Part shown: positions 1-64,000 of the stretch, piece after piece | Numbering within the stretch: the stretch's first letter is position 1 | How the letters are laid out: each line of letters starts with the position of its first letter | Assembly: GCA_944324345.1 (NCBI GenBank) | Contig: CALUVT010000002.1 | Span: 186,001 to 250,000 of the forward strand | Reading direction: 5' to 3' | DNA: 64,000 nt | DNA from: Candidatus Gastranaerophilales bacterium | GTDB taxonomy: Bacteria > Cyanobacteriota > Vampirovibrionia > Gastranaerophilales > Gastranaerophilaceae | Made by a program: the position numbers and the translations under genes | Notes under the pieces: model-generated | Told to the model about the DNA's origin: nothing | Databases searched by the model: none | What the model saw: the letters and a program-made list of their open reading frames with translations, nothing else

Positions 1-976
1 CTTTGTTTTCATCATTTAGAGTTTGTTTCATAAATGTATTTACGTTATTTTGATAAAAATTTGATTTAAGCCCGCTTTTATTTTGGACTTCCCCGTTTAC
101 GTAGAATTCTCCTACGTTTAATGCTTTGTCATTATAGTCATTGTGGGGCTCAAATTTATCTATTGTTGGTTTTGTTACTGTGATTTTTTCACTATTTGTA
201 ACAGTTGGTTCTGGTGTAGTCGGAACTTTTGAAGCACCTTCTATCAAACCATCTTTGAAGGCAACCTTTTTACCTGTTTCGTCAAAATATAGTATTTCAT
301 TGCTTCCATGTAGAGTGAAATATTTAACTCCATTTTTGTCTATTTCAACAGCAGGAATCTGGACATTATTTCCACTTTCTCCACGAGGGAACAATTTGTC
401 GTTTGCACCGGTAAAATTGTCACCATTTACGTCTTCGCTTATAAACGCTTTGTATAAATCAGTGTCTTCAAGCCATTGATTTTTTGCAGTCAGTTCGCCA
501 TTTTCATTTTTTATTATTGTACTGTTATTGTTTATATGATCTCCTAAAACTTTGTTTAAAATGCTGTATGGAGTATCATTGTCCTTTCTGGTCATTGACT
601 TTCCTGCTTGCATTTCAACTACAATTTTAGTTGCATGATCTGTATCATTTAGTGATTCATTGCTTAAACTTGAAAGATTGTTTGCGTAAAAATTTGATTT
701 CAAATCTTTACCGTTTATTTGTGTTAATTCTTTATCGCCAACAGTAATTGTTCCCAAATTCATATTTTGAGGGCTGTAGTCTTCTTTTTGTATGAATTTT
801 TCATTATTATCTAAGACCAGTTGTTTACCTGCGTAAATTTTATTTCTATCTTTTATGTATGGATTTAATTTTAATATTGTTTCAATATTTGTATTAAACC
901 TTTTTGATATTTTTGTTAAATTATCACCATATTCTATAGTGTAAATAAGTTTGTTACCGTTAATGTTGTCAACCAT
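1..976 (-). CDS. LysM-domain protein with internal repeats (partial, C-terminus beyond window)
   Basis: An open frame runs from the ATG at 976 off the window edge (325 codons seen, no stop). AAGGAGTG lies just upstream (981-991). Residues about 8-55 form a LysM domain (YTIEYGDNL, then KLNP, then IYAGKQL), which normally binds peptidoglycan or chitin-like glycans. No signal peptide precedes it. After the LysM, a module of about 45 residues containing LKSNFYxNN occurs near residue 92 and again near residue 303, with an NLG or NVG start. The rest is Asn/Asp/Lys-rich and recalls a structural or surface protein. It is divergent from glgC. Exact function is unknown; LysM presence is clear, the rest is inference. 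Confidence 0.85.
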   Translation of the reverse strand, partial: MVDNINGNKLIYTIEYGDNLTKISKRFNTNIETILKLNPYIKDRNKIYAGKQLVLDNNEKFIQKEDYSPQNMNLGTITVGDKELTQINGKDLKSNFYANNLSSLSNESLNDTDHATKIVVEMQAGKSMTRKDNDTPYSILNKVLGDHINNNSTIIKNENGELTAKNQWLEDTDLYKAFISEDVNGDNFTGANDKLFPRGESGNNVQIPAVEIDKNGVKYFTLHGSNEILYFDETGKKVAFKDGLIEGASKVPTTPEPTVTNSEKITVTKPTIDKFEPHNDYNDKALNVGEFYVNGEVQNKSGLKSNFYQNNVNTFMKQTLNDENK

Positions 977-1127
977 TTTTCTTCACTCCTTATATTTATA
1001 ATAAATTGTTTTTCCTAATCTGAATTCAATATTAAGCATTTTTGATACAAAATTTAATATATCATTTTGTTAACGTAGTGCAATATTTTACATAGTGTTA
1101 TATAATTAGTTCAAAGGAGTTGTTATC

Positions 1128-2363
1128 ATGTCTATAGATAATGCATTGGTTATGATTTTGGCAGGTGGTGAAGGAAAGAGGTTGTATCCTTTAACTAAAG
1201 ATCGTGCAAAGCCCGCTGTGCCTTTTGGTGGTAGATATAGGATTATTGATTTTGTTTTAAATAATTTCATAAATTCAGGTTTCTTTAAAATAAAAGTTTT
1301 AACTCAATACAAATCAGATTCTCTAAATAAGCACATAACAAGAGGTTGGGCATTATCCCCTTTTTTAAATCAGTATGTTGATCTTGCTCCAGCTCAAATG
1401 AGAACTGGTTCAGATTGGTATTTGGGAACTGCTGATGCTATTTATCAAAATATTTTTCATATTACCGATGAAAATCCTGATTATGTCTGTATATTTGGAG
1501 GCGACCATATTTATAAGATGGATGTTTCTCAAATGTTGGATTTTCACAAAGAAAAGAATGCGGATTTGTCTATTTCTGCAATTCCTATTCCTATAGAAGA
1601 AGCTCATGAATTTGGAATTATTGAGGTGGATGACGATTGGAAATTGATTAATTTTGTTGAAAAACCAAAAGAAAAACCAAAATCAATTCCTGGGAATCCT
1701 AATATGTGTCTTGCATCTATGGGAAATTATATATTCAATAAGGATGTACTTCTTGATGCTTTGTACAGAGATGAACAGATTAAAGAATCAAGTCATGATT
1801 TTGGTAAAAATGTTATTCCTATGCTTTTGAGTGAAGGTAAAAGAATATATATTTATAATTTTAATGATAATTCTTTCCCGGGAATGACGGATACTGAACG
1901 TGGATACTGGAGAGATGTCGGGAGTATTGATGCTTACTGGCAGGCAAACATGGATTTGTTGGCTTACGATCCGGAATTAAATATGTATTCTCAAGATTGG
2001 CCAATAAGAACTTTTAATTATAATTATCCACCTGCTAAGTTTATTTGGGAAGAGGGCGAAAGGGTTGGTATGGCAACTAACTCAATGGTATCTGAAGGTT
2101 GTGTAGTATCAGGTGCAGGGCTTTCACGATGCGTGCTTTCTCCGAAAGTCAAGGTAAACAGTTATTCCCAAATTTCCGAAAGTATATTAATGGAAAATGT
2201 TGAAATAGGCAGATATTCAAAAATAAAAAAAGCTATTATCGACAAGAATGTTGTTGTGCCTCCAAATTCAAGAATAGGATTTAACAGAGAAGAAGATGAA
2301 CGCCGTGGCTTTCATGTTTCTCCAGGGGGTATAACTGTTGTCCCAAAGGGTGCAAAATTGTAG
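1128..2363 (+). CDS. glgC: Glucose-1-phosphate adenylyltransferase (ADP-glucose pyrophosphorylase)
   Basis: Makes ADP-glucose from glucose-1-phosphate and ATP, the committed step of bacterial glycogen synthesis. The 411-residue product has the full family length: N-terminal nucleotidyltransferase fold with GGEGKRLYPLT and KPAVPFGG, the sugar-binding FVEKP segment near residue 190, and a C-terminal left-handed beta-helix. AAAGGAG precedes the ATG by about nine bases. A TATAAT sits at 1101-1106, but it would place the transcript start next to the ribosome site, so the promoter is uncertain. glgA (21.7 kb) and the phosphorylase (6.3-8.0 kb) are in the same window but in separate loci. Confidence 0.97.
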   Translation: MSIDNALVMILAGGEGKRLYPLTKDRAKPAVPFGGRYRIIDFVLNNFINSGFFKIKVLTQYKSDSLNKHITRGWALSPFLNQYVDLAPAQMRTGSDWYLGTADAIYQNIFHITDENPDYVCIFGGDHIYKMDVSQMLDFHKEKNADLSISAIPIPIEEAHEFGIIEVDDDWKLINFVEKPKEKPKSIPGNPNMCLASMGNYIFNKDVLLDALYRDEQIKESSHDFGKNVIPMLLSEGKRIYIYNFNDNSFPGMTDTERGYWRDVGSIDAYWQANMDLLAYDPELNMYSQDWPIRTFNYNYPPAKFIWEEGERVGMATNSMVSEGCVVSGAGLSRCVLSPKVKVNSYSQISESILMENVEIGRYSKIKKAIIDKNVVVPPNSRIGFNREEDERRGFHVSPGGITVVPKGAKL

Positions 2364-2484
2364 GGTAGAAATTTAAATATATTTGTTTTATTATACAGAA
2401 GCCATTGTAAATCTTTATTAATATATAATCATTTTCAGGCAATTTTATTCCTTGATTATCTTTATAGATTTGGGTAGAAATATT

Positions 2485-3066
2485 ATGGCTTTGTATGGTA
2501 TAAGATCTTCAATTTCAAGTTCCCCGCTGTATACAAGTGTGCGGAAATCCATGAATTCAATCAAACAAAAAGGGTTGGATTTATTGCCTAATGCTGAATT
2601 TTCAAGCGAAAGATTGTTATATCGCCTAAAAGATATAGGGAAGAACTTTTCATCAGATAAACAAAGACTGGCTTTAGGTGTTACGGCTCTTGTTACGCAG
2701 CCGGTAATTGATGCTCATAATAAGAGAGTTGATGAAAAAACAAGAAAAGTTTCTGTCGCAAGAACAATTGCAAAAATTATTGCAGGAACACTAACAGGAT
2801 TTTTTATAAGATATGGATGTATTAGAGCAATAAAGGCCTTCTCACAAATACCTGGTAAAGGCGTTCCTAAATATAAAACAATTTTTACTCCTAAAGGAGT
2901 TCTTGACAATACAACAGACGCTTTTGAACAGTATAGAAATGCAATGGGAACTGTTGTTGCCCTCGGTGTTATGGTGTTTACAAACTTTTTGATAGATGCT
3001 CCTTTGACAAAATTTCTAACAAATACTTTTGTAAAACATCAGCAAGATTCGGAGGGTAAAAAATAA
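2485..3066 (+). CDS. Hypothetical membrane protein
   Basis: 193-residue protein of unknown function. The start is taken at the ATG 2485 (MALYGIR...); an upstream in-frame TTG at 2452 lacks support. The middle carries two hydrophobic stretches (about residues 55-70 and 90-120) and a third near residue 165, suggesting a small integral membrane protein. Its stop overlaps the start of the next gene as TAATG, so the pair is probably translationally coupled. The style (small membrane protein with basic loops and a hydrophobic segment around KIIAGTLTG) recalls the neighbour at 3066 and the larger protein at 27455-28525; a common family is only a suspicion. Confidence 0.75.
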   Translation: MALYGIRSSISSSPLYTSVRKSMNSIKQKGLDLLPNAEFSSERLLYRLKDIGKNFSSDKQRLALGVTALVTQPVIDAHNKRVDEKTRKVSVARTIAKIIAGTLTGFFIRYGCIRAIKAFSQIPGKGVPKYKTIFTPKGVLDNTTDAFEQYRNAMGTVVALGVMVFTNFLIDAPLTKFLTNTFVKHQQDSEGKK

Positions 3067-3698
3067 TGGCAAATTTATTCTCCCAATTTAAATCTGTAAT
3101 GTATAAAAATTATGGTGAAAACCCCGGGAAAATGCTTGTTCATACAGGAGTTTTAGGGTGGATATTGTCAGCAATGGCTCAGGTTAGTGCTGTTGTTTTT
3201 AATGATAAAATTTCAAAAGAGCAAAAGTCGTTTTTAATCCCCCAAGAAATGGCTGATGCAGCAATAAATATTATCTCATTTTATGTAATTACGAGTTCTT
3301 TTAAAAATCTTGCGTCAAAGCTTGTGTCTACTGGTAAATTATCAACTGTTAAAATTAAAAATTATATAAAATCAAAGGTCGCAAATCCTTCTGAATATAT
3401 TGGGAAATTAAGTTCTAATATAGAAAAAGATTTTCCGGAAATAAAAGGAGATTACAAAGCTTTTAAAAATGGTGTTGATGTTGTTGCAAGTACTGTTGGT
3501 TCAATTATTTCTTGTAATATTGTTACTCCAATTTTAAGAAATGAATATGCCGCAAAAAGGCAAAAAGAAGCGATTGCCAAGATGCGTTCTGATAATCCGG
3601 TTAAATCAAATGATTTAAAACAGGTTAGACCTTTAAATATGGATTCTTATATTCAATTAGCAGCCGGCAAATACCCTTCAGGTTCTTTAAAAATATAA
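3066..3698 (+). CDS. Hypothetical membrane protein
   Basis: 210 residues, unknown function. The start ATG shares its A with the preceding stop (TAATG) and GGAGGG lies about ten bases upstream. There is a hydrophobic segment near residues 25-45 (GVLGWILSAMAQVSAVVF), another at about 65-80, and a third around 140-155. The intervening part is Lys-rich. It forms a two-gene unit with the upstream membrane protein and converges on the anti-sigma gene, overlapping its 3' end by 12 bases. No recognised domain. Confidence 0.8.
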   Translation: MANLFSQFKSVMYKNYGENPGKMLVHTGVLGWILSAMAQVSAVVFNDKISKEQKSFLIPQEMADAAINIISFYVITSSFKNLASKLVSTGKLSTVKIKNYIKSKVANPSEYIGKLSSNIEKDFPEIKGDYKAFKNGVDVVASTVGSIISCNIVTPILRNEYAAKRQKEAIAKMRSDNPVKSNDLKQVRPLNMDSYIQLAAGKYPSGSLKI

Positions 3699-4223
3699 CA
3701 TGGTAATTATACCTGCAACTATAAATGTTATCATTGCAAAAAAGCCCATAACAATCTTATAAAATGAATCAATTTGTTTTTCATCAGAGTTTTCGTATTG
3801 CAGCTGTGCTATTATATTTTTTGAGTAATCGTATTTACATTCGCTCTTAGTTTTTTCAAAGGAATTATGTAAGAGCTTTTTAAATGTATAAATGTTTTCT
3901 AAATCTTGTCGTGCCAAGGGATTAGATATTGCAATTTTTTTTATCTTTATGTTTTGAAAGTCATCTAATTCATTATCTATATAGGCGGATAGGTTACTTT
4001 TAAAGTCTTCATATTGTTTTGTGGTATAGGGATTGTTTATTTCTTGAGTTTGTATATCTATAAACTTATTTAACATATTTTGCATTTTCATGTACTTTTG
4101 CATGCATTCAGGACAGGACTCCAAATGCTCCTTGACATATTGTGAAAGCTTTTTGCTAAGTTTGTCTTCTACGTAAAAACTCAGTAAGGCACTTACCTGT
4201 TCACATGTTAATTGACTTTGCAT
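3687..4223 (-). CDS. Anti-sigma factor with zinc-finger (ZAS/zf-HC2) domain
   Basis: 178 residues. The N-terminus has the zinc-binding anti-sigma pattern HLESCPEC (His-x3-Cys-x2-Cys, about residues 33-40) and the C-terminus ends in one transmembrane helix (about 155-178). This is the classic layout of a membrane-anchored anti-sigma factor that holds an ECF sigma factor inactive. It directly follows the sigma gene at 4240-4833; its ribosome site AAAGGAG overlaps the sigma stop codon region. The short hydrophobic C-terminus leaves almost no extracytoplasmic domain, so the inducing signal may be sensed in the cytoplasm or membrane (inference). Confidence 0.85.
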   Translation of the reverse strand: MQSQLTCEQVSALLSFYVEDKLSKKLSQYVKEHLESCPECMQKYMKMQNMLNKFIDIQTQEINNPYTTKQYEDFKSNLSAYIDNELDDFQNIKIKKIAISNPLARQDLENIYTFKKLLHNSFEKTKSECKYDYSKNIIAQLQYENSDEKQIDSFYKIVMGFFAMITFIVAGIITMLYF

Positions 4224-4239
4224 ATTTGATGTTTCTCCT

Positions 4240-4833
4240 TTATATATATCCTTTTAAATCTTCTTGTAATTTATTTCTTGCCCTTGCGATTCTTGATTTT
4301 ACGGTTCCAATACTGGAGTTTGTAGCTTCTGCTATTTCTTCGTAACTCAAGCCTTGAAATTCACGCAAAATTATCGCTATTCTAAATTGCTCTGGTAGTC
4401 CGAGAATAGCATTTTTTATTATTCTTTCAAGCTCAGATGAAATACATTTTTCGTGAGGTTTACACTTTTTGTCTAAAATTTGTAGTTTTATAGGGGGTGT
4501 ATTTTCAGTTTCTTCATCTAGAGATACTGTGTCTACTTTCCTTTGTGTTTTCCTTAATTCGTCGTAAAATAAGTTTGTAATTATCTGGTTAAGCCAGCTT
4601 TTAAAAAGTTTTGGGTTCTTTAGTGAATGTATATTTTTGGCTATTCTTAAAAGTGCTTCTTGCGTTAAGTCTGCAACATTTTCCTGCTTTTTACAAAGAT
4701 ATGAAAAGGCTGCGAATACGTTTTTTTGCTCCCTTTTTATTAGTTCTTCAAGAGCTTTGAAATCGTTATTCTGCGACAAAACAATAAGCTCTTCCAAAGA
4801 CATTTTTTTGTATTGCAATTTATTGCCTGACAT
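4240..4833 (-). CDS. ECF-type RNA polymerase sigma factor
   Basis: 197 residues. Sigma region 2 is at about residues 20-90 (DLTQEALLRIAKNI, FKSWLNQIITNLFYDELRK) and region 4 at about 130-190 with the helix-turn-helix LSYEEIAEATNSSIGTVKSRI. The ATG at 4833 is chosen because AAGGAGAAG stands seven bases upstream; an in-frame upstream ATG at 4887 has no ribosome site. It is cotranscribed with the zinc-finger anti-sigma gene. Target promoters are unknown. Confidence in the family is high; an inverted repeat at 4894-4909 lies in its upstream region. Confidence 0.93.
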   Translation of the reverse strand: MSGNKLQYKKMSLEELIVLSQNNDFKALEELIKREQKNVFAAFSYLCKKQENVADLTQEALLRIAKNIHSLKNPKLFKSWLNQIITNLFYDELRKTQRKVDTVSLDEETENTPPIKLQILDKKCKPHEKCISSELERIIKNAILGLPEQFRIAIILREFQGLSYEEIAEATNSSIGTVKSRIARARNKLQEDLKGYI

Positions 4834-4893
4834 AAACTTCTCCTTACAAATATAGTAAGGAATTTTTATCAGGAAATACTCATTCATTGATAC

Positions 4894-4917
4894 ATAACCA
4901 ACGGGTTATATTTTTTT
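4894..4917. repeat. Inverted repeat with T-run upstream of the sigma gene
   Basis: ATAACC-AACG-GGTTAT is a perfect six-base inverted repeat followed on the plus strand by seven T. It lies between leuC (ending 4937) and the sigma gene (starting 4833). On the plus strand it looks like a weak intrinsic terminator, but no plus-strand gene ends here. On the minus strand it could be an operator for the sigma operon. Function undecided. Confidence 0.4.
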
Positions 4918-4936
4918 AATGATAATGATAAATTTT

Positions 4937-6178
4937 TTAAGACGCACTAATATAGCCGTTAATTGCCGTATATGCAGCAACATAAGGGGACGCTAAATAT
5001 ATAAAACCTTTTGTGTTCCCCATTCTGCCTTGGAAATTTCTATTTTGAGTTGCAAGGCAAACTTCTCCATCTGCAAGAGTCCCGGCATGAACTCCGACAC
5101 AAGGTCCACAGCCTGGTGGAAGTATTGCAGCATTTGCTTCTACAAATGTAGTTATAAGCCCTTCCTCTAAAGCTTGAAGGTAAATATCCTTAGATGCAGG
5201 GCATATTAACATTCTAACATTTTTATTAACGGTTCTACCTTTTAGAATTTTTGCAACAGTTCTTAAGTCTTCTATTCTTCCGTTAGTACAAGTTCCGACA
5301 AAAACTTGATCAACTTTTACATCCTTTAAATCTTCTGCAGCCTTTGTATTATCGACTGTATGTGGGCAAGAAACTGTATGGCTTATATCTTCAGCATTAA
5401 TTTTTATTGTCCTTTCATAAACGGCATCTGAATCTGGTTTAATGCTTCTATATTTATCTTCTCTGCCTCTTTTTGCCAGGAATTCTTTTGTTTTTTCATC
5501 CGTACAGAACAACCCTGCTTTTGCTCCGGCTTCTACAGCCATATTAGCAAGGGTAAATCGCTCAGACATACTCATATTTTCAATTGTATCTCCGCAGAAC
5601 TCTAAAGCCTTATATGTGGCACCATCTGCACCAATCATGCCGATAAGATGCAACATAAGGTCCTTGGAACAAATACCTTCTCTAAACTTCCCACTGACTT
5701 CTATTTTGTAAGTTTGAGGTACTTTTAACCAAGTTTTACCAAGTGCCATTGCAACAGCTATGTCAGTTGATCCCATTCCTGTTGCAAATGCTCCCAAAGC
5801 ACCAGAAGTACAAGTATGAGAATCTGCGCCCACCAATATTTCCCCAGGATTAACAAAGGTTTCTATCAATCTTTGATGACAGACGCCGGCTCCAACATCA
5901 GATAAAATTGCTCCATACTCTTTTGAAAACTCTCTTAATACTGTGTGAGTATTTGACAATTCCTTCCTCGGGCTTGGAGAAGCATGGTCAATAAAAAGAA
6001 TTGTTCTTTCAGGGTTGTTTAGTTTTTCTTTACCTATTTTCTTAAATTCTTGAACGGTTAAAGGCCCTGTACCATCTTGCACAGCACAAACATCAACTTT
6101 TGCTATAACAAGTTCACCTGCTTTTACATCTTTCCCTGCGTGTTCTGAAATTATTTTTTCTGCTAAAGTCTGTCCCAT
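4937..6178 (-). CDS. leuC: 3-isopropylmalate dehydratase large subunit
   Basis: 413 residues of the aconitase/homoaconitase superfamily, archaeal-type LeuC length. It isomerises 2-isopropylmalate to 3-isopropylmalate in leucine synthesis together with LeuD. Visible signatures are the [4Fe-4S] ligand cysteines in GTCTNGR and in the GCGPC motif near residue 355. The ATG at 6178 (MGQTLAEK) follows GGAGGG; an upstream in-frame start at 6208 has no ribosome site. The leuD gene is not adjacent but at 52879-53373. Homoaconitase-type substrates cannot be excluded from sequence alone. Confidence 0.92.
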   Translation of the reverse strand: MGQTLAEKIISEHAGKDVKAGELVIAKVDVCAVQDGTGPLTVQEFKKIGKEKLNNPERTILFIDHASPSPRKELSNTHTVLREFSKEYGAILSDVGAGVCHQRLIETFVNPGEILVGADSHTCTSGALGAFATGMGSTDIAVAMALGKTWLKVPQTYKIEVSGKFREGICSKDLMLHLIGMIGADGATYKALEFCGDTIENMSMSERFTLANMAVEAGAKAGLFCTDEKTKEFLAKRGREDKYRSIKPDSDAVYERTIKINAEDISHTVSCPHTVDNTKAAEDLKDVKVDQVFVGTCTNGRIEDLRTVAKILKGRTVNKNVRMLICPASKDIYLQALEEGLITTFVEANAAILPPGCGPCVGVHAGTLADGEVCLATQNRNFQGRMGNTKGFIYLASPYVAAYTAINGYISAS

Positions 6179-6235
6179 AACAACCCTCCATTGCTCAAAT
6201 TCTAACACAAAAAATGGATTTTGTTAAATACAAAT

Positions 6236-6264
6236 CAAAAAAGACTCTCACTTGTGTGAGAGCC
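6236..6264 (-). terminator. Intrinsic terminator after the alpha-glucan phosphorylase gene
   Basis: On the minus strand GGCTCTCAC-ACAA-GTGAGAGTC forms a strong hairpin followed by TTTTTT. It lies between the phosphorylase stop (6302) and leuC (6178), so it separates these two transcripts. Confidence 0.8.
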
Positions 6265-6301
6265 TTTCTGGTTAAATATTTACCTGCATATTTGCGTCAT
6301 T

Positions 6302-7996
6302 TTATTTTATGTTTGCAAATGTCCAAGCATCAAATGTAGGTGTTTCAGAAATATTCATTTCTTTCTTTTCTTCACCTGAGCTGGAATCATTATGTGCAAT
6401 TGGTTTATACAATCTGTTGTAATATTCAATTACCATACGATCTGAATTGAAATATGCTTCAGATGTTCTGATTGCCTGTCTCATTAAACGAGCCCATTCC
6501 TGTTTATTTTCATAGTATGTTGGAATGATTTCATTCTCAATAATATTCATAATACATTCATGGTCTTTCCAATGACGTTCTTCCCAAGGCATTTCATCAT
6601 CAAGACCAGGATATTCAACAGTGTATCCGTTAATTCCGTTAAATGTTCCTTCAACAGTCCATCCATCATAAATTGACAAGTGAACTGTTCCGTTAGCATT
6701 AGCAGACATTCCTGATGTTCCTGATGCTTCAAACGGTCTCAAAGGTGTATTCAACCATATATCAGAACCGCGTTTCAACTTACCTGACAATTCGAGTTCA
6801 TATCCAGGTAATACAACAACGTTCTTCATGCTGTGTGAACGGTTAAGCAATTTGTTAAACATTTCTTTACCCATAACATCATCAGGGTGGAACTTACCTG
6901 CGAATATAATTTGAATTTTATTTTCATCAAGAAGTTTTGTAATTCTATCTTTATCCATTAAGATAAGCCAAGCACGTTTGTAATCAGCAAATCTTCTTGC
7001 CCAAGTAATTGTCAAAACGTCAGGATCAAATCTCTTACCTGCAACGTTTGCTACATATTCAAACAATTCTGCTTTCATTTCGCGTTTTACTGCTAAAAGT
7101 TTTTCAGGATCATTTGCAGCTTCCTTAATTCTCGGGTCTTGCCAGTAGTGAAGGTTTACCGCATTAGTAATTGCACGGATAGGACATCTTCCTTCTACCC
7201 ATTCCCACATCTTGTTTGCAACAAGCCCGTGTAACTGAGATACAGCATTTGCAATTCTGGACATTCTTAAAGCAGCAACTGTAAGTGAGAAGTTTTCTCC
7301 ACCCAATTGTACAGCTGTTTCTCTTGAACAGCCGGCAAAAAATCCGCCTTCTAACAATGTATCAACCCAGTGAACTTCATTACCAGCAGCAACAGGTGTG
7401 TGAGTTGTAAATACTGTTTTCTTCTTAACTTCTTCAAGATTGCCGTTATACTGTCTCAAAAGTTCAAATGCAGCAGGAAGTGCATGACCTTCGTTCATGT
7501 GAACGACATCGAAATTATAGCCAACTTTCTGAAGAATTCTTATACCTGCAACACCAAGAACTGTTTCTTGTGCAATTCTAATTTTTTCGTTACCGTCGTA
7601 AAGTTTGTATGAAATACTCTTTGCCCAATCACTATTTCCATCAATATCTGTTGTTAAAAGATAAACCGGGCAAGCACCAAATAATTCCGGTTCAACCAAG
7701 TAAGCTTTTACTTTAACTTTTTCTCCAAAAATATCAACTTCAGTTGAAACATTTAAGTCCTTTAAGAAGTCATAATATTTTCTAATGTATGCAACTTCAA
7801 CTTGACCATCATGTGCAATTCTTTGATCATAGTAACCGTATGACCATAACATTGTTACACCTACCATAGGCATTTGCAAATAGCCTGCAGACAACATGTG
7901 TGATCCTGCCAAAAATCCTAAACCGCCGGAATATGTCTTTAATGACTGATCCATTGCGATTTCCATTGAGAAATATGCTACATTTGGTAATGACAT
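6302..7996 (-). CDS. glgP: Alpha-glucan phosphorylase (glycogen phosphorylase, short form)
   Basis: 564 residues. Releases glucose-1-phosphate from glycogen or maltodextrin with pyridoxal phosphate as cofactor. The C-terminal half carries the family signature RPFEASGTSGMSANANG, and the GT-B active-site segments HMNEGHA (acid/base region) and the ADYKRAW region are present. It belongs to the compact alpha-glucan phosphorylase family (about 550-700 residues) without the N-terminal extension seen in longer relatives; the last 30 residues are Ser/Glu/Lys-rich. The ATG follows GAGGAAGG. It is followed by a clear terminator. Confidence 0.93.
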   Translation of the reverse strand: MSLPNVAYFSMEIAMDQSLKTYSGGLGFLAGSHMLSAGYLQMPMVGVTMLWSYGYYDQRIAHDGQVEVAYIRKYYDFLKDLNVSTEVDIFGEKVKVKAYLVEPELFGACPVYLLTTDIDGNSDWAKSISYKLYDGNEKIRIAQETVLGVAGIRILQKVGYNFDVVHMNEGHALPAAFELLRQYNGNLEEVKKKTVFTTHTPVAAGNEVHWVDTLLEGGFFAGCSRETAVQLGGENFSLTVAALRMSRIANAVSQLHGLVANKMWEWVEGRCPIRAITNAVNLHYWQDPRIKEAANDPEKLLAVKREMKAELFEYVANVAGKRFDPDVLTITWARRFADYKRAWLILMDKDRITKLLDENKIQIIFAGKFHPDDVMGKEMFNKLLNRSHSMKNVVVLPGYELELSGKLKRGSDIWLNTPLRPFEASGTSGMSANANGTVHLSIYDGWTVEGTFNGINGYTVEYPGLDDEMPWEERHWKDHECIMNIIENEIIPTYYENKQEWARLMRQAIRTSEAYFNSDRMVIEYYNRLYKPIAHNDSSSGEEKKEMNISETPTFDAWTFANIK

Positions 7997-8177
7997 ATCA
8001 ACCTTCCTCTTCTTATACTATGTAAACTAATTGTCCCGTACTTTTTTGGGGTACTACAACAGCATACCACAAAAATTATATAGTCAATTATTATTATGAA
8101 AACTTAATTAACTAATCCAAAAGAATTAGTCATATAAGGTTATTTAGTACTTTAAAAAAGTTTACAAATATAAAATT

Positions 8178-9419
8178 TTAGCAAATTTCAGACGATATTT
8201 TATCCAAAAATTTCTTTAAAGCTATTTTTACATGTGCATAATTTAACCCGCCTTGCATATATGCGACATAAGGCTCACGAATTGGGCCATCTGCTGAAAG
8301 TTCTATTGTTGAACCTTCAATAAAGGTTCCACCAGCCATTATCACCTTATCCTCATAGCCAGGTATATATTCTGGAATTGGTGTTACATAACCATTTACC
8401 GGAGAAAAAGATTGAATGGTTCTGCAAAATTCTTCCAGATGATCCGCACGACCAAAGATAATATTTTGTATTATGTCTGTACGTTTTTCATTGTGTTTTG
8501 GGGCAGTGTTATATCCAAGGTCTTCAAATATCTTTGATGCCAAAACCGCTCCTTTTAGTGCATCTGAAACTACTGAAGGGGCCATAAACAAACCTTGAAA
8601 TATTAGTCTGTGCTGATTAAACATTGCACCGCCTTCGCATCCTATTCCTGGTGCTGTAAGACGATTTGCTGATTTTTCAACATATTTTGATTTGCCTGCT
8701 ATATACCCGCCTGCTTCTACTATTCCGCCTCCCGGGTTTTTAATTAGTGAACCGGCAATCAAATCAGCTCCGACTTCCAGTGGCTCTTTTGACTCTACAA
8801 ATTCGCCGTAACAATTATCTACAAAGCATATGCAATCCGGATTTTTTGATTTAACAGTTTTGCATATTTTTTCAATAGTATCTATTGAAAGAGATTTTCT
8901 TGTAGAGTATCCCTTAGAACGTTGGATTAAAACCATGGTTGTCGAATTGTCAATGGTTTTCTCTAATTTCTCAAAATCTATTTCATCATTTTTTAGTTCA
9001 ATTTCTTCGTACAAAATTCCATGGGCAATCAAGGAATCTTCCTTTGTCTCATCATCTCCTGCTGTTCCTATAACCTCTTGCATTGTGTCATATGGTGTTC
9101 CTGCTACTGAAATTAATTTATTTCCTGGTCTTAAATTCCCAAAAAGGCAGCAAGCGAGTGTATGTGTCCCGGAGGCAAAATGGATTCTTGCTATCGCTTT
9201 TTCTGCTCTAAATACATCTGCAAATACTTTGTCTAAAACTTCTCTTCCAATGTCATCATGCCCGTAGCCTGAAACTGTATAAAAATGCTCCGGAGCTACT
9301 CTGTTTTCAATAAATGCATTTAGCACTTTTTCCTGATTGTAGTCTCTTATTTCGTCTATTAACTCAAATTCTTTTTTAAGGCTTGTTTCTGCCTGTTTAA
9401 TAAGTTCTTTGCTATTCAT
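8178..9419 (-). CDS. PLP-dependent methionine gamma-lyase family protein (YnbB/aluminium-resistance type)
   Basis: 413 residues, fold-type I PLP enzyme. Matches the family once called aluminium resistance protein and now methionine-gamma-lyase-like: SGTHTLACCLFGNLRPG near residue 85, FVDNCYGEF (PLP aspartate) near residue 200 and the Schiff-base lysine in GSLIKNPGG near residue 230. The ATG follows GGAGATATT. Members occur near glnR or hflX in Firmicutes; here it is next to the phosphorylase gene and divergent from a VWA protein. True substrate unproven. Confidence 0.88.
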   Translation of the reverse strand: MNSKELIKQAETSLKKEFELIDEIRDYNQEKVLNAFIENRVAPEHFYTVSGYGHDDIGREVLDKVFADVFRAEKAIARIHFASGTHTLACCLFGNLRPGNKLISVAGTPYDTMQEVIGTAGDDETKEDSLIAHGILYEEIELKNDEIDFEKLEKTIDNSTTMVLIQRSKGYSTRKSLSIDTIEKICKTVKSKNPDCICFVDNCYGEFVESKEPLEVGADLIAGSLIKNPGGGIVEAGGYIAGKSKYVEKSANRLTAPGIGCEGGAMFNQHRLIFQGLFMAPSVVSDALKGAVLASKIFEDLGYNTAPKHNEKRTDIIQNIIFGRADHLEEFCRTIQSFSPVNGYVTPIPEYIPGYEDKVIMAGGTFIEGSTIELSADGPIREPYVAYMQGGLNYAHVKIALKKFLDKISSEIC

Positions 9420-9531
9420 AATATCTCCGCCAATTTCTGATTATCTTTATAATATTGCAAGAAAAAATAATCGTCAAATTGTCAAGTTTTCGACTGAGGA
9501 GAGAACTTGTATTAGGAGAAATAATAAAATT

Positions 9532-10245
9532 ATGAAAAATCTGATTACTATTATACTTTGTATTTTACTTTCATTGGCTTCTTTTGCCGAGGGTTACAGG
9601 GTAAATAATTTTAATGATTTACCGGAAATGCAGGAGGAAGAAAGGGTTTTATTCATTCTTGATTTTTCAAACAGTATGTCTGAGTATTTGGAAGGAAGAA
9701 GAAAGGTTGATTTGATGATCGATACTATGAAATCAATTCTTCCTAATTTGCCGAAGAATATGTCTGTAGGCTTGAGAGTTTATGGGCACCGTATGGGCTT
9801 TACTCCTTTTGAAGCTTGTAGAGCATCTACGCTTGTTAATCCTGTAAGTGTTGCAAATGGTATAAACATAAGGAACTCATTATTGGATATTAAGCCAAGA
9901 GGGATGACACCTATTACATATTCATTAAAACAAGCTGTTAATAAAGATTTTTTAGGCTATTCAGGTAAAAAACACATTATTTTACTGACCGATGGGGGTG
10001 AAAACTGTGATGAAAGTCCTTGCACTTACGTTTTAGATTTAATAAAATTTCGAAAAGATATAACTATTGATGTTATAGCTTTTAATATAAATGATGAAGA
10101 TGATTTATCTCAACTGGAATGTACTTCGCTTGTTACAAGTGGGAAATTTTACAATGCTAAAACAGCTGCAGAACTTGTAAGAAGCTTGAATAACAGTGTA
10201 AACAGTGTCAAAAAAGTTGAGGCTAAAATAGTTGGAAATCCTTAA
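9532..10245 (+). CDS. Secreted von Willebrand factor A (VWA) domain protein
   Basis: 237 residues. A signal peptide (residues 1-20, MKNL then a hydrophobic core then SFA|EG) precedes one VWA domain. The MIDAS metal site is visible as DFSNS (about residues 42-46), with the second-site threonine in GMTPIT and an aspartate in LLTDGGENC. Such domains bind divalent metal and protein partners. The ATG at 9532 is chosen because it begins the signal peptide and AGGAGA lies 12 bases upstream. Its end overlaps the convergent XRE gene by four bases. Confidence 0.85.
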   Translation: MKNLITIILCILLSLASFAEGYRVNNFNDLPEMQEEERVLFILDFSNSMSEYLEGRRKVDLMIDTMKSILPNLPKNMSVGLRVYGHRMGFTPFEACRASTLVNPVSVANGINIRNSLLDIKPRGMTPITYSLKQAVNKDFLGYSGKKHIILLTDGGENCDESPCTYVLDLIKFRKDITIDVIAFNINDEDDLSQLECTSLVTSGKFYNAKTAAELVRSLNNSVNSVKKVEAKIVGNP

Positions 10246-10532
10246 TCATCTGTCATTTTAAAATCTTTTGGGAGCCTCATTGAAAGCAGTTTTACAAAAT
10301 CTTCAAAACTCATATCAAGAGAATTTACAATTTTCCATAGTGTCGTAATTTGAGGATCTCTTTCTCCTTTTTCTATGAGCATAAGTGAGCTACTGGAAAG
10401 TTCATATTCGTAACTGTGAAGCAGTATACCCTTTGATTTTGCAATCCTTTTTTCATGTATGATTTGTCCTATTGCATTTAATAAAATATTTTTTTTCTCT
10501 TGACTGATGTTCTTTTGGCGTGTGTGTTGCAT
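10242..10532 (-). CDS. Small XRE-family DNA-binding protein
   Basis: 96 residues with one helix-turn-helix of the XRE/Cro type (about residues 45-85: LSSSSLMLIEKGERDPQITT then LWKIVNSLDMSFEDF). It has no other domain, so it is probably a small repressor or adaptor. The ATG overlaps the -35 box of the divergent prepilin promoter (10527-10532), which suggests it might control that promoter; this is inference from layout. No ribosome-binding site is visible before the start. Confidence 0.8.
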   Translation of the reverse strand: MQHTRQKNISQEKKNILLNAIGQIIHEKRIAKSKGILLHSYEYELSSSSLMLIEKGERDPQITTLWKIVNSLDMSFEDFVKLLSMRLPKDFKMTDD

Positions 10533-10554
10533 AAATTAAATAATAAGTTATAAT
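10527..10554 (+). promoter_or_regulatory. Sigma70-like promoter for prepilin 1
   Basis: TTGCAT (10527-10532), 16-base spacer, TATAAT (10549-10554). Predicted start near 10561 gives a leader of about 36 bases to the prepilin ATG at 10597. That leader has only a weak purine match to the ribosome and holds a six-codon ORF (10580-10600) whose stop overlaps the prepilin start as ATGA. Confidence 0.55.
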
Positions 10555-10596
10555 ATTAATAAGGTATAACTAATTAGTAATGGAATTCGATTTTGT

Positions 10597-11280
10597 ATGA
10601 AAAGAGCTTTTACCTTGGCAGAGGTTTTAATTACTTTAGGAATAATAGGGGTTGTTGCAGCTATTATAATGCCCTCATTAATTACTGATTATCAGAAGAA
10701 AGTCACTGCAAAAAAGCTAAATCAAGCATATAATTATCTTCAACAAACAGTCCAAATGGCTCAAGTTGATTATGGAGATATAACCACTTGGGATTGCTTT
10801 GTTCCTAATACTTGTACTCCGGAGGTTTTTGCCAACAAGTATATCATTCCGTATCTGAAAAACGTAAAATTGTCGACAAGACAATCTTTGGTTTCGTTTG
10901 GTTATAAGGACTATCCAAAATATTTGAATGGAGAAACGACTTTTACAAGCTGGGTTTATATAATTCAAACGACCCAAGAATACACATATATGATTAATTC
11001 TTACACTTTAGGGGATAATTCAAGAACTGTATATTCCGTGAAGATAGATATAAACGGGATTAAAGGGCCTAATATTGTTGGTAAAGACATTTTTTTATCA
11101 ACTTATGGATATAATATTTCTAAAAAAAATCATTATAAGTTACAATTATACAATTATAATAACTACACTAGAGATGAGATTATTGCAAACAGTTGTAATA
11201 AAAATGGAGGCAAGGGAGAATTTTGTGGAGCTTTGATAGAAATGGACGGATGGGAAATCAAGAACGGTTACCCTTGGTAA
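10597..11280 (+). CDS. Type IV prepilin-like protein 1
   Basis: 227 residues. A very short positively charged leader (MKRA) is followed by FTLAEVLITLGIIG, the class III/type IV prepilin cleavage site with Glu5, and a hydrophobic helix to about residue 30. The residue before the cut is Ala rather than Gly. The globular part has one N-terminal Cys pair (CFVPNTC), the segment DINGIKGPN-x3-GKD shared with the other two prepilins here, and a C-terminal Cys pair. Expected to be cut by prepilin peptidase and built into a pilus or type II-like pseudopilus. Unlike the copies at 14984 and 24120 it has no G-tract leader. Confidence 0.88.
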   Translation: MKRAFTLAEVLITLGIIGVVAAIIMPSLITDYQKKVTAKKLNQAYNYLQQTVQMAQVDYGDITTWDCFVPNTCTPEVFANKYIIPYLKNVKLSTRQSLVSFGYKDYPKYLNGETTFTSWVYIIQTTQEYTYMINSYTLGDNSRTVYSVKIDINGIKGPNIVGKDIFLSTYGYNISKKNHYKLQLYNYNNYTRDEIIANSCNKNGGKGEFCGALIEMDGWEIKNGYPW

Positions 11281-11281
11281 G

Positions 11282-13054
11282 TTAGTTTCTACATCCCCAG
11301 TCTTCTTTATCAATTTTTCCGTCATAGTTGTTGTCTATGCCGTCATTGCAGGATCCTATCGAGTACTTACCTTCAGCTCTTACACCTTGTTTCAGATATT
11401 TATCAGGGATTTTACTCCAAAGATACTCAAAAAATCCTCTGTAGTATTTGGCAAGTCGTTCATTTTCTATGATTAGTGTGTTTTCGTCATTTTTATTCTC
11501 ACCTGTCATTGTGAAATTCATAGAACCGGCAATTACATATTTGTCATCTATTATTATTGATTTAGAATGGACTTTGCCCGCATAATTTTCTATTTTTACC
11601 TGAGCTCCGACTGCTCTTAGCATTTTAACTTTGCTTTGTGTTGCATAAGTGTTTGTCGCATCAATTATAAGTTTGACATCAACCCCTCTTTGTTTTGCTC
11701 TGGCTAGTGAGTTTGCAAGACTATCATGCGTCAGTATAAAGGCAGGTACATAGATATATTTTTGAGCATTATCAATAAGAGGAATTATAGCCGTTGTTAT
11801 TACACTGTCTTTTGGAGAAAACAGCGGAGTAACTTTTGCGTCATTAAGAATTACTGTTTTATGGTTAATATATGATTTTGCGTTGTGGAATTTACCTGAA
11901 AGCATTTGGTTAAATTCTTCAAGGTACATTTGTGCAACTTCTACTGAATTTATAAAAAATACTGAATTCGTGTTGAAACCGGAAAAACCGGTATCAGAAA
12001 AGTTCATTGAACCGGTAACTACTCTTTTGCTATCAAATATCATAAATTTGTTGTGCATAAGGTATTGTTTACCTTCCGTTGCGGATTCGTCAGCAATTTT
12101 TATAATTTTATATGTATCAGGGTAGTATTCTTTTCTGCTTGTATCGTAAACTATTCTGATTTTTACTCCTCTAGATTTTGCATTTATCAAAGCATTTTGG
12201 ACTTCATCTATTGCATCCCATCCATACAGAGCTATGTCAATTGAATTTTGAGCAGAATTTATTTGTGTCAATATTTCTTGACAGGCAAGGGATGAACATT
12301 TTTTATCAGGTTTAAGTTTTGTGGTTAAATCTGTTAAATACATTTTGATGCTGCCGTTTGATATTGCAAGAGGGTAAGTTTTTTGCAAAACTTTGGCCGG
12401 TTTAGTTTTATTATTTGAAGTTTGGGTAATGTGGCAAAATTTGCAAGGTTTTGCATCAATCGGTAGCTGTTGTTTCGGAATTATAATTATATCTCTTGCT
12501 ACGAGTCCATATTGACAATCGAGTTTATGATATTTGTTGCTCCTGTGATTTAGGATTACAAGGTTAAGCTTTTTAGCTTTTTCAAGTTGTTTTTTGTAAG
12601 CTTGTTTGAGAACAGGTTTCCCCTGATAAAACCCCAAACCTGACTGGATAAGACTTTCTCTGTATGATTTTTTGTCAACTATTATATCTGCATATTTGCA
12701 ATTTTGATTTTCTTCTCCGGTATATTTAAGCTTTACATTTTTGTTAAGAAGCAGACTTTCAGCAAAATTATCCGTGAGATAGCCAAGCTTTATTCCTTCC
12801 GTGGTTGTCAAATGCAATTTATTTTCAAGTTCTAATTGGTTTTTAGAGATGTTAGAAGTTAAGGTTTCTATTTGAGGAATACAAATTTCTTCACCTTTGT
12901 CAAAAATTTTATTACCATTTAAGTCAACCTGTATTATGTTAGGTTGCTCTATCCCTATAACGTACCTGTCGGATTTTCTGATTGTTTCAAAAACCGCAAA
13001 GCAGGTAAGCAAGGTTAAGATTAAAATAATCGGTAAAATCTTATTGAATTGCAT
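11282..13054 (-). CDS. Exported multidomain nuclease-like protein: nuclease-like region, Ada-type metal site, two PLD domains
   Basis: 590 residues. Order: N-terminal membrane anchor or signal (about 5-22); an EF-hand-like DLNGNKIFDKGEE; a region resembling staphylococcal-nuclease folds (about 60-145); an Ada-like metal-binding stretch with HKLDC then PCKFCH (about 178-208); two phospholipase D motifs, HNKFMIFDSKRVVTGS and HSKSIIIDDKYVIAGS; and a C-terminal DGIDNNYDGKID calcium loop. Two HKD motifs make one active site, so phosphodiesterase or nuclease activity outside the cytoplasm is likely. The start overlaps the upstream ydjC-like gene by 14 bases. The SNase assignment is less sure than the PLD one. 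Confidence 0.85.
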   Translation of the reverse strand: MQFNKILPIILILTLLTCFAVFETIRKSDRYVIGIEQPNIIQVDLNGNKIFDKGEEICIPQIETLTSNISKNQLELENKLHLTTTEGIKLGYLTDNFAESLLLNKNVKLKYTGEENQNCKYADIIVDKKSYRESLIQSGLGFYQGKPVLKQAYKKQLEKAKKLNLVILNHRSNKYHKLDCQYGLVARDIIIIPKQQLPIDAKPCKFCHITQTSNNKTKPAKVLQKTYPLAISNGSIKMYLTDLTTKLKPDKKCSSLACQEILTQINSAQNSIDIALYGWDAIDEVQNALINAKSRGVKIRIVYDTSRKEYYPDTYKIIKIADESATEGKQYLMHNKFMIFDSKRVVTGSMNFSDTGFSGFNTNSVFFINSVEVAQMYLEEFNQMLSGKFHNAKSYINHKTVILNDAKVTPLFSPKDSVITTAIIPLIDNAQKYIYVPAFILTHDSLANSLARAKQRGVDVKLIIDATNTYATQSKVKMLRAVGAQVKIENYAGKVHSKSIIIDDKYVIAGSMNFTMTGENKNDENTLIIENERLAKYYRGFFEYLWSKIPDKYLKQGVRAEGKYSIGSCNDGIDNNYDGKIDKEDWGCRN

Positions 13055-13892
13055 ATTCTTGTTTGTAATTTGTTATTTCAAAACCAAGTCTGTTAATTTT
13101 ATCTTTTAAGGATTTGTTTTGTGTAATAAGAAATTCTCGATAGTGTTGATTTTGTCTTGAAGCAGCATAATTACAAGGGTGTATTAAAGCTTCTACCAGA
13201 CAATTTTCTTCAATAGCTTTAAGACCGTATTCTACTGTCATACTGTCCATTAGACCTGTATAGCCAACGCCCAAAAGATAATCATTTGTTTTTAATCCGT
13301 ATTCAAGTGCTGTTTTTTTGTTAATTTTTGAAAATCCGTTTAATAGAAGAATTTTTAAAATATTTGGCGGATATTTAAAATTCAAATGTTTTTTTACACT
13401 TGGAACGAAATAAATTTCCTCATGTTGTGTTCTTATATAAGGAATTTTATATTCTTTTGCTAGTTTTGCGGTCAATTTAAAAATATTAGGGATAGCATGA
13501 GTGTGCACATGTGAATCTATATGATCGACTTTAGTGTAGTTCATTACTGTTTCAATTTGTGTTCTAAATTCATATTCAATTTGCTCAAGGAACTGATGAT
13601 CATTTGACTTTAGCATAAGTTTAAGATAGCTGTTATTGAATTTCCCTCTTTTGTTTGTAAGCATTGGAGCTTTTGTAAGGGATCTTCCTTCCATTATATT
13701 AAGATGAATTCCTATTCCGAGATTTGGACATTCTGGAATTATTTCGTTAACAGCAGCGTTAAAAGCCTTTCCGTTAGCACAAAGGCTTGCACTGGTTAAA
13801 AAACCGTTATGATAACCCTCAAGAACAGCTCTATTAAAAGCTTTTGACATCCCAAAATCGTCAGCATTCAGTATAAATTTTTTGTTTCCCAT
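13041..13892 (-). CDS. YdjC/ChbG-family carbohydrate deacetylase
   Basis: 283 residues. The N-terminal NADDFG motif (about residues 8-13), GIGIHLN near 65 and the DSHVHTH segment near 125 are the metal-binding signatures of the YdjC family, which deacetylates N-acetylated sugars such as chito-oligosaccharides or sugar-lipid intermediates. The ATG at 13892 is preferred to an upstream TTG at 13898; AAGGA lies about ten bases ahead. It is followed with overlap by the PLD gene and is divergent from a GT2 glycosyltransferase. An HpnK-like role is a possible alternative. Confidence 0.88.
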   Translation of the reverse strand: MGNKKFILNADDFGMSKAFNRAVLEGYHNGFLTSASLCANGKAFNAAVNEIIPECPNLGIGIHLNIMEGRSLTKAPMLTNKRGKFNNSYLKLMLKSNDHQFLEQIEYEFRTQIETVMNYTKVDHIDSHVHTHAIPNIFKLTAKLAKEYKIPYIRTQHEEIYFVPSVKKHLNFKYPPNILKILLLNGFSKINKKTALEYGLKTNDYLLGVGYTGLMDSMTVEYGLKAIEENCLVEALIHPCNYAASRQNQHYREFLITQNKSLKDKINRLGFEITNYKQEYAIQ

Positions 13893-13971
13893 TCGCAATA
13901 AATCCTTGATTTAATATTATAAATATTATAGTATAAATATGTGTATTTTTGCAAATTTGAAGAGAGGGAAA

Positions 13972-14925
13972 ATGGATATACCTACTTTAGCAATTATTGT
14001 ACCGTGTTATAATGAAGAACTTTGTCTTGATAAGACCATAAACCGTTTGATTGAAGTTCTAAATGGATTGGCTGCTGAGGGGAAAATTAAATCTGACAGT
14101 TACATTTATTTGGTTGATGACGGTTCACACGATTCAACATGGCAAATAATTGAAAAACACCATGCCCTTGATAATCGAATTAAAGGTACAAAATTTATAA
14201 GAAATTTTGGAAATCAAAAAGCGTTGATTGCAGGTTTGGAAAGCGTAAGAGAAATTGGCTGTGACTGTGCGGTTTCAATTGACGCTGATTTGCAGCAGGA
14301 TGAAAATGCTATTGAAAGATTTATAAACGAATATATGAATGGTGCTGATATTGTTTCGGGGATAAGAAGAAACAGAAAAACGGATACTTTTTTCAAAAAG
14401 TTTACGGCTGTTATGTTCTACAAAACAATGAACATTCTTGGTGCTAAGATTCCGCCAAATCATTCAGATTTTAGATTAGTTAGCAAAAAAGCTTTAAAAA
14501 TTATGGAGTTGTACCCTGAAAAATACCTGTTCTTGAGAGGCTTTTTCAATGAAGTCGGGTTAAATACAGCTTATGTTGATTTTGATGTAAAACCTCGTGA
14601 GGCAGGAGAATCAAAGTATAATTTCTTTAGTTTAATGGCTTTGGCATTAAATGGCATAACTTCTTATAGTGTTGTACCATTGAGATTTGTAGCAGTTTTA
14701 GGCTTCTTCATGGCCTTGTTTGGTTTTTTGGTTGGAGTTGAAACAGTAATTGAAAAAATATTTTGGCATAATTCTCCAAACGGTTGGGCAACAACTATAA
14801 TTTTGTTGTGTGTTTTTGGCGGAATTCAACTCTTTTGCCTCGGATTAATAGGTGAGTATGTCGGACAGGTATACCGCGAAGTAAAGGCAAGACCTCGTTA
14901 TGTAAAAGATATTGAGTTGAAATAA
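13972..14925 (+). CDS. GT2 polyprenyl-phosphate glycosyltransferase (DPM1/GtrB/ArnC type)
   Basis: 317 residues. The GT-A domain shows VPCYNEE, LVDDGSHD and SIDADLQQD (metal-binding DxD context), followed by two C-terminal transmembrane helices (about 230-255 and 270-300), the layout of enzymes that load a sugar onto undecaprenyl phosphate. The ATG at 13972 follows GAGAGGG; the upstream frame start at 13939 is not supported. The divergent ydjC-like deacetylase suggests a shared role in envelope sugar modification. Its last codons overlap the -35 box of the next promoter. Confidence 0.92.
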   Translation: MDIPTLAIIVPCYNEELCLDKTINRLIEVLNGLAAEGKIKSDSYIYLVDDGSHDSTWQIIEKHHALDNRIKGTKFIRNFGNQKALIAGLESVREIGCDCAVSIDADLQQDENAIERFINEYMNGADIVSGIRRNRKTDTFFKKFTAVMFYKTMNILGAKIPPNHSDFRLVSKKALKIMELYPEKYLFLRGFFNEVGLNTAYVDFDVKPREAGESKYNFFSLMALALNGITSYSVVPLRFVAVLGFFMALFGFLVGVETVIEKIFWHNSPNGWATTIILLCVFGGIQLFCLGLIGEYVGQVYREVKARPRYVKDIELK

Positions 14926-14945
14926 TTATTCAAATTTGTTAAAAT
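14917..14945 (+). promoter_or_regulatory. Promoter of the G-tract prepilin 2 locus
   Basis: TTGAAA (14917-14922), 17-base spacer, TAAAAT (14940-14945), a near-consensus sigma70 promoter. The predicted start is near 14952, about 30 bases before the leader ATG at 14984, with GAGGAG as ribosome site. Confidence 0.65.
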
Positions 14946-14983
14946 AGTCATGTTGTATTAAAAATAGTTGAGGAGCAGAAAGT

Positions 14984-15037
14984 ATGAAAACAATAATTAA
15001 CAGTGATATCTTCGGGGGGGGGGCACTCAAAGCTTAA
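14984..15037 (+). CDS. Leader mini-ORF ending just after a G10 tract (prepilin 2, current frame)
   Basis: With GAGGAG eight bases upstream, the ATG opens a 17-codon frame (MKTIINSDIFGGGALKA). It reads through ten consecutive G (15014-15023) and stops at TAA 15035. A nearly identical leader is at 24120-24173. With 11 or 8 G the same start would instead continue into the prepilin body. The peptide itself may have no function; it is the out-of-frame form of the prepilin leader. Confidence 0.7.
   Translation: MKTIINSDIFGGGALKA
15014..15023 (+). repeat. Homopolymer tract of ten G (prepilin 2)
   Basis: Ten consecutive G within the leader coding sequence, preceded by ATCTTC and followed by CACTCA. 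Runs of this length are exceptional in such an AT-rich genome. The tract sits exactly where its length decides whether the leader joins the prepilin frame. Confidence 0.95.
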
Positions 15038-15820
15038 CCAACCAATTTAAGGCTTGTAGAAAAAGAGGCTTTACTTTATCTGAGGTGTTAATAACACTAG
15101 CAATAATAGGGATTGTTGCAGCACTAACTTTAACGACAGTTGTTCCGGAAATACAACTCAGGCAGAATATCGCAAAGTGGAAAGAATGTTATTCAATTTT
15201 GAATAACGCATTTAACATGGTTTTAGCGGAAAACCCTAATTTAAAAGTTTCACAAGCTGGATATAACGCAATGACTCGTGAATTTATAAATCTTCTGCTC
15301 GAAAAATTAAATGTTGTAGAAACTTGTGGTGGTCTACCTGTGTATGATAGTGAACCTTATGATAAAAATTCCTGTGATTGTTGGAATCCTCATCCAAAAT
15401 TTAGTTGGGCAGGAATACATTTTGGAGCTTCAGCTAGTGTATATAAAACTCTTGCCGGAGGGAGTATAAATGCCTATGATTATGCAAACCGTGCTGCTTT
15501 GTTAAACAATGGTGCTGCTATATATTTTGGAAGTGCAGGTAGTGGTTTGATGATTCTTGTTGATGTAAATAATTTTAACGGTGGTCCAAATGTTTTGGGG
15601 AAAGATGTTTTTGCTATTACATTTATGAAAGTCTCAAATCAAAAAAGTGTTTATATAGAAGATTTAAAATTTGCACCATTTGGAGCTGCAGGGACGTATG
15701 GAGCATCTGACCCTCAATATGGCAGTTCAGGTTGTTCTCCAAGTGTTGGTGAAAAAGATGCACTATATGTATTCAAAGCCTCAGGTGCGGGGTGCAGTTA
15801 TAAATATTTAATGAAATAAG

Positions 15821-16897
15821 TTAAAACAGACTTTTTTGCTCATTTATGTCTATATTTTTGTAACCGAGGTGTCTGTATGTTGCGGGGGAAACTTTTCTCC
15901 CGCGAGGGGTTCTTTGAAGTAAGCCTGCCTGTAAAAGAAACGGCTCACAGACATCTTCTATTGTTCTGACATCTTCTCCGATTGCTGCAGCGATAGTTTC
16001 AATACCGACAGGACCGCCGTCATATTTTTCTATGATTAACCTTAAAAGACTTCTGTCTGTGCTATCTAATCCGTAATTATCAATTTTTAGTATATCTAAT
16101 GATTTGTTTGCAATATCTTCCGTTATTTTCCCGTCATGTTTTACTAATGCATAATCTGCAACTCTTTTGATCAGCCTGTTTGCAATACGTGGTGTGCCCC
16201 TCGAACGTTTTGCTATGGCGTGGGCACCTTCTTCCGTAATTTCAATATTTAAAATTCCGGCAGTTCTTTTAATTACCAGAGCAAGTTCTTCTTCGTTATA
16301 AAATTCAAGTCTATGTATTATTCCGAAACGATCTCTCAGAGGCCCTGATAGCTCCCCGGCTTTTGTTGTCGCTCCTATTAGTGTAAATTTTGGAAGTGGT
16401 ATTCTTAGAGTTTTTACAGTTTGTGATTTTCCTGTTGTCATATCAAGGTAAAAATCTTCCATTGCAGGGTAGAGAATTTCTTCCGCAACCTTATTTAACC
16501 TGTGGATTTCGTCAATAAAAAGGATTTCCCCGCCTTTTAGCGACATCAAAATTCCTATAATATCTCTTGGCCTCTCAAGAGCTGGTGCTGATGTAATCTT
16601 AATTTCTACTCCCATTTGTTCGGCAATAACTCCTGCAAGAGTAGTTTTACCAAGTCCGGGGGGACCGTAAAAAAGTAAGTGATCAAGCGGCAGACCTCGT
16701 TTTTTAGCAGCCGCTATTGATATTTTAAGTGTCTCTTTTAATGCAGATTGCCCTATGTATGTGTCAAAGGTTTTGGGTCTGATGCAGTTTTCAAAATTCT
16801 TGTCATTATCCATACAATCGGATTTCATAACCGAGTTTTTCTTTTTCTCGGATATTGTTAAATTTTTAAAATCATTGTCATCTGCAATTATGCTCAT
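15821..16897 (-). CDS. ruvB: Holliday junction branch migration ATPase RuvB
   Basis: 358 residues. AAA+ helicase motor that drives branch migration with RuvA. Walker A is GPPGLGKT, Walker B is DEIHR, followed by sensor GATTKAG and the C-terminal winged helix ([15 protein letters not shown]). An N-terminal extension of about 30 residues precedes the conserved [17 protein letters not shown] stands before the ATG. It is single here, without ruvA or ruvC; ruvX lies elsewhere in the window. Confidence 0.97.
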
Positions 16898-16965
16898 TGT
16901 TTTTCCTTTATATTTATGATAGCATAAAATTAAAGGTTAGGAAAGAATATTAAGAAGGAGAAGTT

Positions 16966-18135
16966 ATGAAAGTATCAGAACGTTTAGAAAAAATCCCACC
17001 CTATTTGTTTGCGGAAATTGATAGGAAAATTGCGGAAGCAAAAGCTAAAGGTTTGGATATTATAAGTTTAGGTATTGGAGATCCAGATAAACCGACTCTA
17101 AAACCGATTGTTGATGAGATGCATAAAGCTATCGACAACCCCAAAAACCATGATTATCCTCCATATAACGGTACTGAAAAATTTAGAAAATCAGCTTGCA
17201 ATTGGATGAAAAAACGTTTTGGCGTTGAACTTGATCCTGATACTGAAATGCTTGCTAATATTGGTTCTAAAGAGGCTATTGCTCATGTCTTCTTCGCATT
17301 TGTTGATAAAGGTGACTACACGTTAGTTCCTGATCCTGGATATCCTGTTTATCATAATGCAACTATTTTTGCGGGCGGAACTCCTTACGAAATGCCTTTA
17401 ACTGAAGGAAACGGTTATCTTCCTGATTTTGATAAAATACCTGAAGATATTGCTATGAAATCAAAAATCATGTTTTTAAATTATCCTAACAACCCGACAG
17501 GTGCTGTAGCTAATTTAGACTTTTTCAAAAAAGCAGTTGATTTTTGTAAAAAATACGATATTTTATTATGTTCTGATATGGCATATTCTGAAATGACTTA
17601 TGATGGCTATAAGGCCCCTTCTGTGTTGCAAGTGGAGGGCGCAAAAGATGTTGCAATTGAGTTTTATTCACATTCAAAATCATACAATATGACAGGTTGG
17701 CGTGTCGGATTTGTTTGTGGAAATGCTCAGGCAATAAAGGCTTTGGGGACAATTAAAAACAACATTGATTCCGGTACATTTAAGGCAATTCAAGATGCTG
17801 CATCAGTTGCTTTTGATGTCGATGAAAAATATATAAATGAATTAAATAACATGTACCAGCAAAGAAGAGATGCTGCTGAAGAAGGGTTTAGAGAACTTGG
17901 ATGGGATATAAAACCTTCTAAGGCAACATTTTATCTGTGGCTTCCTGTTCCAAAAGGTATGACTTCAGAAGAGTTTGTAACTTTAATGCTTGAGAAAGCA
18001 AATGTTGTTGTTCCTCCCGGAAATGGTTACGGTAAATATGGTGAAGGTTATTTCCGTGTAGCACTTACAAAAGATGTTGATACAATCAAAGAATGCATAA
18101 GAAGGATGAAGGAAGCAGGTATAAGATATAATTAA
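16966..18135 (+). CDS. dapL: LL-diaminopimelate aminotransferase
   Basis: 389 residues. Converts tetrahydrodipicolinate directly to LL-diaminopimelate, the short lysine/peptidoglycan route of cyanobacteria, chlamydiae and plants. Fold-type I aminotransferase with SLGIGDPD near the N-terminus, NYPNNPTGA, and the PLP lysine in SHSKSYNMTGWRVGF. AAGGAG precedes the ATG. The family contains other aminotransferases of similar sequence, but length and the PPYLFAEIDRK N-terminus fit DapL. Confidence 0.9.
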   Translation: MKVSERLEKIPPYLFAEIDRKIAEAKAKGLDIISLGIGDPDKPTLKPIVDEMHKAIDNPKNHDYPPYNGTEKFRKSACNWMKKRFGVELDPDTEMLANIGSKEAIAHVFFAFVDKGDYTLVPDPGYPVYHNATIFAGGTPYEMPLTEGNGYLPDFDKIPEDIAMKSKIMFLNYPNNPTGAVANLDFFKKAVDFCKKYDILLCSDMAYSEMTYDGYKAPSVLQVEGAKDVAIEFYSHSKSYNMTGWRVGFVCGNAQAIKALGTIKNNIDSGTFKAIQDAASVAFDVDEKYINELNNMYQQRRDAAEEGFRELGWDIKPSKATFYLWLPVPKGMTSEEFVTLMLEKANVVVPPGNGYGKYGEGYFRVALTKDVDTIKECIRRMKEAGIRYN

Positions 18136-18144
18136 TAAAATTTC

Positions 18145-18173
18145 TTGTACTATACTTCGTGGAGTGGTATAAT
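18145..18173 (+). promoter_or_regulatory. Promoter predicted to give a leaderless mRNA (zinc-ribbon/TPR gene)
   Basis: TTGTAC (18145-18150), 17-base spacer, TATAAT (18168-18173). Six bases separate the -10 box from the ATG at 18180, so the predicted transcript begins at the start codon itself. There is no ribosome-binding site. Confidence 0.7.
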
Positions 18174-18179
18174 TTTTCT

Positions 18180-21100
18180 ATGGAATGTCCAAAGTGCGGT
18201 TTACAAATAGATGATAATGCAATGGTTTGCCCTAATTGTAAAAAGGTGCTAAAGCTTGTGTGCCCTATTTGTAGAACCATAAATACCACTAATATCTGTA
18301 AGAAATGCGGTTATGTTATAGTCTCAAAATGTCATAATTGTGGCAAAATTAACCAAACTATTTCTAAAAAGTGCAAAAAATGCGGTTTTGATACTGAAAA
18401 AAATGTTATAGTTAATGAGGCAAATTCTGATGAATTTGCCATATTAACCATTGACTTTCCAAATTTACCTGAAATGAAAACCCTGCTTGGGTCTGCAAAG
18501 TTGCTTAATAAGTTTAAAATTAATTTGGATAAACTTATTTATGATTATACAAAATCTATTGGGTTGCGTAGACAAATAATTGATAAAACTTGTGTTATAA
18601 GATTTGATAAGGATTACACATTCAATGCTTCTGTACAAACTGCTGTTAAGTCTGCAATCGAAATTTTAAATCAGATTACCGCATTGAATTGCAAACTTAC
18701 ACAGAAGAAGGATGCAACTTTAAGGTGTAACATGTTTCTTTTGAAAAGGACTACGGATTCTGACCCAAATGATTTGGAATCAGGTTTTAATATTAGTTTG
18801 TTGAATCAAGCAGGAAAGAAAAAAGAAGAAAAAATCCTAAATACTTTTCAAGTTTTAACGGACGATAGTGTCTGTTCTGCCTTGGACGGTGACTATAAGC
18901 TTTCTCCTTTAAACTCAGTCTTAGTCGATGATCAAATGGAAATGTTTTACGAATTGGATTTGAGAGAGTTTGTAAAAGTTCATTATCCAGAACAGGATGA
19001 TGACGATGATGATGAGATTAAAATCCCCAATTTTGTTCAAAATATGTTGGTTGAGCAGGAAAAATTGGACGGTGAAGCTTTAAATAATTTAGATTCAAAT
19101 GCTGATCCGGATGCTATTTATGACATCGAAACAATAAATTTTGATGAAATTAATGCAGAATTTAATAGAATAGAAAATGCTGATGTTTTATTCCATTTGT
19201 TAAACAAATTCCAATCTGTACCCAAAGGCATTGTTACAATAAAAACCGATAAATTATATAAGCCATATTCTTTAAGAATTTTAAATACGCTTTCTGACAC
19301 TGCTAAATTTAATAACATAATTTCGATTTCTTGCTATGAAGAAATGAAGTATACACCTTATTCATTTTTTAGAGATTTAGTATCGGCAATTTTTGAATAC
19401 ACTGTTTCTCAAAAGTTATTTTCAAAGAATGATTTTTCAATGTTTAATACTGTTGATCCTGATGGACTCATAAAAGATTTGATATCTCTAAACAAGCGAG
19501 AAACTGAAAATATTGAAGATACAAGATTTGTTTATTTTGATATATTTCTTACACTCTTACAGATAATTCCAAAGACAATTATCTATATTGAGGATTTTGA
19601 TAAAATAGATTCCAGCTCTTACGAGGTATTGAAATTTATTTTTGAATCTTTTGAACAGCTTGATGTTAGTTTTCTTATTGTGCATAGTAAGGATTTTTCG
19701 CTTCATAAGGACTGTCACTTCTTATTAAATAAATCATATTATAATGAAATTACTTTAAAGCCTACACCTTTTGAGAAATTGATCGAAGGTAATAAAATTT
19801 ATTATAGAAATATTTTGGACAATTTTTATTTCCAAAGAGTTGCAAAATATTCTTGTGGCAGTACTTTATTTATTGATTTTGCAATTCAATACCTGATAGA
19901 ATGCGGAGTTTTTGCCGCAGATGAAGATAGTATTGAGATGATAAACCCAAAAACTATTATTATCCCTTCTAATCTTGATAGACTTGTCGCAAGAAGATTG
20001 AATCTGCTGCAAGATGATCGAGATACAATGAAGTTTTTGACCTCAATCGTGCTCTTGGGAACACGAATTGATATGGATACCGTAAAGGCTCTTGGGTATG
20101 AAAAACAAAACGAAATTATAGAAAAACTTTCTAATATGGGATATGTCTATGAATACAATAATTGTCTGTATTTCCCAAATTATAACCTTTTAAGAGATAA
20201 TCTTCTGACGACTGTTAGTAAAATCTACTTGAGTGATGTCGCAAAAGATTTGTTTAAGAAAGTTTTTGTTGAGGATATGCCAAGTCCTGTAAAGGCTTAT
20301 TTGTACGAACTTTTAGGTGATATTGAAAATGAAAGACATCAGTGGGAAGAGCTTGCCCAAATTTGTCTTTCTTTAGGAGATTTTAGTGCGTATCTAAATT
20401 GTACAGATAAAGTTTTACAATTGCTGGATTTGGATACTGAGCCGGAGCATCAAAAAGATATACAAGATTACAAATTGAAATTATATGAGGATATTTCTGA
20501 TAATCTCTATGAGTATGTTCCACAAAAAACTTATAAAATAGCTAGAGAAACCCTAGAAAATATTGAAAAAACAAATGATATAGAAAAAATTATAATTCTA
20601 TGTAATAAGATGATAAGTGGAGCATTAAGTGCTGGTGATTATAATCATGCTCTTGAACTCACTCACAAAGTTTTGTCACTTCTTCCAATATCTTCTCTAA
20701 ACCCTAAGGCTCCAAATTTTAACCGATATTTCTTTTTAATGTCTTTAATTCATATTCAAATTTTATTTAATGTAGGAGCATTAGCAGATTCTTTGGATAT
20801 TGGGTATAAAGTTTTGAATTTTATTAATAGAGAAACACTACCGATATTAAAGCCTGAATATTTTTCTGATGAAGATTTTAATTCTCTCATTATTGATTCT
20901 GTAGGATATGTAGCTCTAGGAAACGTTTTAATATTATCTGGAAATGTAAAAGAATTTCTTGCAATTGTTAGGGCAGATTTAGATTTTATTCCTGAATCGT
21001 ATAATTTGTTTATTGCTTTGGAGGATTTGCTTCACGGTCGTTCGATAAAAATTTCGATTAAGGATGTCCCTCAAAATGACAAATTCGCAAATGTTATCGC

Positions 21101-21659
21101 AAATATATTAAATGCTTTCTTGCTCTTTAATGGAAATTATACTGACTTTGCAGAGCATATTTATAAGGCAAAGATCGCAGCAAAACTTTCTAAGTTACAT
21201 CAATTGGAATTGTTTAGTGATTTGCTTATAGGTTATGCTTATATTCAGTTGGAATCTTTCGAAAAAGCTAGTCACATAATATACAAGATAATAAAAACTA
21301 CGAATGATAACGGTATGACAACGTTGTTGTACGTTGCTTGGTATATTCTGAGTGAATTATATTTGAAACAAAGTAAATATGATATTGCCTATGGAATTTT
21401 AAATAATTCATTGATTCAACTTGAGAAAAATAATACAACAAGTGCATATGTTTTGATGTTATTTAAGTACAATATGTATAAAGTAATGATGTATCAAAAA
21501 CAATTTGATAAAGCTGAAATTTGTATATCTCAGGCAAAATATATTGCACAAAAATATGGTATTAATTTTAGTTTTGATACTGATTCATCCCATTATACAA
21601 CTGTTGAGTCTGAGGATGTTAATGTAGCTGGAGATGATGAGGGTGATATTTTAGCGTAA
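18180..21659 (+). CDS. Giant zinc-ribbon protein with cyclase-like, ATPase-like (no P-loop) and TPR regions
   Basis: 1159 residues. Six CxxC pairs (residues 3-68) form about three zinc ribbons. Residues about 75-280 weakly resemble a degenerate nucleotide-cyclase domain; about 330-650 resemble the AAA/STAND ATPase module that follows such cyclases, with IIYIEDFDKID as a Walker B-like strand but no recognisable Walker A. An Asp/Glu-rich patch lies near residue 280. The C-terminal 450 residues are helical TPR-like repeats. The best guess is a signalling scaffold derived from an adenylate cyclase-ATPase-TPR protein. The start is the ATG 18180 beside the promoter, not the upstream GTG 18159. Confidence 0.8.
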   Translation: MECPKCGLQIDDNAMVCPNCKKVLKLVCPICRTINTTNICKKCGYVIVSKCHNCGKINQTISKKCKKCGFDTEKNVIVNEANSDEFAILTIDFPNLPEMKTLLGSAKLLNKFKINLDKLIYDYTKSIGLRRQIIDKTCVIRFDKDYTFNASVQTAVKSAIEILNQITALNCKLTQKKDATLRCNMFLLKRTTDSDPNDLESGFNISLLNQAGKKKEEKILNTFQVLTDDSVCSALDGDYKLSPLNSVLVDDQMEMFYELDLREFVKVHYPEQDDDDDDEIKIPNFVQNMLVEQEKLDGEALNNLDSNADPDAIYDIETINFDEINAEFNRIENADVLFHLLNKFQSVPKGIVTIKTDKLYKPYSLRILNTLSDTAKFNNIISISCYEEMKYTPYSFFRDLVSAIFEYTVSQKLFSKNDFSMFNTVDPDGLIKDLISLNKRETENIEDTRFVYFDIFLTLLQIIPKTIIYIEDFDKIDSSSYEVLKFIFESFEQLDVSFLIVHSKDFSLHKDCHFLLNKSYYNEITLKPTPFEKLIEGNKIYYRNILDNFYFQRVAKYSCGSTLFIDFAIQYLIECGVFAADEDSIEMINPKTIIIPSNLDRLVARRLNLLQDDRDTMKFLTSIVLLGTRIDMDTVKALGYEKQNEIIEKLSNMGYVYEYNNCLYFPNYNLLRDNLLTTVSKIYLSDVAKDLFKKVFVEDMPSPVKAYLYELLGDIENERHQWEELAQICLSLGDFSAYLNCTDKVLQLLDLDTEPEHQKDIQDYKLKLYEDISDNLYEYVPQKTYKIARETLENIEKTNDIEKIIILCNKMISGALSAGDYNHALELTHKVLSLLPISSLNPKAPNFNRYFFLMSLIHIQILFNVGALADSLDIGYKVLNFINRETLPILKPEYFSDEDFNSLIIDSVGYVALGNVLILSGNVKEFLAIVRADLDFIPESYNLFIALEDLLHGRSIKISIKDVPQNDKFANVIANILNAFLLFNGNYTDFAEHIYKAKIAAKLSKLHQLELFSDLLIGYAYIQLESFEKASHIIYKIIKTTNDNGMTTLLYVAWYILSELYLKQSKYDIAYGILNNSLIQLEKNNTTSAYVLMLFKYNMYKVMMYQKQFDKAEICISQAKYIAQKYGINFSFDTDSSHYTTVESEDVNVAGDDEGDILA

Positions 21660-21693
21660 TCAAAAGAAAAAATACCAAAAGAAGGAGAGTAAG

Positions 21694-23139
21694 ATGAAAA
21701 TATTATTTGCAGCGGCAGAAGTAGCACCTTTTTCAAAGGCTGGCGGATTAGCAGATGTTGTGGGAAGTCTTCCAAAGTATATTGAAAAGGATGCAGAAAT
21801 TGCTATTTTTACTCCTTTGCATGGCTTAATTGACGTAAATAAATATGGAATTAAAGAACTCGAAAATTCTGAAATGTGGCTTACTTTCGATCGTATGGGG
21901 CATAAATTCCGACTTTTCATGTGTAAACTTCCGGGAACAAATATAAATGTATTTTTTGTTCATAACGATTGGTATTTTACCTGCTTCAAAGATGTTTATC
22001 CAAAGTGGCTTGATCCGAAATATGAGCATGAGAGATATATTGCTTTTAGTTTGGCGACTTTGGAATATGCAAAACTTTTGAATTTTAAGGCTGATATTAT
22101 TCATGCAAATGATTGGCATACAGCAATGATTCCGGTTTATCTTCATAGTAATTATAGGTATGATGATTTTTGGAAAAATACTAAAACAGTATTTGAAATT
22201 CATAATTTGGCATATCAAGGTGTTTGGTTTGAAGATGTGCTTGATTTTGCAAATATGCGAAAAGATATTGTCTATAATGAGTGGGGTGTTGAGCATTACG
22301 GCAAAGTAAATTGGATGAAGGGTGCCATTAATTATTCTGATAAGATTGTTGCGGTGTCACCAAATTATGCACGAGAAATTTTGACTGGTGAATACGGTGA
22401 AGGTATGGATTACACCTTGAGAATGAATCAAGGGAAACTTGTCGGAATTTTGAATGGTATTGATTATGATGTATTCAATCCTGCAACTGATAAAAATATA
22501 GAGAAAAAATATGATGTAAAATCACTGAAAAATAAAGAGGAAAATAAAAGGCATCTTTGTGAAATTTTTGGGCTGGAATACCATAAGGATCGCCCTGTTT
22601 ATGCTATGGTGTCAAGGCTGGTTGGTCAAAAGGGGATTGATCTTATCAGACAATGTGAAAATGAATTGAAAAATCTTAATGCAGATTTCATATTTTTGGG
22701 CAGCGGGGAAAAGGATTATGAAAATCTCCTGATTTGGCTTTCAAATAATACTAACAATATTAGGGCTTATATTGGTTATAAGGCTGATTTAGCGAACCAA
22801 ATTTATGCAGGAGCTGATTTTTATTTAATGCCTTCAAAATTTGAGCCTTGCGGTTTGAGTCAACTGATTGCTATGCGTTATGGAACTTTGCCGATTGTCA
22901 GAGCAACAGGCGGGCTTGAGGATACTGTTGTAGGTTATCCTCTGGATGATTCTACCGGATTTAAATTCTGGGGATACAGCGGTTGGGATATGATGCAGGC
23001 TATATATTGTTCTATTGGTGTTTACAATGACAAGTTTACATTTAATGCGATGAGAAAATCCGCTATGGAAGCAGATTTTTCATGGCGAAGAAGCTCTGCA
23101 GTATATCTCAATATGTACAAAGAATTAGCACAAAAATAA
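21694..23139 (+). CDS. glgA: Glycogen synthase (ADP-glucose type)
   Basis: 481 residues, GT5 family. Transfers glucose from ADP-glucose to the growing alpha-1,4-glucan. Signatures: the substrate-binding KAGGLADVVGSLPK near residue 15, HANDWHTA near residue 130, and the C-terminal EPCGLSQL plus TGGLEDTV. AAGGAGAG lies seven bases before the ATG. It follows the zinc-ribbon gene by 34 bases and may be cotranscribed. Works downstream of GlgC (1128-2363). Confidence 0.97.
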   Translation: MKILFAAAEVAPFSKAGGLADVVGSLPKYIEKDAEIAIFTPLHGLIDVNKYGIKELENSEMWLTFDRMGHKFRLFMCKLPGTNINVFFVHNDWYFTCFKDVYPKWLDPKYEHERYIAFSLATLEYAKLLNFKADIIHANDWHTAMIPVYLHSNYRYDDFWKNTKTVFEIHNLAYQGVWFEDVLDFANMRKDIVYNEWGVEHYGKVNWMKGAINYSDKIVAVSPNYAREILTGEYGEGMDYTLRMNQGKLVGILNGIDYDVFNPATDKNIEKKYDVKSLKNKEENKRHLCEIFGLEYHKDRPVYAMVSRLVGQKGIDLIRQCENELKNLNADFIFLGSGEKDYENLLIWLSNNTNNIRAYIGYKADLANQIYAGADFYLMPSKFEPCGLSQLIAMRYGTLPIVRATGGLEDTVVGYPLDDSTGFKFWGYSGWDMMQAIYCSIGVYNDKFTFNAMRKSAMEADFSWRRSSAVYLNMYKELAQK

Positions 23140-23145
23140 TAAAAT

Positions 23146-23175
23146 TTGTCTTGCATTTAATATTATGGCCATAAT
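23146..23175 (+). promoter_or_regulatory. Promoter predicted to give a leaderless mRNA (EamA gene)
   Basis: TTGTCT (23146-23151), 18-base spacer, CATAAT (23170-23175). The ATG at 23182 lies seven bases after the box, exactly at the expected transcript start. No ribosome site is present. Confidence 0.6.
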
Positions 23176-23181
23176 GTTAGT

Positions 23182-24078
23182 ATGGCTAATAATCTATCAA
23201 GAGAATATTTGAAACTTCATATCTCTGTTATGCTTGCAGGATTGACAGGTATACTGGGTAAGCTTATTACTATGGATGCTGTTTTTCTTGTGTGGTACAG
23301 GTTAATTTTTGCTTTTTCCTTATTTTATTTGATTTTATTATTGTTTAAAAAGATTCCTAAAGAAAAATTATTTGATATCTTGAAAATTAGCTTACTTGGA
23401 GCTGTTTTAGGGTTACATTTTTTATTCTTTTTTGCAAGCGTAAAGTTTGCAAATGTTGCGGTTGGGGTTGTATGTTATTCTCTTGAAGGCTTTTTTACAG
23501 CGATATTAGAGCCAATTATTTATAAGAAATCTGTAAGTATAAATAACTTGTTGTATAGTTTGATTGCAGTTGGAGGAATTTGCTTTATATTCCAAGTTGA
23601 TGTAAGTTTTCGTTTCGGGATTTTCCTTGGAATAATTTCTGCTATACTAATTGCTTTATACACAATATTAAATAAAGTTGTGAGTGTAGGTAAAAGTTTC
23701 AGAAGTGTGTTGTTTTATGAATTGTTCGGCGGAGCTTTATTACTTTCTTTTATTATTGGAATTCTTATTTTTGCTGGTTTAACTACTTTTCAATTACCTT
23801 CGGGGAGCGACTTTTTATATCTTTTTGTCCTGTCTTTCTTTTGTACTATCGGTCTTTATATGTTGCAAATACAGGTATTACGGACATTGTCGGCATTTAC
23901 GGTAAGCCTTTACGGAAATTTTGAACCTATTTATGGTATTTTACTAGCTGTAATATTTTTGGGAGAGGGTAAACAGCTTAATTTTGAATTCTATATCGGA
24001 ATGACGTTGATTTTGCTGTCTGTTATTCTACAATCTTCATACCAGAGAGAAAATTGTCTTGAAAAAATTCTAAAATAG
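23182..24078 (+). CDS. EamA/DMT-superfamily transporter
   Basis: 298 residues with about ten hydrophobic helices arranged as two EamA repeats (first about 10-145, second about 150-290). A conserved glutamate in GEGKQLN near the last helices and the SLEGFFTAILEPI segment fit the RhaT/YdcZ-like drug/metabolite transporters. Substrate cannot be read from sequence. No Shine-Dalgarno sequence precedes the ATG, in line with the leaderless promoter. Its 3' end runs into the promoter of the G-tract prepilin 3. Confidence 0.88.
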   Translation: MANNLSREYLKLHISVMLAGLTGILGKLITMDAVFLVWYRLIFAFSLFYLILLLFKKIPKEKLFDILKISLLGAVLGLHFLFFFASVKFANVAVGVVCYSLEGFFTAILEPIIYKKSVSINNLLYSLIAVGGICFIFQVDVSFRFGIFLGIISAILIALYTILNKVVSVGKSFRSVLFYELFGGALLLSFIIGILIFAGLTTFQLPSGSDFLYLFVLSFFCTIGLYMLQIQVLRTLSAFTVSLYGNFEPIYGILLAVIFLGEGKQLNFEFYIGMTLILLSVILQSSYQRENCLEKILK

Positions 24079-24086
24079 TGTATAAT
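24059..24086 (+). promoter_or_regulatory. Promoter of the G-tract prepilin 3 leader
   Basis: TTGAAA (24059-24064), 16-base spacer, TATAAT (24081-24086). Predicted start near 24093, about 27 bases before the leader ATG 24120, which has GAGGAG upstream. The same TTGAAA -35 box is used at prepilin 2. Confidence 0.65.
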
Positions 24087-24119
24087 TTAAATGTATAGTT
24101 AAGTTGAGGAGCAGAAAGT

Positions 24120-24173
24120 ATGAAAACGCTAATGAACAGTGACATCTTCGGGGGGGGGGCACTCAGAGCTTAA
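24120..24173 (+). CDS. Leader mini-ORF ending just after a G10 tract (prepilin 3, current frame)
   Basis: A 17-codon frame (MKTLMNSDIFGGGALRA) with GAGGAG ahead. It matches the mini-ORF at 14984-15037 in 13 of 17 residues and in its ten-G tract. If the tract had 11 or 8 G, translation would read on without a stop through 24224 into prepilin 3, giving a 306-residue product with 11 G. Confidence 0.7.
   Translation: MKTLMNSDIFGGGALRA
24150..24159 (+). repeat. Homopolymer tract of ten G (prepilin 3)
   Basis: Ten consecutive G in the context ATCTTC-G10-CACTCA, identical in length and flanks to 15014-15023. Confidence 0.95.
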
Positions 24174-24189
24174 CCAACCGGTCAAAGGC

Positions 24190-24217
24190 TTGTAGAAAAG
24201 AGAACAAATGTTATAAT
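24190..24217 (+). promoter_or_regulatory. Internal promoter for a leaderless, short form of prepilin 3
   Basis: TTGTAG (24190-24195), 16-base spacer, TATAAT (24212-24217); the ATG 24224 is at the expected start site. It lies within the extended leader frame, downstream of the G-tract, so the short form could be expressed whatever the tract length. Confidence 0.55.
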
Positions 24218-24223
24218 AGTGAT

Positions 24224-25039
24224 ATGAAACATCACTATTATAAAAAACAAGGATTTACCTTAGCAGAAGTATTAATAACTTTAGGAATAATTGGAATTGT
24301 AGCAGCTTTAGCACTAACAACAGTAATTCCTGAAATACAAAACAAACAAAATATTGCCAAATTAAAAAAGACTTACGCTGTTGTAAGTTCTGCTTTGAGC
24401 GAAGTTATAGCAGACGATGTATTAATTTGTGAGGCATATAACAGAAATGGAGCCTGTGTAAGTAACGATAACGCATATATAGGTTCATTTTCGGAGGAAT
24501 TTCTTCCGGCAATTAAAAAGAAATTGAATGTTGCGGATTACTGTGAAGGTAGTGCTGAACATCGTTGTGACAACGATGGTACAGCTAATAGGAAGAAGAA
24601 ATGGGTTGGAACTCATAATGCATATTCTTTATATAGAGCTCTTGGTGTAAAATCAAAATCAAACCCAACGGGAGGCTCTCCTTATGGTGTATATTCATAT
24701 AATTTCAACAAACTTGCTTTATTATTGCAAGATGGTTCTGTTGTGTATTTTGGTGAATTATGGGATGGACCTTGGGTTGTTGTAGATGTTAATAATTTTC
24801 AAAAAGGTCCGAATGAGTTTGGTCGGGATGTATTCGTTTTCAATATAATTTCTAATACAAAGAAAAATAATCACTACATGGCTCCTGCAGGTTCAGATAG
24901 TATATATGTAGAACATCCATCGTTGAACAATCCATCAAATGGAATAACAGGTTGCTCAAAAGATATAGGCCAGCAGACAGGTACAACTGTTTCGTCTATT
25001 GCAGGGGTAGGTTGTACCGCTAAGTATCTGTTAGAATAA
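24224..25039 (+). CDS. Type IV prepilin-like protein 3 (short form; long form needs G-tract shift)
   Basis: 271 residues. Leader MKHHYYKKQG then FTLAEVLITLGIIG with Glu5 and a hydrophobic helix: a canonical type IV prepilin start. The body has several Cys (CEAYNRNGAC, CEG...RC), the shared VDVNNFQKGPNEFGRD segment and a C-terminal Cys pair like prepilin 2. The frame is open upstream to the G10 tract at 24150, so a long form with 35 more residues is possible. It is followed closely by CpaE- and CpaF-like genes, which suggests a joint pilus or secretion role. Confidence 0.88.
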   Translation: MKHHYYKKQGFTLAEVLITLGIIGIVAALALTTVIPEIQNKQNIAKLKKTYAVVSSALSEVIADDVLICEAYNRNGACVSNDNAYIGSFSEEFLPAIKKKLNVADYCEGSAEHRCDNDGTANRKKKWVGTHNAYSLYRALGVKSKSNPTGGSPYGVYSYNFNKLALLLQDGSVVYFGELWDGPWVVVDVNNFQKGPNEFGRDVFVFNIISNTKKNNHYMAPAGSDSIYVEHPSLNNPSNGITGCSKDIGQQTGTTVSSIAGVGCTAKYLLE

Positions 25040-25053
25040 AGTTTTTTTACAAC

Positions 25054-25082
25054 TTGTTACTTTCGTTTAAATATGATAATAT
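25054..25082 (+). promoter_or_regulatory. Promoter predicted to give a near-leaderless mRNA (CpaE-like gene)
   Basis: TTGTTA (25054-25059), 17-base spacer, TAATAT (25077-25082), seven bases before the ATG 25090. Overlapping alternatives (TATGAT, GATAAT) exist. No ribosome site precedes the ATG. Confidence 0.45.
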
Positions 25083-25089
25083 ACTTGTT

Positions 25090-26259
25090 ATGAAACAGAG
25101 TATAAAGACAATTGTTATTTCTGAACAACAAAATACCTGCGAGCTATTAAAACTTTATTTGCAGGAATTTGAAAAATTTAGTTTTTTAGCTTCAGTCTCA
25201 GACTACTCAAAAGCTTACAGCGCAATCAAAGAGTTGGACAAGTGTTTTGTTATTGTAGATATCTCAAATTATCAAGAACAAGGGTTGAATTTTGTTTCTA
25301 AAATTGTATCAGAATTTAACAATTGCAAAGTAATAACAATTTCTGATAAACCTCAGGTTGATATTGTTATTAGAGCAATGCGTGTAGGAGCTTCCGACTT
25401 TCTGCAATTGCCATTAATTAAGGATGAGTTTTTTCAAGTTTTAAACAAACACTACCTGGACATGACTGGTGAAAGACCTAAAAAATCAAAGTGTAGAGTT
25501 ATAACGGTATATTCAAATAAAGGCGGTGTCGGTAAGACTTCTATAGCAACAAATCTTGCTTTAGAATTGGCAAAAATTACAAAAGAAAACGTTGCATTAA
25601 TTGATTTAAATTTTCAATTGGGGGATGTTACAACATTTTTGGATTTGAAACCGTCTTTTAATATCTCTTATATGCTTCAAAATCTTGATAAGATAAATGA
25701 AGATTTTCTTCTTTCAACTATGGAGAAATATAAAGATACAAGTTTATATGTCCTTGCTGACCCTCCATATTTTAAACAGGCTGAAGATTTTAGTTCAAAA
25801 GATATTACAAATTTATTTAAAATTTTGCGGGATACCTTTTCTTATGTGGTAGTTGATACTTCAGGCGGCTTTGACAGTAAGGCTATTAATGCTTTAGAAA
25901 ATTCTGATTTAATATTTTTTGTTACAATAGTAAATTTGCCTGCTCTCAGAAATTGTCAAAGATGTATGGAGTTGTTTGATAAACTTGGAATAGACAAATC
26001 TAAGGTTCAGGTTTTGATAAACAGATACATGGAAAACGATGAAATTAGTGCTGAAGATGTTGAAGAGGTTTTGGGAAAAGATATATACTGGAAAATCCCT
26101 AATAATTACTTTACGATGATGTCAGCTATAAACAAAGGGGTACCGGTGTCTTCCGTAAATCCAGATTCTAATGTTGCTTTAAGTTATAAGAATTTAGCAT
26201 TGTTGGTTTCTGAAAGTATTTATAAACAAAGTTTTGCAAAAAATCTCGGAAAGGTGTAA
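25090..26259 (+). CDS. CpaE-like protein: receiver-like domain plus MinD/ParA-type ATPase
   Basis: 389 residues. Residues 1-125 resemble a response-regulator receiver (VIVDIS in the phosphorylation-site position; the rest is divergent). Residues about 137-380 are a deviant Walker A ATPase with SNKGGVGKTSIATN and DPPYF/VVDTSGG switch regions. This is the CpaE/TadZ layout that places the Tad (Flp) pilus machine at the cell pole. It follows prepilin 3 and precedes a CpaF-like gene by three bases. No other Tad genes are nearby. The ATG 25090 is chosen over an upstream frame start at 25054. Confidence 0.85.
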   Translation: MKQSIKTIVISEQQNTCELLKLYLQEFEKFSFLASVSDYSKAYSAIKELDKCFVIVDISNYQEQGLNFVSKIVSEFNNCKVITISDKPQVDIVIRAMRVGASDFLQLPLIKDEFFQVLNKHYLDMTGERPKKSKCRVITVYSNKGGVGKTSIATNLALELAKITKENVALIDLNFQLGDVTTFLDLKPSFNISYMLQNLDKINEDFLLSTMEKYKDTSLYVLADPPYFKQAEDFSSKDITNLFKILRDTFSYVVVDTSGGFDSKAINALENSDLIFFVTIVNLPALRNCQRCMELFDKLGIDKSKVQVLINRYMENDEISAEDVEEVLGKDIYWKIPNNYFTMMSAINKGVPVSSVNPDSNVALSYKNLALLVSESIYKQSFAKNLGKV

Positions 26260-26262
26260 GAG

Positions 26263-27549
26263 TTGTTAAAAAGCAGCAAATTAAGCGAAAGATTTAAAAA
26301 AAGTAATGTTGATGTAAAAGACGACATCCCTGCAAATCAAGTAAAAAATGACGAGGAGATTGAATTTTCCATTGAAGTAGAAGATGATTTAAAAAATAAT
26401 TTGCTTAAGAAAATTCAGTCAACACCTGTGTGGTTTGACTATCCAGATAAGAAGCAAAAAGAGCTTGTTCTGGGATTTCTTGAAAATAGATTAAATTTTT
26501 TGGATGTTGAATGTTCTTTGGAGCAAAAAAATAATTTGGTAGAAAAGCTTTATTCTTTTGTTTCAGGGTTTGGACCTTTAGATTATTTATTGAGTAAGGA
26601 TAATGTTACTGCTGTTTTTGTAAACGAAAAGAAAAATGTTCTTATAGAAATTGATGGAAAAATTTTAAATACTGAAATTAGTCTTTCTGATGAGCAACTA
26701 AACCTAATTTTGAATAATATTTTTAAAATGTGTTCTCAAAAGTTTGACAATACAAGAAGTATTTGGAATTTAAGATTTCAAAAATTTCACATAAATATAG
26801 TTTACCCTCCAGTCTGCGACGGTGGTATTAGTTTATCGGTGAGAAAACTTTATGATGCAGATATTAACATCCTCTTTGAAAAAAATATAATGACAAAAGA
26901 GATTTTTGATTTTATTCTATCTATGATTTTAGACAATAAGAATGTTGTTATAAGTGGTGATATTAATGCAGGAAAAACGTTTGTAATGAATGTGTTTTTA
27001 AATTCAATATCGAGTTTAAAACGCTCTATACTTGTGCAAGAGTACCCACAGTTTATTTGTACTAGTGACAATGTAATGAAATTCATCGTCCCGGACAGTG
27101 ATAGAGAAAAACAACTTTTAAAATCTTCTATCCTTGGCTTTTCTCCTGAATGTGTATTTACAGATTTAAATATGCCTGATTGTACTTTAGCTGAACGCAA
27201 AGGTTATGTCTCAAGTTTAAGAGCATCTTCTATAGATTCTGCTTTTTCAAAGCTTATTTCAAATTTTATGTCAAAAATGAATTTAGCCGAAAAATATGCA
27301 AAGACTTCTGTTTTAACTAATTTTGACTATATTGTGCAAATAAATAAATTCAAGGATGGCACGTCTAAAGTGACTTCGGTTGTTGAATTAAAACCAGCTA
27401 GAACTACTGCTCTGTCAATAAAATCTATAGCAAAACTTGTTGATGGACATTATGTTACAGAGATCCCTCAACCTTTGACTTCACTGAAGAGCGAATCTTT
27501 TCTTGCTCAGTCAAATTCGATGTACTCCCGCTTTTACCATCAGGATTAG
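26263..27549 (+). CDS. Diverged CpaF/TadA-like secretion ATPase
   Basis: 428 residues, TTG start with AAAGGTG upstream. Homology to CpaF/VirB11 ATPases is seen in SGFGPLDYLL, in PPVCDGGISLSVRK and in the Walker A GDINAGKT (about 231-238). The Walker B/Glu and His-box region that normally reads GEVRG and STIHANS is here TDLNM and SSLRASS, so hydrolysis may be weak or absent. The N-terminal 50 residues are acidic and variable. Translationally close to the CpaE-like gene. Its last 95 bases overlap the convergent gene at 27455-28525. Confidence 0.8.
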   Translation: MLKSSKLSERFKKSNVDVKDDIPANQVKNDEEIEFSIEVEDDLKNNLLKKIQSTPVWFDYPDKKQKELVLGFLENRLNFLDVECSLEQKNNLVEKLYSFVSGFGPLDYLLSKDNVTAVFVNEKKNVLIEIDGKILNTEISLSDEQLNLILNNIFKMCSQKFDNTRSIWNLRFQKFHINIVYPPVCDGGISLSVRKLYDADINILFEKNIMTKEIFDFILSMILDNKNVVISGDINAGKTFVMNVFLNSISSLKRSILVQEYPQFICTSDNVMKFIVPDSDREKQLLKSSILGFSPECVFTDLNMPDCTLAERKGYVSSLRASSIDSAFSKLISNFMSKMNLAEKYAKTSVLTNFDYIVQINKFKDGTSKVTSVVELKPARTTALSIKSIAKLVDGHYVTEIPQPLTSLKSESFLAQSNSMYSRFYHQD

Positions 27550-28525
27550 ACCTATCTTTCATGTCATTAAATATATTTTTTAATTTTGAATCATTTACTG
27601 ATTTATGTACGATTTGATCGATACTTGGACTTATGTATTTTTTCATTATTTTTTTGTCTACAAAATCATTTATGGGTTTAGCAAGAATTATTAGCACTAC
27701 AAGACCGCTAATTGTTTTTAGAATTTTATTTTTAAATATTAGTGATTTTTGATATTCTGCAAGAGCATTTCTTGTAGCTTGGTAGGAGTAGTCAGATTCG
27801 TTGTACATTTCTTTCATTATGGGAAGAATTTTTTTGTATTTCCTTAAAATCTTTTTGGGTACGTTTTTTGTATTTCCACTTTTTAGTGCTTCTAGTATTT
27901 CAAACGTCTTTTCTGCATTTTCTTTTGCGAATTTTAAAAGTTTGGTCTTGTCATTTTTCAATAATTCGTATCTTTCAGTGAACAAAATATTGTAGTATTT
28001 ATGAAATTTATTTATTGTATTTTTTTCTTCTTGTCTGTTTTTTATAGTATTTTCAAGCGTGTTTAGAATAACTTCCGTAAATTTTTCAGGAGTTTCAAAG
28101 GCATATCCATGGGCTTGTTCGATTATATTTTTAGTGTGTCTGTATATCGCATCTTTTGCATTACCGCTAATTCCTGTTTTGTGCAATCTTCCCAGAGGTG
28201 AGACAATATATTGACCTAAAATAATTGCAGCAGGCATTGCAACAAGTGAGGTTAATCCTTGGAATATTGCTCTTTTAAAAGCTCTTCGTCCACTGGGATT
28301 GTAATTATCCTTGTCGTTTTTGTATTTGTCATAAATATCAGCTCCGAGATACATAAAAGTAGGAGCCCAAAGAGCTGCACCAAGCTTAGGTGCAATTTCT
28401 GATATAGCTGTACCAACTTCATTTGAATATGATAATAAAACAAGTCCGTTTTTGTTTAGCGGATCTTGGTATTTTTTTTTATTGTTCTCTGAGCTTCCAA
28501 AGCTGCATTGGATTGGTTTAATCAA
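27455..28525 (-). CDS. Hypothetical membrane protein
   Basis: 356 residues, TTG start preceded by AAGGGAAAG. Hydrophobic segments lie at about residues 40-58, 92-112 and 268-288; the centre (about 140-260) is helical and Lys/Glu-rich and the last 40 residues are low-complexity. Function unknown. It resembles in style the small membrane proteins at 2485-3698 (basic loops, AFKRAIFQGLTSL near a membrane segment), possibly a lineage-specific group. It overlaps the CpaF-like gene by 95 bases tail to tail; the overlapping part encodes only the low-complexity tail. Confidence 0.78.
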   Translation of the reverse strand: MIKPIQCSFGSSENNKKKYQDPLNKNGLVLLSYSNEVGTAISEIAPKLGAALWAPTFMYLGADIYDKYKNDKDNYNPSGRRAFKRAIFQGLTSLVAMPAAIILGQYIVSPLGRLHKTGISGNAKDAIYRHTKNIIEQAHGYAFETPEKFTEVILNTLENTIKNRQEEKNTINKFHKYYNILFTERYELLKNDKTKLLKFAKENAEKTFEILEALKSGNTKNVPKKILRKYKKILPIMKEMYNESDYSYQATRNALAEYQKSLIFKNKILKTISGLVVLIILAKPINDFVDKKIMKKYISPSIDQIVHKSVNDSKLKNIFNDMKDRSNPDGKSGSTSNLTEQEKIRSSVKSKVEGSL

Positions 28526-28584
28526 AATCTTTCCCTTGTGTGTACAATTTTTGCAAATATATATAAGTTTGTCAAAGAAATTTT

Positions 28585-28613
28585 TTGCTAGTATTTTTTT
28601 ATTAGGTTATAAT
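28585..28613 (+). promoter_or_regulatory. Promoter predicted to give a leaderless mRNA (uvrB)
   Basis: TTGCTA (28585-28590), 17-base spacer, TATAAT (28608-28613), seven bases before the ATG 28621. The intervening sequence is only T and A without a ribosome site. Confidence 0.7.
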
Positions 28614-28620
28614 TTTTTAT

Positions 28621-30606
28621 ATGAATAAGAAATTCAAAATATCATCTAAGTATAAACCTGCGGGTGATCAACCAAAAGCTATTGAACAGCTTGTTGAGGG
28701 CTTGAAAGACGGGGATGATTCTCAAACTTTACTTGGTATTACAGGTTCCGGTAAAACTTTTACCATTGCAAATGTAATAGAAAAAATTCAAAAACCTACG
28801 CTTATAATCGCTCATAACAAGACTTTGGCGGCGCAATTGTACAATGAGTTTAAAGAACTTTTCCCAGACAATGCTGTTGAGTACTTTATAAGTTACTATG
28901 ATTATTACCAACCTGAGGCTTACATTCCTAGGACTGATACATTCATAGAAAAGTCTGCTTCAATAAATGAAGAAATAGATAGACTTCGCCATAACACAAC
29001 AAGAAGTCTTTATGAAAGAAATGACGTTATAATTGTCGCATCTGTTAGTTGCATATACGGTTTGGGACTGCCTGAGAATTATTTCAAAGGTTCGGTTGAG
29101 CTAAAGGTTGGTGACGAAATTTCAAGAGAGGATTTACTAAGACATCTTGTTAGCGTCCAATATACAAGAAATGATCTTGTTTTGGAACGTTCTACATTTA
29201 GAGCAAGGGGTGACATTGTCGAAATTATGCCTGCTTACGAAAAAGTTGTTACCAGAATATACTTTTTTGGAGATGAGATTGAAAAAATTGTTCGTATCGA
29301 TAATGTTACGGGTGAAATTATAGAAACCCCATCAAAAGTCGTTATATATCCTGCTGTACACTATCTTTCTTATGACGAAAATGTTGATGAAACGATTTCT
29401 TTGATTAGACAGGAGCTAAAACAACGATTGGCAGAGTTAAATTCAGAAAACAAGCTAGTAGAGGCCCAGCGTTTAGAACAAAGAGTAAAATATGATATTG
29501 AAATGATAAAAGAAATGGGGTATTGCTCAGGTATTGAAAATTATTCAAGAATAATAGAAAGAAGACCGCCGGGTTCTGCTCCTGCGACATTGCTGGATTA
29601 TTTCAGGGGAGATTTTTTAACCGTTATTGATGAATCTCATGTCACTTTACCTCAGCTGAAGGGAATGTATCATGGCGATGCTTCAAGAAAGGATACTTTA
29701 ATACAATATGGTTTTAGGTTACCTTGTGCGAGAGATAACAGACCTTTAAAAAATGATGAATTTTTCAGTAAAGTTCACCAAAAAATTTATATTTCTGCTA
29801 CTCCAGGTGAATTTGAACGAAAAACGTCTTCTCAAATTGTTGAACAAATTATAAGACCAACAGGTCTTGTTGATCCTAAAATTTCTGTTCGACCAATTGA
29901 ATCACAAATTGAAGATTTGAAAAAGGAAATTCAGAAGCGAACAGAAAAAAATGAGCGTGTTTTAATTACAACCTTAACAAAACGTATGGCCGAAGATTTA
30001 ACGGATTTCTTTATTCAAGAAGGTATTAAGGTCAGGTATTTACATAGTGAAATTCAATCCCTTGAACGTGTTGAAATATTAAGAGATTTACGCCTTGGAG
30101 AATTTGATGTTTTAATTGGTGTTAATCTTTTAAGAGAGGGGCTTGATATTCCTGAGGTGTCGCTTGTTGCGATTATGGATGCTGATAAGGAAGGCTTTTT
30201 ACGCTCAGAAACCAGTCTTATCCAAACAATAGGTCGTGCTGCTCGTAACGCTTGTGGAGAAGTTATTATGTATGCAGATAGGATTACCGAATCCATGGAA
30301 AAGGCAATATCCGAAACTGAAAGACGCCGTAAAATTCAACTTGATTATAATAAAGCTCATGGAATAATTCCACAGACAATTAAAAAACCTATTGAAAATA
30401 ATCTTTTGTCATTGGTGGCAAGTTATAGGGATTTGGAAGATATTGTTGCTGAAGAAATGGTTGAAATGAATATTGAAAAGAAAGATTTGCCAAAACTAAT
30501 AGACAAACTTGAACATGATATGCATAAAGCAGCAAAAATTCTAGACTTTGAAAGAGCGGCTGAAATAAGAGATAAGCTCAAAAAACTTCGTGAAATGGTT
30601 AAATAA
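28621..30606 (+). CDS. uvrB: Excinuclease ABC subunit B
   Basis: 661 residues, full family length. Damage-recognition helicase of nucleotide excision repair. Walker A GITGSGKT near residue 40, the beta-hairpin [12 protein letters not shown] near 95, helicase motif DESHVT, motif [11 protein letters not shown], and a C-terminal UVR motif ([17 protein letters not shown]) that binds UvrC. It has a strong promoter but no Shine-Dalgarno sequence. Ends eight bases inside the convergent DUF4013-like gene. Confidence 0.98.
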
Positions 30607-31315
30607 AGTTATCATTTTCTTTATCAGTATCACTAATTGCTTCATAATCGAGCTGTGCCAGATAATGCCCAATCAAAGATAAATTAAAGATAAAACACAT
30701 ACACCAGAAAAATATTGCTATTGGATGAGGAATTCCAAAAAATAGCCAAATCATGTATGTTATAGGTGCAACAATTATAGCATCAACTATTGCCACTTGC
30801 GGAATCATAAACAGAACTCCAACAAACACATCTACACATGAATTTGCAATAGTTTTGAAATTATACGCATCAGCAATCTTAAAATTTCTAGCATAGGAAA
30901 GATAACCGGTCATCATAAAAGATGCAAATAGCCCCCAAATAATAAAATTCCAAACAATCATAGAATTAGGATCAGGAAAAAAGTTATCCAAATACTTTGA
31001 TAAGGAAATTGCACATATAGAACATATTGCAATTATAGGGCCAAGTGCAACTAACCCCTTTATTCCTGACCAAAGCATTGCAAATATATTAAAATTAGGA
31101 AGTACATAATTCTTGCCATTTCTAACATTGTAGGTGCATTTTATAAGAAATCCGAATAACAAAATAAAAACAATTGAACTCATTGGCCAAAATAGCATAC
31201 TTTCTTTGCTGAATAAATCTATGCAATAGTAAACAGGGATTGCAAATATAACAAATTTTATGAATGCATTATGATCATGAAACGATTCTTCAAAAGCGTC
31301 AATTATAGATGCCAT
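30599..31315 (-). CDS. DUF4013-like polytopic membrane protein
   Basis: 238 residues with about six hydrophobic helices. A segment after the second helix ([13 protein letters not shown]) and the pattern [17 protein letters not shown] resemble DUF4013 membrane proteins (about 200-250 residues, unknown function). GAGAGGAAG precedes the ATG. It is the last gene of the minus-strand operon that begins at 38136, 56 bases after the histidine kinase. Family call is tentative. Confidence 0.72.
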
Positions 31316-31371
31316 AAACTTCCTCTCTCTAAAGGTTAGTATAGCAATATTTTACTTAAAAATCAATAACG

Positions 31372-32472
31372 TTAATACTTGATAGGTATTGTAATAACAA
31401 ATTCTGCCCCATTTTCAAGCTCACTATTTACAGAAATTTCCCACTTATGAAGTTTTACTAATTTATCTGTAATAGCAAGTCCAAGCCCTGTTGAGTTTGA
31501 AGATGTCGCATTTGCTTGTTGAAATGGTAAAAAAATCTTTTTTTGAAATTTTTTGTCAATACCAACTCCACTATCTTTGACTGCGACAATTATATTTTTT
31601 TTATTTTTAACTGCCGAAATATCTATAGTTCCTCCTTGAGGGGTGTACTTTACAGCATTTCCTAAAAGATTGAACAAAATTTGTTGAAATTTTTGATAGT
31701 CTGCCTCAATTTCTATATCGCCTACTTTTTTTGTAAATTTTAAATCCTTTTTTAAGATTAGTGGAGAAATTATGTTTGAAACTTCATTTACAGCCAAAGC
31801 AATAGGAAATTTTGTCAAATTTAATTGCATTGAATTAGCTTCAATTTTTGACATATCCAAAATTTCATTAACTAATCCAAGTAAATTGATACCTGCAACT
31901 TTTATATCGTTAACATATTCCAGCTGTTTGTTATTTAATTTGCCAGCGAATTCGCTTCCTAAAAGATCAGAAAAACCTAAAATAGAATTGAGCGGTGTTC
32001 TTAACTCATGGGTTACGTGAGATAAGAATTTATTTTTTACTTCCTCAGTTTTTTTTCTCTTGTCAGAATCTTTTTTTACTGCATTAAAACCGCTTTGTAA
32101 TGCTTCTATTTGCATTTTTATTACTTTAGTTAATTCTATATCTTTTACTATATTTGAAACTATAGCAGCAACTGCTTCAAACAGTTTTTTATCGGTAGTG
32201 CTGAAATTTTCTCCTGTAATTATTATTGAGCCGTATATTGAATCTTTGAAGAATAAATCTTCTTTTATATATGGTTTTTGAATTTGTGAAATAGTAGATG
32301 CTTCTTTATTAAAGGAGTATTCCAACCTTTCGGGGTTAGTAAAAAAAATATACCCTGATTGAAAATTCAGAACCTCTTTTAATAATGTAAAAAATTTTTC
32401 TCCGAAATTTTCATAATCACTAATATGGTATATATTTTTTACAAGTTGAGTAAATTTTTCGTATTTATTCAA
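31372..32472 (-). CDS. Soluble sensor histidine kinase
   Basis: 366 residues, TTG start with GGAG eight bases ahead. Residues about 1-115 form a divergent GAF-like sensor; a short coiled region leads to HisKA with the phospho-acceptor in SHVTHELRTPLNSILGF (about 150-165) and a HATPase_c domain with N, G1 (DSGVGI) and G2 (GTGLGLA-like, here STGLGLAI) boxes. No membrane segment, so it senses a cytoplasmic signal. No response regulator gene is adjacent; the LuxR regulator at 44324 has its own kinase. Confidence 0.92.
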   Translation of the reverse strand: MNKYEKFTQLVKNIYHISDYENFGEKFFTLLKEVLNFQSGYIFFTNPERLEYSFNKEASTISQIQKPYIKEDLFFKDSIYGSIIITGENFSTTDKKLFEAVAAIVSNIVKDIELTKVIKMQIEALQSGFNAVKKDSDKRKKTEEVKNKFLSHVTHELRTPLNSILGFSDLLGSEFAGKLNNKQLEYVNDIKVAGINLLGLVNEILDMSKIEANSMQLNLTKFPIALAVNEVSNIISPLILKKDLKFTKKVGDIEIEADYQKFQQILFNLLGNAVKYTPQGGTIDISAVKNKKNIIVAVKDSGVGIDKKFQKKIFLPFQQANATSSNSTGLGLAITDKLVKLHKWEISVNSELENGAEFVITIPIKY

Positions 32473-32486
32473 AAGTTATACTCCAA

Positions 32487-33017
32487 TTAGAATTTGTCTG
32501 CGTAGCCAATGTATCGCAAATTTCTGTAGTATCCGTCATAGTCAAGCCCATAACCTACTAAGAATTTATCGTCGACTTCAAACCCATAATAATCGGGTTC
32601 TACTTCTGTTACGCGTTTTATTTTTTTATCAAGAAGTGAACAAAATTTAGTAGATTTTGTATGGAAATTACAGTTCATAAAATCTAACAAAAATTTTGCA
32701 GTTAAACCTGTATCTACGATATCTTCTATTATAAGCACATTTTTATTATTTAAATCAGGCAAAGATATATCTACGGCATTTACTTTTCCAGATGTTGTAG
32801 TTCCGCCATTGTAGCTTGAAAGTCTGATAAATTCCATTTTTAAAGGCATATTAAGATTCTTTACCAAGTCGGTGGCAAACATAACAGCACCTTTTAATAC
32901 GCATATTGCATATACCTCTTCTCCCTTATAAAATTTATTCATTTCTTCGGAAAGTTCTTTTATTCTTCTCTGAATTTCATCCTCTGTAAATAAGACTTTT
33001 AATTTATTAATATCCAT
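32487..33017 (-). CDS. hpt: Hypoxanthine phosphoribosyltransferase
   Basis: 176 residues. Salvages hypoxanthine (and often guanine) with PRPP. The PRPP-binding motif VLIIEDIVDTGLTA is near residue 95 and the flexible-loop SSYNGGTT near 68. GAGGTAGG precedes the ATG. It directly follows tilS, an order conserved in Firmicutes and some cyanobacteria. Confidence 0.96.
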   Translation of the reverse strand: MDINKLKVLFTEDEIQRRIKELSEEMNKFYKGEEVYAICVLKGAVMFATDLVKNLNMPLKMEFIRLSSYNGGTTTSGKVNAVDISLPDLNNKNVLIIEDIVDTGLTAKFLLDFMNCNFHTKSTKFCSLLDKKIKRVTEVEPDYYGFEVDDKFLVGYGLDYDGYYRNLRYIGYADKF

Positions 33018-33020
33018 AAC

Positions 33021-34286
33021 CTACCTCTTTTTTAACGTTATAATATGTGTTGGCTTGTTTGTTACCTTAATTTTTTCACTAATCCCTATGCCGGCTGCCC
33101 AAAAAACTTCTTTACCATTGCAAAGAAAAACAATATCATTTTTTTCATGTTGAGGAATTTTCTTTTCATTTAGATATTTTTTTATCTTTTGGGAACCAAC
33201 TGAGCCCAAAGGGTTTATCATATCACCATTTCTTCTGTGTCTTAAGACAAAGTCTATTTTATCAATTTCTATGAATGCTTTTAAATCGCTATCCTTTGGG
33301 AAATATTTTGGTACTTCATCCGTCTTTTTAATCTCAAATATATAGTCCTCAAATTCGTACAACCCCTCTTCTTTTACGGTTATTTCTTGAGAATTTTTTT
33401 CTTTAACTGCCACTATTTCTAATTTTTTATCATTTACAAAGAGCCACAAGTTATTTGTTAGCGACATTTTTTTGCCTGATTTTGAATTTTTATTTTCTTG
33501 AATAAATTGTTGGATTTTAGAAATTTTTTTACTATCATAATCAAAGTTATTCTGGATTAAAATTTGGTGTATAATCCTTTTTTGCTCAGTTTCTGATGCT
33601 TTTAGGATACTTTTGGGCAGATATTTTTCAATTAATAAATTATCTTCTTTTGCAATTTCAGATAAGTTATTCAAAGCTTCGTTTACTTTGGGATTAATTT
33701 CTCTTAGCAGAGGTAAAATTTGGTGACGAATAAAATTCCGTTTGTAATTTGTATTATAATTTGAACTGTCAACGTTCGGGGATAGTTCATTGTTGGTACA
33801 ATAATTTTCTATTTTGTCTCTTGAGACTTTTAAAAGAGGTCTGTAAAAAATATCTCTATGTTCTGCAATTCCTTGAAGACCAATTGTTCCTGTCCCCTTT
33901 ATAATTCTATACAAAACCGTTTCTGCATTGTCGTCAAAATTATGTGCCGTGAATACGATGTTTGTATCAAATATTTTTGCACATTTTTTCAAAAATTTAT
34001 ATCTTGCTTCGCGGGCTGCTGATTCAGTCTTTTCTACTGTTTTATCAAGTTTTTCACAGTATATTTCAATATTATTTTTCTTCGCAAACTCTATACAATT
34101 TATTTCTTCTTCATCACTCTCTTTCCCACGCCAGTTATGGTTTAAATGGGCCGCAACAACGTCATATCCGAGTTTATTTAAGACATCCAGCAGGCACATA
34201 GAATCATAACCGCCTGAAAACGCAACAATAAATTTCCCTGACAGATTATATTTTTCTATAAATTCTTTTACTTGTTCGGTAATCAC
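33021..34286 (-). CDS. tilS: tRNA(Ile)-lysidine synthase
   Basis: 421 residues. Modifies cytidine 34 of the CAU-anticodon isoleucine tRNA to lysidine, changing codon reading from AUG to AUA. The ATP pyrophosphatase P-loop SGGYDS is near residue 25 and HNFDDNAET near 112, with the C-terminal TilS substrate domain (RNGDMINPLG, KIKKYLNEKKIP). Starts with GTG directly after the stop of the Clp_N gene (TAG-GTG), so it is translationally coupled. Confidence 0.95.
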   Translation of the reverse strand: MITEQVKEFIEKYNLSGKFIVAFSGGYDSMCLLDVLNKLGYDVVAAHLNHNWRGKESDEEEINCIEFAKKNNIEIYCEKLDKTVEKTESAAREARYKFLKKCAKIFDTNIVFTAHNFDDNAETVLYRIIKGTGTIGLQGIAEHRDIFYRPLLKVSRDKIENYCTNNELSPNVDSSNYNTNYKRNFIRHQILPLLREINPKVNEALNNLSEIAKEDNLLIEKYLPKSILKASETEQKRIIHQILIQNNFDYDSKKISKIQQFIQENKNSKSGKKMSLTNNLWLFVNDKKLEIVAVKEKNSQEITVKEEGLYEFEDYIFEIKKTDEVPKYFPKDSDLKAFIEIDKIDFVLRHRRNGDMINPLGSVGSQKIKKYLNEKKIPQHEKNDIVFLCNGKEVFWAAGIGISEKIKVTNKPTHIITLKKR

Positions 34287-35651
34287 CTAAGCCTCTTGGA
34301 ATTTTTTAACTCCCTCTTTAATTTCAACAGCATCTACGCCAAGCTGCTCTAAAGCTTTCATTGCAAGAGAATCAGGCTCTGTAGTAAGTGCAAGAAGCAT
34401 ATGTGCAGATTCTATTTTATCCTTATGATCCTTCTTTGCAAGCTCCCAAGCAGTTTCAAGAACTCTTTTGGCTCTTTCGGTAAAAACTATTTCAGTATCG
34501 TAATACTCGTTGCCAAAACCAATAAGTCTTTCCACAATTATTCTTGCATCCTTAATATTTATTTCAAGTTCGGAAAGTACCTGAGCGCCTATTCCCGTTG
34601 CTTCACCTATTATGCCGAGCAAAAACATTTCAGTGCCGACAATATTTCTTCCAAGCCTCCTTGCTTCTTCTTTTGCTAATCTAAGGATTGTTAATGTTTC
34701 AGGCATTTGCTTTTCTATTGGTCTTATTATGCTGTGTGCAAGATCATTATCAGGAATCTTTAATTCTTTTAATATATCATACGCTATACCACGCTTAGTT
34801 TTCAAAAGCCCAAGTACAATATGCTCAGGCAGCACAACCGATGAACCCAATTCTTTGGCTGTTTGTAATGCCATATTCATTGTTGTAAAGGCATTTGGAG
34901 TAAATATAATTTGTCTACCTTCATATTCTGATTGTCTTGATTGTATTTTTTCAAGTTTTTCCTCAAATTTTTCACTTGTAACTCCATATTTTTCAAAGAT
35001 TTTGGCAAGCTCAGAATCTTTGTCCTCAAGGATTGATGAAAGTATCTGTTCTGTCCCTAATATTTCATAATTAGAAGCAGAAAGCTTTGCTACAGCACGC
35101 TGAAAAACTTTTGAAGACTCTTCACTATCAAATATATTATCTGTTTCTTTTGCTTTATTTTCCTTAAAATCACTTTTTTCGTCGATTTCAGGGTGATAAA
35201 GACGTTTAGTTTTTCGTTGGACTAATTTTTCAAGTAATGATTTTGATTTGTATATATCAAACCCTAAATTTTCTAATATCCTGACATTATTTGATTTTTT
35301 ATCTGAAATAACTGAAAGCAATAAATGTTCATAAAGTATTGTTGGATTTCCTGATTTGTTAGCCAAATCAAGTGATTTTTTCAAAATTTCTTTAAATTCA
35401 TCATCAAACGGAAGAGGTTTTGTACTGTTGGAACTAACAGTTTTAAAATGTTTAACCTTGTTAATTTCATCCACTAATTTGTCTTCTGTAATGTCATATG
35501 ATTTAAAAACTTTTAAAGAAATTCCTTTAGCTTCAGCAAAAAGTGCAAGTAGCAAGTGCTCTGGGTATACTTTATCTGCGTGCATCTCTTTTGCAAAATT
35601 TTGAGATGCACTAACAACATTTATAGCTTTTTCAGTAAATTTTTCAAACAA
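34287..35651 (-). CDS. Clp_N-repeat protein without ATPase domain
   Basis: 454 residues made only of Clp N-domain half-repeats: six can be seen (starting near residues 1, 75, 185, 255, 325 and 395), i.e. three complete Clp_N domains. Repeats such as RLGRNIVGTEMFLLGII are close to the ClpC N-domain. There is no Walker A or B motif and no AAA+ module. Such a protein could act as an adaptor or anti-adaptor that mimics ClpC's substrate- or adaptor-binding surface (inference). TTG start; its GAGGAA site lies in the end of the DUF1292 gene. Confidence 0.87.
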   Translation of the reverse strand: MFEKFTEKAINVVSASQNFAKEMHADKVYPEHLLLALFAEAKGISLKVFKSYDITEDKLVDEINKVKHFKTVSSNSTKPLPFDDEFKEILKKSLDLANKSGNPTILYEHLLLSVISDKKSNNVRILENLGFDIYKSKSLLEKLVQRKTKRLYHPEIDEKSDFKENKAKETDNIFDSEESSKVFQRAVAKLSASNYEILGTEQILSSILEDKDSELAKIFEKYGVTSEKFEEKLEKIQSRQSEYEGRQIIFTPNAFTTMNMALQTAKELGSSVVLPEHIVLGLLKTKRGIAYDILKELKIPDNDLAHSIIRPIEKQMPETLTILRLAKEEARRLGRNIVGTEMFLLGIIGEATGIGAQVLSELEINIKDARIIVERLIGFGNEYYDTEIVFTERAKRVLETAWELAKKDHKDKIESAHMLLALTTEPDSLAMKALEQLGVDAVEIKEGVKKFQEA

Positions 35652-35654
35652 AAT

Positions 35655-35915
35655 CTATTCCTCGTCTTCATCATCCATGTTTTCTACGTAAGCTGCAACT
35701 TTTTCAAATTCATCATCATCATCAATTGTTTCAAGTAAATATTCATCGCCTTCAGTTGTTAATCTCATTAAAACAACTTCATCATCTTCTTCATCATCAA
35801 CAGGCAATAAAAGTGCATATTCTTGTTCATCAACTTCTACGATGTCGTATAGCTCAAATTTGATTAGGTTGCCGTTTTCATCAATTGTTTCGATTATTTG
35901 ATCTTCATTTGCCAT
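35655..35915 (-). CDS. DUF1292 acidic protein (YrzB-like)
   Basis: 86 residues, strongly acidic, with the DUF1292 pattern (NGNLIKFELYDIVEVDEQEY then YALLLPV). Function unknown. Placement right after ruvX matches the ruvX-yrzB order of Bacillus. AAAGGAAAAC stands before the ATG. Confidence 0.88.
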   Translation of the reverse strand: MANEDQIIETIDENGNLIKFELYDIVEVDEQEYALLLPVDDEEDDEVVLMRLTTEGDEYLLETIDDDDEFEKVAAYVENMDDEDEE

Positions 35916-35951
35916 TGTTTGTTTTCCTTTCTTTTTATATACGTATATTAT

Positions 35952-36356
35952 TTATTTACATCTTGACAGGTACTGTTCCAGTATAATACAAGCACTTTCA
36001 ATATCAACTAAACCTTTGTCTTTTCTAAAATCAATTTTTTTTTCTCTTAAAATTTCTTCAGCAGCTTCTGATGTGAGTCTTTCATCTTCGTATATAATTT
36101 CGTATCCATCAATTTTTGAGGCAAAATCTTGGCAATTCTCAGCTTGAAAGCCTTTGGAGCCGTCCATATTTAGAGGAATACCCACAACAATTTTTTTTAC
36201 GTTATTTTCTTTTGCAATTTTTTTGACTGTTTCAACAGCTTCATCTTCCGGTTCCCTCGGAATATATGAATATCCGTTTGCAAGTATCAGAAGATAATCG
36301 CTTAATGCTATACCAATTCTTTTAGTTCCTATGTCAAGTGCCATAATTTTATACAT
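35952..36356 (-). CDS. ruvX: Putative pre-16S rRNA nuclease / Holliday junction resolvase-like YqgF
   Basis: 134 residues, RNase H-like fold. MALDIGTKRIGIALSD holds the first catalytic Asp; VVGIPLNMDGS and YEDERLTS are the other family motifs. The E. coli homologue processes the 16S rRNA 5' end. The ATG 36356 shares its A with the preceding stop (TAATG); a GTG frame start at 36368 is less likely. Confidence 0.94.
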   Translation of the reverse strand: MYKIMALDIGTKRIGIALSDYLLILANGYSYIPREPEDEAVETVKKIAKENNVKKIVVGIPLNMDGSKGFQAENCQDFASKIDGYEIIYEDERLTSEAAEEILREKKIDFRKDKGLVDIESACIILEQYLSRCK

Positions 36357-37870
36357 TATTTTACCCACATTTTTTCTATAGCTTTAACTCTTTTTTTGTC
36401 TTGTTTAGAGTAGTAAAATTCATATATACTTTTTCTCAAAATGTTTTTAAAAAACTCTCTTACAAGTTTTTTATCATTATACAGTGAATATAAATTTTTT
36501 GCAGCCTCTTCATCTTTAGAAAAGTGTTTTAATATGGCAACATGCAATATGCGTTCTTTCCATACCTTGTATTCTTCATCAAAAAAGACCTTTTCCAAGT
36601 TTAAATCAATAAATTTTTCATAATTGTCTGGTGAAATCGCATCAAGATCTGACAAAAACTGTTCAAATTCATCGCTGTACGAACTGTTTAAAAACCAATA
36701 ATCTGTAAAATCGTACTTCAATATTTCATCAAATTCCTCATCAGAAAGCTCTTTACAATTATAACTTATCTTGAGTTCTTCCTGATCAATATCTGCTAAA
36801 AGATTACGCCAGCAAATATATTCATAAGGAGTTTTTGTCCCCGAAAGTTTTTCAGAGTATAAAAGAATTGACTTTAAAACTTCAGGTCTCAGTTCAATTG
36901 CTCTTTGCCCTCTGTAGAAACGTTCGATGATTGCGTTACATTCAAATTTAGAAATTTCATTAAACCCAAAACAGTCACGTACCCCTTTGTAATCATCAAT
37001 AACTATAGCCACAAATTGTATTTTACCTGTTTTTTTTATCCGCGAGATTATTACCGCTTGATTGCCTTGCCCGTCAGGGTATGTAATACAAAATTTGTAT
37101 GGTTTAGAATCTTTTAAAATATTTTTGTAAAATTCTAGTGAGTTATCTTCTCTTATTCCTGAGAGTTTTAGTATAGATATGTTCTTGTTTACTATTGGCT
37201 TTAATTTTTCGTCTACGAAATTTAGAGATGAAATTAAGGCATGATATGCGAGTTGAGATTTTGAATTCCCTAAAATATCAAGTGCAGTTCTTCCAACTTC
37301 TGATTCGGACATTGTAAGAAAAACAGGTATAAGCATGTTAGCGAGTTCATCGCTAGAATAATCCCCTGATAAGGATTTGAGAAGTACAATTTTGTCTTCA
37401 TCCGAAAGAGAATTTAAAAAATCCAAAAAGTCTATTTGAACTTCAGGATTTAAAATTGCGTTGTCAAGAATTCTTTTTGTGTCAGAATTAACCAGCTCAT
37501 TTGGATTTTCAAAATATTGATCACATTCTTCATAAGACCATTTAGTGTCAATATCTCTGAGCATGTCAAGAGCAAAAATTTTTGCATTATTAGAAGACAT
37601 TTTGTTTTTTATTATATTCCATAAATTGTCTATTAATTGGTCTTTCTGACAGTAACGCATCAAAAGAAATTTTATTAAATCAGAATTATTTTTTGTGTTG
37701 TTTATTTCTTTAAAAAGAAGTTTGATAATAATGCTCTTGTCAGTTTGAGAATCTAGGGTTCTGAAATGAACTTCATAATTCTCAAAATCTTTGACATCAG
37801 AAAGTTTTTCAAGCAAATTTGAAATCTCAACTTTAATCTCAAAAGGATTTAATTCAAATCTTTCGACCAT
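36356..37870 (-). CDS. Helical-repeat protein of unknown function
   Basis: 504 residues. The first 250 residues look like HEAT-type helical repeats (regular leucines, e.g. FALDMLRDID, TALDILGNSKSQLAYHALIS). A middle part has a mixed alpha/beta stretch (FCITYPDGQGNQAVIISRI, then FVAIVIDDYKGVRDCFGF), and the rest is helical and acidic. No known domain is recognised. It is coupled by TAATG to both the zinc-finger gene before it and ruvX after it, so it belongs firmly to this operon. Confidence 0.82.
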   Translation of the reverse strand: MVERFELNPFEIKVEISNLLEKLSDVKDFENYEVHFRTLDSQTDKSIIIKLLFKEINNTKNNSDLIKFLLMRYCQKDQLIDNLWNIIKNKMSSNNAKIFALDMLRDIDTKWSYEECDQYFENPNELVNSDTKRILDNAILNPEVQIDFLDFLNSLSDEDKIVLLKSLSGDYSSDELANMLIPVFLTMSESEVGRTALDILGNSKSQLAYHALISSLNFVDEKLKPIVNKNISILKLSGIREDNSLEFYKNILKDSKPYKFCITYPDGQGNQAVIISRIKKTGKIQFVAIVIDDYKGVRDCFGFNEISKFECNAIIERFYRGQRAIELRPEVLKSILLYSEKLSGTKTPYEYICWRNLLADIDQEELKISYNCKELSDEEFDEILKYDFTDYWFLNSSYSDEFEQFLSDLDAISPDNYEKFIDLNLEKVFFDEEYKVWKERILHVAILKHFSKDEEAAKNLYSLYNDKKLVREFFKNILRKSIYEFYYSKQDKKRVKAIEKMWVK

Positions 37871-38136
37871 TATCTGGCTTTCCCCCAAAATGCATCTAAT
37901 ATTTGCTGAGCCTCAGCAGATGGCATCCTGTCATTAAGTATAAGATACTGAACTGCAATCATTGCACACTCAGAACAGATGTTAACTCCCGGGCCTTGTA
38001 CCATTTTTAATACTTGTGTATTTGGTCTGTGGCAAAAACTGCAATAAACCAAGCTGTCTTGAGTGTTTTCTTGTTCACTCTTTTCAACTTTCTTATCTCT
38101 TTTTTCACCCAATTTTATGACTTTATCTTCTGACAT
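37870..38136 (-). CDS. Stand-alone ClpX-type zinc-finger protein
   Basis: 88 residues. YCSFCHRPNTQVLKMVQGPG then ICSEC is the C4 zinc-binding domain that in ClpX dimerises and recruits substrates and adaptors. Here it is not followed by the AAA+ domain; the protein ends about 25 residues later. The N-terminal 25 residues are charged. The ATG 38136 follows GAGG; a GTG at 38142 is an alternative. First gene of the nine-gene operon that also encodes the Clp_N-only protein. Confidence 0.85.
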   Translation of the reverse strand: MSEDKVIKLGEKRDKKVEKSEQENTQDSLVYCSFCHRPNTQVLKMVQGPGVNICSECAMIAVQYLILNDRMPSAEAQQILDAFWGKAR

Positions 38137-38181
38137 GTGCACCTCTTTTGTATTCAGTTTTGTAACTTTTTTTAATTAAAT

Positions 38182-38210
38182 TTGCCAAATAATTTCAATT
38201 ATCTTATAAT
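38182..38210 (+). promoter_or_regulatory. Sigma70-like promoter of the TPR lipoprotein gene
   Basis: TTGCCA (38182-38187), 17-base spacer, TATAAT (38205-38210). The leader of about 29 bases carries GAGG, so this is an ordinary led transcript, unlike many promoters in the window. A TTTTGTAAC half-site lies just upstream (38158-38166). Confidence 0.65.
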
Positions 38211-38245
38211 TTTACTCAAGGTTATTTTATGAGGATTATTATACC

Positions 38246-38845
38246 ATGAAAAAAGCTTTTTTACTAGCTAGTATCTTGTTTATTTCTGTTATATCTACAG
38301 CCTGCATTAACAATTTTGCTGTTCAAGAATTAAACAATAAGGCAAAAGAGTTTATGGATAAAGGAGATTATGTCTCTGCTATCGAAAGATTAAAGTCAAG
38401 TATTGACCTCGATTCAAGCGTATTTGAAACTCAATATAATCTTGCTGTGGCTTATACAAAGGCTGAAGACTATTCAAATGCTATAACTGCTTATGACAAT
38501 GCAATTAAGTTAAATCCTGATTTTCCGGATTCATACTATTCTCTTGCAGTTTGTGAAGAAAACCTTGCAAAGGATATAATTTCCGGATATGTGAAGGTAA
38601 ATGACGATGACTCAATTGAAAAAGTAGAAGTTGAGGAGAATTCTGATTTAGAATCAGGTGATAAAGAAGAACAAAAACTTTCTGAAAATGCTAAAAAAAT
38701 GATAGTTTCTCTTCTGAATGATGCTGTTTCTGACTACGGAATTTACTTGGATAAATCAAATACAGTAGATGATAGAGAATTTGTAGAGAAAAAAATTAAA
38801 GAGTTGCAGCAGTTGATTGCAGAAAATTCTCAAAGAACAGAGTAA
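38246..38845 (+). CDS. TPR-repeat lipoprotein
   Basis: 199 residues. Signal peptide with lipobox ISTA|C (Cys 20), then two or three TPR units (about 30-115; SAIERLKSSIDLDSS, NAITAYDNAIKLNPDFPDSY), an acidic linker and a helical tail. Probably an outer or inner membrane-anchored assembly or scaffold protein. The lgt gene for the enzyme that lipidates such proteins follows after three bases. Confidence 0.87.
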   Translation: MKKAFLLASILFISVISTACINNFAVQELNNKAKEFMDKGDYVSAIERLKSSIDLDSSVFETQYNLAVAYTKAEDYSNAITAYDNAIKLNPDFPDSYYSLAVCEENLAKDIISGYVKVNDDDSIEKVEVEENSDLESGDKEEQKLSENAKKMIVSLLNDAVSDYGIYLDKSNTVDDREFVEKKIKELQQLIAENSQRTE

Positions 38846-38848
38846 TTT

Positions 38849-39634
38849 ATGTTTCAATCCCCGGGAGAAGTTGCTTTTTATATATTTGGTTATCCTGTCT
38901 TTTTTTATGGGATAATTCTTGCATTTTCAATTTTAGTTGGTGTTTACTGTTCATATAAATTGTATAAAAATTTTTATTCGTACAATCAGGCATCACTTAT
39001 AATTGATTTTTCACCGATTATTATTGCTATTGGTATTGTCGGAGCAAGACTTTATTATTGTTTGGTAAACTTTTCTTATTATGCCGAGCATCCTTTCGAA
39101 ATATTTTACGTAAGGCAAGGCGGGCTTTCCATTCATGGGATGATAATTATTGGTATTTTAGCTTTGTATTTTATTGCTAGAAAGTACAAGATGTCATTTT
39201 TAAAATTAATGGATGTTTTTTTGTGCTCAACTGCATTAGCTCAAAGTATTGGCAGGTGGGGAAATTTTTTCAATTCAGAAGCTTTTGGTCTTCCAACAGA
39301 TTTACCTTGGAAGCTCTTTATCCCTATTTCTCACAGGCCTATTGATTATATAAATGTAGAATATTTTCATCCGACTTTTCTTTATGAGAGTATTTTAGAT
39401 CTGGCAATCTTTTTAATTCTTGTTTTTTTATTTCCTAAATTGTCTAAAAAACCAGGTACTATTGCTTGTCTATATCTGATTTTGTATTCAGTTGTCAGAA
39501 TATTTATTGAACAAATCAGGGTTGATAGTGTTTTGGATATTGCCGGTGTCCATATTGCTCAACTTGTCTCAATTTGCATAATTATTTTTGCGTTATTTTT
39601 TATGTTTATTCTTCATTTGAAAAATAAAAGTTGA
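38849..39634 (+). CDS. lgt: Prolipoprotein diacylglyceryl transferase
   Basis: 261 residues, about seven membrane helices. Transfers diacylglycerol from phosphatidylglycerol to the lipobox cysteine. The essential His is in GGLSIHGM (near residue 90) and the Lgt signature is SIGRWGNFFNSEAFG (about 130-145). It sits directly behind a lipoprotein gene, probably in one transcript. Confidence 0.96.
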   Translation: MFQSPGEVAFYIFGYPVFFYGIILAFSILVGVYCSYKLYKNFYSYNQASLIIDFSPIIIAIGIVGARLYYCLVNFSYYAEHPFEIFYVRQGGLSIHGMIIIGILALYFIARKYKMSFLKLMDVFLCSTALAQSIGRWGNFFNSEAFGLPTDLPWKLFIPISHRPIDYINVEYFHPTFLYESILDLAIFLILVFLFPKLSKKPGTIACLYLILYSVVRIFIEQIRVDSVLDIAGVHIAQLVSICIIIFALFFMFILHLKNKS

Positions 39635-39659
39635 TTTTTGTGTATATTTAGCGTTTAAT
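39631..39659 (+). promoter_or_regulatory. Promoter predicted to give a near-leaderless mRNA (MFS gene)
   Basis: TTGATT (39631-39636), 17-base spacer, TTTAAT (39654-39659); the ATG at 39669 is nine bases later, so the leader would be about 2-3 bases. TTCTTGTT before the ATG is not a ribosome site. Confidence 0.5.
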
Positions 39660-39668
39660 TTTCTTGTT

Positions 39669-40841
39669 ATGAAATATAATTTACCCTCAAATAAGAAAGC
39701 TCTTGTCTGGTTAAGCGGCGGGCATTTTATTAATGATATATACACAGGTGTTCTAAACCCAATTATGCCTTTTATCGCTGCAAAAATCGGGCTTTCTATG
39801 CCTATTGCAGCAATTATTTTGACAATTTCTCATATATTTTCTTCTCTTTTACAACCCTTATTCGGATATCTTGCCGATAACATAGTCAAACGGACTTTTA
39901 TTTTTTGGGGACTGCTTTTATCCTCAATTTTTATACCGCTTGCAGCTGTATCTAATAATGTATTAATTCTGATTATGTTTATTATTGTTGGAAGTGTTGG
40001 CTCAAGCTTGTTTCATCCTCAGGCACTAGGTTTTGCATCAAGGTTTGCAACTAAGGAAACTTTAGGAAAATCTATGGCAGTTTTTGTTGCTATGGGAACT
40101 TTGGGCTATTCGTTCGGCCCTATTATATCATCTTGGATTACTCAATTTTTGGGTATGAACAAAATGCCTTTAATGACTTTAATCGGTTTTATTTGGGCTT
40201 TGATGATGTTTTATTTTGTCCCCAAATTATCTCTGTCAAGAAATATTGTTGAGAAATTCGATTTTAAATTAGCTTTTAAAAGAATATTGACAAACAGAAA
40301 GCTAAATATATTAAATATTATAGCAATGCTTAAAACGATGATTATGTCTGCATGTTTTATCTTGTTACCTTTTTTGTGGAAAAATATGGGTTACAAACCA
40401 TTTTATATTGGTACAGCATTGTTCTTGTTTATATTTGCAGGAGGAATAGGTTCTCTTTTGAGTAATTTTATTGAAACTCGTGTTGGAGCTCAAAATGTAT
40501 TTTATATTTCTATGATTTTAACGTTTCCCTTGATGCTTTTGTTTGTATTTACTTACAATAATTACCCAATTTTATCTTTGGTTATTTTTGTTATAATGGG
40601 CTTTATTACTATGATGGCTACACCTTTGACTATGGTTATGGCACAAAATGTATTCCCTGAATACAAAAGTATTATTTCAGGGTTTATAAATGGCTTTTCG
40701 TGGGGAATTGTTGCAATTGCGATGTCTTTACTTGGCTTTGTAGCAGAAAAATTCGGAATAACAAAAGTTCTGATACTTGTATCTGTAATTCCGGCAATTT
40801 GCTCTATCCTTGTAAAGGAGTTATTTAAAGAAAACGAATAA
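39669..40841 (+). CDS. MFS transporter, fosmidomycin-resistance (FSR)-like
   Basis: 390 residues with 12 predicted membrane helices. The N-terminal GHFINDIYTGVLNPIMPF and the PLFGYLAD loop (between helices 2 and 3) fit the FSR-type major facilitator family, usually proton-driven exporters. Substrate unknown. No ribosome-binding site precedes the ATG. Confidence 0.88.
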   Translation: MKYNLPSNKKALVWLSGGHFINDIYTGVLNPIMPFIAAKIGLSMPIAAIILTISHIFSSLLQPLFGYLADNIVKRTFIFWGLLLSSIFIPLAAVSNNVLILIMFIIVGSVGSSLFHPQALGFASRFATKETLGKSMAVFVAMGTLGYSFGPIISSWITQFLGMNKMPLMTLIGFIWALMMFYFVPKLSLSRNIVEKFDFKLAFKRILTNRKLNILNIIAMLKTMIMSACFILLPFLWKNMGYKPFYIGTALFLFIFAGGIGSLLSNFIETRVGAQNVFYISMILTFPLMLLFVFTYNNYPILSLVIFVIMGFITMMATPLTMVMAQNVFPEYKSIISGFINGFSWGIVAIAMSLLGFVAEKFGITKVLILVSVIPAICSILVKELFKENE

Positions 40842-40846
40842 ATCTA

Positions 40847-41107
40847 TTAGGCAAATACATTCAATAAATGTTTTTTATTGTTTGCCTGATGTTTATTTAC
40901 AAGTTTTTCTTGCAAATAATTTACGTTATAAAGCAACTTATTTGTAGATAAATCAAGTCCCAATTTCTGGTCAAGTTTATTTAACATGCTAAGTTCATGC
41001 TCACCACCAAATGTATGGGCAGAATTAGTATTACTGTTATTTTGTTTATATTGCTGTGTATTAAGGATACTTTTTGCATTAAAGCGAGCAATCGACGAAA
41101 CTAACAT
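40847..41107 (-). CDS. Small hypothetical protein
   Basis: 86 residues, basic, Asn-rich in the first third, with a helical C-terminus (LDQKLGLDLSTNKLLYNVNY). No signal peptide or membrane segment. The ATG is preceded by AGGAGTTAGGA. Convergent with the MFS gene with a five-base gap. Function unknown. Confidence 0.65.
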   Translation of the reverse strand: MLVSSIARFNAKSILNTQQYKQNNSNTNSAHTFGGEHELSMLNKLDQKLGLDLSTNKLLYNVNYLQEKLVNKHQANNKKHLLNVFA

Positions 41108-41177
41108 TCCTAACTCCTACTATGTCTCCTACCGAATTTATTATATTACCTTTCATAAATAAAATCAAGTATTAATT

Positions 41178-41188
41178 TTTGTAACAAA
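41178..41188. promoter_or_regulatory. Palindrome TTTGTAACAAA
   Basis: An eleven-base near-palindrome. The same core occurs at 56735-56745 (TATGTAACAAA), 62523-62533 (TTTGTTACAAA) and partly at 47204-47214, each in front of small hypothetical genes. Candidate binding site of a common regulator. Confidence 0.4.
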
Positions 41189-41193
41189 TTGGG

Positions 41194-41217
41194 TAATCTT
41201 TGAAATCCAAAAGATTA
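41194..41217. repeat. Inverted repeat TAATCTTT / AAAGATTA
   Basis: A perfect eight-base inverted repeat with an eight-base loop, placed between TTTGTAACAAA and an ATATATACTTTATATAT stretch. The equivalent place before the gene at 56821 has a different inverted repeat (AATTGC / GCAATT, 56744-56764). Confidence 0.5.
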
Positions 41218-41224
41218 TATATAC

Positions 41225-41349
41225 TTTATATATATACATTAAATAAACACAAGGATATTAAAAGAGAGTATTAAATAAGAGAGAGAAAAATTCCTATTCC
41301 TACCTTCCTAAACTAAAAATTTACCTCCTTTGAAAGGAGGCTTTTTTTT
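41225..41349 (+). ncRNA. Candidate small RNA with its own promoter region and terminator
   Basis: A stretch of about 120 bases without any ATG or ribosome-site/ORF pair is bracketed by an upstream region closely matching the promoter and 5' leader of the gene at 56821 (AAAAGA, ATATATACTTTATATAT, AAACACAAGGAT) and by an intrinsic terminator at 41324-41349. This layout suggests a plus-strand small RNA or the scar of a lost gene. The 5' end is estimated, not observed. Confidence 0.4.
41324..41349 (+). terminator. Intrinsic terminator
   Basis: CCTCCTTT-GAAAGGAGG hairpin followed by eight T on the plus strand. No plus-strand protein gene lies directly upstream; it would end the candidate small RNA. 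On the minus strand it lies just beyond the 3' end of the SRP RNA, but the A/U context there is poorer. Confidence 0.8.
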
Positions 41350-41355
41350 ATATAA

Positions 41356-41610
41356 ACCGTGCCACTGTCTATCGAATAAAGCTGTTAAAGTCTTTAAATA
41401 CAATACCTCTTCTTAAAGTTACGACACCCGCAAAGGTTGTCTTAGTGCTGCTATGTTTCCATCCTGACACGGTTCGACATTTTACGCCACCATAAATCCA
41501 AGCGTCAACAATATTGTATCTATTAAAATTAGCAGCCAAACCCTCACAACAGGCTCTGCACCCCGCATAAACTTCGGGTCAAGGGATTGCAATTCCCCGT
41601 GGAGCACGGC
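41356..41610 (-). ncRNA. ffs: Signal recognition particle RNA, large bacterial type
   Basis: About 255 bases. The SRP54-binding hairpin is unmistakable: GUGUCAGG, then AUG-GAAA-CAU with a GNRA tetraloop, then AGCAGCACUAAG. The two ends pair (5' GCCGUGC with 3' GCACGGU), closing the long helix as in Bacillus scRNA, and the extra 5' part would be the Alu domain. The length separates it from the 4.5S type. Ends are estimated from the terminal pairing. Confidence 0.9.
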
Positions 41611-41617
41611 TAAATTT

Positions 41618-41646
41618 ATTCTAACATAAAATTTAAAAATAGTTAA
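41618..41646 (-). promoter_or_regulatory. Promoter of the SRP RNA gene
   Basis: On the minus strand TTAACT (41646-41641), 17-base spacer, TAGAAT (41623-41618), placed seven bases ahead of the predicted RNA 5' end at 41610. Confidence 0.6.
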
Positions 41647-41737
41647 ATCTGTTATGACTAATTTCTTAATTTATAGACATTCGGAGAATGTAAAATTTGC
41701 ATAAAAGGCGATAATAATATTGTTGAAAGGAGATGTA

Positions 41738-42130
41738 ATGGAAAAACTTGATTTATACAGGTGTGAAATCTGCGGGAATCTTGTTGAACTAATTATACCG
41801 GGTGGCGGGGAACTTGTATGTTGTGGTCAGCCTATGCAAAAAGTCAACGGACAAAATAAGGAAGATGCGATATTTGAAAAGCATATTCCAATATTTATAA
41901 AAAATGAAAATAATGGTGATGAAGTTAGAGTCGGAGAAGTTCTGCATCCAATGACTGACGAACATTACATAATGTTTATAGAAACAATTTCTGAAGATAG
42001 AAATCATGTACAACTTCAATATTTGCATCCGGGCGAGGAACCCAAAATGTTGTTGCAACAAAAATTAGGGAAAACACTTGCTCGCGAATTTTGTAACTTA
42101 CACGGACTATGGGAGGGCGAAAGTGATTAG
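41738..42130 (+). CDS. dfx: Desulfoferrodoxin (superoxide reductase, two-iron type)
   Basis: 130 residues. Reduces superoxide to peroxide without making oxygen, a defence typical of anaerobes. The N-terminal rubredoxin-like centre has four Cys (CEIC near residue 9 and VCC near 28); the catalytic iron ligands are visible in EKHIPIF, HPMTDEHYI and CNLHG. The ATG 41738 follows AAAGGAG. It overlaps the ferritin gene by eight bases. Confidence 0.95.
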   Translation: MEKLDLYRCEICGNLVELIIPGGGELVCCGQPMQKVNGQNKEDAIFEKHIPIFIKNENNGDEVRVGEVLHPMTDEHYIMFIETISEDRNHVQLQYLHPGEEPKMLLQQKLGKTLAREFCNLHGLWEGESD

Positions 42131-42632
42131 CGAAAAGGTAGAAAGCGTTTTGAATTCGCAAATAAACAAGGAATTTTATTCTGCATATTTGTATCTTGCA
42201 ATGTCAGCATTTTTTGACGAAATAGGTCTTTATGGTTTTTCTAATTGGACAAAAGTACAAGCTAAAGAGGAAATGGATCATGGCATGATACTTTTTGATT
42301 ACATAATAGAACGTGACGGAACAGTTAAATTAGAAAAAATTGATGCTCCCGAAAAGAATTTTGATAATTCTCTTCAAGTATTCGAAAAAATTCTTGATCA
42401 CGAAAAATATGTTACAGAGAGCATAAATTGCGTCGCATCTATGAGTGAAGATGAATGTGACTTAGCAACACGTCATTTTATAAACTGGTATATTTCCGAA
42501 CAGGTTGAAGAAGAAGCAAATGCAAGAGATGTAATCACTAAATTAAAAATGTTTGGAAATGACAAAGCATCTCTTTATCATATTGATTGTGATTTAGGGA
42601 AAAGGGAATATAAGGCTCATTCTTATAAGTAA
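42123..42632 (+). CDS. ftnA: Ferritin (FtnA-like, non-haem)
   Basis: 169 residues, four-helix ferroxidase fold. QINKEFYSAYLYLAMSAFF is helix A with the first Glu ligand; KEEMDHGMIL carries the ExxH ligands and FINWYISEQVEEEANA the second half of the site. Starts with GTG at 42123, which has GGGAGGG six bases ahead and overlaps the end of dfx, so expression of iron storage and superoxide reduction is coupled: the pair limits Fenton chemistry. Confidence 0.93.
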   Translation: MISEKVESVLNSQINKEFYSAYLYLAMSAFFDEIGLYGFSNWTKVQAKEEMDHGMILFDYIIERDGTVKLEKIDAPEKNFDNSLQVFEKILDHEKYVTESINCVASMSEDECDLATRHFINWYISEQVEEEANARDVITKLKMFGNDKASLYHIDCDLGKREYKAHSYK

Positions 42633-42667
42633 AAAAAACGGGAAGATGTTTTATTCTTCCCGTTTTT
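42633..42667 (+). terminator. Intrinsic terminator after dfx-ferritin
   Basis: A-run, ACGGGAAGA, loop TGTTTTAT, TCTTCCCGT, then T-run; symmetrical and so probably active in both directions. Confidence 0.85.
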
Positions 42668-42691
42668 AATTATTTCAATTTTGTAATGAAT

Positions 42692-42720
42692 TTGTCTGCA
42701 GTGAAAAAATAGCATATCAT
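42692..42720 (+). promoter_or_regulatory. Promoter predicted to give a leaderless mRNA (hybrid kinase gene)
   Basis: TTGTCT (42692-42697), 17-base spacer, TATCAT (42715-42720); the ATG 42727 is exactly at the predicted start. No ribosome site. Confidence 0.6.
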
Positions 42721-42726
42721 ATAAGT

Positions 42727-44331
42727 ATGGAAAAAGGAAAAATTGTAGTTGTTGATGATGAAAAAATAGTTACTTCAGCCTTTAAAGCGTTGTTTAAAGT
42801 TGAAGGATATTCTGATATTCACCTGTTCAACAGCCCGGAAGATGCTTTGTCTTTTTTAAAGGAAAATATTCCGGATCTTATTATATCTGATTTTATTATG
42901 CCTAAGATGAACGGACTTGAGTTTCTTACTGAGGCTAAAAAGCTTTATCCTGAGGTAAGTATGATTTTACTTACAGGTTATGCCGATAAAGAAAATGCAA
43001 TCAAAGCTATTAATGAGATTGGCCTTTATAAGTATATTGAAAAACCTTGGGACAACGATGATTTAATGCTAAATATAAAAAATGGTATTGAAAGAAGTCA
43101 TTTACTCCAAAATTTGAGAGACAAAATCGTTGAACTGGAAGATGCAAAATCTAAGTTAGAGGATTACTCAAAAAATCTTGAAAGTATTGTAAATGAGAGG
43201 ACAAAAGCACTCTCTGAGGCTAATAATAAGCTTTCTGGAATCATAAATTATTGTGCGGATGGTATTATAATTATTGATGGTGATGGAACAATAGAACAGG
43301 TTAATCCTGCTTGTGAAAATCTTGTTGGGTTATCTGAAAGTTCGTTATGTAAGAAAAAATTTCAAGAAATTGCGTATTCAAATGTTAAAGATTTAAATTC
43401 GTCAAAAGATAACAAATCAGGTGAGATTTTTGGGCTAGGAAGCGATAAATCAGAAGTTTTGCTCAGAGATTACTATGTTGTAAATTCTTTAAGCGGCGTC
43501 CACACTCCGGTTGAGATTAGTTTTGCAGCTATTTCAAATGATTACGAAAACAAGTTTGATAAATTTGTTGGTGTAATAAGAGATGTTAGCGTGCAAAAGG
43601 AAACAGAAAGATTAAGAGATGATTTTATAGCTACCTTGACTCATGATATGAGAACTCCTTTACTTGCAGCTATTCAAACTTTGAAATTCTTACTTGAAGG
43701 TGCTATAGGAGAAATTGATGAAAAACAAAAAGTCCTACTCTCAACAATGCTACAGAGTAATGAGGATCTTTTAGGTTTAGTAAATGCACTGCTTGAAGTT
43801 TATAGATTTGAGAGCGGAAAATTATCTCTTTGTAAAACTGCTTTTCCTGTAAAGGATTTGGTTGAGCAGTGTTATTCAGAGTTATTGCCGCTTGCAAACA
43901 AGAGAGAATTAGATTTTTCTGTTACGTATGAACTTCCGGAAAACCTTCATATATACGCTGACCGAGCTGAGATAAAGCGTGTTATAACAAATCTTTGCGG
44001 AAATGCAATAAATTATACAAACAAAGGCGGTGTAATAAAAGTTTTGGCAAAAGCCCAGAATGGTGATTTTATTTTTTCTGTCAGCGACAATGGAAATGGG
44101 ATACCTTCCAGTGATATTCCGAATTTATTCAAGAGATTTTCGCAAGGTACAGCAAGGAAGCGTTCTACGGGAACTGGGTTGGGACTTTATTTATCAAGAC
44201 AGATAATAGAGGCTCATAATGGTAAGATTTGGGTTGATAGTAAAGTTGATAAGGGTAGTGAATTTTCATTTTTGTTGACAAATGTTGTAGTTGACAGCAA
44301 AGTTAAAGAAAGACAGGTTTCTAATGGCTAA
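42727..44331 (+). CDS. Hybrid receiver-PAS-histidine kinase
   Basis: 534 residues. Receiver domain at 1-120 (VVVDDEK, phospho-Asp in ISDFIMPKMNG, LTGYAD, EKPWD); coiled coil about 125-165; PAS about 170-290 (IINYCADGIIIIDGDGTI); HisKA with TLTHDMRTPLLAAIQTL near residue 305; HATPase_c with DNGNGIP and GTGLGLYLS. No membrane helix, so cytoplasmic. The receiver-first order suggests it is itself controlled by phosphorylation. It overlaps the LuxR-type regulator gene by eight bases, its likely partner. Confidence 0.94.
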   Translation: MEKGKIVVVDDEKIVTSAFKALFKVEGYSDIHLFNSPEDALSFLKENIPDLIISDFIMPKMNGLEFLTEAKKLYPEVSMILLTGYADKENAIKAINEIGLYKYIEKPWDNDDLMLNIKNGIERSHLLQNLRDKIVELEDAKSKLEDYSKNLESIVNERTKALSEANNKLSGIINYCADGIIIIDGDGTIEQVNPACENLVGLSESSLCKKKFQEIAYSNVKDLNSSKDNKSGEIFGLGSDKSEVLLRDYYVVNSLSGVHTPVEISFAAISNDYENKFDKFVGVIRDVSVQKETERLRDDFIATLTHDMRTPLLAAIQTLKFLLEGAIGEIDEKQKVLLSTMLQSNEDLLGLVNALLEVYRFESGKLSLCKTAFPVKDLVEQCYSELLPLANKRELDFSVTYELPENLHIYADRAEIKRVITNLCGNAINYTNKGGVIKVLAKAQNGDFIFSVSDNGNGIPSSDIPNLFKRFSQGTARKRSTGTGLGLYLSRQIIEAHNGKIWVDSKVDKGSEFSFLLTNVVVDSKVKERQVSNG

Positions 44332-44998
44332 AAATATCAGAGTTATGATTGTAGAAGACCATGATATGGCTCGTATGGGCCTCTCGGTTATTTTGAGCAA
44401 CAGCCCTAATATCGAAATTGCAGATATGTGTGCTGATGGGCTTGATGGTGTTGATAAGGCAATTCAGCTCAGACCTGATGTTGTTGTCATGGATATTGGT
44501 CTCCCAACAATTGACGGCATTGAAGCAACAAAAAGAATAAAGCTTGCTAATCCTGATATTAAAGTGCTTATGTATACTTCAAGAGAAGGAGAGGATGATA
44601 TTTTTGATTCATTCCAAGCTGGAGCAGACGGATATATTACAAAAGGTGCTACTTCTGAACAGACTGTTGCTGCTGTTACTGCCGTTTCAGAGGGTGCAGG
44701 GTGGTTGGACCCGGCGATTGCAAAAGTTGTGCTGACAAATATTAGAAGAAGCAGTGAACATACTGAAAAAAGAGGGGAAATAAATTATAAGCTGGGTAAA
44801 AATCTTTATGGTTTAACCGAACGTGAAATGGAGGTTTTAGCGTTAATAGTTGATGGACTTACAAATCCGCAAATTGCAGAAAAACTTGTAATTACCATTT
44901 CCACTACTAAAACTCATGTCCACAGCATTCTTCAGAAATTATATGTAAATTCGCGTTCAAAAGCTATTTCTATGGCTATGAAAGAAGGATTAGTATAA
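44324..44998 (+). CDS. NarL/FixJ-type response regulator
   Basis: 224 residues. Receiver (VEDHD, phospho-Asp in VVMDIGLPTIDG, YTSRE, GYITKG with the conserved Lys) and a LuxR-type helix-turn-helix at the C-terminus (LTEREMEVLALIVDGLTNPQ then IAEKLVITISTTKTHV). The ATG 44324 lies within the end of the kinase gene (ATGGCTAA overlap). Likely output of the kinase above. Confidence 0.94.
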   Translation: MAKNIRVMIVEDHDMARMGLSVILSNSPNIEIADMCADGLDGVDKAIQLRPDVVVMDIGLPTIDGIEATKRIKLANPDIKVLMYTSREGEDDIFDSFQAGADGYITKGATSEQTVAAVTAVSEGAGWLDPAIAKVVLTNIRRSSEHTEKRGEINYKLGKNLYGLTEREMEVLALIVDGLTNPQIAEKLVITISTTKTHVHSILQKLYVNSRSKAISMAMKEGLV

Positions 44999-44999
44999 T

Positions 45000-46385
45000 A
45001 TGATTTATGCTCTGCTGGGAATTGCGGCTGTTTTCTGTGCTTTCATACAGTGGGGGGATGAGATTCCGCTTCCGAACAGTTCTGACCTTAATCAAAAAGA
45101 AGCACAGTATATTCATAATGTTAATAAAAAGGCCGAAAAGGAAAAATTTCAGAGGACAAAACTCAACAGACATCCTTCTGGTTTTATGACGTTGGAAGAA
45201 TATGAACTATTGTCTTCTCCTAAAGATAGAATGCTTGAAGAAATAGAAATCCCTCAATTACCGACACCTGCTGACATGGTATATGTTCCGCAGCCAAACT
45301 ATAGAATTGTAAAATATAATAATCCTCCGGGAGTTGCGGAAATTTCGTTAAACAAAACTTTTTATGAAAAACGGCAGCAAAATGCTCAGGGGATTGTTTC
45401 ACCTGATTTTAAAAAGCTTGTTTACCCTTCTGTATATTATTATCCTGACAGTGCTTCAACAGCTTGTGATTTGTTTGTTATTAACTTAGAAGAGGCTAAG
45501 TCGAATTTGCATAAAATTTTGACGGCAAATGTTATCCATAGGCTTGCAGAACCAATTTTATCTACTGATAAAAATATAGATAATTATTTTACATTCAGAA
45601 CGCTCACACCTGTCGATTTTTCAGTTGATGGTTCGAAGCTTTTGGTAAAAGAAAAAATAGGTAACAGTAAAGACGGGATTTGGAAAACTACTCCTATTGT
45701 TTATGATTTTACAAATAATGTTTCTTATAATCTGGTAGAGGTAAGAGATGCAATAGCATATTATTGGGAAGAAAATAAAGGTGTTAACCTTGAAGATAAA
45801 CGTTGGGATGTATATCCTTTAGGTTTTGCTGCAAGCGATCCGGATTGGGTTGTCGTAAATGCTTACGCTTATACTGGCGGTACACCTGTAAATCTTGGAA
45901 CCTGGACCGTAAATTACAAGGGTGAGCAGTCAAGGCTTTTAACGTTTAAACAGGAAACAGTAGAAATAAGCATGAATGGTTACAGATTGATAAAAGATGG
46001 TGTTATTGCTCCTACAATTACGGAAATGGAACAAGAACAGTTAAAACGCATTGAAAAAGCCAAGAAAAAGAAACAAAAGGAAGAAGATAAGGCATATGTG
46101 AAGGATTTGGAAGCCTCATATAAGGCTAAAATCAAGGAAATGGAAGAAGAATTTAAAATTCAACAAAAAGACTACAAACTAAGGAAACGTATCCAAGGTT
46201 CTACTTCTGATAATGATGTTTTAATAAAATATAACAAAATAAAAGAAGAACAGGCTCAAAAAGAACAGCAGAAACTTGAAAAACTAAAACAAAAGGAGCT
46301 TAAAAGAATTGAAAAAGAACAAAAATCTCAGGATGCTAAAGCCGAAGATGAAAATAATAATAGTGAGAATAGCATAGATAATTAA
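45000..46385 (+). CDS. Hypothetical secreted/anchored protein with coiled-coil tail
   Basis: 461 residues. A short hydrophobic N-terminus (about 2-17) may anchor it. Residues about 90-330 contain beta-rich blade-like repeats (e.g. VSPDFKKLVYPSVYYYPD, FSVDGSKLLVKEKIG) reminiscent of a WD40-like or TolB-type propeller. Residues about 340-450 are a Lys/Glu-rich coiled coil, and the tail is acidic and Asn-rich. Begins one base after the regulator gene stop, so it belongs to the signalling operon. Function unknown. Confidence 0.8.
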   Translation: MIYALLGIAAVFCAFIQWGDEIPLPNSSDLNQKEAQYIHNVNKKAEKEKFQRTKLNRHPSGFMTLEEYELLSSPKDRMLEEIEIPQLPTPADMVYVPQPNYRIVKYNNPPGVAEISLNKTFYEKRQQNAQGIVSPDFKKLVYPSVYYYPDSASTACDLFVINLEEAKSNLHKILTANVIHRLAEPILSTDKNIDNYFTFRTLTPVDFSVDGSKLLVKEKIGNSKDGIWKTTPIVYDFTNNVSYNLVEVRDAIAYYWEENKGVNLEDKRWDVYPLGFAASDPDWVVVNAYAYTGGTPVNLGTWTVNYKGEQSRLLTFKQETVEISMNGYRLIKDGVIAPTITEMEQEQLKRIEKAKKKKQKEEDKAYVKDLEASYKAKIKEMEEEFKIQQKDYKLRKRIQGSTSDNDVLIKYNKIKEEQAQKEQQKLEKLKQKELKRIEKEQKSQDAKAEDENNNSENSIDN

Positions 46386-46392
46386 ATTTTAA

Positions 46393-46653
46393 TTATTTTT
46401 TGGCTGTTAGATTTATAAGGTTTGTCTTTTCTTCTCTTGTTAGATGCTTTATTCTGAATTCTTCTTTCATGGCATCTGATTTATTATCGAATTCTTTGAA
46501 GTAAACAATTTTTATCGGCTTATTTGCTCTTGTATACTTGGCTCCTTTCCCTTCACAGTGTTGTTTAAAACGTTTTTCAAGGTCATCAGTATACCCGCAG
46601 TAATACGTTCCGCTTTCAGTTAGAAGTATATAAGTGTAATAAGTTTTATCCAT
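46393..46653 (-). CDS. GIY-YIG domain protein (UPF0213/YhbQ-like)
   Basis: 86 residues: YYTYILLTESGTYYCGYTDD is the GIY-YIG motif, with the Arg in LEKRFKQH and the Glu in MKEEFRIKHL. Such single-domain proteins are chromosomal house genes rather than homing endonucleases; DNA-related function is unclear. The ATG 46653 is preferred to the frame start at 46674. Confidence 0.87.
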   Translation of the reverse strand: MDKTYYTYILLTESGTYYCGYTDDLEKRFKQHCEGKGAKYTRANKPIKIVYFKEFDNKSDAMKEEFRIKHLTREEKTNLINLTAKK

Positions 46654-46672
46654 AATATGTATTAATAATACC

Positions 46673-46701
46673 AAAAAACGACGGTTTTAATTACCGCCGT
46701 T
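46673..46701 (-). terminator. Intrinsic terminator after the Ser/Gly/Cys-rich gene
   Basis: On the minus strand AACGGCGG, nine-base loop, CCGTCGTT and a run of T (one mismatch in the stem). It lies between the Ser/Gly-rich gene and the GIY-YIG gene. Confidence 0.65.
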
Positions 46702-46751
46702 CAGTGTATTTCTTTTTCTTCAAAATTTTCTCTAAATTTTTATATTACTCT

Positions 46752-47129
46752 CTAGCAAACTGATGAAAATCCGCCGCCACCTGAACAAGAACCACCGGTT
46801 GAGCCTGCAGATGCTCCAGCACATGATGTTCCTCCGGAGAACGATCCTGCACTTGAAAATCCACCGCTAGATGATAAAGTTGATACTGCGTTTGAAAAGC
46901 TGCTTAAAAAACCTCCGGTATATGCAACAGTTTCACCTGCATCAGAGTATTGAGAATAATCCACTGCAAATGGATTGCTTGTTGAAAATTCATCGTAAGA
47001 ATTTGTTTCAAAAAGACTGTGGAACTGATTTGATGCCAATGACCCTGCTGTTTCAATAGATTCTGCGGGTTTGCTGCTTCTTATATTATTTGTTCTATCT
47101 TCAGTTGATTTAGCTAAAATGCCATTCAT
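46752..47129 (-). CDS. Small Ser/Gly/Cys-rich protein
   Basis: 125 residues. The first 80 are polar without a signal peptide; the last 50 are Ser/Gly-rich with three spaced cysteines (TSCAGA, GGSCSG) and a C-terminal Cys (FSSVC). AAGGAG stands seven bases before the ATG 47129; an upstream frame start at 47195 is unsupported. Unknown function. The tail resembles low-complexity Gly/Cys tails and loosely some RiPP core peptides, but no modification enzyme is adjacent. Confidence 0.65.
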   Translation of the reverse strand: MNGILAKSTEDRTNNIRSSKPAESIETAGSLASNQFHSLFETNSYDEFSTSNPFAVDYSQYSDAGETVAYTGGFLSSFSNAVSTLSSSGGFSSAGSFSGGTSCAGASAGSTGGSCSGGGGFSSVC

Positions 47130-47318
47130 TCTCAAACTCCTTATCTCGTGTCTTACATTTATATAAAAAAAATTTATTTTCTCGTATTTCAGCATGTGTT
47201 ATCTTTGTTACATTGCTTAATAAATATATCAACCTATTGATTTATATACTTAAAACTGCTGATTGATGTCAATTTACATTACATGAGATATTGTTTATAT
47301 GTAGAGGATTAAAAGGAT

Positions 47319-47942
47319 ATGTTGAAAAAGTTTATTTTAATAACAATGTTATTTGTTGGTTTGTCAGCTTTTGCAGCGGATAACTTTTTAAATTCTGTAA
47401 TAGTGGACAACAACAATGGTGATCTGTCTGTTGTACTCAGAACTGATAGCTATGTAAAAGTAAAAAAGGAAATTGAGTCACCAAATAAAGTTGTACTTTA
47501 TATAAAAGGTGTTATGCAATCACCAAATATTAATACTTTGTACAAAAATACATCTGATGTAAACGGCGTTACTATTCAGAGTGTTGGTAACAATGATATA
47601 AAAATTTATATAGATGCAAAAGGTATTTCAAGAGCAAATGTTGTCTTGGAGGCCCCAAATTATTCCCCAGTCACTGTTGTAAATTCTGCTTCAGATGGCA
47701 AAGTTTTGTGGAGTATCTTATCGGTTTTAATATTATTAATTGTAATCCGATCAGCCAAAAAACAAACTGTTTTAAAAACTCCAGAGGATTTAATAAAAGA
47801 ACGCGAGATGGAACTTTACAGAAATTTTCAAAGGGAAGTTGCCTCTATGCCTAGCATGAATTATAAGCTAAAAAGCTATAACAAGCACGTTTTGAAGGGT
47901 GAAACTTTAAGAAGTTACAGCAAGAATCTTACAAAGGTCTAA
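47319..47942 (+). CDS. Exported membrane protein with AMIN-like domain
   Basis: 207 residues. Signal peptide (1-20, SAFA|AD), then a beta-rich segment (about 22-115; LSVVLRTDSYVKVKKE, NKVVLYIKG) like AMIN domains, one transmembrane helix (about 127-145) and a basic cytoplasmic tail. AMIN domains often target envelope or secretin-associated proteins, which would fit pilus or secretin assembly; this is inference. AAAAGGAT precedes the ATG. Confidence 0.75.
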   Translation: MLKKFILITMLFVGLSAFAADNFLNSVIVDNNNGDLSVVLRTDSYVKVKKEIESPNKVVLYIKGVMQSPNINTLYKNTSDVNGVTIQSVGNNDIKIYIDAKGISRANVVLEAPNYSPVTVVNSASDGKVLWSILSVLILLIVIRSAKKQTVLKTPEDLIKEREMELYRNFQREVASMPSMNYKLKSYNKHVLKGETLRSYSKNLTKV

Positions 47943-47975
47943 TCAAATAGCGGCTTCTTAACCAATTATAAAGTT

Positions 47976-49094
47976 TTAATCTTTGAAGACATTGTTTAAA
48001 ATTTCGACTATTTTTTTTGCAGATTCTCCATTACCATATGGATTCTGTGCTTTTAGACGAGTTTCGCTTTTTTGTTTTGATAATACATTTTCACTATGAG
48101 CAACAATTTTATCGTAATCAGCTCCTACTAAAACAGAAACTCCGGCATCAATACCTTCCTGACGTTCCGTTTCATAACGCATAACAAGAGTTGGGCAACC
48201 AAATGAAGGGGCTTCTTCTTGAATTCCACCTGAATCAGTTAAAATTAATTTTGCGTTTTTCATCAAATATACCAAATACGGATAATCAAGTGGCTTTAAA
48301 AGCTTTACATTCTCATATTTTTCTAATGCTTTATATATTTTATCTTTAACGTTTGGGTTCGGATGAACAGGGATTACAAAAGTGTGATCTGAATATTTCT
48401 TTACAAGATATTCAATTGCATTCAAGATTCTATCAATCCTTTCCCCATGATTTTCTCGCCTGTGTGCAGTTATTAATACGAGTTTGTCATCAATATGTAT
48501 ACCTGCATTCTCGAAATATTCACTTGCTTGGTTCAATACACTTTCAGATAAACAAAATAGGGCGTCAATAACTGTATTACCAACTACAAAAATCTTATTA
48601 TCACTTATATTTTCTTTAATAAGTGCTTGTCTGTTCTTCTCTGTTGGAGCAAAATTTATCTCTGCAACCCTTGTTGTCATTTGACGCATAACCTCTTCCG
48701 GGAAAGGCTCATATATGTCATAAGATCTCAACCCTGCCTCAACATGGAAAACAGGGATTTTCCGATAAAAGCTTGCTAACGCGCCGCACAAAACCGTCAT
48801 TGTATCACCTTGAACAAAAGTTGCATCAATTTTATTTCCTTCAAATACTTTATCAAGGGCTGTTAAGATTCTTGTTTGTACCTCCAAAAGAGACTGGTTT
48901 GGACGCATACAATCAAGATTTAAATCGGCTTTTAATCCGAAATACTCTAGTGTTTGATTAGAAAGCTCTTTTTGTTGTTCTGTATTGCAAATAATAACTT
49001 TATATTTATCAGGATATTTTTTTAATTCAATTATAACAGGAGCAAGTTTAATAACTTCTGGTCTTGTTCCGAATACAAATAAAACATTTTTCAT
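47976..49094 (-). CDS. wecB: UDP-N-acetylglucosamine 2-epimerase (non-hydrolysing)
   Basis: 372 residues. Interconverts UDP-GlcNAc and UDP-ManNAc for envelope polysaccharides. GTRPEVIKLAPV at the N-terminus, VQGDTMT near residue 90, HVEAGLRS near 115, and TDSGGIQEEAPSFG near 275 are the family motifs. The ATG 49094 is chosen over the frame start 49130; it lacks a ribosome site and lies seven bases after a promoter-like box. Confidence 0.95.
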   Translation of the reverse strand: MKNVLFVFGTRPEVIKLAPVIIELKKYPDKYKVIICNTEQQKELSNQTLEYFGLKADLNLDCMRPNQSLLEVQTRILTALDKVFEGNKIDATFVQGDTMTVLCGALASFYRKIPVFHVEAGLRSYDIYEPFPEEVMRQMTTRVAEINFAPTEKNRQALIKENISDNKIFVVGNTVIDALFCLSESVLNQASEYFENAGIHIDDKLVLITAHRRENHGERIDRILNAIEYLVKKYSDHTFVIPVHPNPNVKDKIYKALEKYENVKLLKPLDYPYLVYLMKNAKLILTDSGGIQEEAPSFGCPTLVMRYETERQEGIDAGVSVLVGADYDKIVAHSENVLSKQKSETRLKAQNPYGNGESAKKIVEILNNVFKD

Positions 49095-49101
49095 ACAGCA
49101 T

Positions 49102-49130
49102 AGTTTAATATAAAAAATATTCTTATGCAA
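49102..49130 (-). promoter_or_regulatory. Promoter predicted to give a near-leaderless mRNA (wecB)
   Basis: On the minus strand TTGCAT (49130-49125), 17-base spacer, TAAACT (49107-49102), then seven bases to the ATG 49094. The -10 box is weaker than in the other cases. Confidence 0.4.
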
Positions 49131-49212
49131 TTGTATAATTTATTTATAGTATGGTTTGGCAATTTATATTTATATTTAAGACATTATAATGTAAGTTGAA
49201 AAGGAGAAATTT

Positions 49213-49443
49213 ATGTTTGATTTATATATTCTTGAAACGTGCCCTTATTGCCGTAAAGTTATGAGTTTTTTTGATGAAAATAATATTGAATATAACAAAA
49301 AAAATATTTCAGATAAGACTAACAGAGATGAGCTCATAAAACTTGGGGGACAAGAGCAAGTCCCATTTCTTTTTGATACTCAAAAGTCAAGTGGCATGTA
49401 CGAATCTGCCGATATTATTAAATATGCTATGAGTAGGGGATAA
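49213..49443 (+). CDS. Glutaredoxin-like protein
   Basis: 76 residues, thioredoxin fold with the dithiol active site TCPYCRK near residue 10, cis-proline in QVPFLFD and the GMYESADI helix. Glutathione or another thiol could be the partner. AAAAGGAG precedes the ATG. It is three bases upstream of the Hcp-like gene and certainly cotranscribed with it. Confidence 0.9.
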   Translation: MFDLYILETCPYCRKVMSFFDENNIEYNKKNISDKTNRDELIKLGGQEQVPFLFDTQKSSGMYESADIIKYAMSRG

Positions 49444-49446
49444 ATT

Positions 49447-51027
49447 ATGTTCTACAATACATCAGACAATTATGAATATAATGATTGTGTTTCAAAGGGA
49501 GCATGCTCTATATCTCCTGCTATATCTTCCATGCAGGAGATTATGTTTGTTCTATTGAGACAAATGGCTTATTATTTAATTAAATTAAAGGGATTTGGAA
49601 TTATAAACGAAAAAATAACAAAAACACTTATATCCCAAGTAGCTTTGATGGATGGACTGAAGGATTTTACAGAAGCTCAGGTTCTAAATATTTTTTCCTC
49701 TCAGTATTCAAAGCTGATTGAATTGCGTAAAGAGTACTTAAAAATCTGTAAAGACAATGAAGAGCAATGTAAGGATTTAAAAAATCTTTTAAAGCTATCT
49801 TCAAAAACGAGTCTGTCTGAAATTTTAAAAAAAGGTGACAAAGAATATATTTGTAAGTATAAAAAATTATCAATTAGTCAGAAGTCAAATGCTGAAATTT
49901 TAACTTCTGTGATGAAAAGTGTTTGCGTTAATATTATCTACCTATATGAGTATGATAATTATTGTGAATACGCATCCGACAATGTTCTTGAAGCTTTAAA
50001 TTTGTTTAATTCATTTAAAGTTGATGATAGTTCTATAAAAAAATACATAGAAATTTTATCAAAGATAGATATAGAACTGCTAAAACTTTTAAAACGAGCT
50101 CAGATAGAGCATTATGGCGATATTGATGAAATAACTGTCTCAACATCAACCGACCCAAAGAAAGCCATTTTGGTCTCAGGTTCAAACCTTTCAGACTTAA
50201 AAGATGTTTTAGATTTCGTAAAAGACACAGATGTAGATGTTTATACAAATGGAAATTTACTTATAGCACACGCTTTTTCTTCATTTAATAATTATAAGAA
50301 TTTAAAAGGTCATTTTGGAAGCAGCGTTTTTACAACAATGCTAGACTTTGCTACATTTCCCGGAGCTATACTTTTAACAAAAAATGAAGCTCAAAATATC
50401 GAATATTTGTACAGGGGTCGGTTATTTACAACTGACGACATAACCCCAAAAGGTGTTGTGAAAATAGTTAATAAAAATTATGAACCTCTTCTAAAATCTG
50501 CAATTCAAGCTAAAGGATTTGCCAAAGGACAGCATAGAAACCCTATAAAGGTAGGCTATAATAAAGACAAGCTTTCTAGTTTCCTTGACGTTATCTTAAA
50601 AGATGATTTTAAGAATTTGTTTATAATAGGGCATTCAAATTTAAGTATGAACATGAATGATTATTTTAAAAGATTTTTCCATCTTATGCCTAATAAGTCT
50701 TTTGCAATAAGTTTTTCGTTTGACCCTAAACAAGAAAATGTACTTACAATAAATCTTGTAAACGATTATCCGCAAATATATGCAGTACTACAAAAGGTAT
50801 TTGAGAAAATTCCTATTAGCTCGGAAAAATTGGCATTTTTCTTGACAAAATGTGATGTAAATTCATTCTCAAATATTATAAATTTAAAAAATGAAGGTGC
50901 AAAGAACATATTTTTGTCTGATTGCCCTCCAAACGTGATAAACCCTTCTGTTCTAAATTCTTTTATAAAGCTTTACAATATATTCCAAATCACAACACCG
51001 GAGGAAGACTTAAAAAAATTACAATAA
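49447..51027 (+). CDS. Hybrid-cluster-protein (Hcp) homologue lacking its metal-cluster ligands
   Basis: 526 residues, full Hcp length. Homology is clear in KKAILVSGSNLSDLKDVLDF, DVYTNGNLLIAHA, FATFPGAILLTKN, RGRLFTTDDITPKGVV and the C-terminal ITTPEEDLKK. Yet the hybrid-cluster ligands are replaced: GHD is GSN, HGE is NGN, the Cys of TxNC is Glu, GGCDG is GHSNL, the ACGKYRF segment is FSFDPK, and the GQCND and EQK sites are gone. Of the four N-terminal [4Fe-4S] Cys, positions 3 and 6 are Tyr and Ser; Cys14 and Cys20 remain. A hydroxylamine/NO reductase role is unlikely; probably a pseudoenzyme with a binding or redox-thiol role. Confidence 0.82.
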   Translation: MFYNTSDNYEYNDCVSKGACSISPAISSMQEIMFVLLRQMAYYLIKLKGFGIINEKITKTLISQVALMDGLKDFTEAQVLNIFSSQYSKLIELRKEYLKICKDNEEQCKDLKNLLKLSSKTSLSEILKKGDKEYICKYKKLSISQKSNAEILTSVMKSVCVNIIYLYEYDNYCEYASDNVLEALNLFNSFKVDDSSIKKYIEILSKIDIELLKLLKRAQIEHYGDIDEITVSTSTDPKKAILVSGSNLSDLKDVLDFVKDTDVDVYTNGNLLIAHAFSSFNNYKNLKGHFGSSVFTTMLDFATFPGAILLTKNEAQNIEYLYRGRLFTTDDITPKGVVKIVNKNYEPLLKSAIQAKGFAKGQHRNPIKVGYNKDKLSSFLDVILKDDFKNLFIIGHSNLSMNMNDYFKRFFHLMPNKSFAISFSFDPKQENVLTINLVNDYPQIYAVLQKVFEKIPISSEKLAFFLTKCDVNSFSNIINLKNEGAKNIFLSDCPPNVINPSVLNSFIKLYNIFQITTPEEDLKKLQ

Positions 51028-51057
51028 AAAAAGAGGCTTGAAGAAAAGCCTCTTTTT
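51026..51057. terminator. Bidirectional intrinsic terminator between hcp-like gene and rpsG
   Basis: A-run, AAGAGGCTT, loop GAAGAA, AAGCCTCTT, T-run. It ends both the plus-strand Hcp-like transcript and the minus-strand rpsL-rpsG transcript, so rpsG is the last gene of that operon. Confidence 0.88.
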
Positions 51058-51074
51058 CGAAGAATTTTGCAAAA

Positions 51075-51545
51075 TTAGTATCTGTAATGAGCAAAAGCTT
51101 TGTTAGCTTCAGCCATTTTGTGAGTATCTTCACGTTTTTTGCAAGCTGAACCTGAGCCATTTGAAGCATCAATTAGTTCGTTGGTCAATTTATCAATAAA
51201 TGACTTTCCACCGCGTTTTTTAGCTGCTTCAATAAGCCAAGACGATGCAAGTGCAAAACCTCTGTCAGCTTTTACTTCAATAGGAACCTGGTAAGTTGAA
51301 CCACCGATACGTCTAGCTTTAACTTCCAAAAGCGGAGTTGCATTAGTCATAGCTTTTTGGAAAATTTCAAGCGGTTTTTCGCCGGTTCTTTCTTCAATCT
51401 TTAATAAAGTAGCATAAAAGATTTTTTCAGCTAATGATTTCTTACCACGTCTCATTATTCTGTTGATAAATTTAGAAATATCAACACTGTTATATACTGG
51501 ATCTGCTAAAGGTACTCTTTTAGCTGGTTTAGAACGTCTAGACAT
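51075..51545 (-). CDS. rpsG: 30S ribosomal protein S7
   Basis: 156 residues, exact family length; N-terminal [10 protein letters not shown], then KFINRIMRRGKKSLAEKIFY and KARRIGGSTYQVPIEV. Initiates assembly of the 3' domain of 16S rRNA. Its ATG shares the A with the rpsL stop (TAATG). A terminator follows, so fusA and tuf are not in this operon. Confidence 0.98.
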   Translation of the reverse strand: MSRRSKPAKRVPLADPVYNSVDISKFINRIMRRGKKSLAEKIFYATLLKIEERTGEKPLEIFQKAMTNATPLLEVKARRIGGSTYQVPIEVKADRGFALASSWLIEAAKKRGGKSFIDKLTNELIDASNGSGSACKKREDTHKMAEANKAFAHYRY

Positions 51546-51931
51546 TATTTCTTACCTCCTTTAGCATTTTTCTTAGCACCGTATTTAGATCTGCTTTGAG
51601 CTCTGTTAGCAACACCTGCAGTATCCAAAGTACCTCTTACTATGTGGTATCTTACACCAGGAAGGTCTTTAACCCTTCCACCTCTGATTAGAACAACGCT
51701 GTGCTCTTGTAGGTTATGTCCAATACCCGGAATATATGAAGTAACTTCAAATCCGTTTGTTAATCTTACCCTTGCAACTTTTCTAAGTGCAGAGTTTGGT
51801 TTTTTAGGGGTAGTTGTGTAAACCCTTGTACATACTCCACGTCTTTGCGGACAATCCATCAAAGCAGGAGATTTTGTTTTGTCAGTTAGCTTTTTGCGTT
51901 CTCTACGAACAAGCTGGTTAATTGTAGGCAT
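51545..51931 (-). CDS. rpsL: 30S ribosomal protein S12
   Basis: 128 residues. Decoding-centre protein; the loops [17 protein letters not shown] and [16 protein letters not shown] are wild type at the usual streptomycin-resistance lysines. AAAAGGAG stands before the ATG. A leader of about 155 bases runs from the promoter at 52095-52122. Confidence 0.98.
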
Positions 51932-52088
51932 TAATTTTCTCCTTTTTTTATTTCTAACACCGGTAAAGATTAGAGCCTAAAACCCTTACGCATTCTGGTT
52001 CTAACCGGGACTGCCAAATGAAATAATCCATTCCTACGTCCCTGCTTTACCTGCACTACCAAATTATTCAGCACAAAAAATTCGGCAA
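51932..52088 (-). promoter_or_regulatory. Long 5' leader of the rpsL-rpsG mRNA
   Basis: About 157 bases without an ORF, richer in G+C than neighbouring intergenic DNA and with self-complementary pieces (e.g. CCGGTTAGA against TCTAATC/TTACCGG). Such a leader before ribosomal-protein genes often holds an autoregulatory site bound by S7 or another r-protein. No known leader class is recognised. Confidence 0.4.
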
Positions 52089-52094
52089 GTGCGT

Positions 52095-52122
52095 ATTATA
52101 ATTTAACTACAGCAACAACCAA
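52095..52122 (-). promoter_or_regulatory. Promoter of rpsL-rpsG
   Basis: On the minus strand TTGGTT (52122-52117), 16-base spacer, TATAAT (52100-52095), start expected near 52088. A second TTGACA lies further upstream at too great a distance to pair with this -10 box. Confidence 0.6.
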
Positions 52123-52184
52123 TTGTCAATAAATATTGCAAATAACTTAATAATGCTATATAATTTCGAATAGAGAGGGGTTGC

Positions 52185-52877
52185 ATGAATAGGAATTTTA
52201 AAGATAAACTTAAAGAAGTTGGGTATTTTACTTTATGCTTAGTCTTTTTACTGGCAATTGCTTATTTTAGCGGTTTTCTGAAAGGATTTACTTTTGACGA
52301 TTTTGCTTATACATACCAAAAATTAGTTTATACAATTTCTAAAAATGTTGATTTAGATGTAGACAGGGCAAATATTCTAAGTACAGGGAATTCAACTGCC
52401 AGAAAAACTTCATCATTTAATAATTACAGATTGCTTACAATCCCACAAACTGTTATAAATGGTGCATACGACTCAAATACATGGTTAAGTGTATTTCGTT
52501 CAAATAAAAAAGTAGTATTTTATGTTTATGACCCTTCAGATAGAGATAAAGAGTATTCTCATGATTTTTATGTAAGGATGACAAGTTATCTAAATAACAA
52601 AAACAATAAACCATATTATTCAAATTTTGCAGTCTCAGTATACTCTTTTAAAAACATAAAAAATGGAGCAATCGCTCCTGAAAAAATCTGTAACAGTTTG
52701 GAAGAGTGTAATCAACAAAGGGTACGGGCTTCAAACTATTCAAATATGGCTGACTTTTTCACAAAATGTGCACGGACAATGTGTATAATTAACCCTTCTA
52801 CAGAACAATTTGTTATACTAAAAGACAGAAACTTCGGAAATGCTGTTTCTGTCCTAAATAGTCTTCGAGAATGGTAA
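52185..52877 (+). CDS. Membrane-anchored protein with possible thioredoxin-like fold
   Basis: 230 residues. One N-terminal transmembrane helix (about 13-33), then an extracytoplasmic domain. KKVVFYVYDPSDRDKEYSHD followed later by CARTMCIINP and VILKDRNFGNAVSVLNSL recalls a thioredoxin-like strand-helix pattern, and paired Cys occur near residues 170-177 and 197-201. No CxxC active site is present. GAGAGGGG precedes the ATG. Function unknown; the fold is a weak guess. Confidence 0.72.
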   Translation: MNRNFKDKLKEVGYFTLCLVFLLAIAYFSGFLKGFTFDDFAYTYQKLVYTISKNVDLDVDRANILSTGNSTARKTSSFNNYRLLTIPQTVINGAYDSNTWLSVFRSNKKVVFYVYDPSDRDKEYSHDFYVRMTSYLNNKNNKPYYSNFAVSVYSFKNIKNGAIAPEKICNSLEECNQQRVRASNYSNMADFFTKCARTMCIINPSTEQFVILKDRNFGNAVSVLNSLREW

Positions 52878-52878
52878 T

Positions 52879-53373
52879 TTAGGTAAGTTTAAAATCGCCA
52901 TGTTTTTTTATATGCTCAACCAATCCGCCATCATTCAGTAATTTAATCATGACAGGAGGAAGAGGTTCTATTTTTGTAATTGTACCATTAGTAAGATTTT
53001 TTATAACCCCATTTTCAATATCCAAATCGAGTTCATCACCTGCATCTATAGAATCAGTGTCGCATTCAATTGCTAATAAACCTATATTAATTGCATTTCT
53101 ATAAAAAATCCTAGCAAAAGACTTCGCAATAACTGCACCAACTCCTGCAATTTTGATAATTTGAGGAGCATGTTCTCTTGAAGATCCGAGTCCAAAATTT
53201 GACCCAGCAACAACAAAATCACCTTTTTTCATTGAAGACGCAAAATTGGGATCCGCATCTTCCAACACATGCTTTGAGAACTCAGGCAAGTTTGAACGTA
53301 AATGGAACAATCTGCCCGGTGCAATGTGGTCTGTAGATATATTGTCACCAAATTTAAAAGCTTTTCCTCTCAT
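52879..53373 (-). CDS. leuD: 3-isopropylmalate dehydratase small subunit
   Basis: 164 residues, the standard short LeuD. KFGDNISTDHIAPGR at the N-terminus and GSNFGLGSSREHAPQ (substrate-specificity loop region) are diagnostic. The ATG 53373 follows AAGGAGTG; the longer frame start at 53478 is excluded. Partner LeuC is encoded 46 kb away at 4937-6178. Confidence 0.95.
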   Translation of the reverse strand: MRGKAFKFGDNISTDHIAPGRLFHLRSNLPEFSKHVLEDADPNFASSMKKGDFVVAGSNFGLGSSREHAPQIIKIAGVGAVIAKSFARIFYRNAINIGLLAIECDTDSIDAGDELDLDIENGVIKNLTNGTITKIEPLPPVMIKLLNDGGLVEHIKKHGDFKLT

Positions 53374-53392
53374 GCTACACTCCTTTTTTTTC

Positions 53393-53421
53393 TTGATTAT
53401 ACTACAAAATGGTGTTATAAT
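53393..53421 (+). promoter_or_regulatory. Promoter of the histidine-phosphatase-like gene
   Basis: TTGATT (53393-53398), 17-base spacer, TATAAT (53416-53421), leader of about 16 bases with GAGGT. It sits in the short gap to the divergent leuD. Confidence 0.65.
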
Positions 53422-53443
53422 AAAAAAAGTGAGGTAAATAATT

Positions 53444-54067
53444 ATGTATTTTAACAGAAGGTGCAAAATAACATTCATTTGTAATGGAGCAACAATATAT
53501 AGTGAAGATGATAGATTTACGGATTCCGAAAATTATCCGCCGCTAAGTGAAAACGGGCAGCAGGAAATTGAAAAAATTTGTGAATTTATTCGTAAAAGAG
53601 GAATAAAAAACAGTAAAATTTACTCTTCACCTGCCGTTCGTTCTCGCCAAAGTGCAGAAATGGTTGCTAAGGTTTATAAACAAGACTTTCAGGTTATTGA
53701 GGATTTGCACCCCAGAAAATGTGGGAGCTTCAACGGACTTACGTTTGAACAAATTTACGAAAAATATCCTGATGATATGGAAAGACTTTTAAACTCCCCT
53801 GAAACAGCTGTTCCTGATGATGCTGAAAGTATTTCAGCCTTTATTACAAGGGTAGGTGACACTTTGAATAGAATTATTGAGGAAAATATCGGCAACAGAA
53901 TTGTTATAGTTACACACAAGGATGTTATAAAAGCTGCTATTTGTTTAGCTTTGAATATTCCTCACAGTTCTTTGAGTAAAATTTACATAAAATCTGGGAG
54001 TGCAAGCCAAATCAGTTATTTTGAAAAATGGTCAAGCCTTGTATATTGTGACTATACACCTATATAA
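53444..54067 (+). CDS. Histidine-phosphatase-superfamily protein with altered RHG motif
   Basis: 207 residues, phosphoglycerate-mutase-like fold. The second Arg is present (SSPAVRSRQSAE), as is the late His (VIVTHKD), but the catalytic RHG near the N-terminus, which forms phosphohistidine, reads CNG (residues 13-15). The acidic general-acid region (normally E-x-x-x-G-x-W/x-G) is LHPRKCGSFNG. It is therefore probably not an ordinary phosphatase. Its last eight bases overlap the convergent radical SAM gene. Confidence 0.82.
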   Translation: MYFNRRCKITFICNGATIYSEDDRFTDSENYPPLSENGQQEIEKICEFIRKRGIKNSKIYSSPAVRSRQSAEMVAKVYKQDFQVIEDLHPRKCGSFNGLTFEQIYEKYPDDMERLLNSPETAVPDDAESISAFITRVGDTLNRIIEENIGNRIVIVTHKDVIKAAICLALNIPHSSLSKIYIKSGSASQISYFEKWSSLVYCDYTPI

Positions 54068-55595
54068 AATCTGTTAACAACCTATTATTTTCTTTTATAA
54101 GAAAATCTTTGCCAGGATTTATTTCGATAAAATCCCAAGGCAGTTTGTCTGTAAATGCATAGTTTCTTGTTGCGAAATAATCAGTGTCAATATTTAATTT
54201 TTTTGCGGCAGATTTAAATGCCCCAAGCTTGCCACCTTGTTTATAAACTTCAAGAACAAAATCGTTTAAAGACTCATCTCCCCTTGATAAAACAGCTTGC
54301 CAATAATCCCATTTTATACTTGATATGTTTGTTGAAATTCCCAGCTTATGTAATTCTTTCTTTAAATAAGCAGCCTTTTCTTCTAGGGATTTTGTATTTT
54401 CTCTACCGCACCATTGAAATGGGGTGTTAGGCTTTGGAACAAAACTTGAAAACCCGAATGACAAGTCGAACCCTTTATTAATCTTTTTAATTTCCCGAGC
54501 AAGTTTAACCGTAGATTCTAAATCATTTTGGGTTTCTGTTGGCAGACCTATCATTCCGTAGAACTTAAGTCCATTTAAATTGTTTTCTCTTGCTATCTTT
54601 ACGGCATTAAAAATCTGCTCTTCAGATAAATTTTTATTAATTGTTTTTCTTAATCTTTCACTACCTGCCTCTATTGCAAGAGTCGAATTCCTCTGTCCTG
54701 CAGCAACCAAGGTTTTTACAACATCAGGAGTTATAGCATCAACTCTGAGTGATGATACACTCATTTCAATATTCTCGCCTGCTTGTATGCGATTATAAAT
54801 GTAGCTGCATATATCATGGAAATGCGGGTGTGCACTTATTTGTGCACCTAGTAAGGCTATCTTATTTGTATAAGTAAGGCCTAATTCTATAGTTTTCAGT
54901 AGTTTTTCGTACGGAACACATCTTAGCGGGAGATTTAAGTATGATGCTAAACAAAAACCGCACCTGTTTGCACAACCCCTGGCCATTTCTATAATAAAAG
55001 TATTTTTAAAAAATGCATCTTCACTAATTATTGGAGTATAAATACATTCAGTTAACTTTTTGGTAAGCTTTTTGACTTTTTGGGAAAGGCCTGGGACATA
55101 TATTCCTTCAATTTCAGAAAGTCTTTTTAAAGCTTCTTTTCTATCTTTTGAGGTTCTGCATATCTCAACCGCAATTGCATTGACTTCTTCTCCATCGCCT
55201 ATTATAAAGAAATCAAAGAATTCTTTATAAGGTTCCGGATTTGCTGTAACTACAGGGCCTCCTGCAAAAATTAACGGTTCGTCATTTGTCCTGTCACAGG
55301 ATTTTAGGGGAATCTTATACTTCTCAAGCATTGAAAATATTGTTAAAAAATCCGTATCAAATGAAAAAGAAAAACCAAATAATCTAACGTCTTTAACTCT
55401 AAATTTTGGACTTTTAGTGTCAGAACAAATTCTTTCAATTTGAACCCCATCAATTTCATCAATAGTTTTGAACATCCATAAATAGCCTAAGGACGATAAA
55501 GAAAAAGAATAAATTCCCGGGAAAGCCATCCAAACAACAAAATCCCCTAAATTATTATGTTTTCTTTCATACAAATACAGTTCTTTATTTTTCAT
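54060..55595 (-). CDS. B12-binding-domain radical SAM protein
   Basis: 511 residues. N-terminal Rossmann-like cobalamin-binding region without the classic DxHxxG; FAGGPVVTANPEPY then GDGEE are typical of the TIGR03960-like group. The radical SAM cluster motif CANRCGFC is near residue 195, followed by a TIM-barrel core (LLGAQISAHPHF, AIEAGSERLRK). Reaction unknown; relatives are widespread in cyanobacteria and Firmicutes. The ATG 55595 follows AAGGA and overlaps the end of the AI-2E-type gene by 11 bases. Confidence 0.88.
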   Translation of the reverse strand: MKNKELYLYERKHNNLGDFVVWMAFPGIYSFSLSSLGYLWMFKTIDEIDGVQIERICSDTKSPKFRVKDVRLFGFSFSFDTDFLTIFSMLEKYKIPLKSCDRTNDEPLIFAGGPVVTANPEPYKEFFDFFIIGDGEEVNAIAVEICRTSKDRKEALKRLSEIEGIYVPGLSQKVKKLTKKLTECIYTPIISEDAFFKNTFIIEMARGCANRCGFCLASYLNLPLRCVPYEKLLKTIELGLTYTNKIALLGAQISAHPHFHDICSYIYNRIQAGENIEMSVSSLRVDAITPDVVKTLVAAGQRNSTLAIEAGSERLRKTINKNLSEEQIFNAVKIARENNLNGLKFYGMIGLPTETQNDLESTVKLAREIKKINKGFDLSFGFSSFVPKPNTPFQWCGRENTKSLEEKAAYLKKELHKLGISTNISSIKWDYWQAVLSRGDESLNDFVLEVYKQGGKLGAFKSAAKKLNIDTDYFATRNYAFTDKLPWDFIEINPGKDFLIKENNRLLTDFI

Positions 55596-56628
55596 CAAAA
55601 TCCTTGGCCTTTAAATTCATAGGTATTATATAGAGTTCATCTATTAAAACACATATAGTTGCGGCAATTGCTGGAGACAATATTACACCCCAAAAACCCA
55701 AAAATTGATCAGCTAGGAACAATGCTAAAAAGATCATCAAAGGATGAAGTTCCATTAATTTTCCGAACAATACAGGTCTGACAACATAATTTGATATCTG
55801 CTGCACAAGTAGGAACCCAACTATTATTAAAACTATTTTAAGCATACCTGCAGGGTAAGCGATAAGTATAATTATAGCAAGTGCAATAGTTGGACCCAAA
55901 ATTGGTATTATATCTAAAATTCCTGATATCAAACCGAGCAATGTTGAATATTCGACACCAAGTATTACCAAAACAATAGCCATCATAATTCCGACTGCTG
56001 CCATAGATAATATTTGAGCCCTAACGTATCCGCCAACCTTATTGCTTATATTGCTAAGTATTTCATCTGCCTTATCTTTCAAATCAGGAGGGAAAAATTC
56101 AAGAAATTTCTTCTTTAAATAAGTTTTATCAGCAAGAATATAGTAAACAATCATAGTCAGTGCAATTGAAATCATAATAAGTTGGAATATTCCAACAGTA
56201 AAGTTCCAAGACTGATTAACAAGTCCTTGAGCAAATGTTGAAGAATTTCCAAGTATTGTTCCCGGATCAAACATTTCATGGATCCTATGCCCCATAAATT
56301 CTGTATTTAAAAGGAAATTAGTAACATCACTAATTTTATCAGGAAGGGTCAATAAAAAAGTTTTGATCTCTTTGTATGCAACAAATGCAATGGGAATAAA
56401 AAGAGAAATTATTGCAAGTATACTACCCATTAGAACAATTGAAGAAGCTGCATTTCTGTTCATTTTTTTCATCAATTTTGTTACATAAGGATTAAGTGCA
56501 CAAGCTATAACATATGCACCAAAAAATAGCATAAGCACACCTATGATTTTGGGTAATATAAGTAAAAGTGCGATAACAAGAGCTACAAAAATTATATTCT
56601 TTCCTGTAAAAAAACGTTTACTTAACAT
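55585..56628 (-). CDS. AI-2E/PerM-family permease
   Basis: 347 residues with about eight membrane helices: paired helices near the N-terminus, a long extracytoplasmic loop (about 90-135), and the C-terminal signature GLISGILDIIPILGPTIAL, which is the hallmark of the AI-2E family (PF01594). Members include a proposed autoinducer-2 exporter and sodium/proton antiporters; substrate unknown. The ATG 56628 is preceded by GGAGGAG. Cotranscribed with the radical SAM gene. Confidence 0.93.
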   Translation of the reverse strand: MLSKRFFTGKNIIFVALVIALLLILPKIIGVLMLFFGAYVIACALNPYVTKLMKKMNRNAASSIVLMGSILAIISLFIPIAFVAYKEIKTFLLTLPDKISDVTNFLLNTEFMGHRIHEMFDPGTILGNSSTFAQGLVNQSWNFTVGIFQLIMISIALTMIVYYILADKTYLKKKFLEFFPPDLKDKADEILSNISNKVGGYVRAQILSMAAVGIMMAIVLVILGVEYSTLLGLISGILDIIPILGPTIALAIIILIAYPAGMLKIVLIIVGFLLVQQISNYVVRPVLFGKLMELHPLMIFLALFLADQFLGFWGVILSPAIAATICVLIDELYIIPMNLKAKDFDEK

Positions 56629-56734
56629 AATTTCTCCTCCAAATATAACTAATTTACCAAAAAATATCAAATCATGCAATCAATAACTTGTTTATAAAAA
56701 ATTTTTAATAAAATTTGTTTAATATTTGTAAAGT

Positions 56735-56790
56735 TATGTAACAAATTGCTATATAAAAGCAATTATCAAAAGAATATATACTTTATATAT
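56735..56790 (+). promoter_or_regulatory. Upstream control region with TATGTAACAAA, inverted repeat and AT-rich box
   Basis: TATGTAACAAA (56735-56745), inverted repeat AATTGC / GCAATT with a nine-base loop (56744-56764) and ATATATACTTTATATAT (56774-56790). The same order of elements is present at 41178-41230, although no gene follows there. The promoter boxes themselves are not clear. Confidence 0.45.
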
Positions 56791-56820
56791 TTACGAGGAT
56801 TAAACACAAAGGATAAAAAC

Positions 56821-57309
56821 ATGGGTTTTCTATCAGGCGCATATGGTAAATTAATGGCCGGAAGACTTGTCAGACAGTTACAATGGCAACTGACAAGTGT
56901 TCAAAGCCGTCTGAACCGTGTAACCAAACAAGTTGGTGACATGGAGAAAAGCCTGCAAAGTCAACAACGTGCTGCTAGCATGTTTAATTCTAATATATTT
57001 AATCAGAAGAGAATGGAAATGATGGCTGGAGTCAACCAAAGTGATGCAAATTCATATACTGCTTTCTTAATGGCTACTGGTAACTTACAACAAAATATGG
57101 CAATGCAGCAACAAATGATGGCAGAACAATTTGATATTATGAGAGATGCACAGCTTGAACCTTTGAAAGCAATTCAAGAACAGTTAGAAACTGAAAAAGA
57201 CAACTTGGAATCAAGACTCGAACTTGCAAAAGGTCAATACGAGGCCAAGAAGAAAGAAGAACAAGATGGAGCCAAGAATATGGTTCCGGACTACACAGGA
57301 CAAGGTTAA
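56821..57309 (+). CDS. Hypothetical coiled-coil protein
   Basis: 162 residues. N-terminus MGFLSGAYGKLMAGR, then a long Gln/Met-rich helical region with heptads (about 20-65 and 90-150), Lys/Glu-rich near the end. No membrane segment or signal. Unknown function. The ATG 56821 has AAAGGA eight bases ahead; the frame start at 56746 (TTG) lies inside the control region and is rejected. Single-gene transcript with a terminator. Confidence 0.8.
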   Translation: MGFLSGAYGKLMAGRLVRQLQWQLTSVQSRLNRVTKQVGDMEKSLQSQQRAASMFNSNIFNQKRMEMMAGVNQSDANSYTAFLMATGNLQQNMAMQQQMMAEQFDIMRDAQLEPLKAIQEQLETEKDNLESRLELAKGQYEAKKKEEQDGAKNMVPDYTGQG

Positions 57310-57317
57310 TAAAATTA

Positions 57318-57347
57318 GAGGCTCCCCTTATAAAAGGGAGCCTTTTA
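57318..57347 (+). terminator. Intrinsic terminator after the coiled-coil gene
   Basis: GGCTCCC, loop CTTATAAAA, GGGAGCC followed by TTTTAT. Confidence 0.8.
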
Positions 57348-57377
57348 TATAACAATATTTACTGCATAATAGCATAA

Positions 57378-58325
57378 TTAATTATCATTATTTATAATTA
57401 CAGCACCATTATTTTCTACAGGAAGTGTAAGCATATTAACCTTTACATTTAACTCTTCCCAAGTATTTTTAACTATAGCTTTTATCTTATCTAAGTTATT
57501 TTTCTGAGATATAACCACAATAGAAGGACCTGCTCCGCTTAAAACGCAACCCAAAACATTTTCTTCATGCTTTAAATTTTCTGCAATTTTGTCAAGCCCG
57601 GGAACAAGTTTCATTCTGTATGGTTGATGTAATTTATCTTGAAGAGCTAATCGCATTAATTCTTCATCTTTAGTATTTACAGCCTGGATAAACATTCCAA
57701 GACGCTTTGCATTAAATACCGCATCCTGCATAGGAACTTCCTTCGGCAAAACAGAACGTGAAATTTCTGTTGAAAGTTCATAATCCGGTATACAAACCGT
57801 AATACTCCATTCTTGCGGCCAATCAAGTTTTTTATAAACAATTCGTCCGTCATCTTCTTGCGAAGTTAAGACAAGTCCACCAACTATTGCCGGTGTAACA
57901 TTATCGGGGTGCCCTTCAACTTCTGTAGCTATTGACAGCAAAGCTACCTCATCAGCAGGCCGGCCTAAAAGTTCATTCGCCGCCAATAATCCACCGACAA
58001 TGACTGCTGCACTACTACCTAATCCCCTTGCAATAGGAATTTGTCCCTGAACAGTAATCTTTAACTCGCTTGGTGTCTGTCCAATTGAATTATATAAAAG
58101 CTCAACAGCCTTATAAATAATACTATTTTCGTCCATAGGAATATGCTCTAACATAAGTGCATCAGAGCTGTCTTCCGCATTAATAACATTAATCTCAATC
58201 CCTGTGCCAGGAAGAACAGTTTCTTCAATAGTTATAGTGTTATATATAGGTAAAGCCATTCCCAAACAATCAAATCCTGGGCCTAAATTAGCTGTTGTAG
58301 CCGGTACTTTTACGCTTATTTTCAT
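57378..58325 (-). CDS. thrB: Homoserine kinase
   Basis: 315 residues, GHMP kinase. Phosphorylates homoserine in threonine synthesis. ATP loop IPIARGLGSSAAVIVGGLLA near residue 92, N-terminal VPATTANLGPGFDCLG and C-terminal GCVLSGAGPSIV are the three GHMP motifs. GAGGG precedes the ATG, with TATAAT just upstream. Divergent from the MnmC-like gene. Confidence 0.96.
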   Translation of the reverse strand: MKISVKVPATTANLGPGFDCLGMALPIYNTITIEETVLPGTGIEINVINAEDSSDALMLEHIPMDENSIIYKAVELLYNSIGQTPSELKITVQGQIPIARGLGSSAAVIVGGLLAANELLGRPADEVALLSIATEVEGHPDNVTPAIVGGLVLTSQEDDGRIVYKKLDWPQEWSITVCIPDYELSTEISRSVLPKEVPMQDAVFNAKRLGMFIQAVNTKDEELMRLALQDKLHQPYRMKLVPGLDKIAENLKHEENVLGCVLSGAGPSIVVISQKNNLDKIKAIVKNTWEELNVKVNMLTLPVENNGAVIINNDN

Positions 58326-58399
58326 AATTCCCTCATATTATACAATTATATTATAACAAAAATAACGAAAAATACTAATAATGAAGATATTTAAAGAAT

Positions 58400-58427
58400 T
58401 TGAATTCTATAGTAAAGCCTTTATAAT
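58400..58427 (+). promoter_or_regulatory. Promoter predicted to give a leaderless mRNA (MnmC-like gene)
   Basis: TTGAAT (58400-58405), 16-base spacer, TATAAT (58422-58427); the ATG 58434 is exactly at the predicted transcript start. No ribosome site. Confidence 0.6.
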
Positions 58428-58433
58428 GAAGAT

Positions 58434-59633
58434 ATGTATCTTTTATACCCATATTTTACAAATGACGGATCTGTAGGGCTGTTTTCTCCTGAAGCGGACG
58501 ATATATACCACTCTACTTATGGAGCTCTAACAGAGGCTTATGAGAAATTTATATTACCTGCAAATTTTTTAGATTATTTCAAAGAAAAATCTGAAATAAA
58601 AATTTTGGACATCTGTTATGGAATTGGTTATAACACAAAAAGTTTTTTAGATTATTTTTTAAAAAACATATATACCGATAAGATAGATACAAATAATAAT
58701 AAATATATCGAAAAGTCATATACCAATAACAAAAAGTATAAAATTTTTGTACATGCTGTAGACTACGATAAAATTTTGTCAAATTTATCACCATTTTTTC
58801 TTGCAAACAAAATTAATATAAAAAATAATAAATTAAATTTTGAAAATGAAAAAATTGAAAAAATGCTAAGTCTCCAAAAACGTGAGAACTATAAACTAAA
58901 AAAAGAAGTCAGTATAATTTTGCTTGAAAAACTCAAAAATGAAATAAATAAAGATGCCGAATACATATTATCGCTAAAAAATTATCGCCCGTTTTTCGAC
59001 AAGCGTATGATAGCTTTATATAAATTTTTAAAATATGAAGGGATAAATAATACCCATTTAAGCGGAATAATTAACTTCTTACATAATATATATTATAACC
59101 ATATATCAAATAGTTATAAAAACGCCATGAAAGCCCTTAATTTAATAGATTTTGATTTTAAGCTTACCAATGATGATGCAAGAAGGGTTGTTCTATCTGA
59201 TGATAATATTTATAATTACATATTTTTAGACGCGTTTACACCGGCAAAGTGCCCTTGTTTATGGACGCTTGAATTTTTCAAACTTCTTTATAACCATCTT
59301 GATAGTGAAGGTATGGTTCTTACTTATTCTAATTCTGCTGCAATCAGAAATGCATTTGTTAATGCCGGATTTTATGTTGGAAAAATATTTTCCGAAACTG
59401 CTCAAAAATTTACAGGTACTGTTGCCGTTAAAAATAAATCACTTATAAAAAATGAACTCTCAGAATTCGATTTAGGGCTTATGAAATCTAAAGCAGGTAT
59501 ATTTTATCGTGATGAAAATTTAAACGCCCTTAATGAGGCGATTATAAACAGACATTCAAAAGATGTAGAAAGTTCAACTCTTGTTTCAAGTTCAAAGTTT
59601 ATAAAAAACTTTAGGAGGAAAAATGATATATGA
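58434..59633 (+). CDS. MnmC-like (DUF752) SAM-dependent methyltransferase with large insertion
   Basis: 399 residues. LDICYGIGYNTKSFLDYF is the SAM-binding loop; FLDAFTPAKCPCLWT and LTYSNSAAIRNAFVNAGF match the MnmC2 methyltransferase domain that finishes mnm5U34 in tRNA. Between SAM motif and active site lies a Lys/Asn-rich insertion of roughly 130 residues (about 80-250), absent from the compact E. coli domain. The MnmC1 FAD half is missing, but an FAD oxidoreductase gene follows with an 11-base overlap. tRNA role is inferred from the family. Confidence 0.83.
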   Translation: MYLLYPYFTNDGSVGLFSPEADDIYHSTYGALTEAYEKFILPANFLDYFKEKSEIKILDICYGIGYNTKSFLDYFLKNIYTDKIDTNNNKYIEKSYTNNKKYKIFVHAVDYDKILSNLSPFFLANKINIKNNKLNFENEKIEKMLSLQKRENYKLKKEVSIILLEKLKNEINKDAEYILSLKNYRPFFDKRMIALYKFLKYEGINNTHLSGIINFLHNIYYNHISNSYKNAMKALNLIDFDFKLTNDDARRVVLSDDNIYNYIFLDAFTPAKCPCLWTLEFFKLLYNHLDSEGMVLTYSNSAAIRNAFVNAGFYVGKIFSETAQKFTGTVAVKNKSLIKNELSEFDLGLMKSKAGIFYRDENLNALNEAIINRHSKDVESSTLVSSSKFIKNFRRKNDI

Positions 59634-60918
59634 TGTTGTAGTTGTAGGTGGCGGAACTGCAGGATGTGCTGCTGCTTACATTGCCGGTATGGCAGGGCTA
59701 AAGACATTAATAATCGAGAAAAATATTCATTTAGGCGGCACAATAACTTCAGGGCTTGTTATTCCGGTTATGAAATCAGGGGAAAACCAGATAAATACTG
59801 ATTTTAAAAACGCATTAATTGATGAATGCAAAAAACTGGGCGGGCAGACAACATTTCAGAATAATCCTGCCTGGTTCAATCCTGAAATTACAAAGATTGC
59901 ACTTGACAACTTAATGAAAAAGGCAAATGTTGAAATATTTTTTGATACTAATATTCTCGGCATAAAAATTGAACATAATCAGATAAAGAGAATAAAAATA
60001 ACCAAAGAAATATTATCGGCATATAACGACAAGATAGAATTCGAAACAAAAAAATTATCGGTATCTGTCGGGGCGAGATATGTAATTGACGCAACAGGAA
60101 ATTGTGTTGTCGGAAAAATTTGTAACTGTAATTTTTTGGAAAAAGATCATGAATTTCAACCGGTTACTCTGAGATTTATGATGGGAGGAATAAATCTAAA
60201 AATATTTTCAGAGTGGTTAAAAGAATTTGATCCAAACAGAGATGTTAGTGTTGTAGAGGAAATTGACGGTTATATACATCTTTCTACAGCTTATACGTGG
60301 GATAAAGGCAAAAAGTGGGCTTTAGAGCCATTATTTAAAGATGCTGTTAAACAGGGTATCCTCAAAAGGTATGATACAAACTATTTTCAGATATTTACCG
60401 TTCCCGGAATGCCTGATACTGTTGCATTTAATTGCCCTAGAATAATAGATTACAACAATTCATTAGAGGTTAAAAGTATCTCAAAAGCCTTATTATTAGC
60501 CAGAGCCAACATATATAGATATCTTCAATTCTGTCGCAAGTATTTTCCCGGTTTTGAAAACTCATATATATCAAATATCGCCGATATGATTGGTGTTAGA
60601 GTGTCCAGACGTATAAAGGGCAAATATATATATACTATTGACGATTTAAGAAGCGGTAAAAAGTTTGAACATCCTGTAGTTATATCTAACTACCCCGTTG
60701 ATATACACTCTAATAAACGTTCAAAGGGGAAATTGGAAAAAGTTAAAGATTATCAACTTCCGCTTGAGAGTCTTATGTCTGCTGATATTGACAATTTGTT
60801 TGTTGCAGGAAGATGTCTTTCTGCGGATTTCCTATCACAAGGTGCACTTAGAGTTCAGGGGAGTTGTTTCTCAATGGGAGAAGGGGTCGCAAAGCACATT
60901 GCTAATCTTTTGGCGTAA
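59623..60918 (+). CDS. FAD-dependent oxidoreductase (FAD_oxidored type)
   Basis: 431 residues. N-terminal dinucleotide fold VVVGGGTAGCAAAYIAGMAG with the Glu at the end of the second strand (LIIEKN), then HLGGTITSG; YVIDATGN near residue 155; C-terminal NLFVAGRCLSADFLSQGALR then VQGSCFSMGEG closes the FAD site. Strongest match is the FAD_oxidored family (PF12831), whose substrates are mostly unknown. AGGAGG in the end of the MnmC-like gene provides the ribosome site; the two are coupled. It converges on the CoA-disulfide-reductase-like gene with 17 bases overlap. Confidence 0.85.
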   Translation: MIYDVVVVGGGTAGCAAAYIAGMAGLKTLIIEKNIHLGGTITSGLVIPVMKSGENQINTDFKNALIDECKKLGGQTTFQNNPAWFNPEITKIALDNLMKKANVEIFFDTNILGIKIEHNQIKRIKITKEILSAYNDKIEFETKKLSVSVGARYVIDATGNCVVGKICNCNFLEKDHEFQPVTLRFMMGGINLKIFSEWLKEFDPNRDVSVVEEIDGYIHLSTAYTWDKGKKWALEPLFKDAVKQGILKRYDTNYFQIFTVPGMPDTVAFNCPRIIDYNNSLEVKSISKALLLARANIYRYLQFCRKYFPGFENSYISNIADMIGVRVSRRIKGKYIYTIDDLRSGKKFEHPVVISNYPVDIHSNKRSKGKLEKVKDYQLPLESLMSADIDNLFVAGRCLSADFLSQGALRVQGSCFSMGEGVAKHIANLLA

Positions 60919-62263
60919 TTTTTCCCGCGAGAATTTGTGCAGCATTTAACAACGGATCTATTGTCGGAGAATACGGTGGAGCATATGTCAAATCATTTTT
61001 ATAAAATTCTGTAACAGACATTTTACCAAGTAGAGCTGCTGTTAGTGCATTAATTCTCTTGTCAGCATCACCTGCACCAATAGCTTGAGCTCCAAGCATT
61101 TGTCCTGTTTTTGAATCAGCAATAAGTTTTAAGGTTATGTTGTTTACATCTGGCATATAACCGACTTTATCGTTTTTAGTTACTATAACTGATATAGGCT
61201 CATACCCTAAAGCTCTTGCCTTACGTTCAGTCAAACCTGTCATTGACATAGTAAGATTAAGACACCTTGTAACAGCAGAACCTAATACACCGCCAAATGA
61301 GTCATTCCCGCCGCAAGCATTAATAGCTGCAGTACGACCTTGTTTGTTAGCGTTTGAACCAAGAGGAGCCCAAACTTTTGTATCACTCACAATTAAGTTT
61401 GACTCGACACAATCGCCACAAGCATAGATATCTTTTATATTTGTTTCCATTTTCTCATTAACTTTTATTGCTCCAGTAATACCAAGCTCTATGCCTGCAT
61501 CCTTTGCGATTTCTACATTAGGTTTCACACCGGCACACAATACCACCAAATCTGTTGCAAATTCTTTTCCCGAGCCTGTTTTAACACCGTTTACACCATT
61601 AAAATCCCCAGAGAATTCAGTTACCAACTCTGATGTATAAAGTTCAAAGCGGCCGTTACTGATAGTTTTTAATTGGCTTTCTATGAGTTTTGACATGTCT
61701 TCATCAAACAAATTCATAATTTGCGGAGAATACTCACAGACTGTAACTGATAAATTTTGTCTTACAAAAGCTTCTACAAGTTCAATTCCGATATATCCGC
61801 CACCAACAATCGTTGCGTGTTTTGATTTTAGAGCCTTTTCCTTTATCGCAATACCGTCCTCTATAGTACGTAAGGTAAATACATTAGGCAAATTAACATT
61901 TTTTATTTTTGGGATAATAGGTCTTGCACCAGTTGCAATAATTAGTTTGTCATATTCTACAAGAAAAGCTTTTTGATTTTCCAGGTTTTGCACTAGAATT
62001 TGTTTTGAACAGGGGATAATCTTTACAACCCTGTGCCTAAGATGAATATGTATATTTTTCTCTTCAAATTCCTCTGGAGACATCACAAGCAAAAGCCTGT
62101 AATCTTCAAAATTTCCTTCAATATAATAAGGTAAACCACATGAAGAGTACGAAACATGGGTATCATCTGTATATAAATCAATTTGCGAATCAGGAGATTC
62201 TCTTCTGGATTTTGCAGCAGCTTTAGCACCTGCTGCAACTCCGCCTATAATTACGATTTTCAT
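60902..62263 (-). CDS. CoA-disulfide reductase / NAD(P)H oxidase-like flavoprotein
   Basis: 453 residues. Pyridine-nucleotide disulfide oxidoreductase of the single-cysteine type: IIGGVAAGAKAAAK binds FAD, the active Cys is in SYSSCGLPYYIEG (about residue 40), TIVGGGYIGIELVEAF binds NAD(P)H, and DIYACGDC is the second FAD motif. Such enzymes reduce CoA disulfide, persulfides or oxygen in anaerobes. Start at ATG 62263 is likely; ATG 62272 is an alternative. No clear ribosome site. Confidence 0.9.
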   Translation of the reverse strand: MKIVIIGGVAAGAKAAAKSRRESPDSQIDLYTDDTHVSYSSCGLPYYIEGNFEDYRLLLVMSPEEFEEKNIHIHLRHRVVKIIPCSKQILVQNLENQKAFLVEYDKLIIATGARPIIPKIKNVNLPNVFTLRTIEDGIAIKEKALKSKHATIVGGGYIGIELVEAFVRQNLSVTVCEYSPQIMNLFDEDMSKLIESQLKTISNGRFELYTSELVTEFSGDFNGVNGVKTGSGKEFATDLVVLCAGVKPNVEIAKDAGIELGITGAIKVNEKMETNIKDIYACGDCVESNLIVSDTKVWAPLGSNANKQGRTAAINACGGNDSFGGVLGSAVTRCLNLTMSMTGLTERKARALGYEPISVIVTKNDKVGYMPDVNNITLKLIADSKTGQMLGAQAIGAGDADKRINALTAALLGKMSVTEFYKNDLTYAPPYSPTIDPLLNAAQILAGKITPKD

Positions 62264-62313
62264 AGCAATCATAATTTAGCAGATTTGTTCAAATAAAACA
62301 ATAATCCCACTTA

Positions 62314-62454
62314 CTAATTTAAACCAGACGTGTTTAAAATAACTTCTTTCATAAAAGAACAATAAGCATCTACATCGCTTTCAAATTGCTCAATATCATC
62401 AACTAGGTTAATAATTTCAATAACTATTTTTTCATTTCTTAAATCATCATACAT
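62314..62454 (-). CDS. Small acidic hypothetical protein (46 residues)
   Basis: A complete short frame: AGGGAGTG stands eight bases before the ATG 62454, and it ends at TAG 62314. The product begins MYDDLRNEK and is an acidic amphipathic helix (VIEIINLVDDIEQFE) followed by YCSFMKEVIL. Good ribosome site and isolated position argue for a real gene. It is 51 bases upstream of the CoA-disulfide-reductase-like gene on the same strand. Function unknown. Confidence 0.6.
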   Translation of the reverse strand: MYDDLRNEKIVIEIINLVDDIEQFESDVDAYCSFMKEVILNTSGLN

Positions 62455-62522
62455 AATATACACTCCCTATTACATGTATAATGACGGAATATTTATATTT
62501 TTTCTTTAGTTATTTTAAAGTT

Positions 62523-62533
62523 TTTGTTACAAA
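62523..62533. promoter_or_regulatory. Palindrome TTTGTTACAAA between divergent small genes
   Basis: Perfect complement of the 41178-41188 element, centred between the 46-residue gene (minus) and the 128-residue gene (plus). May control one or both. Confidence 0.4.
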
Positions 62534-62617
62534 AATTTATTTTTTAGCAAAAAAATTTTTTAGTGTATTTAAACACATATACTATAAATAAAGAGATATA
62601 CAAGGAGGAAATTTATA

Positions 62618-63004
62618 ATGGAAATTCAAAAAAAATGTAACCACCCTGCATTTACAGCTAAATTTGTCCCAAACAAGGCTTTTAAAGATGTTGTTAAATA
62701 TGCAGAGGGAAATGGATACCTGAGACAGCTTGATACAGCACTCAATGCAATTAAAAATATTGATGGTGAAGACATTCTTTTGATACATGGAAAAAATAAT
62801 GGCTATTGTTTTTCTAACTTAACGATGGGTAAAAGAACCGTTTACAACGCTGCGAAAACTTCACCGGAAGAATCTTCGTTCTTCGGGATTCTCGAACTTG
62901 GCACACTTGGCACAAAATTGAAAAAACTTCTCGGTTGCGAAATTAAGGAAAGTATAACTGCTGAAAGTATCATGAAAAACTACACTACAGATGTTAAAAT
63001 TTAG
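62618..63004 (+). CDS. Hypothetical protein
   Basis: 128 residues, mixed alpha/beta, no signal peptide or membrane segment. Starts MEIQKKCNHPAFTAKFVPNK, a start style seen in lineage-specific hypothetical proteins. AAGGAGG is well placed before the ATG. No recognised domain. Convergent with the permease gene, overlapping by four bases. Confidence 0.75.
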   Translation: MEIQKKCNHPAFTAKFVPNKAFKDVVKYAEGNGYLRQLDTALNAIKNIDGEDILLIHGKNNGYCFSNLTMGKRTVYNAAKTSPEESSFFGILELGTLGTKLKKLLGCEIKESITAESIMKNYTTDVKI

Positions 63005-63882
63005 TTTTCATTATAAACAAGTTTTTTTCTAATTGACCACTGAATAAGAGTTAATACTAAAATTATAAAGAATAAAACGTAGGCAATAGCTGAAGCTTTG
63101 CCTACGTTAAAGTATTCAAAGGCATTTTTATATATTGAATATACAAGCACATTAGTACTGTCTAAGGGTCCTCCTTGAGTCATTAAGTATATCAAATCAA
63201 ATACCTGAAATGAACTTATTGCTGTAATAATAACTACAAAAAATATACTTGGAGACAAAAGCGGAACCGTTACGTATATAAAAGTTTGTATTGGATTTGC
63301 TCCATCAATTTTTGCAGCTTCAAACATATTTTGAGAAATTGCACTAAGAGCTCCTAAAAAGATAATCATATTGTACCCGATTAGTTTCCAAACAGATACG
63401 ATAATCAAAGCCGGCATCGCAAAATTTGAATCATAAAGCCAATTTATATGAATATTTAAAATATAGTTTATAAAACCAATATTTGGATCAAAAATCCACT
63501 CCCAGATAACGCCAACAACAATCATAGGCGTTATGAAAGGAAGAAAATAAGCTGTTTTAAAAAACTCAGACCCTCTTATTTTGGAGTTTAATATACAAGC
63601 CAATATCAATGGAATAATAACACCGAAAACAGATGTTGATATCGCAAAAACAACAGTGTTTATTAATATCTTGTAAAATAAAGGTTCTTTAAAAAGAAGT
63701 CTGTAATTTTCTAACCCTACAAATTCAATAGGGCTTAACAAATCCCACTTAGAAAAGCTCAATGCAAATGAGCATATTACAGGTATTATTATAAAAATAA
63801 ACGTACCTACCAAAGCTGGCAATATAAATAGCCATCCGGCTAATTTTTCGTTGTTTGAGAAATTTTCAAGAAAATTTTTCAT
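63001..63882 (-). CDS. ABC sugar transporter permease (MalF/UgpA type)
   Basis: 293 residues with six membrane helices and the EAA loop EAAKIDGANPIQTFIYVTVP (about 200-219) that docks the ATPase. Belongs to carbohydrate-uptake type 1 importers. The ATG 63882 lies exactly six bases after a TATAAT (63894-63889 on the minus strand); a -35 box is not obvious. Partner genes (binding protein, second permease) would lie outside the window or elsewhere. Confidence 0.92.
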   Translation of the reverse strand: MKNFLENFSNNEKLAGWLFILPALVGTFIFIIIPVICSFALSFSKWDLLSPIEFVGLENYRLLFKEPLFYKILINTVVFAISTSVFGVIIPLILACILNSKIRGSEFFKTAYFLPFITPMIVVGVIWEWIFDPNIGFINYILNIHINWLYDSNFAMPALIIVSVWKLIGYNMIIFLGALSAISQNMFEAAKIDGANPIQTFIYVTVPLLSPSIFFVVIITAISSFQVFDLIYLMTQGGPLDSTNVLVYSIYKNAFEYFNVGKASAIAYVLFFIILVLTLIQWSIRKKLVYNEN

Positions 63883-63888
63883 GCTATA

Positions 63889-63894
63889 ATTATA
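63889..63894 (-). promoter_or_regulatory. -10 box of the permease gene (leaderless position)
   Basis: TATAAT on the minus strand followed by six bases and the ATG 63882. No convincing -35 box at 16-18 bases. Confidence 0.35.
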
Positions 63895-63920
63895 CAATAA
63901 TAAATAAGGGGATACTTAAT

Positions 63921-64000
63921 ATGAAAAAATATGAACACGCATTCGGGAAAAATGATATTAGAGGCATATATGGTGAGGATATTACTGAAGAGCTTTTCTA
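63921..64000 (+). CDS. Phosphomannomutase/phosphoglucomutase (partial, N-terminus only)
   Basis: 26 codons are seen before the window ends: MKKYEHAFGKNDIRGIYGED then ITEELF. The FGKNDIRGIYG start is typical of the alpha-D-phosphohexomutase family, which would connect glucose-6-phosphate and glucose-1-phosphate and so feed GlgC. AAGGGGA precedes the ATG. Substrate specificity cannot be judged from this part. Confidence 0.75.
   Translation, partial: MKKYEHAFGKNDIRGIYGEDITEELF

Follow-up and report, generated by a model that had tools for sequence, protein, structure and literature searches.

A ten-G tract ahead of prepilin genes in Candidatus Gastranaerophilales as a probable phase-variation switch

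A run of ten G separates a ribosome-site start codon from the body of a prepilin gene in a 64,000-nucleotide stretch of the genome of a Candidatus Gastranaerophilales bacterium (hereafter the window; GCA_944324345.1, contig CALUVT010000002.1, positions 186,001 to 250,000). We consider it probable that this run acts as the mutable switch for a phase-variable prepilin belonging to a set of about 45 in the genome, that its length changes by slipped-strand mispairing, and that most members of the set are OFF by a single slip. This reading was reached without sequencing reads, and switching itself was not observed.

A prepilin body out of frame with its leader

The locus had been proposed, from the DNA letters alone, as a candidate phase-variable pilin with its only ribosome-site start out of frame at a ten-G tract. 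Direct reading of the region bore out every sequence detail and coordinate of that proposal. The features are as follows.

14917-14945, + strand: sigma70-like leader promoter, TTGAAA (14917-14922)-N17-TAAAAT (14940-14945), by direct reading
14970-14975, + strand: Shine-Dalgarno sequence GAGGAG, by direct reading
14984-15037, + strand: leader open reading frame from ATG 14984 in the present (OFF) frame, MKTIINSDIFGGGALKA-stop
15014-15023, + strand: G10 tract, the presumed site of slippage, inside a TC-G10-CA..AGCTT element
15070-15819, + strand: prepilin body, FTLSEVLITLAIIGIVAALT..., 249 aa, without an in-frame start in the G10 state

The tract sets ATG 14984 one base off the frame of the prepilin body, and the present-frame leader ends after 17 codons at TAA 15035-15037. 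Adding one G, or removing two, lets the leader MKTIINSDIFGGGGTQSLTNQFKACRKRG run into FTLSEVLITL, giving the predicted open reading frame of 278 residues (29 + 249). The claim that the prepilin has no start codon in the present frame also holds, back to the nearest upstream stop: no ATG, GTG or TTG lies in the pilin frame between TGA 15004-15006 and F15070. An Rfam search of the region found no known RNA element.

The body at 15070 matches TIGR02532 with 19.4 bits (cut-off 16.3). Against PF07963 the body alone reaches 17.3 bits, the cut-off being 21.2, and a genome scan of the same site gives 36.1 bits; beyond prepilin N-terminal families, the body matched no family. An AF2 model built from 13 paralogs (pLDDT 84) has an N-terminal helix at residues 3-54 and a beta-rich remainder. 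The criterion for the prepilin class, a G/A-F-T-L-x-E motif with a hydrophobic N-terminal helix, is met. That of a globular domain like a solved pilin is not, PDB searches of the pilin by sequence and by fold having returned no significant match. That the protein is cut by prepilin peptidase and built into filaments is inferred from the motif only; it could form a major pilus, a minor tip protein or a secretion pseudopilus.

Other prepilins in the window and an internal motif

A second identical case in the window, like the genome-wide family described below, had not been covered by the original prediction. Its leader and arrangement are the same as at the 15014 locus. One ordinary prepilin serves as control.

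24106-24173, + strand: Shine-Dalgarno sequence and leader of the second copy, ATG 24120, MKTLMNSDIFGGGALRA-stop
24150-24159, + strand: second G10 tract, likewise one base short of joining its own pilin
24190-24236, + strand: internal motif TTGTAG-N16-TATAAT-AGTGAT-N7-ATCACT between tract and pilin, possibly a promoter plus dyad, conserved at the DNA level in 46 linkers
24224-25039, + strand: prepilin body belonging to the second tract, which may start leaderless at ATG 24224
10597-11280, + strand: control, an ordinary prepilin without a tract, short leader MKRA-FTLAEV

The motif, in the form TTGtaA-N16-TATAAT-AGTGAT-N7-ATCAC, lies between tract and pilin at many loci (e.g., L014, L016, and L057), and near-matches in the window's genome (G000) occur only at tract-pilin loci. 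It is conserved as DNA: across the 46 linkers TAT, AAT and AGT are nearly invariant, and the final His is encoded by CAC in nearly all, against a background use of 26%. The motif may be a promoter with an operator, plus a possible leaderless start. Because an ATG directly follows it at 19 of 38 own-genome OFF loci, those pilins might be made independently of the tract. An internal start is absent from six own loci and from 70 of 124 relatives' loci, and one with a ribosome site is present at only 14 of 162. The 15070 pilin has neither the TTGtaA-N16-TATAAT motif nor an internal start.

The tract family in the genome and genus

The genome G000 (1,764,697 bases, five contigs) contains 51 G-runs of at least seven, none of them seven or eight long. 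Forty-eight have a length of ten or eleven and follow a C; at this base composition chance would give about 0.04 runs of at least ten G in 1.76 Mb, so the contingency-locus criterion of a homopolymer beyond chance is met. About 45 of the 48 sit in the leaders of prepilin genes. There are 70 prepilin-motif matches in the genome, approximately 46 adjoining a tract and 24 without one; at L003, a long prepilin-motif gene with a tract is in frame. The remaining three runs, two of which lie near contig ends, are G9 and do not belong to the family. An identical T-run/G9 sequence is present at the end of L034 and the start of L047 (the end of contig C1 and the start of C3), probably a repeat at an assembly break.

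Across 33 genomes of the genus we counted 1311 TC-Gn-C tracts (G9, 53; G10, 1162; G11, 79; G12, 17), 89% of which are G10. Copies of G10 occur in 29 of the 33 genomes, and no TC-G10-C tract was found in G013, G039, G040, or G045, which therefore offer a point of comparison for how the system was lost or gained. The relatives with the pattern are mostly Candidatus Gastranaerophilales MAGs; other families of the order have almost no such tracts. One genome was sampled per species, and the length differences are those between paralogs and between species. Since most relatives were retrieved by a pattern that demanded G10, their tract lengths, not their frames, are biased.

A fixed frame relation between leader and pilin

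For each tract we located the upstream start with a ribosome site and the downstream pilin motif, and counted the bases needed to join them. At 162 of 173 unambiguous G10 loci one added base (or two fewer) joins leader and pilin, the rest being split between 0 and -1, and all 162 leaders are free of stops once joined. Within G000, 38 of 41 G10 loci obey this +1 rule (P ~2e-15 against 1/3, ignoring kinship between paralogs). Where longer leaders were missed by the start filter, the longest open reading frame likewise lies at +1 base. Copies with G11 are mostly in frame (L039, L043, L046, and L078), and the majority of G9 copies are consistent with the same rule. Whether the frame is open or truncated thus depends on tract length, as is required of a contingency locus.

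The further requirement, that length vary between copies or genomes and that ON as well as OFF lengths occur, is met by the L078 pair (one G10, one G11), by the genus counts, and by the congener G002. Tracts in G002 are 10-16 long; of 21 classified pilins, five are in frame, the tract exceeds the in-frame length by one base at 15, and it falls one base short at one. There, G12 at L255 is ON and G13 at L245 and L262 is OFF, with near-identical tract flanks. The proposal of a phase-variable pilin is supported by the family of about 45 loci, the frame rule with its stop-free joins, the in-frame G11 paralogs, and the mixed ON and OFF states in G002. Neither outcome that would have refuted it is true, since lengths other than 11 G occur in relatives and the tract is retained there.

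The idea that the locus makes a conserved short peptide was rejected, as the OFF-frame peptide varies across loci and codon phases. From L234 to L263 of G002 the flank differs from that of other tracts (ATC-Gn-ATTTTGCTCCTAGC), and in several G002 copies a longer tract is offset by a shorter A/T run behind it, the total staying at 18.

Codon phase and strand polarity

At direct loci the tract starts in codon phase 0, 2, and 1 at 68, 38, and 22 loci, respectively; inverted loci are divided 25/5/4 among the phases. The coding strand carries C at about 40 loci, and the frame rule is unchanged there. Its independence of codon phase and of coding-strand G or C indicates an indel at the DNA level rather than a ribosomal slippery codon.

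The inverted copies in G000 are six prepilin loci and an acyltransferase gene; their coding strand carries C10, and G is still on the leading strand. Along the contigs of G000 the G strand of the family switches only twice (C1:35084-C1:211896 and C2:210159-C2:305311). The sign of the residual GC skew, corrected for gene strand, matches the G strand in 17/17 sampled regions (coefficient 0.052 ± 0.006), with the side assigned from tract orientation. The flanks, TC before and CA..T..AGCTT after, are common to direct and inverted copies; in relatives the AGCT flank was partly pre-selected by the search pattern, and the G000 set is free of that selection. From the constant placement of G on the strand serving as lagging-strand template, we infer that the replication fork may matter.

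Uniformity of length ten

Slippage rates for Campylobacter jejuni are tabulated in PMC8224891 (Table 2), and from them we calculated that the commonest length would hold a stationary share of 43% at most. To reach the 89% found here would take a restoring bias of greater strength, or else selection that favors the OFF state. The acyltransferase gene is in frame at ten, a hint that the attractor is length ten as such, with frames tuned around it. Loss of mismatch repair as the cause of the tracts was rejected, as MutS1 and MutL are present. Tentatively, and as no more than one possibility, tract and flanks (TC-G10-CA..T..AGCTT) could form a dedicated polar switch module whose length is held at ten by a replication-strand-dependent process; it would keep a large pilin repertoire OFF by default with few members ON at once, and would accept G or C on the coding strand as long as G stays on the leading strand.

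Proposed mechanism and alternatives

In the proposed switch, translation would begin at the ribosome-site ATG and pass through 9-17 leader codons into the tract. At length 10 the ribosome would be out of the pilin frame and stop early (OFF). A one-base gain to length 11 by slipped-strand mispairing at replication would make leader and prepilin one open reading frame (ON), and the long leader would be cut off before Phe by prepilin peptidase. As most loci are one slip from ON, few pilins would be ON in any cell and the set would differ between cells. Slippage at replication and its reversibility are inferred, and so are the assembly of pili and any part played in adhesion or in evasion of phage or host. 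Speaking against a switch are the tract uniformity, far above the prediction from C. jejuni rates, the presence of MutS1 and MutL, and the possible bypass of the tract at half of the own OFF loci, where an ATG lies behind TATAAT.

The DNA could instead be constant, with RNA polymerase slippage or ribosomal frameshifting producing a small, fixed joined fraction from every G10 gene. Such programmed recoding would suit an offset and a length of ten that are nearly invariant over about 30 genomes, and ten bases would fill the RNA-DNA hybrid. However, tracts begin in different codon phases, runs of C follow the rule as runs of G do, a copy with G11 requires no shift, and the strand polarity tracks replication, not transcription. 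Most G002 loci need -1; with lengths of 10-16, mixed frames, and a reversed shift direction, they argue against a fixed recoding signal. Drifting tract lengths would give this reversal, and a conserved signal would not. The criterion of a programmed frameshift, a fixed shift direction at a conserved slippery context, is not met. Ribosomal slippery-site recoding was rejected on the grounds that neither codon phase nor strand is constant and that the shift required in G002 is in the opposite direction; slippage in transcription, though less likely, is not excluded. Overall we regard recoding as improbable.

Still less probable, in our judgment, is that the tract hardly matters to expression and that pilins are made from the internal promoter and start, the leader being a by-product. 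The conservation of the internal motif as DNA, often with an ATG right behind it, speaks for this; the many loci without an internal start, the rarity of internal ribosome sites, and the lack of the motif at the 15070 pilin speak against it, and it does not account for the absence of stops from the joined frames or for the fixed frame relation. We give very little weight to a polar DNA site (for recombination, chromosome orientation, or a G-structure) as the primary function, with an incidental effect on frame. Orientation does always follow the leading strand, inverted genes included, and direct and inverted copies share their flanks, yet the element occurs almost only in prepilin leaders, obeys a reading-frame rule, and is missing from about 24 of the 70 prepilins. 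As for a true length of 11 everywhere, hidden by assembly or base-calling error, G homopolymers are error-prone in sequencing (PMC9187656). We nevertheless find this next to impossible, with G10 called in many independent assemblies, lengths of 9, 11, and 12 and longer called as well, and 10-16 in G002. A slipped-strand switch is our preferred reading.

Relation to known systems

Phase variation is best known from pathogens. In Neisseria, we know of few pilin-type targets and of no genus-wide leader cassette ahead of dozens of prepilins. The likeness there is that intragenic homopolymer tracts turn surface filaments and modifications ON and OFF (PMC5953494). Sortase-dependent pili of the gut commensal Bifidobacterium breve are switched by G-tract slippage: near the start of the pilus gene lies a G10-G12 tract whose length as annotated breaks the frame, and an indel joins two open reading frames (PMC9187656). 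That species has one or two tracts per genome and no paralog family, whereas the Gastranaerophilales genes encode prepilin-class proteins, number about 45 per genome, share a flanking element, and carry the tract on either coding strand. C. jejuni NCTC11168, with 29 poly-G/poly-C loci of 7 or more (PMC4965091), is likewise AT-rich, with many G8-G12 tracts in surface genes whose frames are switched by one-base slips. Its tracts serve mixed functions and are broad in length, in contrast to a set that is mainly one gene family, exactly ten long in 89% of cases, almost all OFF by one base, and of fixed replication polarity. A search of the available papers for phase variation in Gastranaerophilales found no report. 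The class of mechanism is known; what appears to be new is the lineage, the scale within a single family, the tuning to OFF by default, and the strand rule.

If the switch is real, a little-studied gut lineage beside the cyanobacteria holds about 45 independently switchable, default-OFF pilins, possibly among the largest single-family phase-variable sets. It would offer a natural test of how tract length is held tight and of whether fork strand polarity governs homopolymer slippage. Annotation would be at risk as well, since dozens of these pilins would be called broken or start-truncated.

Tracts outside prepilin genes

The acyltransferase gene lies at about 1598 of L050 on the minus strand (G000:C3:52088), where an in-frame C10 is found inside an acyltransferase-like membrane protein, as judged by eye. 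With its identity resting on that judgment, it is likely a phase-variable surface-modification gene. A non-pilin gene that is 94% identical between L083 (1158) and L205 (6446) is out of frame with C11 in one genome; the other genome has C10, and the gene is in frame there. At L151 (6445) and L163 (3881), members of another non-pilin family (leader MLEAI..., with a later hydrophobic segment) carry the same G10 leader, and their +1 join is long and open.
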